This document shows positions 1 to 64,000 of a stretch of DNA of 64,000 nt, piece by piece. Every line of letters begins with the position of its first letter. Positions within the stretch are counted from its first letter, which is position 1. Source of the DNA: Anas platyrhynchos. Taxonomy: Eukaryota > Chordata > Aves > Anseriformes > Anatidae. Location: NCBI RefSeq assembly GCF_047663525.1, contig NC_092611.1, positions 4,563,001 to 4,627,000 of the forward strand, given 5' to 3'. Position numbers and translations under genes: made by a program. The notes under the pieces are model-generated. The model searched no databases. It was given only the letters and a program-made list of their open reading frames with translations, and was not told the origin of the DNA.

Positions 1-3000
1 GGGCCCAAGATGGACAACTTTCCCCTCATCTGATATTTGACAAATATGCAATTTGGCTAAGGGGTAAATCCCTTCAAAAAAGGTTTCCTTGTGCTCAGCT
101 GATTGGAGAACTCATAATTAATATTTACACAGCTACGTGCCAACAGAAGTGACAGCTGTGATGCACAAGGCTGCGAAAGGGATCACTAGATGGGCAGCAA
201 GAACTCTTGCTCTTTAATGTACATACAGGTATACACACGTAGTGTGCTCAAACAAGAATTAGGTTTTGTTCTTTGCAACAATATTTAATCTGCTTTACAG
301 AGAACTTCAACTTCTAGTGACGTGTTTCTCGGGTCCTTCCTCCCTCATTGTGGCCAAACAGGCTTGTGAAGAGGCAAAAGTACATTGTGCTCCTAGAGCT
401 TTCTAGGGAGATACTCAAACACTGCAGAAATTAGGAGCCACTGCTCTCCCTTTGTTTTCAGCTTTCTCGGGCTAGCTCATTCTCAAAGCCTGTACTGGTG
501 CCAGCTTCTCTGCCACTGAAACAGAAACGAGATGTGCTATGGGGACAATCTTCCTACAAGAAATTTAAAATAAAGATTTGGTTTTCTATTTAAAAACTTC
601 TTAATGAGAAAGGCTGGTTAAAGCAGATAAAAGGCTCTCCAGCTACCAGTGACTGGCATGTTTTTTTTCCATTCTCACATTGCAAGCAGCTGAAATACCT
701 ATCAGTCACATAAGAGTGGACCTTAGCACAATGAAGAAATTACATTTAAAACACAATCACATTTTGTCTCCCCTGCTTCTTTTTCCTCATATATACTCAA
801 TTTTCCATGACTTTCAATTTGTGATAATGTGGCATTTAACAGCTGAGATTTATCTAACATCTGACAGAATTCCTGTAAGAGCTGTATTAAAAGATAGGTT
901 TAGAATGTTTTAGCTGTAACACTAAAAGATACGACCTGCAAGTTTTTCTTCTTTTCAGCAACAGATTATACACATATTCAACAATGTAGAACTAAACGCT
1001 GATAAATGTAAATGCTGGAATGCTCAGTGAGCCTAAAAATGTCCTCTATTTGTAAATAACAAGTGCTTTAGGAAAATGGGAGTTCTCATTATAATGGATC
1101 TCAGAGATCTTTTATAATTGAGCCTTTGCAACTCCTTTGTAAATACAGCCACAAACTGATATAGAGACTAACTGTTAAATCAGCCAAGGCTGTGTTAGGC
1201 ATCTTTATTAGAGAAGTGTGTTACAACCCAGAAGTGAAATATCCGAGAAAGAACGTAACACATCACTGTGAAACAGCAGCTTTAATATTTACCAGATTCC
1301 TGCATGTCTATTAAACTGACTACAACTGCATGTGACCTGCTGTTTAGAAAACACTGGTTATGGAGGAGAACCGATTTATTATGTTTGTTATTTAACAAAG
1401 AAAATCAAGAGATAAAACATCCTAAAGTCTGAAATATTTACAAGTGTTTCCACAGTGATAAGAACAGTGTATTGGAAGACTTTTAGATAGACTAATCTTT
1501 TGCTTTGCTTTATGAAAATAAAATATATACAAACTCAAATATGTATATTTCAATATAAACTCGCATTGTCTAATCACAACTGATTTTGACATTAGGAGAG
1601 TCTCCACTCATAAAACAACGTACAACAACTGGACTTAAAAGTAAAGGTCCATTAAAAAGCTTCCAAACAGCAAGTGAGGAATTTTTTCTCCATTTGTATG
1701 TTTTATTGATCACGTTTCCATTTGATTCACCTAGAGTTACATGTTTGATTATATTAAGAATTCTGTAGTATCTCATTTTATGCACCCAAAACTGTGCACC
1801 CGAATTGCTGCATAGTGAATGACAGGCTGTATTTATCTGTTGATACGCCCATCCTGTGCTTGAAATGGGAATTCAGGAGTCCCTTGCTTGAAGGGCTGGC
1901 ACTGCATTTCGCACGTGCATATGAAAGAAAACTTCTTATGACTTTGAAAGCCTCATTTTACCCATTTAACTGATTCACAAATTAGGTAAAGTCTTGGAAC
2001 TTTCATTTGAATTTATAAAATAAATCACTTGGCAGAAAATCTTAATTCTGCAGTCTAAAATTTTCATAAATTCCCATAACTATTAGTTCCCTTACTGTTA
2101 TATAAACAACGTGCAAACTCTAGTTCATTTTGCTGATGGTTCTGTTACCCTGAGACTAATTAATTTCAAACTTGAGCATAAGCTAAGGCAAATATTCTTT
2201 CCTTTTCAGCATGAAAGAGACCTTTTTTGCAGAATTTTTCAGTGTGTTAAAGGGATTATATGTATATTGAATTTTCTGTGCAGATTGGATGCAGTTCTGT
2301 AATTTTATGGGAATATTCTGAAATAATCCACTGCTGAAAATACGTATGCCACTTGGTTTTAGAATTATAGCTTTAAAAAGGAAGGGATTAGTTCTAATGC
2401 AACATGTGCTCCTACTACCAATTCAAACCCAAAGTGCTGGTTATTATTTTTACACTAAGATTTTCTAGCAGATGGATAAAATCTTCTCTGTCATACACAA
2501 AATCTTTTACAGGCAGTTATTTTCCCTTCAAATTTAATCCTACAATGGGACAGGTTTCAGATGGAAATGGCAGGAAAGATTTTATGAGCTATGAAAGCGC
2601 AGCTCTTCATAGTTATCTCTACAGGGAGTTTCACTTGACACAGTTTCTGGAACAACTCCCAAAGATTCACATTTCTTCCTCAGACCCACTTGTCTAACAA
2701 AACACTATGCAAAAGCTAGCTTGTCAATACTTTAAAAGTTTTCCTGAGGAACAGAATAGCTATCTATACACCATACTTGACACAAACCACAAAAGCAAAG
2801 AAATAAAAGTCAAACCAATCGCGTGCACCCTTTTAAGCATCTTGCAGGTGCGTTGCTTTGCTCCAACAGAACTACCATAGAGCTTCGAGCAAACAGACCC
2901 ATCTGAGCTCTGCTTTCTTTGCCAGCCTTCCCTTTCAAGGGATTCCCATAATAGAACACTCATCTCAACACAGCAAAAGGCTACTACGTGTCTACAATTA

Positions 3001-3484
3001 CCAACACACAGCGTCTTGGTGAAAAGCTACGTAGGAAGTTTGGGAGAAAAGACAGAAGGCTGCTCTGTGGCGTAGGACAACAGTAATGTCAGGGGAAGCC
3101 ACAGCCAGCTATCTCATCTTATTGCTTTTGTGGCTTTACGTCAGCTTCGGCACGCATGCAACCACACCTGTTTCACAACAAAGACTTTTTTTTTTTATTT
3201 ATGAATAAAGAGCAGTGATGAAGAAACAGTAAAAACATGAGTATCTTTCTTCACCAGTGTAGCCTGGAAATAAGACAGGAAATGAAAAGCAACAAGTAAG
3301 CAAATTCTGACTTTCATCACCTACATTCTTCTAAAGCATCTGATCCTTCAGGCACTGATTGTACTTTGATCAACACAGAGAATTATATGTACAAACAGCT
3401 AAACATTCTGGGATTAAGGCTGGGTAGGTTAATTACAACATACCACTTGCTGCAGAACAGTTTGCACACTACGTTGGTACATAC
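1..3484 (-). other. ZBTB44: ZBTB44 intron, AT-rich, no further exon seen
   Basis: AT-rich sequence downstream of the 85-nt exon. I searched both strands for the zinc-finger exon that should follow (CxxC...HxxxH patterns, start of the finger block) and found none. No recognisable repeat, RNA gene or long credible reading frame is seen. The intron therefore runs past the left edge. Confidence 0.6.
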
Positions 3485-3569
3485 CGATCATCATCATCTG
3501 CATGAGCGTTAGTGCCAGAGGTACTTTGGAGTGTGGGTAATCCCTCCGTAACCCCCTCATCTATTGAGC
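3485..3569 (-). CDS. ZBTB44: ZBTB44 coding exon 85 nt, residues 340-368
   Basis: On the minus strand the acceptor TTTGCCTAG precedes base 3569 and the donor GTATGT follows base 3485. The exon enters two bases into a codon and leaves after two bases. It encodes residues that continue the ZBTB44 linker (SIDEGVTEGLPTLQST, then NAHADDDD). This close match to the remembered human linker, with both splice signals and both phases fitting, makes the call secure despite its size. Confidence 0.92.
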
Positions 3570-6500
3570 CTAGGCAAAGAAAAAAGGGCAACTTAATGCA
3601 AATACGTGTTCAAAAAGGGTTTGGGGGGGGCAGGTAAATACACATACAGCTTGCTTTCCCAAATCTCGGAGAGACACTGCTTCCTGGGTGATGAGATATT
3701 AAAATTGTCTTGGGAAAATCATTTAGAAAACCCAGAAGCAACGTGTTCCAATTCAATTTCTCCTCTGCACCGATTATCTAGTAAACGGACAACTCAATAA
3801 AGGGCAAATATTTGGCACACCTAGAAAATGAAAAGAATCTATGTTAAATGCAGCCAGAGTTTATAAAACACATCCAGTACTAACACTGCAAAGCAGAAAT
3901 GTTACTTTCACCTAAAGGGTATATTTCATCAAATTTCAAGACTTCATGAGCAGTACAGTTCAGTTTTGCACTTTATATGGCTTTTGTGTTCCAAATCTTC
4001 CACATACGTATCTATTCAATTGATAATGCCTTCATTTATTGATAAGATGCTGAGATGGGAAGAGCCCTCTGAGAAATTACAAATGCAACACAAAGGAGCC
4101 TGAACATCTGTCTGTATGAGAGATGTATACACAAAACCATTGAGAAATTTTTTTCAGAGCACCAACATTTGGACAAGTGGGTTTTAGAAACAGAACCTAA
4201 GGTAAATGCAGCACTAAACCAAACCTTTATGACTTTATTCACCTAAAGTGTCTGTTGCTCAGACAGGCCCCTCTCACCACCACTTGAAGTCTGGCATTCA
4301 AACCTTGTTTAGGCAAACTAAGCAAGGACATTTGGGCCTGATGTCACCATAACATAGAGGGAATTTGGCAGTATAGCATTCAAACATTTCTAAGAACTTG
4401 TAGATTCCTCCCCCAGACATACCCTTTGATAAAACCATCCTCTGGTTTGGTTACGTGCACCCATTTAGATAAACGGTGTTTTGTTCTCCTGTAAGCTGCA
4501 TGCAGGAAGCAGGCTGGATCTCCTCACGTTCCTCCTATTCCTCTGACAATGTCTATGCGTGCAATACGAGATGAGAAAACTAAATGACTGAACTCCACCA
4601 AATTTCAAAAGGATCAGGGCTGCTGTCATTCCTCTCCAAAACAGGGATTCCCACATTTATGATCAGTAACGTGTAATAACTTGGGAGCGATGCAGAAGAA
4701 AATTCGTCTTGCCTCCTCTTCCCTCTGTTGAGACAGAGTACTAAGCAATGCTCGAACTTTTCTGAAGCCAAGCAGCCTTTGGTCTCTACCACTGAATCCC
4801 TCTGAGATGACAACAGATGGGAAGGAGATTGTGCTCTTTGCACCTAGGTTCTGAGAATGAGCACAGCTTAGGATAGTGCTCAGAGCTGCTCTTGCTGCTA
4901 GGGTAGCTCCAAGACAGAGTCTGAATTTGGGAACCCTTCTCTAAAAGCACACTAGGAAAATAAAGCATCATTAGGTCTACAATGACAAGTGTCAGACAAA
5001 ATGGAAAACTGAAAAGAAACAAAAGCATGGAAAGAGAAGCAGAAAACATGTTTATTTTATCAAAAAGAATGAGAGTACTGTCTCCAGAAAAGGCTCTCCT
5101 CCCTGTAAAGGACAGAGTGTTCTACAAAACCTTACTGAAGTAAAAGATGATTGTCTTAAAGTACCCAGTGTTGTGGCACCAGTGATGGGAGGAAACGAGC
5201 ATCTCTAGCAGTTTCAAAATAACACTAATGGAATCAAAAATTTTAATTTTGCTATGAACTGACAAACTGTGGTTGGGAAATTTGCAACTCTGCAATCTGT
5301 GAAGTTACAAGAGTTAATCCCATTTTAATGGATCCTTCTTTCTCATGCTACGCTTAACTGAAAGTCTACCAAAAAAATAATCCCAATTGCTCCTCAGTTT
5401 AATTTTATGCCTTCACCTCTCAAATAGAAACTGTGCTAATAACTTAGGAAAATATCTTCTCATACACAGCTATTGTTGTTACTGTAATGACTTATTTATC
5501 GAGGCCCTGCTTCACGTCTCCTTCTGTATTATAAAGTGCCTCCAAATATAATAAATTGCAAATGAATGATTCTGAAATTGTCCAAAGAGTGAAGAAGAGC
5601 TTTTTGCAATATCAGAAATAAAGGCAAGAATGCTTTTATACAAATGCGCTATAAAACACTGAGATAAATATATGCAATTATACAAGGAAAGTATCTTCAG
5701 GAAAGAGAAAGCTGTACTTTAACATATCTTTCTGCCTTCATTTGCTGTTCCTATATTAGTGCATGAAGAAACACATCTCTGGGAGGTAAAAAGTGCTCTC
5801 TGAGCTACAAAGCATGCCTTATCATATATTTGGTACATAGGAACTGTGCAAAAAATGAGAGCATTGTTTCTCTTTATAGGAAAATGTGAATAAAAACTAT
5901 TATCAGGATAGTTAATAATGTTATGCAAAGAGCAGTACACATTAATTCAAGCATATTCAAGGACAAAGAACAGATTTGCACTTTGAGGATTTGGGGCTGG
6001 CTAGTATACTGTTTTTCTCTACGTAGCCCTTTAAGGAAGAACATGCTGTGCTAATATCCTCAATAACAGACATTGCAAGTTTAAACATTATCATCACTAA
6101 GATCCTCTGCTCCATGCTGTACAAATGGTCAGCTTGCGACCTTCGTGGTACAAAAACTAGAATAGGAACTAGAAAATGGAAGATTTTCCAGCAAATGTCA
6201 CGCAGCTTCCAAACAGAAACCTCTTGAAGATGGATGTGCAAAGTTGCTTGTCAACAGAAATCATTTCACAGCTGAGGAAACTGGCTAAAGCAATCTTCAG
6301 CAAGAGGAAGATGCAGCAAGGTGCCTGGGTATTACATACAGCATGTTTCAAAAGGAGATTTTATCGCATTGTGGCACCTCTCTTTCTACAACCGATTTCT
6401 AATCTCCCATTCTCAGGTCCCAATTCATCCAAACCCATGCTGTGCAGTTTTGCTGACATTTCAAACTCCAAGAGACACCCTCTGAAAACTTCTGTAGATA

Positions 6501-9153
6501 TACGCTACTCATTTGTAATGTAGTTCACTCATTTGATCTGCTTGGATATGATATTTATAGTTGGTAAAATTCCCTCCTTTCACTTGATATGCTGTTTGTA
6601 ACTTTCCCTTATCATTATTTGTACTTGTTCTGTTTTGTCTGGGATGGTACAATTATGCTGATGTAGTAATTTGCACCTCCGATCATTTGGCCATGGCAAG
6701 GTCTCCCCTAAGTTCCTACTAAAATGAGTTAAAATCAGAGTCAATTTAAACCTGTTTGAACAAGGACCACTTCTCCTGGAAGCTGCCCAGCAAGCAAACG
6801 GTTGTTTTTAATCTGTGCACTATTTTGGCAAACTACATCCAAAGACTTAGAGGTCCTTAAGTTAAGTCTGCTCCTCAGAAAAGGCAAATGGCATTGCCTT
6901 TGATAAATAAAACATTTTCACTTGGAAAAAGAATTAATGACGTATGATATCAACACATGAACTCTATAAACTGATGAACAGAAACAACAACATCAAGTCT
7001 TAAAGGACTGGACACAGGGAAGATATTTTCATTTCTTTTTAGTGAGTATTACTCGAGATACTTTAACAACACAGACTGTATCTACTGTAAACTTAAAATG
7101 GCCAGACCCACTTTCTGCAGAGAAGAAAATGATACACTGAGCAAAGAAAAAAAATTGTGCAGGCTACTAGGCTACATTTATTTATTTTGTTTTAGTTTAT
7201 TTACTTAATTAACTGACGTAGCCTTTCATGTATACATTACGTGAATGAAGCAGACCAGCACATTCTTCATTCTTATGGTTTTCAAATAAACCAGGCTTTA
7301 TTAAAAATCTTTCAGTAAACAAACTCTACCAAACACAGGTCAAGCCACTTAACTGAAGGCAAAATAGCTGACTAGGGCAAAATTTTGGTAATTAAACTAG
7401 AAATATTGCAAATTGCCGGCCTTCTGACTTACTAAAAGCCATTTAATACATTATGAGCAAAGAGAAAAAAACAACCTTTAAATATTAGCTATTAATAAGC
7501 AACAGCCTGCTAGAAAAACCCAAAACTGGCTTCAAACTGTCCTTTACGGAAAAGGTTTCTCTCAGCAATTGGCAGCATTTGAAGAAGCAACTTGAGAACC
7601 AAGCCCCACAGAAATGGAAAGATTCTCAGTATTATGACTGTGTGGTTTTGCCTTCGTCTGGGACATTAAGATGACAGTGTTCCACCACTTATTTTGCAAA
7701 TCTTCTTACAAAGGCTCTCTGTCATGGTTATACAAGATTTTATGTCTGATGCAAAGTACCATTCTGTCCCTCTGTGGCTACAAGCCATAAGTCTTTCAGA
7801 TTTGGTGTTACAGCGTAACTGGGATCGTGCCTTTTGACACTACTGAAAACAGAATTATTTTTCCCAGTCAAGCAACCAGAAGTAAAAAGGGGCTATCAAT
7901 CCCTTCTGAATAATCAGGAGGTCTACCAGCAGGCCTACCTTCCTTAGTTGCGTTCCAGTTGTTTAAATTGCTCTAAGTCCTGTCCCTCCACCAGGGTTTA
8001 TATATAAACATTTCATTAAACAGGAAAAAAAAAAAAGCAGTTCCACAAAAATAAAACACAAACACATTTCCTCCAGTAAAATCATGAGTGCACACGCATG
8101 CACCTGTACATCTATAACCCCAGAAACGGCCATACCTATAGAGGAAGATTGTGGGCTGATCAGGAGATCTTCCTGAACTTGCTCGCTTCCTGGGACCGTC
8201 TGCTGATCGCTCAGGGAGCTCTGGGACGCGCTAACAGGCTGCGATACCTCCTCATGAACCTCCTCATCACTTAACCTCTCCACTTTGACACGCACGTCTT
8301 CCTCGATCACGAGGGGCGAGCTGGCTTTCGTGCTCTCACACGTCACGTAGTCTGCAATTCTTCTGTTGGACTCCGAGGGCCCAGGCATTTCCAAAGTCCT
8401 AGAGTTCTCCACCTGCTTCACCTTCTCAGACTGAAGCCTTCGATCAATTCCAAAAGGAAAAGTCCAGGGAAAAGCTAAGGAGGAGTCTACAGGCTGATTT
8501 CTGGACTCCGGGTAAGAAGTTGAAGGATTCAGCACTTGAGGGGAACTTGTTTGTGTGTTACACTTGAGGGGGCTCTCAGGAGACATGACGATGTAACTTT
8601 TGCGCTTTCTTCGCGACTCTCGGCACACGGGAATGGTTCTTTCCACCACGCTGCACTCCGAAGACACCGGAGACAGGCTGCCGTCTCGCGAAGTGAAATT
8701 GCAGTTTGCACTGTTCTCCTGGCCTGCATCTAGCACCTTCTCCTGCTGGCTGTTGGGCGTATTCCATAAAATGCTTGACTTCATGAACTCCGAGCACGTG
8801 CTAGCCACGCTGAACATTTGCATGTAGCTGGCTGCAGCCAACACGTCAATAATGTTTTCGGTATTGATGGACAGCGTTGCTGTGTAAGCGTATTCCAGTA
8901 GGGGTATAAAACCAGTCACTGTCACGTGGTGCAGGTCTAACACGCTCTTGCTCTCGTCTTCTGCTTGGCCGACGAGTTTGGATCGGAAGAAGTCGCTGCA
9001 GGCTGCCAAAACCACCTTGTGCGCCCTGAAGATTTTGTCCTGGACGCGAATGGTGATATCACAGAAATGTCCGTCGTTGCGAAGCATGTTCAGCTTTCCA
9101 AGCATCTCCTGACTGTGAGCAGGGGAATTATGAGTGAATGTTTTAACACCCAT
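3485..9153 (-). CDS. ZBTB44: ZBTB44, BTB/POZ zinc-finger transcription factor (5' coding part; zinc-finger exons off the left edge)
   Basis: Two coding exons, 8136-9153 and 3485-3569, join in frame to give residues 1-367. Residues about 19-125 form a BTB/POZ domain, with the family motif GHFCDITIRV at 28-37 and FRAHKVVLAACSDFF at 42-56. After it come a basic cluster RRKRK at 181-185 (likely nuclear localisation), a serine-rich linker, a sumoylation-type VKVE at 289-292 and an acidic DDDD at 364-367. The text matches vertebrate ZBTB44 as I remember it (about 570 residues), whose C2H2 fingers start shortly after this point. No finger-coding sequence is visible in 1-3484, so those exons should lie beyond the window. 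BTB domains dimerise and recruit co-repressors; the specific targets of ZBTB44 are not known to me. The start has a strong context, with A at -3 and G at +4. Order and strand relative to ADAMTS8 and ADAMTS15 agree with human 11q24.3. Confidence 0.93.
3570..8135 (-). other. ZBTB44: ZBTB44 intron of 4.6 kb
   Basis: The intron is bounded by GTATGG at 8135 and AG at 3570 on the minus strand. It is AT-rich, with scattered short reading frames and no family match. A minus-strand AATAAA at 7302-7297 could serve a transcript that reads past the BTB exon; otherwise I see nothing functional. Confidence 0.7.
8136..9153 (-). CDS. ZBTB44: ZBTB44 coding exon with the BTB domain
   Basis: This exon carries the start codon (9153-9151) and 339 codons plus one base. 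The splice donor follows base 8136 (exon ATAG, intron GTATGG on the minus strand), leaving phase 1. The acceptor lies 52 bases upstream of the ATG, at 9206. The frame stays open past the donor for 57 more codons to 7963, but that tail is hydrophobic and low complexity. The next exon restores the known protein, so the donor is preferred over read-through. Confidence 0.93.
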
Positions 9154-9205
9154 TTTTTCACCTTTCTGCTAGCGTTCCTTCCACATACGAGAGATCACAG
9201 GTATC
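9154..9205 (-). other. ZBTB44: ZBTB44 5' UTR part of the BTB exon
   Basis: On the minus strand a pyrimidine-rich tract ending TTTTAG at 9206 is followed by 52 bases before the ATG. This is a standard acceptor, so at least one non-coding exon must lie upstream, at higher coordinates. Confidence 0.75.
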
Positions 9206-12200
9206 CTAAAACAAAGAGAAGAGCTGTCATTTTCATCTCAAAAAGCAAAAGCGAAGTGGCTTCACTTCAGACCCTGCTTGAAGAAAATGCAGTGGAATCC
9301 TCTAGGGCCTGGTTTGTTATTTTATTTTTTAGGATCCAGACTGTGCAATGGATTAACTATACGAAAATGCAATTACTCAGTTGTAATTTTCAAAAATGCA
9401 GACCAAATTGTTTGCAGTCTATCACTAATATCATCTCCCACATTTCTGCTATTGTCCGCTCAGTACAAATTTCCAACACAGTTTAGAGAAAAACAAGTGC
9501 CTGTAACACTACAAAGAAAGCATTTTTGAAACCATCATCTCTGTAAGAAACCTCGATTTTTTATTTTCTGGGCTCAGGAAACTATTGCTCATGGCTCTTA
9601 AGCCTGAGGGACTTTGTCGAATGATTCTTTTAAGTGGAATAGACATTTTCTTGGATCCACTTATGAGCGTGCAGGAGCAGGCAAATATCCCAGAGAAGGC
9701 ATTTAATACCAGAAGTTTTAGAGAAACTACAACATGAATTTTCAGAGGGCAGAGTTCAAGCTAGTAAACACAAAATAATAGTTGCCAATAGCTCTGCTTT
9801 ACTGCTGTAGTGCAGGTACTGATTGCCTAAAGCTGCTTTTAATAAATAATTTTGGACTAGGATGAGAAGTTATTGAAAATTTCTTCAAAAACACAGTGGA
9901 TTACAAACCTCAAAGTGAAGTTTGGATTTAAATCAAATAGACACAAATTGATTTTATACATGTGATAAATAATGCAAGTAGTGCAACTTTTTCTTACAAA
10001 AAATACACACTGCCTTCTCAGGGACCAGTTCTCTTCTACGTGTAGGAACAAATGCATGTTTTCTGTGCAAGGTCCTGAAGGACTAGAGGGGACCGTATGT
10101 CCCACACTGTCTGGCAGCTGTAAAGACCATCTCCAAAAGAAAAAATATATAAAATTGGTTCGCGTGTTTGCTCAAATTGTTTCTGAATTATTCCAGCATA
10201 GAGGGAAAATAAACTGTAATGTTACCCCTTCCTATGGCCCCCCAAGCTTCCATGTAAAGTCTTCTGTGTTCTACATGAGTCACGTAATTAACACGATACA
10301 GAAACATCATCTGGTAAAGTTGGCGGTTAAACATCAATAACATAATTGGATCTGATTATTTCCTGGAGTCAGTCAGCTTCTTCACATCACCCTTTGCCTC
10401 TTCCTTACACATACCCAGAACCATACCACTCCTGCAAATTGTGCATGTGAAGCTTCCCAGATACAGAGCTCGCTGTAGTTTGGAACAACTTACCACCAGT
10501 CTCACAAGTCTTAGCACGTATTTAAATGGCAGCTGTCAGAGCCTATCCTGTTCTACAGGCATCTGCACTCAACTTCTTCTTGTCCTCTGATTTCACTTTT
10601 GGTACTGCAAACCCTTTCACACTGGAAAAACATTTATTCTAGAGAAGAGACTAAGACTTAATACACATAAAGGCTGAGTGAAACTGTAAGTCCATTTGGA
10701 TTTAAAATGAAATTTCACACTACTGCAGAAGAAGAAGTTAAGCACAAGCAAAACACTCCTCTTCAGTGAAAGAAAACATATCGACCTCAGGAGGCATCTG
10801 AAGATCCAGACTGTTTGTTCTCCAGCATGAATCAAATGAAAAGCATATTTAATTGATCTCAGACCAAAACTCTGCAGTAAAATCTTGTAACAGCATATTC
10901 TGAAATGGCCTTAGGATACCCTTCCTGCTGAATTCCCAGTAGCTGCAGCAGTTCCTTGGCACATCAGAAGCCCAGAACCCCTGTTCAGGAACTGGCTGCG
11001 AAAAGATGAATACATGCACAAGGACTATCAATAGTGTACCTGGTATTTAGAAACACCACTGATACAGAATGGTAAACAAAGAGAAAAACCTAGGCGAGCA
11101 ATACTCCCAATACTTATGTGCCCAGAAGACTAATCACAATCCTCCTTCTCCATTCATCTCAATGAGTAACGCTCACAATCCCTCCCGTCTCTGAGAGATC
11201 TCTCCTGCTCACCTCCTTCAAACCCTCTTTTGAAGCACTGCTTGTCCTGCTTCCCCCTTCCTGCCTGCCTCTCTCCTCTTCTGGCTTCCTTTCCCCTTTC
11301 ATCTTCTACTTCCTTGACCTTGATCTGGTTACAGAATTTAAAATAAAATAGCGGAAGGCAGTGCAATAAATTTAAATGAATTTATTACATGAGAAGAGTG
11401 CCTGCCATGAACGTGGGACCTTGTTTTGTCGAGTCACTTCCATAACATGACTTTGTCCCTTGTTCCTCGGACACACCGCTGCTCAAACAAGCGGCTCCTA
11501 CACAGGCTGAAGGATGTATGCATATGCATGCTGCTTTCAGTAAAATCAGAAGAGCTAGGCTGGGGAGGGGAAACAACACCAGTTATTTATAGTTAATAAG
11601 GTAGTAAAACTGTCAAATATTTTTAGAAGATAATTTAAACAGTATGGAAGTATTTTTTTCACATGAAAAGATGGGGATGCTAAAGCTCAGACAGGTCCTA
11701 AGGCATTCAATTCTCTTTTTTAAACTTTCAGTGGCACAGGGCACTTTTATAGCTGCAGTAAGTCCTTGTGATAAAAGAGAGTAAAGGACCAAGGCATTAC
11801 AACCCCACCTCAAGTCTTTGGATTGTCAACATTTCAAAATGACTTTTTTTTAAGCTTATTTTCAATTATTAGATATAATTGATAGATATAATTATTAGCT
11901 TTACCCTGACAATAACCCAATTATTAAATACACCCTGACAGCAGTTGTTAGATGCTCAGGTATGCGGTACTACATTCGGGAGTGATTTAGAACCAAAAGC
12001 AAACTAAACGCACAATACATCGGGAGCATTTGGGGTCTGGAGATCAAGGCGTATCGAATGATAAATGAGTCGGAGCTGGAAATGTTGCCTTCAGCTTTAA
12101 GCCAACCACCATCAGCAGTTCTGTAAGCAGGTCCTGGGTTGGTGTCAAAGAAATGGGGGCCAGCTTTTCCCTCCCAGCTGCTGGCAGCACGACCCCTCTC

Positions 12201-15200
12201 TCCAAGCAGGGCACACACGTCCACCTTGCCCTGTCCCACGCTACAGAAAAGTATTTCAGAGTTCAAGAGAAACAGAAGGAAATGTAAAGATACTTTCAGA
12301 AGTTGTTAAAATATTCTCAACGGGACACTTCAGCATGCATCAGAGTTGTTTTTAACTTTGCCTCAGACACTTGCAGCTCGAGCGAATGGTTTTTCCAGCG
12401 TGCATTCCCACACTGGAAACGTGTGGGAATTCACAACCTTGCCAAGGCGCTGATCCCAGGACAAGGTGAGAAGTCAGACAAGAGCACTTCAGGACTCCCA
12501 GAGAATTTTCTCCACTCCTGGGCAAAAGCAGTTTGAAGGCAAGTGCTACAGAACCAAAGACTTTGTACAATTAGTTTGAACATTAATTCAGGTCTGGGTG
12601 TTTTTTAATCCTACAAGCACTAATGTAGACCTGACCTTTAAGTAGTCAGAGCAACTTAGCTCATTCTTACTGTTTCAAGGCTAACAAAAATCAAGTTTTA
12701 CCAAGTTATCAATTCACAAACGCTGTTTTGTGACAATGATTAAACATATGGCAAGCTTCTGTGCTTAGAAGCAGTAAATATGAAATTCTATACTATGCCC
12801 TGTAAATGGAAAAGAAATGGTAATGGTTGAAAAATTTGGCTTATGTGACCTGCCAGTTCCACATACGCAAAAGTTGCTTCTTCATCTCCTGACTAGCACT
12901 ATGACTCAAATCAGTGTTTTTAAAACATAGTACCTAGAATGGTCTTGGTTTTTCTTCGAACAAGTCAGTGAAGCACACTCAGAGAACTGTTTGCATTCAG
13001 TTTGTGACTTGGCAACATCATTTTACAACTCATTTTTAGCACCACAGAACTACCGCCCCACCTTTAAACTGTGTCCTGGCCTGAGGACACTGACAAAATA
13101 TGAAGACAACTTCTCTGAATACGAGAACCAACTGACTCCAGGTATGGAAATGCCATGTTAGCTCCCGTGCCAAAATGCACAGGAAATTCCCACCCTCCTG
13201 CTCCCCAGCCACTCGTTCATTGAACTTTGAAGCCATGGTGTAAATGGGATCACTACAGCTACCTTTGGGGAAATTTACTCATAACTCGGACCGCTTCTTG
13301 GCCACTGGTTACAGCACCATCTCATACGCAGCGGCAGCAGCCCGGGAATCGTCTGTGGGGAGAAATACATGAACTGGGAAGTCTCCAACGGCTGAACTAG
13401 GAGCACTGCCCAACTACACCCTTACCTAAAATATTAGGCTGCTAACATAACATTCACAACACACCTCATCTCTCTTTCTTCTGTGCTCAAGAGGCAGCAA
13501 TTGGCTGCTCTGAGCCACAGAGGTACAAAACCAGGATCTGCCAACATCCCACTCCACTGCACAGGTACCAGCACCCCCTTCTCCCTCTAAGTGCCTCACT
13601 GGTTAGTATAATTAAGTTTATAATTGAGTTAGAACAACTGCTCTGAGTGTGTACTTAACTTCAAGTTTGCTGTTTCTATTTCAGCCTTGAAACACTTGTC
13701 TATCTAAACACACATCTGTTTCCCCCAACAACACCAGCTGGCCTATTAAAAGGTATTATCTCCCACTACAAATCTTGCCTTGCTTCATTTGACAAAACTG
13801 CTGGCTGGAGCTCACAAACCGTTCCCGTTTCAAATGATTCAACAGCGCTTTCTAAACTTTGTTTAAAACAGCATTTTAGGTCAGCAAACCTAGTTTGAAC
13901 TCAGCCTGCCATCGCCAAGCCTAGCGGTATTTATGAGAAGAGAAGGCAAACACAAGGTTCCTTTGCTCAAAATTACGTCAATGCACAGCATTCACTTTGG
14001 TGTCCTGGAATCTGAGGAATGCAAACCTGTAACCTTTAGCTGCAGTGGGTGAGCAGGCCAGGGAAATGAACCATCCAGAGAAGCACGCAGTGGTTGCAAC
14101 TCCAATTTCCTCTAGGATAGCATACTTCAAATTGTAAGTGCACAAAGGAGCTAGTGTTAAACTAGTTACTTCATAAACACACCGGTTGCGTTAAACCATG
14201 AAATAAATGCTGAGCTGCAGTCTATAAATGGAGTCTGAGGGGATACTGCTAGCCTGCAAAAGCTGTGCCAGCATCCAGGCCTGGGGCTGACCCGGCCCTT
14301 GGTCTCTGGGCCTGGCACCAGGCCTTTACCCCCCCAAACCATTCCCGCTTCACTACCCCAAGACACTGAAATTCCTCAGGTGCCCTCTTCCTCCCAGCTC
14401 CACAGAAGAGGACAATTTTGAGGTGTTTTCCTTTGTAAGGAGTCTGTGGGGAGCTTCTGTTCTTGGACAGGGCTCTCCGGCAGGTCTGGCCGGCCTCCTG
14501 GAGGAGCGCTGGAAGCACAGCCCGGCCTCAGAGCAGAGAATTGCTGACAGCGAGGTACCAAACTCTGGAAAGCTCCACCTGGGAGCTTTATTTGTAGAGT
14601 AATTCCACATTCGAAGCTGAAGCCTAGAAATGCTACAATCCGTCTATTTATTGTTAGCAGTAACATTCCCTTTCACAGCAGAACACAGACGAAAGTATGT
14701 TTTTCTTTTTGAACACTCTCCACAAGTGCTGAATTTGATAATGCCATTTCTTTCGTAAAAGAGTGGTTTTGGCTCACCACTTTTGACAACCTCATACACC
14801 AGAGGTTTTGAGGCCATTGACTCCATCTACAATTACTGTCGTTTATAAAAAGCATTTCTTAGCTTCTCTGTATTCACAGGTATATACCTATATATTGCCA
14901 CTTCATCTTTTTTCTTTGAAGGAATCCTTTCCAAAGATGCTACAGCGGAAAGTTGCTTCCCAAACAGTCACCTCTTCCTCTGAAAAAGGCCCAGCAGAGA
15001 CTTCCCAAAGAAAGACCTTCCCAAATTTCAACTACATACCAGCAGGCGCTGGCGCAGAGGTTGGCAGGAGGTATTTCAGAACTTGCATTCATAGAGGTGG
15101 ACTAAAACACCAGTAGTCAACAGCTGCTTCAAACGTTTAAGTGCACACAAATAATTCTATGTTGATTCAAGCCTGTGTAAACAGCCTACATAATTTTCAG

Positions 15201-17757
15201 ATTAAAGATGAACTCCATGCACCCAGGCCTGTTTAACACTTGCTGAAGCCACACTATGGCAATGACCACCACCACCAACCCCACATCTTCAAGAAATCAG
15301 TAAGGATCCAGCTAAGCTCCTCACAAATCCTGTAACTCCTGAGTTTTACAAAGCCTAAGTACCAAGGCTGCGACCCCATCACAATAATTTGCTGAAAAGA
15401 TTTGCACATCTGGAAAGCCTGAGCTGTGCCAGGATACGATAACTTTACTTGCTTGGCACCAACCAAGGTAAGTCTCTTCAGTACAGGATACTGAGATGCA
15501 GGTGCAAAAGCACTCATTATTCCTTTACTCAAAGTTCACTGACAGACTAGAAATAGTATTTATCTGCAAAGCACAAGGAGGAAAAGCACCTGATAGCTCC
15601 TCTACCCAAATAGTTACTTGGAAACATCAAGTGCCCACAAAATATCTGGTTCATATTCCTAACACATCCCTTAAGTTTTCTCAAAATTATAAGAATGGAA
15701 AAGCTGTAACTGTAACACGCCACGAGAACAGAGAAGATGTCTGAGGGCATGGCAAAATCTCTGATGGCAGTTACAGCACTGACTCACATTATCACTACTA
15801 TTGAAAACATTAATCTTTAATGTGGATAGCAAAAAAAAAAACAACACAGCTGACAGAAAAGTAGACTTGCATGACACAAAGCTGGTAGGTGCATTTTAAT
15901 TCTCAGAACTGCTGAAAGCATTGAGACCAGTGCTGGGGTGCCAGAAACAGCAGTTTATTCTACAAAACAGTTTTATTGTAAATTGAGATGGTAGGTCAGC
16001 TGCAACAGAACAGTTCTGAGAGGATAAAATTAGAAAGCATTTACATATACATTTTGAAGGAAAGTTGAGCACGTAATTTTTGAAGTAACAACAGACACCT
16101 TTCCCCTCACTTGTGGCAGCGGAGTACAGACTGTCTTAGGTTTGCATGACTGGAACTTCAGCTTCGAGTTCAACTTAAGTGCTGATACTCCTCCTGTGTA
16201 AGATGCCACGGCTCCCACTCATTTATCACCCTTGCAGTTTATCATTCAAAACCCAGGTACTGTTTTTGGCAACCGTGCTTTAATTGCTGTTGTTTCTAAT
16301 CCATCCAATTTACTCTTGTGGTGCATTACCAAACAAGAGGGAAAATGAGCAAAACATCCACCTCTTCAGGATTTCAGCTTTAACTGTTTATACAGGCATC
16401 AAGGTGTAAGCTTTGATCAGAAACCAGTGCTGCTGCCAAATGCACTGAACTTGAGCTCTCCATGTCCTGGAACACGCGGTTTACTCTGCGGTGAGCAAAT
16501 TGATACACAACTTGTATGAAGCTAACAAAAGAACTCACATTTCTGTGCAAATTCCTACAAATACTTTTTAGAAAATTTTCAGCTCTCTCCTCGGTTTTTG
16601 TCATGGTGAGCCCAGGGCCTGCTCACCACACTCTTTTGTCACCCTTACTCAGTGCCTGGTACTGGGTTCCAAAGCTTTGGCTGAGCAGGGCATGCTCCTG
16701 CCATGTTCTGTCAATGTCCATGCTCTGTCAAAGCTCCAGGAGCCAGTCCCTTAACCGCCACTGCTCCCAGAAGCATCCACTTAGCACGGCTGTCTTGACT
16801 CAGAGCTGATCTGAACAGAACTGAAGGGGCCTGCGAGAGAAGCCAAAGCATCTTGTTAGGGACCTGGGTAACACCGTATTACCAAACCTCCCCACGAGGC
16901 AGGATGGGAAAGGCACTGCTTTTGCAATCTACTTCTGCTCGTTCCTGTTACACGGTTTCAGCCTTGTTCACCAGAAGAGGTGCAGCTTGCTATTCTGTCT
17001 CTTCCTCAGTTTTGCAGAAGATTTTTTTTTACACCATGGATATTTAACAACTAAACAGCACAATACCTTCTGTTAAAGCAATCCAAACCAAGAATAAACG
17101 GGATATATTTACTTGGTTCCAAACATTTCAGTTATACTGGTTCTAAACAATGCTCCAAGTAAAAAGTGTACAGAAGTCAGAGTGAGAGGACCAAAGTCTT
17201 CCTCACGCTACAAGACTGCCTCTGGGTGTAAAAGCAGCATGTTTGCTGGATATGCGAAAAAAGCAACGTTTACTGTAATGAAAAACAAGGGAACATGTCT
17301 ATTGCTTAAATCCCAAGTAATTTAGAATATTCAAAACAACATAAAACACATCACAGAGCTGCTGTTCTTGTAACATGAGGTCTTAACAAAGAAAAGGCTA
17401 CAAACCATTAGTTAAACCATTATTTTTCAGGAGTTGCTGTTTCTACACATACTGTGAAGCACAGTATGTCTTTTTTTTTTTTTTCTAGATCATTCATTTG
17501 CGAAGTCAAGAAGTCAAATGCAAAAATTCAGCAGCCCTATTCCAACAATGTAGCAGGAGATATTAGATAAAGGCAGTCTGGATGCAGGCTGACAGAAAGA
17601 ACTACTACGGCCTAATCAGGAGCATACATTAGAGTCCAGCACAAGGCAGAGGATGGAAATGCAAATACCCAAATGAAGGTGGATCGGTCTATAAAAGTGC
17701 CTTTATAAACCTTTGAAAATTTCCCAGTGATGAAACGGAACACGACATGGAACTTAC
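9206..17757 (-). other. ZBTB44: ZBTB44 5' intron, first part
   Basis: AT-rich non-coding DNA between the BTB exon and the candidate exon at 17758. It contains short A/T runs and a perfect 10-bp foldback at 17447-17469. No coding exon with credible borders or similarity was recognised. Confidence 0.55.
17447..17484. repeat. Perfect 10-bp inverted repeat followed by a T-run
   Basis: ACATACTGTG at 17447-17456 and its exact complement at 17460-17469 are separated by a 3-base loop. One base later comes a run of 14 T (17471-17484). It looks like a small stem-loop. In an animal intron it need not have a function. Confidence 0.8.
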
Positions 17758-17863
17758 CAATTTGGGCTGACACATCCTCCAGCACATCCTTTGCAGACTG
17801 TATCTGCCCAGAAGCCCCAAACATGTCCTGAAACTCAAAGGAGCTCTGTTCCAACCCCTGCAT
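17758..17863 (-). other. Candidate extra exon in the ZBTB44 5' region
   Basis: On the minus strand a pyrimidine-rich acceptor ending CTGCCAG at 17864 is followed by 106 bases, and then by a strong donor (ATTG before GTAAGT, intron from 17757). The first three bases are ATG and the frame is open for 35 codons (begins MQGLEQSSFEFQ). I do not recognise the protein. Joined to the BTB exon at 9205, the frame would meet a stop three codons into that exon. In ZBTB44 mRNA it would therefore act as a non-coding 5' exon with an upstream ORF of about 38 codons. It could instead belong to an unrelated non-coding transcript or be chance. Confidence 0.4.
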
Positions 17864-20800
17864 CTGGCAGAATTAAGAAGTCATCTGTCTGAACGTAACA
17901 GATTACAGATGCCAAGGCCCTCATTAAGCTTACCAGCAGCCACACACTTGCAACAGACTCTTGTGCAGCTCCGTCTTGTCATTTCCTCGTGAAAGTGACA
18001 CTTCCAGATTTATTCATGTCCTTTATCATCCCGAATACGTGGCCTACAGGAAGCAGCCTACAAGACTTCCTCCTGACCCACCTCAAGTTGGCAAGAGCAT
18101 TTTGTCTTACTGTAAGCCTTTCTTTTCATTTCTACAGAGACACTCTGCTCATGTCTCGGGCAAAGAGAAAAATGAGCTTTGGTCTCCGCAGCTGACAAAC
18201 TTATGTCTGCCATGAGGCAGCTTCACAGCAGATAGTAATTTCCCCATTTATCTGTGAATCGGTTAACTCTGGAAGGTGTCACAGAGTTGGACTTCAAGTC
18301 ATATACAGTGAAATGCAACCTGCTAAATGGTTTCGGTCCCACTGGCTTTGGGCAATGAAAATGAATCTGCACAGCACTGCAAACGGCCATGGCCAAGAGC
18401 AGACCCTTCTGACTGATGGGAGAAGCTGCGAGCTGACAGAAGTTTGTAACCAAAACACCCTGGGAACCACTGACAGGCAATTGAGAGCTCTGTATGTGGG
18501 CACTCAGCGTGCTAGATTACTACAGCAAGATTAAAGCATAGCTACAACTCCTAGTCTAGATAAAACTTGAAGATTAAAGATCACGTTGTAGGTGTGTAAA
18601 ACATGTTGCCACTCCTTTCATTAGAAGTCAATCTAAAAATGTTTCCATTAGACACCGCTCTGTGATTATAAACATGCAATCTGATAGTTTAGTTTTCAAG
18701 AAAAGGTGCTACTGTACTAGGAGAAGAGGCAAGACTGTTCAAAGACTGTCTTATTGTGTGGCACGCACCTGCCAGAAGGCTTGGCAACATTACCACAGTG
18801 TTAATTCAATCTCTCAAATATTTAGTGCCAAAGCTCCGGTTATTTAAAAACATAAAGATGTTTTCATCTCTCAAAGATCAGCAGTGATATATGATTAGGT
18901 GTTTGTATACAACTGCAGAACCTGGCTAAATGAAAACAATATGAAGAAGAACGGAAAATAAGAAACCAAACAGAAAATGAGACACCACCTGTGTTTACTG
19001 AAGCTGAAGTATGTCACACTAACTTGGTAATGCATTTTTCAGAAGAAAAAAAAAACAGAAATGCCACAGAAGATGAGGACTACATTAAAATGTTTGAATA
19101 ACGTGACATGCAGAATTATTAGCAAAAACAAGATGAATAGACAAACTACAAGTCAGCTAAGGAGCTGGTTAAAAAGATGTAATTTGTGTACTTGAAATGA
19201 CAGGTTAAAGAATTTACCTGTGAAGTGCCATAAGGAGTTGTTTTAGCAATAATCTCCAAGTGTTTCCGTAGAGACACAGGCTCAAAAAAAATGCTGATGA
19301 AAAGGCTTAGATGTATCATCAGCACAAAGCGTAAAAACAAATGACATAACTCGAGTCCTAGGAACAGAAGGAAATTCACTGGAAATCCAGCAGTATGAAA
19401 TTAAAAACCCACCATTATATACTAGGGACTTACTAATAGAGTTGAGCTACAATCTGGAAGCTAATTAGTTAAAAGTGACTTTGGAGAAAAGATCTCCATA
19501 GCATTTAATTAAATTGAGCAGCTAACTGAAAGGCCCACAGAATAACCAGACTATTTTAATACCTCATTTTTTTGTCAGGTGGTTGTCAGGATCTATTTTA
19601 GCCTCCCAAAAGGTTCTCAAGAGGATTTTTTGGTGCGTTCTTCTTCCCTGCATGTCTGCTGCTTACCTCGTCTCTGAAGTAAGCTATGCTTGGGTCTTCT
19701 CAGAGCACCTGATTTAGCCAGACATTTCAGACAGCAACATGTACTAGCTAGAACCAACAGGGCATCCATTAAGTGCACTGATCAGCAAGACAGTGCTTAA
19801 TCTCAGGATCTAATTAAAAGAAGAGATTACAATAATCAGGACAGCACTGGAGCGTGCGCCACACATGAATCGTTGGTCTGACGCCACTGAGTATTTTTTA
19901 CGCAAGACCTAGCAGATGAGATGTGTCTTAAAACACAGATACGTGGAGAAGATAGATGTTCTCTTAAAGGACTCCACACCTTTTGACATCACTGAAGCTT
20001 GCTGGCTGCAACAAATGGCACACCTGATGCACCAGCTGAGCTCTTGAAGATGCTCCTGGTGAGAGCGGACAGCAGCAACTCGCAGCATTTTGGTGCAGAA
20101 TGGGTGAAGAGCCTCGGGAACGGAGCCAGGTACAACACGCTGGCTGCTCCATCCCTAACAACACGCAAGCAACTCCACACATTTTCATATCCTGTGTTGT
20201 TTTTTTTCCTTTTCTTTTTTTTTTTTTTTTCCAAGCCTTGTCTTCACGAGCCACGACAGTTTTTCAAGTTTTGGTGTGATCATTTGAAGTCAGCTCTTTC
20301 AGAGAACAGAATGTTACCATTCACTACTTCAAAGGACCCAGATTTAACTTGTTGCCTTTTTGAAGCTGCAGTGCAAAGTATAAACTTTATGTGCCTAATA
20401 TAGCTTTCACATGGTTGAATAAGCAAACTCGATAAATGCCACTTTCCCCAGCCTCCAGCACTTTGAACTTTTCATTGTAGGAATCTCACATTAGTGCTCC
20501 ATATAACACATAAAAGTACATTTTCAGGCTGTACTTAAAACTGAGGCTCATTTAGCAACGCGAGCAGTAACAGCTAAGAGGTCTTGCTATATATGCAATA
20601 TTTATTTTCTTAATAAAAATTAATGTGCAAACTTCATTAGACGGAATGTATTGTGATACATCACAGATTCATTGCCCTGCAACTGTTTTTTCACCAGTTC
20701 TCTGCTGAAAAAGCCCACGACCAAACTCTTACATGGTGAGTTTAACAGCCGCTCGCCCTGAAAGCGTGTGCTGGAGATGCTCGTACCGCCAGCACACAAG

Positions 20801-23800
20801 CAAACCTGTTTGTTTTGTTTTGTTTTCCTAGAATAAAAGCAACAAATGAATTTGCAGTATCGTCATGCAGGCAAGCCCCAGAACATAATGAGATTATACC
20901 GAGCGGACTGATGTTACATCCCTGAGGCACACATTCAAATTCAACCACTCTTTCCACAACAGCGTCATTTTAACGCGCTCTGAACACTTTCTTCAAAGTT
21001 CTCCCCTGTGCTAACTCCGATCTAGTTTGTCCCCAGCTTCTCAGCGTAGACAAGCCCCAGCACGACCTCTTCCCATGCTGTGTAACAAAGCACCAAGCTT
21101 CGTTTTCCCCGTCTCAGTGAGGAGCTTGAACTGAGACCCAGACCCGCCGGTACCCGCGGCCTCGCTGACCTGAGGTCGAGCACTTCTGAGCGGTTGGGGC
21201 AGGAAGCACTGGGTTAGGCAATTCTTCCGACCGAGCTGCGGGAATGCTACTAGTCTCAGAACAAATACTAGTCAAACATTAAATTCTACTAAATACTGTA
21301 AATTGCCCCCAAAAATCCATAAAGCGCTTTTATTTGTCACATGGCAGCAACCTTCTCATCTAAACGAACACCAGAAAGATAATTTTTCTTGTTGTACCAC
21401 GGCTATCCACAGCATCGCAGTCTTTGCTCTCAGAAGCTCTGCAAGCATCTCAACAAACTTTGGAACAACGCACATCACAAAGTCTGCTCACCCCAATCTC
21501 CCTCCCAAATTACTACCAAAAGCCCCAAGCCCTTTTTGAGGGTGCCATGGGAAAGAAGCGGGGAGAAAAATGGCATGGGCTTTGTATCCTCGTGCCAAAC
21601 TATTATATTTGAAGACTTTCTTGGTAGCTCTACTGCATTAGATCCATGGAAGAGTCAAAAGGTGAACCAAAAACCTCTGTGCTTCCTCACACACGTGTAC
21701 GCCTCCTTACAGAGCACTGCCAAGCCTTACTACACGACTTCGAGGAGAAAAGAGGGCACACGAGGCATGTTTCAGACAGAAGAGAGTCGATTTCAGACCT
21801 TGCTTTAATTGATGGCACAGCAAAAACCACCCTTGGAAAGCAAACCATCTCTTCTGTTCCTCCAGGACAAAACCTGGGTGCGTTACGCCCCGAGAGCCGC
21901 CAGCAGCAACACAATTTCGGGAGCTGAGGAATTCCTCCTCTCCCCACCCCGGTGCTGTCACCCCCAAGCACTGCCTCCTACCCGACTGTGTGCGAGGCTT
22001 TAATTTTTGTCACTTGCAAATGACAAAGCTGTCGCCTCATTTTGCAGAAACAAACGACTGTAACTGCACATCACAATCATTAGGTTTGTGACAGCCAAAT
22101 TTGGCTAAGTGCTAGTTTTTACTGGTTCAGCACAAAGCTTACCTGTCAACTGATTTGTTGTTTGAAGTACTCAGTTTTATTACAAGAAATGACAGCTTTC
22201 CTTCCCCGACTTCAATTTTGGATTAGCAAGGAAGCATTACACCTTAATGAAATACACATTAACTGTAATAAATTAATTTTTCTGAGGCAGAATGCAAATC
22301 TCAACCCTCCCCGAAGCGCGCTAGCCCCGTTCCTGCCAGAAGTGCAAGAAGCCTGCGCTGACAAGCAACGCCACGGAGAACCTGCGGAAAGAGCAAAGGG
22401 GAGAGAGATCAAGGCGCAGCCACACGTCGGGCACAATCTCGAGAAGCAAAAAGGCATCGCCGACCCAGACGGCGTGGCCCAGGGCCAGCTAGTCGGGGTG
22501 TCACAGACACGGCAACAAGCAGCCGCCTCTCAGACGGAAGCGGCTATAAAGAATCCCCAACAAGTTGGAGCAAGGCAGGAATGCGGTTGTGTCATCGCCC
22601 TCTTAGCACTGTGTGTACCCTTTATTTTCCTAATGACTCAATTATGCAGGTAAAATTAAATGCCTAAAAGGAGTTCTTCCTGGCCCTGAAAACCCAAAAT
22701 CCTGGTGTTTACCCACAAAGCTGCTGTCAGGTGAGCAGCGGCAACGCAGGCTCTCTCGCTTTCTTGCCTTGTATGGCCAAACCTGGGCTGGGAGAACCAA
22801 CCGCGTGGCTCGGGCTGGGAATAAAGAGTTTTGTGCATTTTGTTTTCATCCATTGGCTGTTTTTTTTTTAAGCCTCCAGCATCTTTATTAACATCTCACA
22901 GAAACCTCTTGGAGTACATCTTTCTTACCATGGGTATAGAGCCACTAAAGAGAACAACAAAAAAACAAACAACAAAAGCTGAAAGAAAACTTCAGAAGCT
23001 GCTGGACCTGCAGCACTCCAACACCACGTAAATATCCGTCCCTAACGTGGGACCAACTCACACCATAACCACCAGGCTTCTCCAGGACTTTTGGATCTCT
23101 GTAGGACCCAGCAAAAGACTCACCTGTGGCAAGTACCCACCATAAATTCACTTTTTTCATAAGGTACTCTTAGTAATATCCAAATGCACTGTGCCACCTG
23201 TAATTAAACTTATAAACCAACATCTTCTCGAGTATCCCTAACTGTACCTCCAGCAACACAGCACAATGACCATGTTCAGTTGTACTTCTGAACGTAAAAC
23301 ACTGCACAGCAAACGTTTATAACATTAGCACTGATGAGCTACAAAATGCCCTTTATGAGAAAGCCTCTCAGTGCTCTGGAAAAAGCTGCCTTTATTCAAC
23401 CTTCTTGGGTAGAGCAGGCAAACAAATGTTGTGGTTGAATCACCTCAAAACAACGTGGCAGACCTCAAAGGGAAAAAAAAAAGGTGATGTAGAACAGCCT
23501 CTGCAGACAGAGGTACTAAATAGCCTGGGACAATTCAGCTGGGGGGGAACAAAGAGAAAACTGAGAACACAGATCTATACAATTGCAAATGAGAAGGTGA
23601 CTGGCAAAAAGATTCTTTATTCTTTCTCCTGCTACAGAAACTAGGCAGCACTCAATGAAATTACCATGCACCGGGTTTAAAAAAAACACAACGGGAAATA
23701 TATTTCCGCACAATTTGTGGAATTCACTGCACAGCACACTGCAGAAACTGAAGGGATGAACTGCTCGAAAGGTTTAGGCAAATCCACAGATGACGGGTCC

Positions 23801-26800
23801 AAGAGGCACAACTAAACAGGTTGTCTGCACGCAAGGATGTCCTGCTCAGGCCATCTCTAAATCCCGTGCCGCTGGTAGACGCGCTGAGGGACGATTACTA
23901 TGCCACCTCCGTCTGCTCTGCTACTTTCCCCCTAATGATTTACTTCTGGCCACTGTCACCGACCGCACGCTGAGCTGCGCGCATTCTGCAGCCCTTATTA
24001 TCCCAGCCCTCTCGCACTCTGATAAACCTGTTTGTCTGAAATCATTATTTCCCCGGCTCTAAATTGGAATATATTAAAAACACGCTGTCTACAAATAAAG
24101 CGTGGTTTAAGTCACTTCCTTAAATTGATTAAATGGAAATAAAGAACTAAATTAAATTCCCAGCCTTCCCAACTCCTCCCTCCCCATCACACACGTGAAT
24201 GCCATTTTCCCAGGTCTGCAGCTCGCTCCCTACCACCACCATTTCATTTGTGCACCTTCTGCAAGCAGCACCAGACATTTGTTTTCATCCCGTGAAACCA
24301 TTAGAAGAATCAATGTGACCTCCAAAGGAAGTTAAGAGTAATGGACTCCCGTGTTTACTTAGCAGTAAGTACACAACTATTTAATTAGATCTATTTGCTA
24401 AAAACTGCATCTTCCAAGGCAACAGCAGCAACCGCAAAGCGAGGAGCTTCAACTTCTTGCATAAACCAGTTTTCAGGGCTTTTTTGCTGCTTAATACTGC
24501 TGAAACAGTAATGGCCCGGTACCAAAGTGCTGCTACAGGTGAAGGCACACTTCCCACCCGGCTCTGTTCCTTTGTCAGAGCACCAGGTAATCGAGCTGCT
24601 GCCCCTTTTCAGCCGCACAATTCTGAGACTGATGTCACATTGCCAGCGACAGACTCAATGCGCCCTGCGACCGTAGCATTTAATTTCGGAGTCAGCACTT
24701 GACACGTTGAAGTATTTGGAATTCCTGAAGTCTGGCTGTCTGCACAGTTGCATAATTTGAGCAGGGATAACCTACTTCTAACCAGGCAGGAGAGATGTAT
24801 GTCAACAGACAATCCCTGCTACGTCAAGGGACATGTCCTTCCTCGTCACGTACCTGCACAAGCGTCGCTCGCCGATTTGTCAGTTTGGTTTTCTTCTTGT
24901 TTAGGCAGTGAATTACGACGCCAAAAAAAAAAGCGAAGTTACACATATCACTGCATCTTGTTACAGAAATAAACATCCCCAAAGATCATTGAAAAATAAA
25001 GTTTATCGGATGCAACAGACAGCAGCAGTGAAGCACCAGATGAGAAGGAACCAACACGAGGGCAAAGGACCCGAGGTCTCCTTATCAGTGACAGGTGAGT
25101 GGTGTTTGTGCAACCTCACCTTACAGCAGACATCACACGGCCATTAAGGACACAAAAAGAAAGAGCCTCCTTCAAATGGGTCACGGGGTTCAACCAAAAA
25201 TAATGCCGGGCCACTTGTTCAGCTTCACACGCAGGGGAAGCTGGACTTGCTTTTGATCCTCTTGGCAAACAGCTGACCAGCCCCTCGGAGCAGCACACAT
25301 TTGCAACAGACACCACAGAACGAAACCACCCCTTTAAAAAGTTGCCAGAGTTTATGATTAACCTCCTGTTGCAACAAACATGGCAAGGATTCAGTTTCAC
25401 TTGCCGACTACTTCTGTTACGTATTACAGAAGAATTACACAGAGACCCTCGCCCCCCAAAGCTCCCAGTCACAAAAAGAAGAGTTCTCTCACCCTGTAAA
25501 CAAAACCAGTGGGAAGGCTCCTGGGTGGGAAAGCAGGAGCGAGCCTCCCCTCCTCGCGAGCTAGCATCCGCGCAGCATCCACCTGGGGAGGCTGAAGGAG
25601 GGCTGGAAATTCCCTTCCCCTGGAAAGGGACTGCTCGGAGTGTTCGCACCAATTAAAGCCTCAGATTAAAACCAGCTGTTTAAATAGAAGGAGTCCCTCG
25701 GGAGACGCACTTACAGCATTATAACCAGTTTCTGGTATAAACAGCTTTACATCAATGGGAGTATTTACGTTGGTAGAGCTGCATCTCGGCTCGCAGGCTA
25801 ACACTTGTTCAGCTCTATCTTCATAAACAGGAGCACTTAAACCCAGGCAAGGTCTCCAGGCGCATCAGGCCTCGGATCCGCGTTACGCACGGACATCGAG
25901 CTGCATGAAGAGAGCTCAGGGGCAGAAGAAAGGCACAGCACGTCTGGGATGCTCTGCAAGACTCCGGGACACCAGCCTGTGAGCCTCCAAAGCAACGCCA
26001 TCCCTACCCGGTGCCACCTCGCAGGGTTCACAGAGCAGTACCACGAGCGTGACCTGCTCAAAACCAGAAAGCACCTCAGGGGGGAAACTCCTCCACCTAA
26101 ATAAAAGCTAAGAGTACCAGGCACCCAAAGGGCAAACAAAATTAAAATACAAGGAAAAAGGGAAAGTGCCATGCCAGGCGGGAGAAGCACGGAGAAAAAG
26201 CAGGGGCAAGCACTTAAGTGGGAAAGCTGAGAAGTTTCCCACGTGGGTAGGGCAAACCTGGGATGTGGTGTGAGGAGAATAATGAAAGCAGGAGACTTCT
26301 AGAAACATGCGAGAAAGGTTCTGAGCTGGATGAGAACGGGAGGCTGACAAGATCGGGCAACTTCCAAACTACAGGTATCACTTGAAAAGAGAAATCCGAT
26401 GAATTTCAGACCAGAGGTTTCCAGCTTGGGATCTGCAGACCCCCGGGAAGCACACAGACTGCTTCCAAGCGGCCTCTGGGAGAGTAAACGGAAAAGAAAA
26501 CCCAGGGCAGCCATGAAGTGCAGGGTAAGAACAGGTGACCCCTCTGGCACGTGTAGCGAGGAAGTGCCACGCTCCGGGGGCAGGCGCCAAAACAGCTGCC
26601 GCCGGGTGTCTGCGGGGACACAGGAGACATGGAAGGACACACGGGGAAACCTCCTGCCTGGGAGCATGTGGGACAAACACCCGCATCCCGAAGGCTACCT
26701 GCGAAACGCTGCCTGTTCCTCTCCTGGTGTGTGCAAACAGGCACGACACGGGATGTGCCAGCAGCCTTTGGTAGCCAGGCGATGCGACACCCGTTGCACA

Positions 26801-27318
26801 AGGCCCTGGAGACAGACCCTCCCTCGCCAGCAGGTACAACGCGCTCGGCAGAGCCGTCTCTTTGCTTTGCTGGGAGATCCGTGCCTGCCTATTTGCCTGG
26901 AGAGCCTCAGCAGCTTTCTGCAGGCAGCGAGAAGCCTCCTGGGGTGCCTGCGCTTGAGCGGGCTGCGGCGGTCAAGCACGGAGGCATTCCCCAGCACAAC
27001 CTGCGTATGGAAAGAGCATCGAGGCACTCGGGCGGGCAGCAGTGCCCCGCTTGGGGTGGGTGCCTATAGGCAAGGAGGCGACAGCTCTTGGTGAGCCGGG
27101 AGCGTGGTGCAAACCCCCCAGCTCCTGCGTGTGCCGGTGCCGGTGTTCGTGTCTGCGCAGGGCAGGCCGGAGCCAAAATAACCGGGGAGAGGCGGAGGGG
27201 GAGCGGGGAGGCAGGGGAGACCCCAATGGGTGGGCAGAGGGGCAGGGGGTGCTGCAAGAGGGGGGGCATTGCAGCCCGGGGGGGCTCCCCTTCCTACATA
27301 AACACACGCGGGGGGGGG
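17864..27318 (-). other. ZBTB44: ZBTB44 first-intron DNA
   Basis: AT-rich up to about 25 kb, then rising in GC towards the CpG island. A T-run lies at about 20210-20231. Several reading frames of 100-230 codons on both strands at 25.1-27.1 kb overlap one another, have no family features, and are expected in GC-rich DNA. No exon was recognised. Confidence 0.5.
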
Positions 27319-27368
27319 AAATAAATAAATAAACACATAAATAAATAAACGAAATAAATAAATAAATG
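27319..27368. repeat. (AAAT)n microsatellite, interrupted
   Basis: AAAT tetranucleotide units interrupted by CAC and CG, directly next to a G-run at 27310-27318. Confidence 0.9.
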
Positions 27369-27404
27369 GAAGCAGCGGCAGGAGGCACAACTTCCCCAGC
27401 TGCT

Positions 27405-27660
27405 GCTTGCCCCGGGGGGGGTCTCAACAGGCCCGGAGGAGGGGACGGGGGGGCTCTGACAGAGCTGTGGGGGGCACGGGGGGGCTGAGGGGGGGACAAG
27501 GGGACCCCACAGGCCTGGGAGGGGGGCACAGGGGGTTGAGGGGGCTCCTGAAGACCCGGGGGGGGGCACCGGGTGCTCTGAGGGTGCTGTGGGGGCACAG
27601 GGGGCTGTGTCAGGCCCGGGGGGGGCCCAGCAGGGTCCATACCAGGCGCTGCCCCCCCCC
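27405..27660. repeat. G-run-rich tandem-like DNA, potential G-quadruplexes
   Basis: More than a dozen runs of five to nine G on the plus strand lie within about 250 bases. Repeated fragments such as GGGGCACAGGGGG and CTGAGGG suggest a degenerate minisatellite. If the ZBTB44 first exon is placed correctly, this is the start of its first intron, and the G-rich strand is the template strand. Confidence 0.75.
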
Positions 27661-27833
27661 TTGTTTTTATCCCCCCCCCTTCCCCACGCGGCGCTGCGGG
27701 GGGGCGCTGCCGGGGGCGGACCCGCGGTGCAGCAGCCAAAGCCCTCCCCCGGCGCCCGTTGGTTCCCCCCCCCCTCACCTCCCGTTCCCCCCCCCACCCC
27801 CCTCCCTCATCACCCCCGTTCCCCCCCCGTTAC

Positions 27834-28130
27834 CTGCGGGGCCCGGGAGGAGGCCGAGCCCCCTACCGCGGCAGGGCCATGGCGGGGCGGCGGCGGCGGC
27901 AGGAGGAGGAGGAGGAGGAGGAGGAAGATGAGGAGGAGGAGGAGGAGGGGGGTGGGCGGGAGGAAGGCGCCGCCGCCGCCGCCTCCCCCTCAGGCGGGGA
28001 GGGGAGGGGGGGGGGGGAGCGAGGAGGGGGGGGGGCGGCGGCGCGCGCGGGGCTGGGCGCGAGGAGGGAGGGAGGGGGAGGAGGGGGCGCGGGGCGCGGG
28101 GCGCCGTGTTTGTGTCCCACAGTGCTCCGC
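27834..28130 (-). other. ZBTB44: Candidate ZBTB44 non-coding first exon (start approximate)
   Basis: On the minus strand CCCGCAG at 27840-27834 is followed by GTAACG, a good splice donor just inside the CpG island. The transcription start is placed only roughly, below the GC boxes. The exon would hold a five-codon upstream ORF (27880-27863, ATG to TAG) and a long pyrimidine-rich CTC repeat. Confidence 0.4.
27899..27953. repeat. (GAG)n trinucleotide repeat
   Basis: About 17 GAG/GAA units on the plus strand with GAT/AAG interruptions, inside the CpG island. On the ZBTB44 strand it is a CTC polypyrimidine tract. Confidence 0.9.
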
Positions 28131-28241
28131 GCGGGGCGGGGCCGGGGGCGGGGCCAAGGGGGAGGGGGCGGGGCTAAGGGAGGGGCACAGGGCGCAGGCG
28201 CGGGGAGGGCGGCGGGGAGCGCGCGGGGCTGGGGGCAGCCA

Positions 28242-28962
28242 ATGCACCCCCCGTGCATGCACCCCCTGGGACCGTGCACCCTGCACGCCTCACTGCATGC
28301 ACAGAGCGGGACCGTGCACACGGGACACCCGCGGTGCATGCAGCCCCCCCAGGACCGTGCACAGTTGCATGCATGCACAGGTTGGGGCTGTGCACGTGGG
28401 ACCAGGACCATGCACATGGGTTTGCACGGTGCGTGCATGCACCATGCACACGGGATACTCACATTCATTCATGCACGGGCAGGACGGTGCACACAGGACA
28501 TCCCCGGTGCATGCACCCCCTGGGATCATGCACCCCAGGCACCCCACTGCATGCACAGACTGGGGCTGTGCACATGGACACCCCCCAGATATGCACACCA
28601 GGCACACCAGTGCATGCAAGGACCAGGACTGCACATGGGATGCCCAGCTGCATGCATGCACAGACAGCACTGTGCACATGGAACACCCCGGTGCAAGCAC
28701 CCCCCAGAACCACGCACCCCAACCACCCCAGTGTGTGCATGCATAAGCTGGGACTGTGCACACAGGACCCCCTGGTGTGTGCACCCCCATGGATCGTGCA
28801 CACAGGACACCCCAATGCATGCATGGACCAGGACAGTGCACACCAAGCACTTTGCAGCATGCATGCATAGAAAGGGACTGTGCACACAGGACACCCGAGT
28901 GTGTGCACCCCCAGACCATGCACACCCCCATGCATGCACCCCCAGGACCCCAGGCCCCTTTC
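28242..28962. repeat. Minisatellite of about 40-bp units rich in TGCATGCA and GTGCAC
   Basis: Roughly 17-18 diverged units follow one another. Each has TGCATGCAC, then a C-run with GGGA or AGGA, then CCGTGCACACAGGACACCCC or a variant. Clear restarts occur at 28253, 28331, 28509, 28693 and after. The unit has no stop in several frames, which creates long false reading frames on both strands. Towards the right, CG steps give way to TG/CA, as expected from methylation decay. Confidence 0.9.
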
Positions 28963-31900
28963 CCAGTGGGTGCCCCCCAGGCAGCTGCCCCAGCACACAA
29001 AGCGCAGCCACACGTGGGAGCAGAATCCTGCAGTTTACATCTACCCCAATGGAGCTGGGAGTTAATGAGCCTCAAGTTAATCCACCCCTGTAATTTGGTC
29101 CAAATCTGCACTAACTTGGGGTAAGCGCAGTTTAATTTGAGGTGATTAGTGCGGCCATTTTCTCCGTGGTCACGTTATTTATTTATTTAATTTATTGCAA
29201 TAAGTGCTCAGTAAATTGAGGCAGGAAACAGATTGAAAGGCCACCGTCCAAGAACGTTAATCAGCGGTAAAATATTTTAAAGCGGCCCCTGGAAAACACC
29301 GCACTGCTCCTCAAACAACAACAAAAACAATAAAAAAAAAACCACCACCAACAACAAAAAATAAGGCCAAACTCCTTGTGCTGGTGTAAAAACCCTGGGA
29401 CTATTTTTTTGCTGGTTACTTGCAAAACCAGGGGGAGAGCAGAACCCCTGCAGGCTCTGGGATCCTGCTCTCTGCTGCTTCATTCTCCTTTGGCTTCCTC
29501 TGGCTTTGCATTTGCGGGGAGCTGCAGGGTAAACCCGGTGCACTGCTCCTTTGCAAGTTACTTTGGTGAAAAGCAAGAGCAAAACAGCACTGATTTGGGC
29601 AAATTGTGCATGTGTGCACACAGGTTGCTGCCACCTTTTTCAGCTGATAAACAAGATATGATTTGCAAGGCAAGGAAGAATCTGGTCCTGTCCATCTGTG
29701 GTTTAATAAAGATTAATGAAAATCAGGGCTACCATCCCTGCCCCTCCAAATGCTACCCCAAAAAGTGCAGAGCTGAGGGCGTTTTGTGGTGACACTGCTG
29801 CAGACCAAGTGGGTTCAGTGGGTGTGCAGCTGATGCTGTTTCCTGAAGGCTCTCGATGCAATTTGCATTTTCTTGCTGGCTGCAGACACTTGTGCTGCGT
29901 GTTGTGGCATTGCTTTGAAACACTGATTTGGGATAGTTTTGTGTACAAAGCTCCAGGTTCATGCAGCGGAGGTGACGGTGGGTCACTGCCCTTGCTTCTG
30001 TCCTGCCCAAGCCTGGCCTCGAGCAAGCTGTGGGCTTGGTGGGTGAGGGGCCAGCTCTGAACACCCAAATTCTCATTGGGAAGATTCAGCGAGGTGCTCA
30101 CGGTGCCGCAGCAAAATCACCAAACCCTACAAATATCCCATTTAAACCAACAGCTGCTGAACCTGCTGTGTGGATCCAAGACATAAATGAAACGAAATGA
30201 AAAGACATAAGTGAAAAGATGCAATGAAACAACGCGCTGCCTTTATTTTTTTTTTGTAACTAATTCTTTACATTGCTCAGCATTGTCCCAAGAGCGGGGT
30301 GAGTGCCTGACAGCACATCAACATCACCCCAAGGAGATTTCAACCACAAAACACTGCAAGGAGGGTGAGCAAGGGAGACTTCTGGGTGCTTGCACTCCAA
30401 AGCGGATGCATTAGCTCACCCAGCCATGACTGCAGCACCAGTGCTGCCAAACTGATCAGCCCAGATAAATAAAATAAAATAAAATAAAATAAAATAAAAT
30501 AAAATAAAATAAAATAAAATAAAATAAAATAAAATAAAATAACACAAACAAACAAAAAGAGCACCTTAATTTAATTTCTTCCCCTTTCTCCTTTTCCCAC
30601 ACAACCTCCCAGCTCCTGGCTGTGTTCTCCACCTGCCTCGTTAGGTTTCCAGTTAGCAGCAGGGCATTGGGTGAGGGAATCGGGTGGGTCTGGCCGGCAG
30701 CAGGCTCTGCAGAGTGTTGGAGGCTCCTTGCGTGGGACACTTGTGGGTTTGGGCATCAGCTGTCGATAAATCCTGGGCTACCTCTGTGCTGGACCGAGCA
30801 CAACTGGGATGCACGAGAAAGAGAAGGTGGGGCTCAGGGTACCGAATGGCACCCACAGAGTTATCCAAAATACTTGCAACCCCAAATTCTTTGTAGAAAT
30901 CTGCATGAATGCTCCATGGAAATCCACTCCGGGGATCACACTTAATAAATGAAATGTTCCAAGATGTGTAAAAGATCAGAGTCACAGCTTTCCCGTAAGA
31001 GGCGACTTGCTCTTAAGCACATTTTACAACATTGTGAGCTCGAGTCATTGACACAGATGGAAAAATGTTGACATGAAACCTGAGTAATTTGGTGGTAAAT
31101 CTGCTCTGTATCTACCAAGAGTGAGCCCACACTTGTTTATTTCTTGGGACCGTAGCTTGGCTGGGCTGGCTGCAGTTCCGCAGGTACAAACACCAGCGGG
31201 GAAATGAAGAGAAACCTTTGACAGCATCGCGATGGCTCCTGGCCTCCACCTGCAGCTTCTGCACAAGATGCAAACTCCTGAAGCCTTGCCTCGTTTAACA
31301 GATGAGATCTGAGCATTTTGGAAAATGTTAGAGGCTTAAAGCCTGCAGCAAGAGTGGTGTTGGCAGTGCCAGCAGCTCCTAGGGCAGCTCGGCCATCCGG
31401 GACAGCTTCCCTTTGTGGCAGCTCTGCTCTTCCTGCTGCTGAAACCTCCAGGACTGGGAATGTGTTTGACCTTCAGCGTTTGCAGGTCCAGCTCCGGTGT
31501 GCCGGCTGCATGCACAGGAATTGTCCCACCAGGAAGCTGCCCACGTGCTCGCGCCTCTCCTGATTGCTGCTGCTGCAAAAAAATATGCTGCTCGGGCAGA
31601 TTTCCTCGCTGCTTCCGTCTGTTTTGCACCGGGACATCTCAAAGCCCTGGTGGGACTCGCTGTTGGCTGCACAGCTTCCCTGCCCCAGGCAGGATGCAGA
31701 GGGCACTGATGCAGGATTCATTGGAGATGTGCTTGAAGATGCTCAGCCGCTCTCTGGGGGCTGGTCTCTTGCTTGGATCCTTGAATCTTTCCCCTCCTGG
31801 CTTGCTCACCGCCTGCAAGCTCCCAGAATGGGTGATCCCTGGCTGAGGGCTTTTTCACCCCCTTGCTGCAGCCTGTAGGAGAATCCTCCCTTTGCTTCAG

Positions 31901-34370
31901 CAGCCCTAGGAGCAGATCCCATGCTCTTACAAGTCTGCTTTTCTGCTCCATGTGGGATGCTCCCTGTAGCACAGAAACCAGATGACACCTTCCTAGTGCC
32001 CTGTGCAGCCTCCCTGCACTGCTCCCACCCTCACAGAACTGCTGCCTTGTCCTTGCTTAGCACCCATGTGCAGGAACTGTCCCCTCCTTGCTCCTGCCTG
32101 CTGCGCTCCCTGGGGCTCAGTTAATCACCCCAATCCTGCCGAGCACTTTGGCAACCCCCAGTTTTCTCCCGGTGCCCCCTCCTTTTGTGCAAGCACAGCT
32201 TTGGTGTTCATCCTGCGAAGGACACGATGTGCTCAGGGCTGCTGGCAGCTGCAGGGAAGGTAACTCTGTCATCAGGGGCCAGCTGCGAGCCCCCCGCGGG
32301 GTTTGTCTGTGCCAGCCCCAAGGCATCAGCTGTCCTTGTCGTGCAGGATCAGGCCCGGAGCTGGCACCCGAAAGGAAAACAGTGGGAGGTCAGGGGAAGA
32401 GCCTGGAAATGAGCTGAGACTGGGCGAGCGCTGCGGAGCAGGATGGGGAGGTGGGGACGTTGTGCCAAGGGCTGCAGCTGTGGGGGCATTGGGGCAGGAT
32501 TTGGGGGTTTTGGCCTCTTTGGACCCAGGATCCTATCTTTGAGGTGTGCTGAATCGCAGCAGCCCGTCTGAAATGCTGTCAGCCAGCACCTTTGGGAACC
32601 AGGCAGCTTGCTTGGGTGACTGAGTATGGATTTATCAGGCATCCGCATGGAGAAAGAGATCTGGAAGAGCAGAGGGGGTGAAAGACCAGGATACGTCAGC
32701 TGAGCTGAAAATAACAGCCTAAACCAGACATAGTGGTCCGAGGACACACCAGGAAAGATGTTTCCATCAGAAATGAGGAAGGATTCATGGCTGGAGCACC
32801 AGGTGCTGGCGTGACCTTGCTGGGACACGGTGTCTGCTTCTGCCCAGGGACAATAAATCCAGCCCCGCACGGAGCCCCCGCAGCACGAGGAGGGCACTTT
32901 GTGCCATGAGCCTGGCTGGATAAATTCAGCAAAACAAGGCTGAAAGAGCGTGCAGCTCCTGCCTGCTAACAGGGGAGGAGAGATTTAAACTGGGGAGAGA
33001 GGAAAGCAAAAGGGAAAAGGAAACCAAGGGTCAGCATGAGCACAGCAGCACGCGGGGAGCAGCTATCCAGGAGTAACTCGGGTTGGGGAACCCAGCCCTT
33101 GCTGGGATGAGGTTCAGGAACACGAGCAAACCCCCTTTCAGCAGGTGCTTGTGATGTCTGTGCCTGTGGCACAGAGCCCCCTCCCCATCCTGCATCCTCT
33201 GAGCGATGCCAGCTTTAAAGACGTCAGGGATGCTGGAGCCTGGCTTCTATCACCTCCTCGGCAGCTGGGCTGTGTTTCTCCATCAATCACAATCCTATTC
33301 AGAAAATCCTCTCTCCTGCTGCCCAGACAGCTCTTCTGTGCCATGCACCTCCAACACAACGTGGCAGGGTGCTGCACGCAAGCGAAGTGCCCTGCATCAA
33401 GGGGATGAAGCCAGTGGGGGCTGCACCGTGCCCAAAATGCTGCTGGATTTGGGGTGGAGCAGCAGCAGCTGGGCTGACCCTAATCATTTCCCCCAGTGAG
33501 GCCACAGAAGAGTGTCTCTGCCCACCAGTCCCCACTCTTTTTGGGGTGCCAGCATTGACACGGTGACTGGGAAGCTCCAGTAAGTTTCATTTTCTGATGC
33601 CCCCGTTCCTTTTTTTCTCCGTAACACCCAAATCGTAACGGTGCTCGGCTGTGATTAATTAGGGGCTTTTTCCTACCCGTTAATATTCTGAAGCCCTTGG
33701 CATTGTTGGAAATCCCAATAATTTGACTCAAAGCCAATGATGGCAATGAGACAAAAAGGAGGGGGACAAGACGGGGCAGGAGCTGGAGAACGGGACCCGG
33801 CTGTACGGGGGCCAAGGGAGGGCACCTGAAGCGAGCGTCCCACACGGTTATAAATAGGGTGTCACGCGTCCTGTGCCCAGGGCTGTAGTGACACATCCCA
33901 GGGCCAGATATCGCTGCCCACACAGTCCAACAAAATAGCTGGCAGGTCTGCGCCGCCACGTGCCAGGTTTCAGCAGCCCTGCGTTTCGGAGGACAGCACT
34001 GCACATAGAGAAACAGCACCGAGGTCCCACTGCAGTGCAAAAAGGGAAGGAGCCAGCAACCCTCCTGTTTTAGCCCGAGGCTGTGTTTCCTCCCGGTAAG
34101 CAGCAGAATTGGCTGTGTGTACATAAGCACAGAGAGGAGGTGGCTGCTCAGAGCAGGCTGCAAAACAGAGGACGACTGAAACTTCTGGGGAAGCGTTCTT
34201 GCTCCCTGGGTTTTGTCAGCTCCGTCACATGTTGTTTTGGTTCAGCATCTTAGAGCTGAATTAACTGTTTATTTAAAGCGGAGTAAGCTACTGGAAAGGG
34301 AGATTTAAATATTGCTTTTGGGACGGAGACAGAAAACATCCTGCGAAAAGCGTTAAAAAAAATGCAAAAA
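28963..34370. other. Intergenic DNA between ZBTB44 and ADAMTS8
   Basis: No credible gene is seen. It contains an AT-rich stretch with TAAT cores at 29.04-29.28 kb, the AAAAT microsatellite at 30465-30542, and ordinary unique sequence. Overlapping reading frames at 31.3-33.5 kb lack family features and splice support. Confidence 0.55.
30465..30542. repeat. (AAAAT)n pentanucleotide microsatellite
   Basis: About 15 nearly perfect AAAAT units in a row, a likely length-variable marker. Confidence 0.97.
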
Positions 34371-34389
34371 GGTGATTGGCAGGAAATCC

Positions 34390-34395
34390 TTTATT
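34390..34395 (-). terminator. ADAMTS8: Candidate distal polyadenylation signal for ADAMTS8
   Basis: Minus-strand AATAAA followed within 20-35 bases by a T-rich stretch (CTTTTTGCATTTTTTT). It would give a 3' UTR of about 3.3 kb from the stop at 37692. This is plausible but unproven. Confidence 0.35.
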
Positions 34396-34499
34396 GAAGA
34401 GGTAAAGGCAGAGTCACAAACAGACTTGTTCTCAAAGTCAAAAACACAGAAAAAAAGATAAAATCAGAAAACGATATTTTTATTTTTTTTTTTCCCCTT

Positions 34500-34680
34500 G
34501 CAGCCGAAGTCCCGAGCTCACTTCTGTGGGATTTGTTCCGCTTGCAAAGCTCGCCCTGATTTGTGCACGCCGGGGGAGCGAGCCCCCAGCCGTGGGGCGC
34601 GGCGGCCGCACGCGGAGCGAGACCTCCCCTCTCCTGCGGGTTTCGGAGCGGGGACGTGGGAGCAGCATGATAAAACACAG
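34500..34680. promoter_or_regulatory. Isolated CpG-dense patch
   Basis: About twenty CG dinucleotides in 180 bases, away from the three recognised promoters, bordered by a long T-run. It could be a small orphan CpG island or an unrecognised transcript start. No exon is evident. Confidence 0.4.
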
Positions 34681-34687
34681 ACAGTCC

Positions 34688-34721
34688 TTTTTTTTTTTTT
34701 TTTTTTTTTTCCTTTTTTTTT
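34688..34721. repeat. T-homopolymer tract
   Basis: 23 T, two C, then nine T on the plus strand. Confidence 0.95.
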
Positions 34722-36076
34722 CTTCTCCTTTCCAGACAGCTACTGTACAAAACAAAAATTTATAATAAATACCTAACACGAGAGGCTCAGTACGTTGCTA
34801 CAATCCTTCACTGAAGGGAAACATATATATACACATATATATCCTAATATATAACCTCTTGGACTTAATCAGCGTAAAGGCTACGTGTTTCTACGGGAAG
34901 GCAGGACGGGAACAGCACGTGCCAGACCCCACACCTCACCCAGACCCCGCACCCCAGCCCCAGGCAGGGCCCCATCAGCATCCTGGCTGGAAAAGCAAGG
35001 GAAAGATCAAAAATGGGTGCGTTTTGATTAAATCTGGGTGCATTTTCTGCAAGGAGCCTCCTGCCCTTGCACGGATGTGCACCTTCAGCCACGCTCCTGC
35101 GGTTGCTCCTTTGACATCCTGGGGAGGTGCCAGGGGAAAAAGGGCACGGTGTGGGATTTGCCTGCAGCACGGAGGGGTTTTTGCATAGGGGAAGCTCTGG
35201 CTAAGAGGCTGCACAGCTAATATGAGAAGCTGGAAGAGGCCCTTGGCGTGCAAGACTCCTGTGCAGGGCTGATAAATACGGACGTTTTCCTTGGCACCGT
35301 CTCAGGCTGAAATTTCTGACCCATCCTAAATGGATGCTGGTTACAACGCTGGAGAGGAAACACATGCTCGCCTTTGAGCTGAAACCCTCTCAGATGCAAA
35401 GGGGAAAAGAAAATAACCCAGCAAGGCTACATGACTTTAGCATCCAGCTATTTGTTAGAGCGAGAGGCCTTAAATTCCTGGAGATTAATTAGCAGACAGA
35501 GAACATTGCCCGAAGGTAGGTCTGAACTGCAGCCCAAGCAGCTCTGCATCCAAACTCCGCAGCTGGCCTTTGTTTTTTCTTTTCTAAAAAAGAGCCAAGC
35601 CCAAACCCTCAGCCCTCTGCTCCCTGCTTATACGCCCCATGGCTTTGAGAGGGGTCAGCCACCGAAGGGGTGAACGTCCCTGCTTTCAGATCCTAGGGTA
35701 GGGGACGGGCTTCTGGCCGGCGGCTCAGCCCCTGGTGCCATCCTGCATGGTGGGCACAGCACCAGGGAAGGTTTCACACCAGCTTAGATGAACTCCCTGC
35801 TCCAAACCCAGAGGTCAATGTCGACTAAAAAATCCTCAGCCCTCTCCCTGCTCCCGCAGAGCTTCAGCACAGCGTCACATCCCCGCACCATGAATAACAC
35901 CGGAGCCTCCTCGCAGACAACACAGGCTGTCTGCTAGGAAAGGGGGCAAAAAGAATTTCTCCCAAAGGCACAGTTTGCCAGGTGGACCTGCCATTCGGTC
36001 ACCTCCAAGCTGGTGACAATATCTTACCACCCCCCCAGCCCCTCTTGCAGAAGCGCCCTCTCGTTTTGCAGCAGTA

Positions 36077-36082
36077 TTTATT
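36077..36082 (-). terminator. ADAMTS8: Candidate proximal polyadenylation signal for ADAMTS8
   Basis: Minus-strand AATAAA 1.6 kb below the ADAMTS8 stop codon. The downstream sequence is only weakly GT-rich. Confidence 0.25.
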
Positions 36083-36785
36083 CCCCGTGCTCAGAGCGGC
36101 TCCTGGACAAAAAGCAGCTCCACGAGGCCGCTTCGTTTTGCAGATGGGGAAAGACAGATGTAGTGAATCCAAGTCCTCCTGCTGCTGCCAGCCAGCAGGA
36201 GCAAAGCCGGGTGTTTTTGCTGCGGGGACGTGCCGCTCTCCTCAATCCAGGTTGGGGTTTCCAGCCCTTTTCTCCCTCTCCCCTCTGCCATGGGAAAAAG
36301 GCAGACAGGAGAGGCCATTCCCCCAGGAATTCAAGGGGGAGACGCATGCCTGGCCGTCCGCAGGGAAGCAGCGAGGGGCACAGAGAGAGGAGCCTCTGGA
36401 CGCCGAGACATCCACTCACGGCACGATGTCCATGACAAAACATTTGCAGATTCCAGCCCAGCTCCCAAGGCAGCGGCTGCTGCCAACACATGTCCAGCGA
36501 GAGGCGACTGCTTCAAAAGGGGAAAGTTCAGCGAGTGAGCAGCATCTGCGCCGCGGCCAGACGGCGTCCGGGCTCGGAGAGGGGGCCCAGCCGGTCCCTG
36601 CTGGGCAGGAGGAGCTCCAGCCCTGCGAGGCTCTGTTTCAGACCTTTCAGTCCCAAATTAAGCAGGGCTGGAGCCAAACGCTGGATCTGAGCATCCTCAT
36701 GCACCCCGGGGTTGGGAAATCAGGGTTGAGTAATGGCACCGGTCGCTGCAGTGGGGTGGGAGAGGCTGGGTCTCACTCGGCACCT

Positions 36786-37360
36786 GCAGGTCCTGGGGAT
36801 GCTTGGGAAGGGGGGGCTGCAGTGTTGGAGGTGATAAATCCAGCAGGAAGCGTGACGATCCCATAGCCTGGCCTCCCACCTAACGCATGGCCTCAGCTCG
36901 GTCCTGCTGCAAGCCAGATGAGCAAATTATCTCTGCAACTAAAAGCACAGCTGATAAAGCGAGCAAGGAGCGCACGGAGCCGAGGAAGACAAGAGAGGGG
37001 TGGTGGCACAGCCAAGTGGCCCTTCCAGAGGGGAATGGGGTACAGCAATAGGCATTTCACAGCCAGAGCACTGCAGAAGCTTTAATTAATCCTTGTGGCA
37101 ACCCTGCAAGTGGGATCGGGTGTAATTAAGCCTTGGTTTTGGAGCTGGGGAAATGGAGGCGTGGAGACGAGAATTCCTGGTGGGGCTGCGGCTCAAGGAA
37201 CAACCGCGGGTGCTGGGGATGTTTGGAGGCAGAGGTTTGTCACCGCCTGGGTTATAAATCCAGCAGAAGCTGCCACAGCTGATTAGCCCAGCCCTCAGCT
37301 CATTCCCTCTTCCAGCCAAACGAGGGAGTTATCTCCAGCTGAAACCACAGCTGATAAAAC
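36786..37360. repeat. Old direct duplication, copies about 36786-36960 and 37206-37360
   Basis: Shared blocks appear in the same order: GCTGGGGATG-like (36791 and 37211), TATAAATCCAGCAG-like (36831 and 37251, exactly 420 bases apart), CCTCAGCTC, TTATCTC and ACAGCTGATAAA (400 bases apart). The rest has diverged. The duplication lies just below the ADAMTS8 stop, so it may fall in the 3' UTR. Confidence 0.75.
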
Positions 37361-37691
37361 GCTCCTTGTGCTCAGACACCCACGCTGCTGCATGGCGGGG
37401 ACAGTGACCTGGCCCGACCCGCGCAGCGGCGCTTTTGGAAAGAAACCCCAAATTTCTCACATCCTAGACCAGCACCACCCACCCCAGCCCTCCTCGACCC
37501 GCAGCCCCAGCCAGCCAGAAAGGAAAAAAGAAGCAATTCCTCCTCTTTTTGCCGCCGTTATTCCCCCCTCTGAGGTAGATGCTGATGGAGGGGGATGAAC
37601 CACGGGGGTACCAGCGGCTATTGTCCTTGAGGGCATCTGTGTCCCTGTCCCTGGGGGTGAGGAGCATCGCCCCGTCCCATCCCGTCCCCAC

Positions 37692-38424
37692 TCAGCACTG
37701 TCGCAGCAGGCAGGTGGCAGTGGCCGGTGGTGGCCCCGGGGAGCTGCATTTCTCCGGGGCGATGATGGTGCCGGTGTAGTGGATGCAGGAGGCGTTGCGC
37801 GTCCGCACGCCCTCGCCGCACGTCTGGGAGCAGGGGGACCAAGGGCCCAGGCGCCAGAGCGGGCAGGGGACGTCACCGCAGGGCTTGATGTCCTCGGGCT
37901 TGAGGGCTCGGTCGCAGGTGGAGGAAGGTTGGCCCTCAACGTCCCGGCAGTCCACCGTCCGCCTCTGCCAGCCCGAGCCGCAGGTCTTGGAGCACTCGGA
38001 CCAGTCGCCCAGGACCCACTGGGAGGTGAGCATCGGGCGGATGGCGTTGGCCGATTTCTTCTCTTTGCCCTTCTGCTTGCTGAAAGGGACGTCCTTGGGG
38101 ATGAAGAAGGTGTACTTGACCTTGGGTGGGAAGACCTCGCTGGCGATGGTCAGCAGCTGGACGGTCAGCGGCTCGGGGAGCTGCCGGAAGCTCTGCAGCC
38201 TCTCCAAGGTCGTCATGGAGCCGCTGTACTTCAGGATGGTCCCCTTGACGAGGATGTCCTGCTCCATGGCCGAGATGGCAAAGTCTCCGTTCAGCAGGTA
38301 CTTGCCCTCCAGGGTCCTCAGGGCCAGGTAGTTCCCGTCGTGACGGACCCCGCGGTGGCTGCGCTGCTTGATGTCGATGTTGGTGGCCCCAGCGGGGATG
38401 GTGACGATGTCGTTGTAGCCGTAC
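37692..38424 (-). CDS. ADAMTS8: ADAMTS8 exon 9: spacer and two C-terminal thrombospondin repeats, stop
   Basis: 733 nt to the TGA at 37694-37692. It encodes the spacer ([17 protein letters not shown] onward), TSR 2 ([18 protein letters not shown]) and TSR 3 ([17 protein letters not shown], ending CLLRQC). Both TSRs keep six cysteines, and TSR 3 carries an NAS sequon. Acceptor ACGCAG. Confidence 0.95.
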
Positions 38425-41400
38425 CTGCGTGGGGCAAAGGGACACGGTTATTTTCCTGGGCCTGTCGAGAGGAGGCCCACACAGGGGATAACATTTTCCA
38501 AGAGGGATCAGGGCTCTGAAGCCGCCTCTCAGTATCCCAGAGCGCTGCGGCTGTGCCAGATGTGCGCCAGGCTGGAAGAAATCCCTAAATTACATGCAAA
38601 AATGAGCAACGCAATCAAACGAATTATCACAGTGATCAGCCTCGGGAGGAAATTCCGGTTACTTTCACGCTACCCTCACTCCCTTTCATTTGAAACAGCC
38701 GCAGCATTTGGCACAAAAAGCCCAGATGTGCCCCGTGACTTTGTCACTGCTGAGGGCGCAGCAGGGCAGGGGAGAGGTGGGCGCATCGCAGGGTCTGGGG
38801 GCCAGACGTTGCTGCTGAGAACAGGAGCCAAGCAGTTAAAAGCACAGCCATCTCGGGCTGCAGATGGCTTGTTGTGAACTGGAAAGACTTTTCTAGAAGG
38901 CAGCAAGAACCAGGGCAGCAAAAAATACCCGTGCCAGTGCCTGCTGTGCTCTAACACCGCCTGGCAGCTGTGCCAAAAGTGCCACCCCGTGCCACGGGGC
39001 CAGCAGGGGTCTCGTGTGCACTCCCCAGGTTGGTGCTGCGGTTGGTAATTACAGTCGGAGTATTTTGGAGCAAAGCCTTCGGGTCAAACCCTGCTCTCAG
39101 TCGCCCTGGCCTCCACAACCCTGATCTTAATGGGATCTCTTCTTGGCCGTACTACCACGCTAATCTCTCCTTAGTCAACCACAAACAATTCATAGGAGAA
39201 TGGAAGCTCCATTCATCTGGCTCCCTGGAAGGAAACCATTTAGGAAATCTAATTTGACTGAGTGAGTCACCTCGCCACATGGAATGGGATGTGCTGGGCT
39301 TTTGTTGCTATCTGTTCAGCAAAGCCTCCGTGGGACACATTAACTCCAGCTCCTGACAAAGCATCTTGGGCGAGGGAAGCAGCTGCCTCGAAGCCCACGT
39401 CCTGGGACCAAACCTCACCCCAAGCCAGGGAGAAATTGTTGAGCTATTTATATCCTGAATCAACCCTCAAAATGTGTCTCAAACAGGCTCCCTGCACTGC
39501 GGAGTGATTCCTATTGTAAACTCCTCAGGGCGATGACTTTATTCCCAGATGGGGTGTCAGCACCAGCTCTGGTTTTAGGAAATAAGCTCCCCCTGCAGAA
39601 TGCTGCCCCAAAGGAAAGGCAGCGAAGCCCTGGGGTCTGGGGATGAGCTCAGCCTGCATCTGCAGGGCTGCAAACCCCGTTGGCTCCTTAGGTCTGCAGA
39701 TGCAGCCTGCAGCTGGGTGCAACGCTACGGGTGCAGAGAGCAAAACATCTTTACATAGCTTTGGAGGATTCCCAATAATCCTGGTCCAGCAACAGAATGG
39801 AAGAAAGATTTCCTAAACCTCATGCTGTTTCCCAGCAGTGAGAGGCAGAAACAGGCCCACTCTGGTTTTGCTGCTTGAGAGCAAAATGCTCAAAGCCCAA
39901 AATATCCAATTTACCCTTCTGCATCGCGGCAGCTTCCAGAGCCAGCACCATAAGGCTGGTCCCATACAGCACCCCCTGCTCCATGCAGAGACACCCCCAG
40001 AACCAGGAGTGGGGACCAGGGGTAGGGGCAGGGGATCCACGCAGGAGCCTGGCCATGGAAACGCTGCCTTGGCTCTTTGATAAGCCCGGGCCTGGTCTCG
40101 TTTCCTCTGTGGCGAGCGTAGGAAGCGCTTACGCAGACGCTGGGCTTTTGTGAACATCTGCCCAGTGCTCCGGGGCTGGCTGCGAGGGATGGAGCGAGCA
40201 AAGCTCCCCGGCCAGATGTTGCTGGGTCAGGAGCTCTGCGGAGCGAGAGCAGCTTTTCCAATCGCAGCCTCGAGAGGAACAAACGCGTCTCTGCTCCCTT
40301 CCGACGGCCTGGCGCTGCTCTTCTCCCCCAGCCCCTCTCTGCAGACCCGCTCTCCCCTGAGCCTTACTTGGATCTGTTGAGCGAGCCGGATATTTTCCTG
40401 CAAGTCGAGCCATTGCCGCCGCACACCCCGCATTTGTCCAGCTTTTTGGAGGACCCGACGATGTGATCGCAGCCGGCCTTGATGCACTGCCCGTGCACGC
40501 AGATGGAGAGGGTCTCCGGACCACACAGCGTCCCGTCGATCACCTGGGGAAAAAAGGGCAATGAGGGGCAGTCAGGGCACGGCTGCCTGCAGGGATTTGC
40601 TCTGACTCAGGGTAGGGATGGGCGTTGGGATTTGCCATCACGAGACACCTTACTTTGGCCTCAAAGACTTTAAATTCGCTCCTCCCCCTGGCTCGGCAAA
40701 AGAGCTTGCAGCGGTCCCGGGGGGACACCCCGGCGTACTTGGGGACCCACTCCAGCCGGTTCCCATCCAGGTCGGTGAAGTTGTAGCTGTTGTACTTCTC
40801 GCACTGCTGCTCCCGAAAGCTCTTGCCTGGAAGGAGAGGCAAAAACGTGACCCCAAAGCCCCAGGCTGGGAGGCAGGAACCACCATCCTCCTCTGCCATC
40901 GCGGAGACGCAGGAGAGACCTGAGGATGGTGGGCGCACAGCTGCAGCAGCCAGCTTTTGCCCAAAACTGCCTCTGATGGACTGCAGAGAAAAGGAGAGGG
41001 GAGCGGATGAGCTGCCAGGTGGCTTACCATCCTGCGGGCACTCGTCGGTGTGACACGACTGGTAGCGGGTGCGCTGCCCCTCGCAGTACCTGCCGCCGTG
41101 CTGGGGCCGGGGGTGGTCGCAGTGGCGGTGGGAGAACTGCACGCCGCCACCACACGTCCTCGAGCAGGGCCCCCAGGGGCTCCACGGGCCCCAGTCGCCA
41201 TCCACCGCCGGCTGCAAGAGGCCACAAGGGGCTGAGAGGGTGGAGGAGGCACAAAAATTCCCCCCGTCCGCCCCCAGCTCCTCTCCCCGTGCCGCTAAGC
41301 GGGGCCCTGGTCCAGCAAAGCACTTAAGCACATGCTTTGCGTGAAGTTGCTGCCGGCTTCCACGAGTTCGCGTGCTGGAAGTTGGCACTTTGTTGGCTGG

Positions 41401-44400
41401 CTCAGAAATCGCTGCTAATACCCCCCGGAAAAAAAATAAATAAATCAGTTTAATCAGAGTTAATTGCAGAGCTGCTGGCTGCTCGCTCTGGTTAGGACCA
41501 GCCCGGTGAACGCGCAGCAGTGCGCATCTAACACAAACCAGCAAACAGCACAGTGCTGTCGGAGGAGATATCCAAAATATAAACCCAGCAAACCCCAATA
41601 TGCTCCTGGAGACTGCAGGATGGGGGTTTGGGAACTCCAGAAATCCACATCCCAGCCCTTCAGCCCCACATCCCAATGAACTGTGCCAGTACCTGGGGCT
41701 GGAGCGCGTCCTGGGGCAGGCAGGCACCGTCCCAGCACAGCCCGCTGCCCTTGCAGGGGGTGCCGTCGGCCCAGGGCAGGCTGCCGTTCTTGGTGTGGCA
41801 CAGCGGCTCCCCGGTGCCCATCCTGCACCACAGCTGGGAGCAGATGTCCTCCTCCGTGGTGTTGGGGCAGTGCTGGAAGTCCTTGCCAAAGATCTGCTGG
41901 CACTGCTGGTCCAGGCTGTAGAGGGCTCCTTGGCCGGGCAGCTCGGCGGGCAGGGAGAGGGCTTTGGCCGGGGCGTCGAGCAGGCAGTCGCCTGGAAGCA
42001 GCAAGGAGGTACAAGAATTAGGCTGGAGATGCATCTTAACACCACGGGTGGCACCGAGAAGGCGACCAGAGCTTCAGCCTGTTGTCTGGTTGAGTTACCT
42101 TCACCCCACGAACCCCTCCAGGGCTTGCAAAGAGCCCGAGCAATCAAGGGAGACGCTGCTGAGTCTTACCGTGCCCGCCGTCCAGGAACTCGGTGAGGTA
42201 CATGGCGCTGCAGGGCGACCACGGCTGGCTCTTGTTCAGGTGGACAAAAAGCGGGGCCATCATGTGGTGCTTGCCGAGGGGCCCGAAGAGCCGCTCGCAG
42301 GTCTTGGAGTCGTCGTGGGGCATGCTGAGCACGTGGCCTGGGGAGCAGGAAGCGCCTCTGTGAGTTACCTGCCTCTATTTGCTTCCATAAATCAGGAGCA
42401 ATAAACAAAATGCTTGCTCGCTGTAACGCAATGATGTATGAAATGTTGGGGAAAACAACCCAAATTAGCAGATCTCTAGGAGCAACACAAGGATGAGAAG
42501 CTCCTGGTCCCATGCTGCAGCTCATCACAGCTTAGTTACACCAGACAAACGCACCCATTTCTACCAGCTCTGGCACTTGTAAATATGTTTGCTCACATAA
42601 ACCGGCCCCTGCTGGTGCCTGAAGCCCCCCCAGTACCACTGCAGGCTTTGCAGCTGGTACCCAGAGTGGAGATGCCAGTGCTGGGCAGAAAACAATAAAA
42701 AACACACACACAAAAAATAACAAAACACCAGAGGCTGTGCATTACCCAGTTCATGAGCCAGGGTGTAGGCTGCCTGCAGGCCCTCGTCCTCGATCACCGA
42801 GCAGCTTTTGTTGCGGTCACACATGGTGCCAATATCTGCCACCCCCAGCGTGTCGCAGCTCTGGTGTCCGCAGAAATCCTATCAGAAAGCAGCACCAAGA
42901 GGGTGAGGACGGGGAAACCCAAAACTCAGCGCCCAGAGAGCACCGACCCCAAAATCTCAGCTCGTCCCCACTGGGAGCTCCATCCCACGCTCTCCTCTCC
43001 CTCCAGGGCCACCTCGATGCCTCGTCTCCCCCCAGCCCGTGCCAGGGGTCCCTGCAGACCTGTCTGGTGAGCAGGATGGCGGTGTCGTAGTGCTCGGGGT
43101 GCCGGTCGCTCAGGGGATTGAACTGCTGCTGCCAGCTGCAGAAATTGCGCAGGGTGAGGCCGCCGTTGTCGGACACCTCCGGCCCCGCCGCCTCGTCGTC
43201 CACCACCAGCACCTTCACCACCACCAGGTTGATGGCGTTCTTCAGGCTGGGGTGCTTGTAGATGCGGGCTGCCATGGACATCAGGGTCAGGACGTGGTTC
43301 TGCAGGGAGGGAGAGGGATGGGAAAAGCCCTGGTGAAACCTCACCCGCAGGGGCGCGTGGTGTAGCTCACGTCTGCGCGGGGCGCCTCTTGGTTTTGCTA
43401 GGAAATGAGAAATCAGCCCCGTTTATGATGCCTACCACGTCCCTGTGGGGTCATGCGACCACCTGGGCTGGTGGACGAGGCGCTGCCATCCTGGTACACG
43501 GCGCTGTGCTCCCTGTGCCAGTGGGAAGGACGCGGCAGGTTACGGGCAGGACGATCCCACCCCGTGGTCATTGCCTTGTCCCCTTCTCCAGCCGCCGTCT
43601 GTCACATGCCACCAACCCTTTGCACCCAGGGACGCTTTGGGAAAGCCTCACGTGTCCTCACCAGTGCTCCTGCATATTCCCACGGCATTAACCCTGCCCT
43701 CATCTCCCCGGGGCAGGGGCTGCCGTGCGTGCACAGCCGCCGCTGCTGCAAATTTCCCTCCCGCTGCTGCAAAATTCCTGCCTGCGCCGGTCAGCGGGGC
43801 CCGAACCCGATGTCCCCAGCCACAAACCACGCTTTCTGCCCATGACACTCGGCCCTATTACTCCTTGAACGTGTTCTCTGGCTGTGGCCCACGCGTCCGA
43901 GCCACGTGCGGCTCCTTCCCACCGCGGTCCCTGCTGGTGAATGGGGCTCGCTCCCACCCCGGGGCTTCTCCCAGCAGCATCCCCGGCTCGGCGACCGGGA
44001 CAGCCGGCGGTTACTTCATATGTCAAGTGCGCCAGCAACGTTTAGGCTGATGTAAACATCTTATCGGAGCATCGACATTCCTCTTCTGCTTGGCACCCGT
44101 TCACAGACCCGGAGTCAGGGGAAAAAAATGCGGCTATTACACAACACGCGAGTGTTGGGAAAGAGAAAGTGGCTTCTCCCGGCCCCAGACGGGTCGCCCT
44201 GCCACGGCACCGCCAGCCCACGGAGCCGGCGGGAGCCCCTCATGTGTGACTCATGTCCCGGGCCAAAACACGCAGTGAATGTCACGGAGAAGTCACCACC
44301 GAGGCCAGAAACGCAGACGAGGTCCCTGCGAGTGCAGCCACTTGCTCCAGGGGACGGGGGGATTGTTTGTCCCGTGGGGAAGTCCATTGGGAACCTACCT

Positions 44401-47400
44401 AAAAATAGCACAAAGCCTTCCTAAAATTACCCCTGGGAGGACCTAGGAGGATGCTCTGCAGGTCCACAGCCTCCCGTTTCCTTTGCATCCAGAGTGCTCC
44501 TGCGCAACCAGGCGGCATCGCCACCCATTGAGAGGATGATACAGGAAAAAGGGGCAACTTTTTCCCAACAGCACTGCAGGGAGGTTTTCTCTCTGTGGTG
44601 GTCTTAAGGTCGATACGTGCACCACAAAACATGCCTGGGACACAGAAGCTAACCTTAATGCCATCGTTCCTGCTCAAGCACTCTAAGAGGTGTGAAAAAT
44701 CATGGGATCATCCAGCACCTTGAAGCAAGTCCTGCCCCGTCCCTGTCCATCCCCTTCCAGGTTTCTCACCAGTCTGTATTTTTTACCCGGGAGCTCTCAG
44801 AGCCCTAGGATATGACTGTGGGGCTATGCCCAGCCAAGAAACTATTCCAGCAGTGGGAATGTGGGGGCTTGGAAAACATCCTTCTGCCTGCCCTCCATCT
44901 GCAAACGGCAGAAAGAGCTGGAAAGATGGAAAGTGAACCAAACAAACGGCTATTTAGCACAGATTAAAAGGTCAAATTCACTTGTTCCACCATCTGGTGT
45001 CTATTTATACCCGTCCTTGGACCGTGCAGGAGCTCGCTGGGTTTCGGGTGGCCCAATGCAGGACCCCAACTGCTCCGGGGAGAGCAGCAGCCCACCTGCA
45101 TCCCTCCTTGCTTTGGCCAAGGGCTCGGAGCTGGGGCTAAAAATGAGGTATGGAGTCCCCAGAGCTCAGGAGAGGCCGACTTTGCTCTTTCGGCCAACAA
45201 TTGACTGCAGATGAGTTGAATCCCGCTCCTCGCATCCTCCCTGTGCCTTTGCAAGGAGGCTGGATGAGCCACCTAGGAGGGAACACAGCTCGTGGGCTGA
45301 TTTCTGTCTCCTCGCAAGGTGCTGCTGCAATTTCCAGCCAGCGCCCTCAGAGATCATGGCAGGATTTCTGTCCAGCTGGTAAATACAGCTGGAAAAACAG
45401 TCCCTCGAGGTGCCAGCCCCCGTGGATCGCGGGAGCATCCCTCCTCTGCCCCACTTGCACTGCAGAGGCAGCACAAGGGTCTCTACAGCCTGGCTCATTT
45501 TGCTCCCAAGAAGCCCAAATTCAACCATTTTCCCCCCAAAGTGCCCATGCCACAGCTCTGATACTCCTCCTGCTGCAGCACGGCCATTTCCTACCCCAGC
45601 CCTGACATTGCCATTTGCTACCCAAGCCCCGAGCAAGCCGCACGTGTGCACCACTGGCACTGCTGCTGTGCCTGGGGAGAAGGAACCCTGCTCGGGCAAA
45701 CTGCACAGCGGCCACTTTGCAAGGAGAAAAACTATTTATCTAGACCCGTGGGGGACTCGATCCTGGGGGAGACAACGCAGCCCTTACCCAGGCAGCTGCC
45801 TGACGTGGTTACAGGTCACGGGACTGCCAGCGGCAAGCAGTACGTGCGGCGAAGAGGCTCAGCAATGAAAAAAATAAATAAGTTGGAGCACAGAGAACTG
45901 GAGTGATTGCTTGCAACGTGCCAATGCCGAAGGATTGCGCTTTCTGATACAGGCTCTTGCAAAATCTCTACTTACGTTCATCTTCAAAGGAAGCACTTGG
46001 AAGCTGAAGTCTGCAGAGATCCCCAAACTGTTTTTAAAAATTATCGTTTTTTTTTTTTTTTCTTTTTGGGGGGGGGTACGACTGGGGGGAGGAGAAACCA
46101 GGCTTAGACCGACACTATTGCTGTGGTATGTGCACGATGATCTAATGTCGTGGTCCCACCCAGTGCAGGAGGATGGCAGGGTGCAGCCCCCGGCACGGCT
46201 CGCCTCCCCCCACACGCTCCCCAGCTCGTGCTGGGGAAAAACACCCGCAGAGACTAACTGTGCTTGACCTGCTCTGGGGCTGTAGGTTTGTTTGTTTGTT
46301 CATAAAGTTGCCTTTTTTTTTTTTTTTTTTTCCTCCTCCCCTCCCTTCTCCCTAGAAGCCAGCGTTTCTGCAGGGGGAGAGAAGAAAAACGCCGAGATTT
46401 CTGGAGAGCGGACAGATGGAAGGAAGAAAACACAGGGTCAGATGCGAGGGCTGCCCAGCTTTCGAAAACAACTGGTGAAAACACATCTCAGCCTGCCTCC
46501 CAAAACATCTGCCTGGGTGCCCTGGAAAATCAGTGGTGGCAGCCAAGTGAAATGGGGGCTGAGCTGGGGATGAGGGGGGCACCCACACCCCAGCTGCGCC
46601 TGGTTGCCCCATCCCTGTCCCACTTCTCCCTTGTTTTTCCTCCTCTCCCACCCGTTTTTCCCCTCCTTACTGGATATTTGGGGCTGTCCCGTGAGAGAAG
46701 CAGCTGTCCCTTGTCAGGCTGGGGACACGGAGGCACGGCAGCACCGCTGCATGGGCCAGCAAAGAGCAAACTGTGTCCCCGAGGGGTTGCGGGGGGCAGC
46801 CTGCGAACAGGGCTCCTTTTGCACCGTGCCTTTCATACCAAAGCCCTTTATAATCGGCACTCAGCAGCAGGGCTGAGGCTCGGCAGCTGTTTAACATTAC
46901 GAGGAGGAGGCAGGCGGAGAAGAGCAGCACATCTGCCAAGGGGATGCTCGGGGGGCGCGCTCCTCCTGCCCCGCGCAGCCGTGTGCCAGGGATCCTCCAG
47001 CCCCTTGCACCTGGGTCTGGGGAAATGCAGGCGGTGCTGGTGGATGGCAGGATTGGTGCAGGTTGCTTTTTGCTTTGCAAAAATCCCTGTTAATCCCATC
47101 CCTTGGGATCGGCTCAGGAGGGGTCGGCTTCTTTTGTCAAGGGATTAAGCGAGCTCCAAGGCTCAAGCTGCAAAGTATCATAAGCAAGCTTAAGAGCTGG
47201 ACACGAGGGAAACTGAGGCTTGGGGTGGCTTTGGCTTTACCTCTGGGTCACTCTGACGGCTGGCCTGAGCACCAGGGGTGGCAGCAGGACCCTGGCTGTG
47301 CCTGGGTGCAGGTCAGAGGTGCCCCATGCCATGCACGGGGCCACACACTCCAGCGCCCGGCTGGTCTTACAGGGGAGGAATTGCAACAGCACTCCTAATA

Positions 47401-50400
47401 CCTCATAAATCTGCCTGGAAAAACCACAAAAGTCAGCAGAGGAATCCCAGCTTAATCAGCCCAACCTCATTTTGCTGTGGTCCTCGGTCGCTGCCTTCAC
47501 GTGCCAGCTCTTGGAGGCAATGGATACGGGCTCCTTGCATCAACGAAGAGGGAAAGAAAAGCAGAGAGCAGCCATCCCGTCTGCTGAGGAAGGCTTGGAA
47601 ACGCGTCTCATCCCTGGTCTCTTGGGGGCAGAAATCCCACTGCAGTGATCTCATTCTGCTGCCAACTGGCTGGGGATGTTGCAGCCAGTTTCCGTGGCTG
47701 CCTGCTGCTTTTGGGGTTGCAGACAGATCTGGGGCATTGCTGAGCACTGCTCCAAGTGCAGCCTGTGTGGTGTGCAGCCTTCAGCACGTCAGAGGAATTA
47801 AGCCCTGCACCATCTCCTGCCTCAGTTTTCCATAATAAAGAACCCCTTAATTCTGCTAGGGATACACAGTCCTCCCCCCTTCAGAAATTATCTTGGGTTC
47901 TCTGCATGAAAACCCAAAGAATAATTTCTGCATCCATCCTGGGGCCTTGCATCCATCTCTATATAGGGGAGCACTTTCTGTTCACCACAACTCACATCCC
48001 ACAAAGTCCTCCACGACCTGCTGGGTGCTCACAGGTGGTAGAGCCCAGCACTGCCCTGCTGCTGATGCCCCTCAGACCCCCTATCTCCTGCAGTCATCAA
48101 CCCAGAAGGAGGATTAAATCCCCAAATCCCAGGCCTGGTTTTGCTCTCACTTCATAATTTCCTCCCGGTTTACATGAGCATTGATGGAAGCAGAATTAAG
48201 CTCTTGTTATCTAAATTGGGTTAACAGCTGAATTATAATGGCTCAATCCATGGCACAGATTGATTAAAAATAAATCACTAATAGCATTTCCCTAATAACA
48301 GCATGACATTGATTATAATTTGCAATGCTTGAATGCATCTCATGGTGACTATCTTCTGCTTGATCTCTTGCAGCTTATGCAAGAAAGTAACTGGGAATAC
48401 AAACAATGCTTGTGGCCTTTAATAAATATTTAGTAATTAAAGTGTGGTTACGGGAAGAAAAGTCACTATGTAAATATGGCTTCTTCTGACTCAACATCGC
48501 AGCTGCCTGGGCATCTCCTTGAGAGCTCACTGGCACAAGGGAGCCATCAGTTTTTTGGCTCCCAAAACCTAGGTCCTTAGGGAGAAGCAAGCAGGCTATT
48601 GGGTCTCTGAGTTGGGAACTTCTCCCTGTATTTGTGTCGCTGAGATCAAAAGACAGAAATAGAGCAGGTGTTTGTTGGCTGCTTTTTACTGCTACACTTG
48701 GAGGGGAAAATGCTCTAAGTGCAGAAGCTGCCACAAGAGCTGGCTGAAGTTTTCTCCCAAGTACTTAAATTGCCCTGTTCATCCTAAGTGAGATCTCTAA
48801 AAGCTTGCTTTCCATCAGGAAACACCCTGAGAGATGCTGCAAAGATACCCCTCTTCGGGACAAAGAGGAGACAGCAAAATAGGAGCCGAGCAGACCAGAA
48901 ACTAATTATTAAGGTAATTAAGGGGGGAGCTGCCATGCATCTGCCCTGCAGCATCGCTCATGCTCCAGGGCTCTCCCAGCAAAGACAGGGCTCGGTTCCA
49001 GCATTTCAGCCCCTTGCAGCTCAGCAGCCTTCTGCCTTCAAGATCTACCATGGCAGTGATGTGCCCACAGGGCTGTTATTTTTTCCCCACCTCAAGCTGG
49101 GCATTATCAGGATTCCCACCCAAAAATCTATCAGCTTAGCTGTAGCGGGTTGCAGACCCCTGGGTGCTGCTTTAAAATCTTCCTGTGCCCACCTAGCTAC
49201 AGAAGGAAGATGCAAAATGTTATTTTTCCTGTCCTTGTGGGGGATCTGGGACCAGTTTCATACTACTGGGAGTCATTTGCACTACCATTTATTTGCCTGT
49301 TGCTTAAAGGTTCAGGTTACTCCACTGCAAAACTGTTCTGCCTGCTGAAAGCTCGGGGGAGCTGTCTCCAAGTGCAGCATCCATTGCTCCTTAATCCCCT
49401 GCTATCTGCAGACTGAGCCCTCTGGAGTTTCTGCCGGCCCAGCTCGGGGCTATGTGAGCAAAAGCAAGCAAAGAGCAAAGCCTGAGTGATGCTGAACACC
49501 CGGAACAACAGCTGAAATCAGCTGGAGCACCAGGGCTCAGCATTTCTCAAGGTCAGGCACTGCCTGAGCAGGGCTGGAATTAAAACACTGCTTTATTAGG
49601 AGTGGAGAAGCTGGAGGAAGCCAGCAGAAAAAAGGACAAAGCGGGCAGAAGTGGCAAAGCCACGCTGCCAAAGTGCAGGTTTCAGGCACCCACACCAAGC
49701 TCTCCTCCACCAGCCCTGCACCCTGCCAGCCACAGCACAGGACGAGCACTTTCGGTGCACGCCTGTCTCTTGCAAAGCCCTGGGGATTTCAGACTGTGCC
49801 AGCCCAGATTTGGACCCGGGGACCCAAACAAACCTTCCCTGCCAGGAGCAGGGCAGCACGTGCAGGGAAGCGGGGTGCAGCACAGGACAACGCTTGGGAA
49901 AATTTCCCCCACGCAAGACCTGGGGAAACTGAGGCACTGGGAGGAGGTCCCCAAAAATCAGCAACCAGTGTTGCCGAGAGCCCCTCTGCGATGGGAAGTG
50001 CACACCAGACCCGAGGGATTAGCCCTGTCCTTATCACATCTGCAGTTGCACTGGCGTTTCCTGGGCTCCAGCTCCCCGGCACCAGGGGGCCACGTCCCCA
50101 CCCCGTCCCGCTGCGGGGGTCTCTGCGTTTCCTGGCTGGGGGCAGCGTGTCCAGGCAGGGAATGCTTCTGGCAGCGGTGGCGTGGGGAAAAAGCAGCGCT
50201 GTGCATCTGCTGGGCTGCTAACAGGTGGCTCGGGAGCGGGGCTGTTACCGTGCCATTTGCTGCCCAGCCCGTTGCAGCACAGCTCTGTCCCTACAGAGAG
50301 AAGTGGGGACACTGGGCACGAGGGACACTGCAGTGTGCAGCCTGGGCAGATGCATGGGGTGGGTGCCGGCTCTGGAAAGGGTCCCCAACACCAGCTGAAC

Positions 50401-51470
50401 TCCCCTGCAGCCTTTGCCCAGGGACTTTTGGCTCCTACAGAGCAAGCAAGGGTGGGGACGGAGCGCAGGTCCCCAGCCCACCGCCAGCAGTCCCTGCCTG
50501 TCCCTGCCCCACCAGGCTCCGGGGTGGGAGGGGGCCACCCCTTGCTGGCTCCAGACCCCCCGAGGACCCCGGGGTGCAGCACCGGGTGGGGGGCACACGG
50601 GCTCCCCGCCGTGCTGGGCTCCCCTCCGTGCCTTGGCAGCAACAGGGGGGCGAGTGGGAGCGGGACATGGCACGGGTGGGGACACCGGGGAGCGATGAGG
50701 GGCTGGGGGGGGGGACAGAGGGATGGGGACAGGAGGGAAGGGGAGGTGGTGGGGATGGAGAAGGGAAGGGTCACAGCGGGATGGGGCCGGGGATGGGGCG
50801 GGGGGCCAGCTCCAGCCCTTACCTCCACGTCCTCCCCGTAGAAGCGCACCATGGAGGCGTCGGCCACCAGCAGCGTCTCCACGTAGCGCGCCTCGGACAC
50901 GAAGCGCCGGGGCCTCCGGAGCGGCTCCGCGGGGCCGGCGGCTGCCGGGGGCCGGGGCCGGGCCGCCGTCGGGGCGGCCGTCGGGGCGGCGCGGCGCTGG
51001 AGGCGGTGCAAGCGGCGCCAGGGAGGGCCGGGAGCGGGCGTCCCGAGCGGCAGCAGCTCGTAGGCCGCCCCGTCGAGCAGGAAGGCGGCGCGGAGCCCGG
51101 CGGCCGGCCCGCAGCGGCTGAGCGCGGCGGGGGCATCGGGGCGCCCCTCGACGGTGCCCGAGTAGAAGCAGCCCCGGCGGGGCGAGGCGCGGCCCGGCGG
51201 CCTCCGACCTCCTCCCAGGCGCTGCAGGCGGAGGCGAGGGGCGAGGAAGGAGGCGTCGGGCCGGAGGCGAAGCACCACGGCTCGCCCGAAGGCGGCCAGC
51301 CGCAGCGCCAGCTGCCCCGACGGGGCGGGCAGGCGGGCGGGCAGCACCGGCTGAGCCTCCCGGGCCGGCGGAGGCTGAGCCTCGCGGGGCGGCGGAGGCA
51401 GCGCCCAGGCGTGGCACAGCAGCAGCAGGTGGAGCGGGGCCCGGCCGGCCAGCAGCGCCCGCCGCCCCAT
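37692..51470 (-). CDS. ADAMTS8: ADAMTS8, secreted zinc metalloprotease with thrombospondin repeats (complete, 9 coding exons)
   Basis: Nine exons join in frame into 917 residues: 50823-51470, 43060-43299, 42746-42878, 42170-42337, 41693-41991, 41028-41211, 40654-40826, 40368-40543 and 37692-38424. In order these encode a signal peptide (about 1-24), prodomain, furin site RRPRR at 185-189, and a catalytic domain with zinc motif [12 protein letters not shown] at 338-349 (His 338, 342, 348; Glu 339). There follow the disintegrin-like region, a central TSR (about 501-556), the Cys-rich region, the spacer, and TSRs at about 810-861 and 864-917. The protein is extracellular. The family cleaves aggrecan and versican, and ADAMTS8 is reported as anti-angiogenic. 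As I recall, human ADAMTS8 has 889 residues and lacks the last TSR. Several phrases ([40 protein letters not shown]) match ADAMTS8 rather than ADAMTS1 or 15. It lies head to head with ADAMTS15. Confidence 0.96.
38425..40367 (-). other. ADAMTS8: ADAMTS8 intron 8
   Basis: 1.9 kb with no recognised repeat or gene. The other introns between exons 2 and 8 are mostly 100-500 bases. Confidence 0.8.
40368..40543 (-). CDS. ADAMTS8: ADAMTS8 exon 8: Cys-rich region and start of spacer
   Basis: 176 nt, [12 protein letters not shown] to KISGSLNRS. It has the family CGVCGG motif, and leaves in phase 2 with the last codon split (AA, then G of exon 9). Confidence 0.95.
40654..40826 (-). CDS. ADAMTS8: ADAMTS8 exon 7: Cys-rich region
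   Basis: 173 nt, [12 protein letters not shown] to FKVFEAK. Includes an NFT glycosylation sequon. Acceptor CCAG, donor GTAAGG. Confidence 0.95.
41028..41211 (-). CDS. ADAMTS8: ADAMTS8 exon 6: central thrombospondin repeat
   Basis: 184 nt. It holds a TSR with the [17 protein letters not shown] core and six cysteines. Acceptor TTGCAG, donor GTAAGC. Confidence 0.95.
41693..41991 (-). CDS. ADAMTS8: ADAMTS8 exon 5: disintegrin-like region
   Basis: 299 nt, residues 397-496, starting at DCLLDAP. It is Cys-rich, with the conserved [20 protein letters not shown]. Acceptor TTCCAG, donor GTACTG. Confidence 0.95.
42170..42337 (-). CDS. ADAMTS8: ADAMTS8 exon 4: second half of the zinc motif, Met turn
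   Basis: 168 nt, from [13 protein letters not shown] to FLDGGHG. It supplies the second and third zinc histidines and the HHMMAPLF Met-turn region. Acceptor CCCCAG, donor GTAAGA. Confidence 0.95.
42746..42878 (-). CDS. ADAMTS8: ADAMTS8 exon 3: catalytic domain, first half of the zinc motif
   Basis: 133 nt, from [18 protein letters not shown] to AHELG. The intron splits the Gly codon of the zinc motif (phase 1). Acceptor CTGATAG, donor GTAATG. Confidence 0.95.
43060..43299 (-). CDS. ADAMTS8: ADAMTS8 exon 2: catalytic domain
   Basis: 80 codons, residues 217-296, phase 0 at both ends. It begins [18 protein letters not shown] and ends DTAILLTRQ. The donor is GTCTGC, weaker than the others, but the join to exon 3 gives the expected text. 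Confidence 0.94.
43300..50822 (-). other. ADAMTS8: ADAMTS8 intron 1, 7.5 kb
   Basis: The largest intron of the gene. It contains T-runs at 46047-46061 and 46315-46332, an AT-rich island at about 48.18-48.34 kb, and G-rich DNA at 50.64-50.82 kb beside the exon 1 donor. Reading frames here overlap on both strands and show no domain. Confidence 0.75.
50823..51470 (-). CDS. ADAMTS8: ADAMTS8 exon 1: signal peptide, prodomain, start of catalytic domain
   Basis: 216 codons, phase 0 at the donor (GAG before GTAAGG). The ATG at 51470 has G at -3 and G at +4 and is followed by a leucine-rich signal peptide ([10 protein letters not shown]). The frame stays open upstream through the A/T tracts, but that part precedes the TATA box. 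The prodomain has only two cysteines (101 and 120), is very rich in Arg, Ala and Pro, and carries a small APTAAPTAA repeat before the furin site. Confidence 0.94.
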
Positions 51471-51545
51471 GGCCCGGCCCCGCCGGGCTCCCGCTGCCCG
51501 GCCCCGCGACGGCTGCTCCGCGGCGGCTGCGGAGCCCGCTGTATT
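50860..51545 (-). promoter_or_regulatory. ADAMTS8: CpG island over ADAMTS8 exon 1
   Basis: Very high GC and CpG through exon 1 up to the TATA box, falling sharply upstream. Confidence 0.8.
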
Positions 51546-51549
51546 TATA
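51542..51549 (-). promoter_or_regulatory. ADAMTS8: ADAMTS8 TATA box
   Basis: TATAAATA on the minus strand, 79 bases 5' of the ATG. A start 25-30 bases downstream would leave a 5' UTR of about 45-50 bases. Confidence 0.7.
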
Positions 51550-51656
51550 CTTTCTCCCCCCGGCTTTGACATAAGAGGTTTATTTTTGATCTCTCGCTGT
51601 TCCCCGCTCCCCTCCCCTGCCAGCCAGAGGCTGGGGGAGGAGGAGAAGTGAAAGAG

Positions 51657-51716
51657 AAAAAAAAAAAAAAAAAAAAAAAAAGAAGAAGAAGCAGAAAAAA
51701 AAAAAAAAAAAAAAAA
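51657..51716. repeat. Two A-tracts upstream of the ADAMTS8 promoter
   Basis: 25 A (51657-51681), a GAAGAAGAAGCAG spacer, then 22 A (51695-51716). On the ADAMTS8 strand these are T-tracts ending 108 bases before the TATA box. Confidence 0.95.
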
Positions 51717-53135
51717 GCACTTTTGGATGGGGTTTGAGGCCAATCAGGCGCCGGGAGCCCCGCCTGCCTCCAAGTGTCAACTCCAGCCTGTTACTCTCCC
51801 AGCGTTAACCCCTTCGGCCCAGCCGCTGCCCGCCCGCAGCCGGGGCCTGATCCTGCTCGCCCCAGCAGCAGGGGGTGCAGGGTCCTGTCCCCGCTGGGCT
51901 CTTGCAGCCGCTTCTTCCCCCGCCACGGGGCAAATTGCCCCCGAGGGGTGCCAGAGGTGGCCACGTCCTCCCCCCGGTTTTCCTGGGGGTCCCTTCGATT
52001 GCTCCTCTGGACAGGGCTGGAAAGCACCAGGGCTTTGCTATGGGGAGCGCCTGCAAGGCAGGAGGTGCCCCGGGGCGTTTGGCTCCGTGGTTCCTGCATC
52101 TTTTACTTTGCCAGGGACAGAGGATTTTGGGCCCCAGGGAAAGCTGCGGCAGTGACAAACGCAGGAGGTTTTCCATGCCCTGAACAGCTGGGGCCACATG
52201 GGGTTTGCTCAGGCTGGAATAAAGCAATGGGCTCCAGGGGCTAAATCAGACTTCTGGGAAATACCTACAAGAATAAAATAATGCAGCCAGCTCCCGCTGT
52301 GCATTTTGGGGTCAGGGGGAAGTGTGACTTCGTTAAACACCTGGATGTCCCCCTTTCGGATCCATTTTGTCTCCCCATCCATATTTCCCTGCTGTCAGTG
52401 GAAATCCTACAGGTCTCAGCCCACAAAACCCGGTGGCCACTGCCACGAGTACGGAGGTGGCAAGCGTCGGGAGATGGGCAGAAGCACGCTGTCCCTGGCT
52501 GGGAACCTGCTTAGCACCAGGAACAACCCGGCTGTAATGGAGCAAGGGAAACTGCTCCTTATAGATTACTCCTTCTTTCCTCTTTAGCCCTCCTTCCCCA
52601 TTAGTTCATGAGATTCCTGGCTTTTGGAGCATGCTTGGTACAGCACGGAGATATCCTGGGATGGTGGCAGGTCCCATCCTGCTCCCTGTCCTGATTTCCT
52701 AAACCTTCTATGGGGCGTAGCACACACTCAGAGCTGGGTTTGTGCCTTAACCATGCAGTGGATACAAGCCCAAGGATCAGCTCTTTGAAATTGTGGGCTT
52801 TTTACCCCCTTAGCCTGATCCTAAAAAGACTTGAAATGGTGAAGCAGCATTTGGCACCTTGGGATTCCTGCTTCCCTGTAGCTGGGAAATCAGAGTCCCA
52901 GCCACAGCTGGGCAGCGGGGTGTAGGGTGAAGGCGCACCCTTTACAGAGGATGTATTTACATCTGCCTTTCTATTCTTACCTCCACTTAAAAGCCACATC
53001 CCTACCTATATAGTAAACACAGCAGTGGCTCTAAATAGCAGCGCTACCCCGGGGCCAAGGCTCTGATTACTTCTTGTCTTTTTAAAGTGCGGTTTTCTGT
53101 GACTGTAGGAGGAGAGGGGAGGAAATAAGAAGTAA

Positions 53136-53170
<35 letters not shown>

Positions 53171-56100
53171 AAGCAACCCCAGGCACGGTGTGGTTCGGTC
53201 TGGGACATCTCTCCAGGGCTGCGTATCAAATGTGCTCCCTCAACACCCGGCCTTGGCTGCTCTCCCCCGGCCGCCCGGCTGCAGCTGGAGGGGCTTTTTC
53301 ATAGTTCACATTTGCATTTGAAAATCGGCAGGAAAGCACAAATCGGGGCTAGCAGCCAAAAGTGAGCCTCAATTCTGTCTCCTCTAGCCCCAAAGCCCGC
53401 TGAAGGAGCCTGCGCAGGCACGCGGCTCCGAGGCAGAGGGGTGCCCCTGCGCTGAACTAGGACAGGTAAGGCTGCAGGCGATGCAGGGCACGTCTCTCCA
53501 ACAGGATGCAATTTATTCCCGGCTTTCCGCTCCCCTTGCCGCATCTTTGATCTTGGAGGACATGCCTGCCTCTTAGCTTTAAGGCACCGCTGGTTTTCAT
53601 TAGCGGCTCTCGCTGCAAACAGTAGCTGGAATTTCTCGTGGCCGATACAAGCCTCGCCGGGCTCGTTACGAGCGAGCTCGAAGGCACTCTCTGAGACAGT
53701 GAACCCACACCTGGCTGCCCCGCCACGGCTCCTCCAGGCAGAGGATGAGCACCCCCCAAGGCTTTTTTTTTGGGTTCCTGCAGCTTAACCCCTCGCAGGA
53801 CCCCTCCACGCTGCCGACAAACCTCTCCTGCCATGGCTTTCCTTTTTGTGGGGCTGCCTGAGCATGCGAAAGCCATTAAGCACGTAGTCACCGTGATTTA
53901 AAGCCCCTTTTGATCAGACAGCTTGCAGACTTCTCCCCCTCTCCGTGTCCCCAGCTCTGCCAGGCTGTCCCCTCCCCGGGGCTCCTGCCACCGGGCACCC
54001 ATCTCCGGGGGAATTTCGCCTGCCGGGACGAGGCCCGCGTTGCCTTTAGGGCGAACATTTGGGAGAAAAACCCCGGTAGGAACAAAGCAGCTCCTCTCCC
54101 AAAACCTTGCCGCTAGATGTCAGTGCTGCCCTGCGCTGAGGCTTCTGTCCCCCCCCCGGGACAGACTGCGGCAGCAAGGAGGGGGTGAGGGGGCCACAGA
54201 TAGCCCCAAACCAGCCATGGGTTTTCCTACACCCCATCCCTTGGTAATACCTCGAACCAAGAGGATTTTTTGCTGATGGGGGAGATGAGCTGGGCATCAT
54301 CCTGGGTGCCAGCAGCACCTGGTGTGCTCATCTCCTCCGCCACAAACCCAGGGCAGAGGTATTTAATCCTTCTCTGCCAGTGAGACAAATCCCAGAAGCC
54401 AGGAGCAAAAGCTCTCCCAGAATTTACGAGCATTTCTCTTTCTGGTCAAAACAAGCAATTTCTTTAGTTTTGCTCTCAAAACGAGCAGGTTGGAAGAAAT
54501 GTCGCTCATAAAAATTCATCTGAGCTTTAAATCAGGGCCCTGGGTCCTGCCCAGCTGCCTTTGGTAGAGATGTCCCAGCTGCAAGGGTTGGACGCTGAGG
54601 GTGAGGGAAAGGGCTGCAGCCTGGTGCTGGGCTTGGCTGTGCATGAGAAGGGGAGGTTGGGAGTGAGAAGCATGTGAATTAGGAGCAAAATCGATCACCC
54701 CGGGTGAAATCCCTGCACTGAGCACAGCCGCGAGAGGGCTCCCGTGGCTTACAAGTGCTGGTCAGTCTGCGTTTGGTGCCTCAGCCTCCTCACTCCCACC
54801 TAAAGAAGCTGTTTTTACCTTCCCCTCAGTGCAGCATCTGCTCTGGGGAAAGCCATAATTCCTACTGGGTGCCTTAAACGTAGGAAAATCCGATCTAAAG
54901 GTCCAGATGGAAAGGGCAGGGACAGCCGGGCTGCCTCCTCCAAAACCTCTCGGTGCTGCAGACCCAGCATCACCTGGGGACCCCGAGAGCAAAGGGCCGT
55001 GGTGGTGGCCCGGGGACTTAATTTCAAAGGCTGCAGGCTCAGATTGATGAGGTGCTTACATTTGTCTTCCCTATTTTTAATTACATTTTGATTTTTAATG
55101 CCACGCATTGCATTAAATTACATTTAATGCCTCGACTGCCAGAGTAAGAAAGTGGCAGCAGAGGGCAGCCTTGCCACGGGGTGGTTTTGGAGCCCCATTT
55201 GCCGGCAGGTGTGGCGGGATGTGCTGTCAGGGAAGCAGGATTAGGGATTTCCAAAAGGGTAACCCCTCTCTCCAGCATTGCAGCCTCTTGCCAGGCTTCT
55301 CACCCGAGGTTTGAGGCTTACAAGGTGTCCTGAGAGCAGCGCATCGGTGAGAGGCTTCTCCAAGGATCACTCCATCTCCAGCCTTAGCGCTAAAAAAATA
55401 TGGCAAATTGTACCAAAAATGCTCTCCTCAAAGCACATAGGAACCCCCCCCCTCCTCCCTATCCCACCCTCGCATGGTTTATGGGCTGACGAAAATGAAT
55501 GAGCCTCATAATGGTTTGCCTGAGTGATGAGCATCCTCAGCAGCTGGATTGTGCATCGCCGTCGCCCCACGTTTATTCCAGATGTGCATAATTCTGACAA
55601 ACTTTGGGGCTTGCCCAGATCTCCTTAGTTTTGCAAGCCTGGTGTGTTTAGGCATATTTGCTTTATATATTTATGCCACTAATGTAGCATAAAATTAATT
55701 AATAAAGGTCTGGCCCCATTTCGGGCAGGCGTGTACAATACCGAGCTGTGCAGTCCTGGCTCATAAACCTTCAGGCTGGGCTGTAGGGCCCATCAGGTGT
55801 GTGCACGGATGATAATAAGTGTGTCACACTGGTTTGGGGGATACGTGGGACCAGCTTTTGTCTCCTCCAAATTTCCATTGACTGTTTCAGAGCATCCTGG
55901 AAAAAAATGGTTTTCTCACGGCTGTCTTTCTTTAAAGAGGAGAGATCCTTAAAGAGGAGGGGGTGAGCACTGAGGGGAGGTTTGGGTGCTTGCTAGAGGT
56001 AGGAGCTATCACCAAGTAGAGACCTGTGAAATCAGGCAAAATCAAACTTTTTGATTTTTTCTACATACATTGGTATTCCCCCTAATTCCCCTATTATTTC

Positions 56101-59100
56101 AGGAAGCCCTGCTGGATGCCAGAGGTGACATTGTGTGTCTGGACCATGCAGGAGGACAGCAGAAATGAGTGTCCCGCTCCAGGAGCAGGGGGCAGCAGGA
56201 GGGCAGAGGTAGGAGCAGGTAGGTTTTCTTTTTGTCATCCTGCACCTACACCTTGTAAGGGACATCCAAAGCATTATGGACATAGGGAAGGAAAAAGGAA
56301 AATGGGGATGCAGGAGGAGAAGAGAGCTGGGAAAACCCCAGCTGGCTCTGCAAGAAGAGGTGCAGCACCTGGGGTGCCTCGGGGTGGCTGAGATGTGCCG
56401 GGCAGGATGGCGTGGCCCTGCAGGGTGGAAGCAAAGCTCTCTGCGTGCAATGCTGCTCTGCTTGAGGATGTCCCAAGCACAGATCCTCTCTGCTCGTGGG
56501 ACAGGAAAAGAGCTGTTCTCATCCCCATTTTGCAGCATGGGAAACCCAAGCAGAGCATCCTACCTGTCCCAGCCACTGTTACCCACGCCAGGCTGAATCC
56601 AGTTAAATTCATTGTCTTCCTGGACCAAGGATGGGGCTGGTTCTAGGTGTCAAAGACCTCCACGTGCTCAAGTTTCTTGCGTCTCTCTCCCTCAATGACC
56701 CTATCTAGACACAGCTAGATTTTGTCCAAGCCTTTCTTTCCTGGAAAGCCGCCTAACAACACGCTTTGACTCATCTTCAGTCCCTGGAGAGGATCCTCCT
56801 TCCTGCCCATGTGGTGGGGAGTTGGGAGAGCACAGCCTGAACTTTTGGGTGAGAGCCCAGGCCGCCGATCTGCCAACCTTTCAGCCGAAGACAAGTGAAC
56901 TGCTCGCAACGCCAGCTTTCCCTGGCTACAACCTTTCCACTCTATCTTTGGCGTGGAGCTCTCGGCCCATCTATTTTAAACTATTTCTTTTATGAACTGG
57001 AACATCCAGGGGATACGTGAGGGTTTTTGCTCGCCTTTTCTTTCTAGCTTCTCACACTTGGCATTGCGACGATGATGAAAAAGTAATGAAAGAAAATAAC
57101 TTGTTGGTGCTTGCTGGTGCTCGAGGAGAAGAGAGGAAGGTGGGAAGGAGCGCTCAGACTGCTGACCAGCTCACACCAGAACAGGGTGGGCTGTGGGTTA
57201 GGTCTGGAGGAGGTGGGATTTACCTTAAAGTGGGCTCTAGGCAAAAACCAAAGAGCTGAATTTCAGGTATTTGCATCTCACTGCCAGTAGCTGTTCTGTG
57301 AGGTCGAAAGGCATCTTCCATCTCCATTCCTTCATTACCAGGCACTCTCTTTAGGACATCTCTATCCAGCCCATTTCCTTTAAATCCAGGCAAACATCAA
57401 AGGGTGAAAAGCAGCCAGATGCAGCCAGAAACATCTGACTCACAGTGAGCCCAAGTTGTTATCTCGGGCAGGCAGCTCTGCAGAACCCCAAAGAGCCCCA
57501 GCATCCATACTGCTGCTGGGGTGCCCACACTGTCCTGCTCCTCTGGACATCAAGGAGTGCCCTGCGTGCTCCTCCCAGCCCAATGCTCTCTGTCCTGGCT
57601 GGTTTCTGTAATCTGCCCCTCTGTGTTGGCAGGAGACACAACAGAGATGTTCCCCCCGACCACCCTGGTTAAAGGGATGTGTCTTACAGATAGCAGCGCC
57701 CCAAGCAGACACCACAATTGCTCAGGGGTTTTGTCCATGTCTTCTCTAGTCGCAGGGACTGGGGAAATCATGCCATGCCCTTGAGATAAGGGAAAAAAAA
57801 ATAATAATGCCTCCCCTCTTGTCTGGAGCGCACTGAGATGTGCCAGCTGCCAGTAAAGGATGAGCCCTGAGAGCTATAGGCAGCATGTCATATACAGTCA
57901 ACAGCTTTCCAGCTCATCGAAGGCAGAAAAATGAAGGCAGCTTCATTTTGGCTTCACCTTGGCTTGCAGACAAAGCTCTGACTGTGGGTAGGTGATTTCC
58001 TGGTGATCAGAGGATGAGCAAGGGCAGGGCGGGCTGTGAGACAGCAGCAGGCTGAGCTGCATCACTTCACTTCGACCCCAAAAACACTGGTACAGTGCTA
58101 ACGTCATGGGCAGAGCTGAAAGCCAGAGTCTCAGGGGATGGAGTGGGTCCCGGCTCAGGCAGATCCAAAACACTCACATTTTCTGCCTGCTTTCCCCATC
58201 AGGAGCAGTCAGATGTTCTCCAGGCTGGAGATAAAGCCCTGCCAGTTTGCTTTGACTCATCCTCTCTTGCTGGAGAAGATCTGCCCGATGCAGCAGTGAT
58301 TAACCCTGGCTTGATGGCCATGGGGCTGCGGTACCTGCAGCCAAGGTGCTCTCATGGTGCACATGGGGATATTTTTGCTCCCCTTTCCATCTGCTCCTCA
58401 CCGGTATCCCTATGGGGCAGAGACCCCTGAGCTCCTGGCTCCACGTGCCAGGTCTGTGCTGGGTTTTTTTCCCCAGCGCTGGGCACCAGCCCCTGCTGGA
58501 GATAGTGAAACCCCTGCTGCCCTCCCATTGCGTGTGAAGGGAAGGAGAATTTACTGTCCTTAAACACGAGGCCACAAAGAGCAAACAGAGCAGAGGCGGA
58601 GACAAGAGGAAACACGCCAGCATCCCCGTCCCACGCAGGATCCAGGCACGGCTTCAGAAATCAGCTCCTGAGATGTCCCCGGGAGCAGTGCGCTCAGCCC
58701 AGAGCAGGATGGTGCTGTGAGGGGCACCGCCAGGACCACATGCCACCAGGGATGCTGCTCCTGTCCCCTGCCCTGCAGGGATAAACTCATCCCGACGGAT
58801 GGAGCAGTGCTGCAGGAAGGAAGGCTCCCTCCTGGCACCTGGAGATGCCCCAGATCATGTCCAGGCCTTTTCCCCTTCCACCTCCACTCACTGTGCTGCC
58901 AGTTTTATCTCCGTGGCCCTCTCAACATCCCCGGACACGTTGCATGTTGGCCAGCAGACAAAATCCCTGATTCACCAAGCACAGCCTGCGGATTTTTGGG
59001 TCACAAGTTCAGCTACACAATGAAGCACAGCCCGGTGACAAACCACTGCATGGGGAAGGGCTGACACCGAGGTGAGGCTGTGGGCTCTGTGTCTCAAGCA

Positions 59101-60165
59101 GCAGCCTTGGTTTATGTTCCAGATATACACACATTTTCAGGCTGTGCTTACAGCCTTTGCTGGGGCTTGAAATCACATCAAAACCAGAGCATTTGCAAAA
59201 GGGCCTTAATTCAGCATTAAACCAGGCTGCTGGAACAGTGTGTGGGCTGTGAGGATGTGTGTGACTTGGGTGCCCGATGGCAGCTCGGGAGTGCTGCTGA
59301 GATGTCTGTGCTTCTCTGGGCACAAAACCAGCTTTAATGGGAACGAGAGAGGGAGACCCTCCTGGGCACCTCCCCGTGCAGCTTGTCCCAATGTCAGCGT
59401 GCCCATCGCCATCAGGAAGTGTGGTCCCTGGCCGCAATCACTGAGACCTCTTCAGCTCTCTTCTTTTAGCTCTCCTGCTCTAAAAATCCCAAACGTGATG
59501 AGATTTTTCTAGCATCAGCAGCCCCAGCACCCTTCCCACCCTCAAATCATGGTGTGTTTGGTGGGCATGAAGAAACCCCTCCCTTCCCTTACTGTCCTTA
59601 CAGTGCACCTTGAGGTCTCAGGGGAGCGGACAACTTTGGTCCCAACTCACACCGAGTGCGTGAGCTCTTCCTTTGGGAGTTCTGGGGGTGTGGGGAGGCA
59701 GAGCTTGGCCTGACAAGTGGGAATTGTCCCTTTGCCCCCTGGTTGGAGCCCCGGGGAGGGGCTGGGGCAGGGCAGTGAGGGATGGGCCATGCCCAAAGCT
59801 GCTCCCCTGGAGCCCCCTGGTCTGCAGACACAAGCTGGAGTTGTGCTGGGCTGGAGGGCGCATGGAGGGACACAGCCCCGGGCACAGTGCAGGGCTCGGT
59901 CTGAAAATCAGATTAATGAAGCCAAACCCCCTACAGTGACCAGCACAGCCTCCGTCCTGCCGAACACAGCCTGTCCCGAGCAGAGCATCCCCCAATTCTC
60001 CCCCCAGCCCTCCTCCTCTCCACTCCCCAACTTTGTTCCCCCTTCCCCGGGGGAATTTTTTTTTGGGGGGGGGGGGGTCTCATCCTCCCCCTCCTCCTCG
60101 GAGCCGAACCTGCGGGAGCATCCCGCGGGCTGCAGTGCCAGGAGCGGGGCTGGCAGCGCCGGCTT
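51717..60165. other. Intergenic DNA between the divergent ADAMTS8 and ADAMTS15 promoters
   Basis: No gene was recognised. It holds a 30-A tract (53139-53168), AT-rich spots near 55.08 and 55.67 kb that could be regulatory, and otherwise unique sequence. The reading frames present lack domains and splice context. Confidence 0.6.
53139..53168. repeat. A-homopolymer of 30
   Basis: Thirty uninterrupted A on the plus strand. It could be the tail of an old retrocopy, but no parent is recognisable to its left. Confidence 0.95.
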
Positions 60166-60310
60166 CGCTTTTTAATTTTTTATTTATTTTATTTTTTTTT
60201 TTTCTCCCCTCCCCTTCTCTGCTCTCCCGGCCCCGCTCCGCTTCTCCCGGCCCCGGAGTGGCTGCGGCGGGGCCAAGCCGCGCCCCGCTCCCCCCGGGAG
60301 CAAAGCCGTG

Positions 60311-60317
60311 TATAAAA
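60311..60317 (+). promoter_or_regulatory. ADAMTS15: ADAMTS15 TATA box
   Basis: TATAAAA 175 bases before the ATG. The expected transcription start is near 60340, giving a 5' UTR of about 145 bases. Confidence 0.7.
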
Positions 60318-60470
60318 ACCCTGCGCCCCACAAGGCAGGTAGCGGCGGGGCAGGCGGCTCGCACTCCGCTCCCTCCGGCCTCCGCCGAGTTTTGGGAAGA
60401 GGAGGAGGAGGAGGGAGGGAGGAAGAAAAAGACAGAAGAAGAGGGGGGCTCCTGCTTTCTCGCCCCCCCC

Positions 60471-60476
60471 ATGTGA
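60471..60476 (+). promoter_or_regulatory. ADAMTS15: Start-stop upstream ORF (ATGTGA) in the ADAMTS15 leader
   Basis: An ATG directly followed by TGA, ending nine bases before the main ATG. Its context is weak (C at -3), whereas the main start has A at -3. Such elements can slow scanning ribosomes. Confidence 0.6.
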
Positions 60477-60485
60477 GCCGGGACG

Positions 60486-61382
60486 ATGCTGCCGCTGCTG
60501 CTGCCGCTGCTGCTGGGTGCCCGTGCGCTGGGCGCGCCCCAGGGGGACACGGCGGTGGTCACCCCGCTGCGCCTCGACCCCGACATCAACGGGAGGCCCC
60601 ACTTCGAGCGAGGCGGCTCCGCCGAGGCCGTGGTCTTCCAGCTGTCGGCTTTCGGGGAGGATTTCTACCTGCACCTCGCCCCCGACGCCCGCTTCATCGC
60701 CCCCGCCTTCGCCGCGCAATACCTGGGCACCGCGCCCGGGGCCGCACGCCCCCGCCCCGGCCTCCGCCACTGCTTCTACTCGGGGGATGTCAACGGAGAC
60801 CGCGAGTCCTTCGCCGCCCTCAGCCTCTGCGGGGGGCTCCGGGGGGCTTTCGGCTACCGGGGAGCCGAGTACACCATCAGCCCCCTGCCCGGGGGGGCGG
60901 CCGGCGGAGCCCACCGCCTGCAGCGCCGCGGTGCCGGCCTCCCCCTCGGGGCCTCCGCCTCGCGGTGTGCCGTGGGCTCCGGCCTCACCCCCGGAGTGCT
61001 GCAGGCTTTGGCCAAGTACCGGGGGAGGGCCGGGGGGGCGCCGGGGGGGAGAGCCAAGCGGTTCGCCTCCGTGCCCCGTTACGTGGAGACCTTGGTGGTG
61101 GCCGACGAGTCCATGGTGAAGTTCCACGGGGACGACCTCCAGCACTACCTGCTGACCCTCATGGCCACGGCCGCCCGCCTCTACAAGCACCCCAGCATCC
61201 GCAACCCCATCCAGATCTCCGTCGTCAAGTTCCTCCTCATCGGGCAGGACGACAAGGGGCCCAAAGTCACCGGCAACGCCGCCCTCACCCTCCGCAACTT
61301 CTGCGCCTGGCAGAAGAAGTGGAACAAAGTCAGCGACAAGCACCCCGAGTACTGGGACACCGCCATCCTCTTCACCAAGCAG
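60486..61382 (+). CDS. ADAMTS15: ADAMTS15, secreted zinc metalloprotease (exon 1 only; rest beyond the right edge)
   Basis: 299 codons in one exon, donor GTGGGT after CAG (phase 0). Residues 1-17 are a leucine-rich signal peptide, followed by the prodomain with three cysteines (96, 115, 161; the last may be the cysteine switch). A furin site RAKR lies at 189-192. The catalytic domain then starts FASVPRYVETLVVADESM and runs to DTAILFTKQ, before the zinc motif. The text fits ADAMTS15 (VKFHGDDLQHYLLTLM, SVVKFLLIGQDDKGPKV), a versican/aggrecan-cleaving family member reported as a tumour suppressor. No further exon appears before 64000. The position where ADAMTS8 has its first intron is uninterrupted here, in line with one exon fewer in human ADAMTS15, as I recall. 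It lies head to head with ADAMTS8. Confidence 0.95.
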
Positions 61383-64000
61383 GTGGGTGCGGGTCCCCAG
61401 GGAGGGGGGGACGACCCAGCAGGGCTGCCCCCCCTTTCCCCCAGGAGCCCTGCACCCTGCTGCCCCTCACCTCCCACCTCCTCTGCATCCCCTGCACCCT
61501 GCGTGTCCACCCCCAGCCCCACAGCCCTTTCCCAAGGAGCCCTCCACCCTCACTGCCCAGCTTGGATGGCAAAGGGGGGCGGCGGGGAGGGAAGCAGAGG
61601 TGTGGAGCCTGCTTGAGCCAGCCTGGTTTTGGCTGTCATCCTGCAGAAAGCCCCGCCGTGAGGCAAGTGAGGCCAGGAGGTGTGCAATGGCAGGTTGTCC
61701 CCATGCACAGAAACCTGCCGGTCCCTCCCCAAGGAGGGGGACCCCCCCCCAGTCTTGGCACAAAGCAGCCGCCACCCCAAAAAGCAGAGTCTGAGCCCAG
61801 AAGAGGAGGAGGAGGGTGGCCAGCTCCAGTTCCCCCTGGCTGGGAAGCGCTCGCGCGTTGCAGCTTGTGGTGGCACCTGCCAAGAAAAAACCTCTCCCTG
61901 CTTCCTCTGAGTCATGCGCGAGGTCCTCCTGAGGACCCGCAGCTCTCCGTGTCCCGGCTGCTCCGCGTGGACCCAGCTCAGGGCTAAAGAAAACACTGGA
62001 GAAACAGGCAGTGCCTGCAGCCCCGGGGAGCTGAGGGTCTGGCTGCATCCCTGCTTCTTGCTAGAGGTGTCACTGTGCTGGATCGGCCCCCAGGCTGCTA
62101 GTGGGAGGGAAGAAGGATGCGCCCAGGTCAAAGGGGATGGTCCCATTTTTCCCCAGGGCAGGTTGTGGCAGCAAAGACAACTTGCGTTTTCTCCTTCCCT
62201 TCTCCCTGCCCAGCTGTCTGGATGAGGGACGTGTTGGGAACTCCCCTCAGAAGCAGTGAGGCCGTCCCCAAACTGCTTTCCAGGTCAAGCACTCGAGGGT
62301 GGGAAGGATGCTGCTGCCAGCTCAGCTTGGCCGCCACTCGCATGCGCTCAGTGCAGGCAGGAGTGATGCTGTGTGGATGTGAGGGACCTCAATGCCCCCA
62401 TCTCCCTGTCCCCCCGCCCTGGCAGGGTCTGTGTCCTCTGGCAGGGTTAAATCCTGCTGGAGCAGCTCCTGTCTGTGTTGGGTGGCTGCGAAGGGGAGGA
62501 GGAAACCTGCTGACACCCCTGCGGGCAGGAGCCAGCTCCGTCTCTGGTGGAAACCCGGTGAGGTCGCCAGAGCTGCACGTGGGACAAAGTTGGGCCTGTG
62601 GATCTGCAAGCCACGCCGTCCTGCAGCGCACAGCATGGCTGGGCTGCATTTTTTACACATTGCTAAACCGTCCATTCCTGAAATCCCAAGGCAAGCTCAG
62701 TGCAAAGGCACACGATCAAGGAGACATCTGCCTTCCTTGAATGCATCCATCTGTGGTCCCCTGACACCCCAGAGCTTATCTCCCTGCCAAAAAGCTGTTA
62801 CATAAGCCCCCAACTTAAATTTCACTTTGAGCCCAGTTGATCGGCAGTTTCCAGTTTTGTCAACAAGTTGCTGATGGATGGGGCTGGCCTCTCCTGCCCG
62901 GCTTTGCTCCCTGATGCCGGTCGTGCTGGACAGAGGATTCGCCTTTGGGGAGCTCGCTCCTGCCCAGCTGGATGGTGTGGATGTGCCAGCAAGCATGGCC
63001 ACGGGATCTTCACCTCCCTTCCTGAGCCGGTGCTTGCCGGAGGGGCTCGCAGAGCATCATCCATCCTCCAGCTGCCCTCCTGCCTCTTGGGAACAGCATC
63101 ACGCATTGCGAGGAAAGGCTCAACTAAAATTTTCACCCGTCCTGAACCTTGACGTCCGCTGGCCCTAACAGCAGAGGTTTGCTGAACACCTTTGGCCTCC
63201 CATCAAACCGAAGGGATGTTGCTCCAGGGGACATCTCGCTGTAGCACAGCGTCACGAGGGAGTTTGGAAACGCATGCTCTGAAAAATCCTGAGGCCGGGG
63301 AGCTCAGATTTTTGGGATTGCTTTGGACACGTGCGGGGTAAACCTCAACAGCCAGGAGAATGCTTGCGGTCTGACCTAGCCTCTGAGTATGCGAATTAAT
63401 ATAAAAGCCACAAGGATCCCACTCAGCTGACCTGCAGAAATTTGCAAGGCGAAGAAGAAAAACCTTTGGAAAGTGTCCACAGATGGAGCTGAGGCTGTCA
63501 AGGGAGCCCTGGTGGTGCAGCTCACTCTGCCTGCAGCCCCTTGGCACGGTGCTAGGGCGAGGGCAGCACAGGGAGCACCCGGCTGGCGGGGATGGGACGG
63601 TCGTGGCTGTTGCCCTGTGAGTTGTGTGTCCGTGCCTGCTTCTGGTTTAATTTCTGGCTGTCTGTGCTCTGAGGATGGGTGAGGTGTTGGTGCCTGTTAG
63701 CCAGGTTCCTCGCTCAGTCGCAGCTTGAGGCTCTCCAGGCTGTCTCCGAAACGGACAGAGCCCAAATGTCTGATGTCCACGCATGACAGAATGACAGCAC
63801 AACCCCATCACGGGCTTTGTGGAGAGCGATGGTGGTGAGCGTACCGTGTAAAGAGAGCACTGGCCCTTTGCATGCTGCTTTCCCACCTTAATCCCCTTTC
63901 ATTTCCCTCCCCTTCCCTCCATAGTTTCAGTCTCTCTCCCTGTTCTGGGCATCCCCCTATGAACTCCTTCCCAGCCTCTCCTCCTGTTCCTCCAGCTCCT
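61383..64000 (+). other. ADAMTS15: ADAMTS15 intron 1 (continues past the window)
   Basis: GC-rich at first, then ordinary unique sequence. I looked for the next exon (CDTLG and HELGH text) and did not find it. No repeat or RNA gene was recognised. Confidence 0.7.

Follow-up and report, generated by a model that had tools for sequence, protein, structure and literature searches.

The ADAMTS8 gene of the duck Anas platyrhynchos encodes a protein that ends in two C-terminal thrombospondin type 1 repeats (TSRs), against the single one given in the ADAMTS8 descriptions of PMC4349717 and PMC8577114. Duck ADAMTS8 is orthologous to a known gene and exceeds its human counterpart by one domain, which is a difference between lineages; we regard the one-TSR count as describing the ADAMTS8 proteins studied to date and not as a defining property of the gene. 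From comparison of sequences, we consider it likely, at a probability of roughly 85%, that duck ADAMTS8 retains the terminal repeat of the common ancestor of ADAMTS1, ADAMTS8 and ADAMTS15. Among the matches listed from the open-licence literature (main text), no description of an ADAMTS8 with two C-terminal TSRs was found, and bird ADAMTS8 predictions in protein databases probably hold the repeat already, as we would expect.

Within the window, by which we mean the whole analysed stretch of 64,000 nucleotides, the ADAMTS8 coding gene occupies positions 37692..51470 on the minus strand, and its model was built from splice junctions, the assembled frame and the Pfam domains of the whole protein. 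The nine predicted exons lie at 51470-50823, 43299-43060, 42878-42746, 42337-42170, 41991-41693, 41211-41028, 40826-40654, 40543-40368 and 38424-37692, with boundaries placed by sequence at GT-AG sites for all eight introns, and together they form a single open frame of 917 aa. Searched as a whole protein against Pfam, this frame contains the propeptide (residues 51-108), Reprolysin (195-404), ADAMTS_CR_2 (418-488), TSP_1 (504-554), ADAMTS_CR_3 (595-663) and spacer (666-783) domains, followed by TSP1_ADAMTS twice, and a motif scan placed the metalloprotease motif with HELGH at residue 338. The domains thus follow the ADAMTS order of propeptide, metalloprotease, disintegrin-like region, central TSR, Cys-rich region, spacer and C-terminal TSR. 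Exon 9 (37692..38424) holds the spacer, both C-terminal repeats (TSR2 and TSR3) and the stop codon in one piece. The first-pass annotation of the terminal repeat had left the strand open; the minus strand carries the gene.

The gene is the ADAMTS8 orthologue, as had been proposed, because of its identity to the human tail, an intron that has no counterpart in its relatives, and an adjoining ADAMTS15. The duck protein shares 252 of 323 residues (78%), with no internal gaps, with the human ADAMTS8 tail that served as reference, which starts at residue 567 and ends at the L of CPL. The distinguishing intron follows residue 216, at a point that a single tblastn stretch crosses in all four relatives of the same genome (ADAMTS15, ADAMTS1, ADAMTS5 and ADAMTS4), gapless between residues 196 and 240. 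That the gene is instead ADAMTS1 or ADAMTS15, for which two C-terminal TSRs would be ordinary, has scarcely any chance of being right: where the last exons could be matched, it does share 54% and 46% identity with the ADAMTS1 and ADAMTS15 of the same genome (36% with ADAMTS5), but that genome contains separate ADAMTS1, ADAMTS15, ADAMTS5 and ADAMTS4 genes, the human ADAMTS8 reference tail is matched at 78%, the intron is missing from all four relatives, and ADAMTS15 is the neighbour. When this human tail is numbered with GRRAKY at 567-572, 11 of 11 further residues numbered in PMC8577114 agree with it, and its last residue is 889. One review gives 890 residues for human ADAMTS8 (PMC3712723), versus the 889 of the reference tail. 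An intron gained in ADAMTS8, and within the subfamily in ADAMTS8 only, is reported as intron 17 in PMC549037, and the duck intron after residue 216 would correspond to it.

The additional repeat, TSR3, comprises residues 864-917 and lies at 37695..37856 on the minus strand, as identified by translation, by Pfam TSP1_ADAMTS and by controls. It had been claimed that a complete six-cysteine TSR of 54 residues follows CPL and is then closed by a stop, and this is what the sequence from 37856 down to 37695 contains: 54 residues with six cysteines run on in frame from ...DVPCPL, no stop lies between TSR2 and TSR3, and a TGA at 37692..37694 closes the 917-residue frame. The repeat opens with Trp864, whose codon, TGG at 37854..37856, comes right after CPL and, in the alignment with the human reference tail, is the next position past the human end. 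Taken alone, TSR3 matches Pfam TSP1_ADAMTS (PF19030) at 54.8 bits (E 1.2e-14) over profile positions 1-55 of 55, for a curated cut-off of 23.8 bits, and TSR2, the C-terminal repeat shared with human ADAMTS8 (residues 809-861, 37863..38021, minus strand), matches the same family at 56.3 bits. None of nine controls, the exact reverse of TSR3 and eight residue shuffles, matches any Pfam family at E <= 10, in a search in which HMMER filters discard most matches above E ~0.1. A 54-codon open frame is by itself unremarkable in GC-rich DNA; the remarkable part is the full-length domain match. A chance open frame as the source of TSR3 was ruled out by the failure of all nine reversed or shuffled controls to match, and an assembly error at the stop was likewise rejected, since a whole intact domain comes after.

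The motif scan found CSQTCG at residues 872-877 of TSR3 (37815..37832, minus strand), in accordance with the O-fucosylation consensus CxxS/TCG stated in PMC4448532, and an N-A-S sequon at residue 884, past that motif. The net charge of TSR3 is +3, versus -2 for TSR2. GC content at the third codon position is 0.89 in TSR3 (53 codons), 0.90 in TSR2 and 0.94 in the spacer block, and past the stop it is 0.80 over the initial 162 bases, followed by five blocks at 0.54-0.69. Because it is still 0.80 in those 162 bases, third-position GC alone would not locate the stop. An AlphaFold2 model of TSR2-TSR3 alone, built from the single sequence, has a mean pLDDT of 38.2, too low to inform on the three-stranded fold with three disulphides that is typical of such repeats.

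To place TSR3 among the repeats of its subfamily, we used the window's own genome (1.26 Gb, 42 contigs), in which ADAMTS1, ADAMTS15, ADAMTS5 and ADAMTS4 were named from sequence and genomic place and the tails of the first three were read. The claim that ADAMTS1 and ADAMTS15 own this last TSR holds in the same genome, where both have two C-terminal repeats (T2 and T3) in their last open frame, and ADAMTS5 has one (tail at G000:C1:108336967-108337518, minus strand). Like duck ADAMTS8, ADAMTS1 and ADAMTS15 carry the spacer and both repeats in one frame with a stop just past the last TSR, and the opening Trp of T3 is shared as well (CPVW in ADAMTS15, CQQW in ADAMTS1). The tblastn match to ADAMTS4 stops within the spacer. 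A search for a decayed TSR past the stops of ADAMTS8 (4001 bases) and ADAMTS5 (3952 bases) and past the ADAMTS4 spacer (1501 bases) gave only matches at E 0.24-9.8, none of them convincing, and no relatives were found in collections of genome contigs and viral contigs.

TSR3 most likely represents the terminal repeat native to the subfamily and not a recent copy, because it scores best with the T3s of ADAMTS1 and ADAMTS15 and has the same 12-residue loop. Its BLOSUM62 scores are 129 with ADAMTS1 T3, 126 with ADAMTS15 T3, and 93 with the ADAMTS5 repeat, while the three T2s reach 73, 67 and 59; some cross scores between T2s and T3s equal or approach those of TSR3 with the other T3s (ADAMTS8 T2 with ADAMTS1 T3, 127; ADAMTS1 T2 with ADAMTS15 T3, 119). 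The loop between the third and fourth cysteines (C3-C4) has 12 residues in all three T3s and 10 in all three T2s and in the ADAMTS5 repeat. A later gain, in which ADAMTS8 lost the repeat early and then regained it, either from ADAMTS15 (through conversion or unequal exchange) or from a duplicated TSR2, is unlikely. The adjoining position of ADAMTS15 and the relatedness of the two T3s (score 126) would suit the first route, but ADAMTS8 T3 is as close to ADAMTS1 T3 (129), and its DNA identity with ADAMTS15 T3 is only 0.55, lower than the 0.62 between the T3s of ADAMTS1 and ADAMTS15; this argues against a recent copy or conversion, and only an old exchange would fit. Against the second route stand the score of 73 with its own TSR2 (z 0.9) and the 12-residue loop of the T3s that the T2s do not have, though the AU test falls short of formally rejecting a derivation from TSR2 (p 0.051).

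A maximum-likelihood tree of the seven repeats grouped the three T3s with a support of 85, though the repeats are short and the tree is weak. Five repeat topologies were tried and none fell below AU 0.05; the best two, which unite the T3s, had p 0.69 and 0.67, and lower values were obtained for TSR3 with the ADAMTS5 repeat (0.25), for the T3s plus the ADAMTS5 repeat (0.086) and for the derivation from TSR2 given above. This weak resolution tells against the reading that duck ADAMTS8 retains the ancestral terminal repeat, a state that we reconstruct from paralogues within one genome.

TSR3 is more diverged than its counterparts. It shares 21 and 23 identical residues with the T3s of ADAMTS1 and ADAMTS15, which share 29 with each other, and it has 12 unique changes vs 4 in ADAMTS1 and 12 vs 5 in ADAMTS15; TSR2 is not faster than its counterparts, its unique changes numbering 4 vs 5 in ADAMTS1 and 4 vs 11 in ADAMTS15. 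This faster change (12 vs 4 or 5) is what would be expected if TSR3 were a relict, with transcripts that end or splice earlier and a working protein like the human one. We consider this very improbable, since there is no stop between TSR2 and TSR3, the six cysteines, the opening Trp and CSQTCG are intact, the stop is where ADAMTS15 also ends, and the coding-like third-position GC continues through the repeat. The faster change would also fit weak constraint on the repeat before its loss toward human; the numbers are small.

The literature accounts of the human protein agree on one C-terminal TSR (PMC8577114), or two TSRs in all (PMC3712723), and ADAMTS8 has been likened in structure to ADAMTS5 (PMC4349717, PMC10499240). 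According to PMC4349717, ADAMTS5 and ADAMTS8 have a single additional TSP domain in common, against two in the two other tandem members, and the gain or loss of one repeat is placed near the time of the tandem duplication. Human ADAMTS8 (METH-2) and the duck protein are the same gene by sequence, alike in domain order through TSR2 and in having ADAMTS15 nearby.

The two differ in that the human protein, described with one C-terminal TSR, presumably ends before the Trp that opens duck TSR3. The proposal that the human end falls at the repeat boundary is borne out to the residue, the end of the human reference tail lying exactly before this Trp. In the lineage leading to human, the ancestral ADAMTS8 repeat would then have been truncated from its first residue onward. 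The codon after CPL in duck ADAMTS8 is TGG, for Trp (TGCCCGCTCTGG), and one change in this codon, TGG to TGA or TAG, would have been enough for the human form; a single G-to-A change would suffice, given that the last human residue is the one just ahead of this Trp. The larger proposal, that the ancestor had three TSRs and the human line lost the last, stands in part: the likeness of the T3s makes an ancestral two-repeat tail, with loss toward human, the simplest account.

The single C-terminal TSR of ADAMTS5 gives it the same count as human ADAMTS8 (PMC4349717). In the duck genome ADAMTS5, although of the same subfamily, differs from ADAMTS8 in having a single repeat with a 10-residue loop, like that of a T2, and this repeat scores 111-125 with the T2s and 74-98 with the T3s. 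Given its higher scores with T2s and its T2 loop length, ADAMTS5 has probably retained T2 and lost T3 in a separate event of its own, though the repeat tree still allows a grouping of its repeat with TSR3 (AU p 0.25). If ADAMTS8 kept T3 into the duck lineage, the one-repeat count common to ADAMTS5 and ADAMTS8 is convergent. We lean towards a full form of this account, in which the one-TSR tails of human ADAMTS5 and ADAMTS8 are convergent, T2 was kept and T3 lost separately in each, and ADAMTS8 lost its T3 late, toward mammals, after a period of relaxed constraint and through a nonsense mutation of the opening Trp codon.

A tree of the five-gene subfamily with two ADAMTS9/20-like outgroups, made from one species and a query-anchored alignment, had supports of 49, 60 and 80 within the five (full set) and placed ADAMTS4 and ADAMTS5 together. 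Among eight gene topologies tried, only (ADAMTS1,ADAMTS15),(ADAMTS5,ADAMTS8) fell below 0.05 by AU (p 0.031), with the SH and KH tests not rejecting it. The AU result is a weak hint against a pairing by repeat number, that is, of ADAMTS5 with ADAMTS8.

The neighbouring ADAMTS15 begins on the plus strand with exon 1 at 60477..61400 (end approximate), which was recognized by its reprolysin propeptide and by a tblastn stretch over ADAMTS8 residues 12-302; its other matched exons lie beyond the window, the last at contig 4633478-4634254. The start codons of ADAMTS8 (51470, minus) and ADAMTS15 (60477, plus) are 9.0 kb apart on opposite strands, in a divergent, head-to-head arrangement. Elsewhere in the window, an open frame at 8100-9168 on the minus strand encodes a BTB/POZ domain (Pfam BTB, 103.9 bits) and, from the human gene order, is likely ZBTB44. 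Between 27460 and 29174, very long GC-rich open frames overlap on both strands with recurring His/Cys-rich peptides, and this is probably repetitive non-coding DNA. A run of the AATAA pentamer, a microsatellite, was seen at 30468-30538 as 14 evenly spaced AATAAA matches. The CR1 tail motif, looked for as a bird marker, had 0 matches. The ADAMTS8/ADAMTS15 pair is described as tail-to-tail in PMC4349717 and as head-to-head in PMC4448532, and the arrangement in the window agrees with the latter. Linkage of the two genes in human is described in PMC8577114 and PMC3712723.

Because TSR3 shares its exon with the spacer and TSR2, it would be translated whenever exon 9 is read to its stop. By analogy with other such repeats, it would fold as a secreted, O-fucosylated and possibly N-glycosylated TSR and would add a second contact to the matrix or the cell surface. 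In ADAMTS1, the C-terminal TSRs retain the enzyme in the matrix and may exert a mild restraint on it, and their deletion was described to raise versican cleavage modestly and to leave biglycan cleavage unaffected (PMC10033314). Given this behaviour in ADAMTS1, the second C-terminal TSR of duck ADAMTS8 should chiefly modulate retention and access rather than catalysis. The central TSR differs as well: the proposed heparin-binding motif GRRAKY of the human protein (PMC8577114) reads GQRTRY in duck (residues 541-546, exon 6, 41211-41028, minus strand), with one basic residue fewer, so the matrix contacts of the duck and human proteins may differ at more than one place. In at least one bird, the zebra finch, ADAMTS8 is expressed in the brain, with a reduction listed for HVC (PMC2563692).

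These results make the C-terminal TSR count of ADAMTS8 a lineage trait, and the two-TSR form suggests independent repeat loss in ADAMTS5 and in human ADAMTS8. If the loss was indeed late and separate, non-mammalian ADAMTS8 would differ from the human enzyme in its anchoring. The bird protein may be a poor model of human ADAMTS8 where matrix retention matters, for instance in pulmonary hypertension, and the two-TSR form would offer a natural comparison for the role of the subfamily's terminal TSR.
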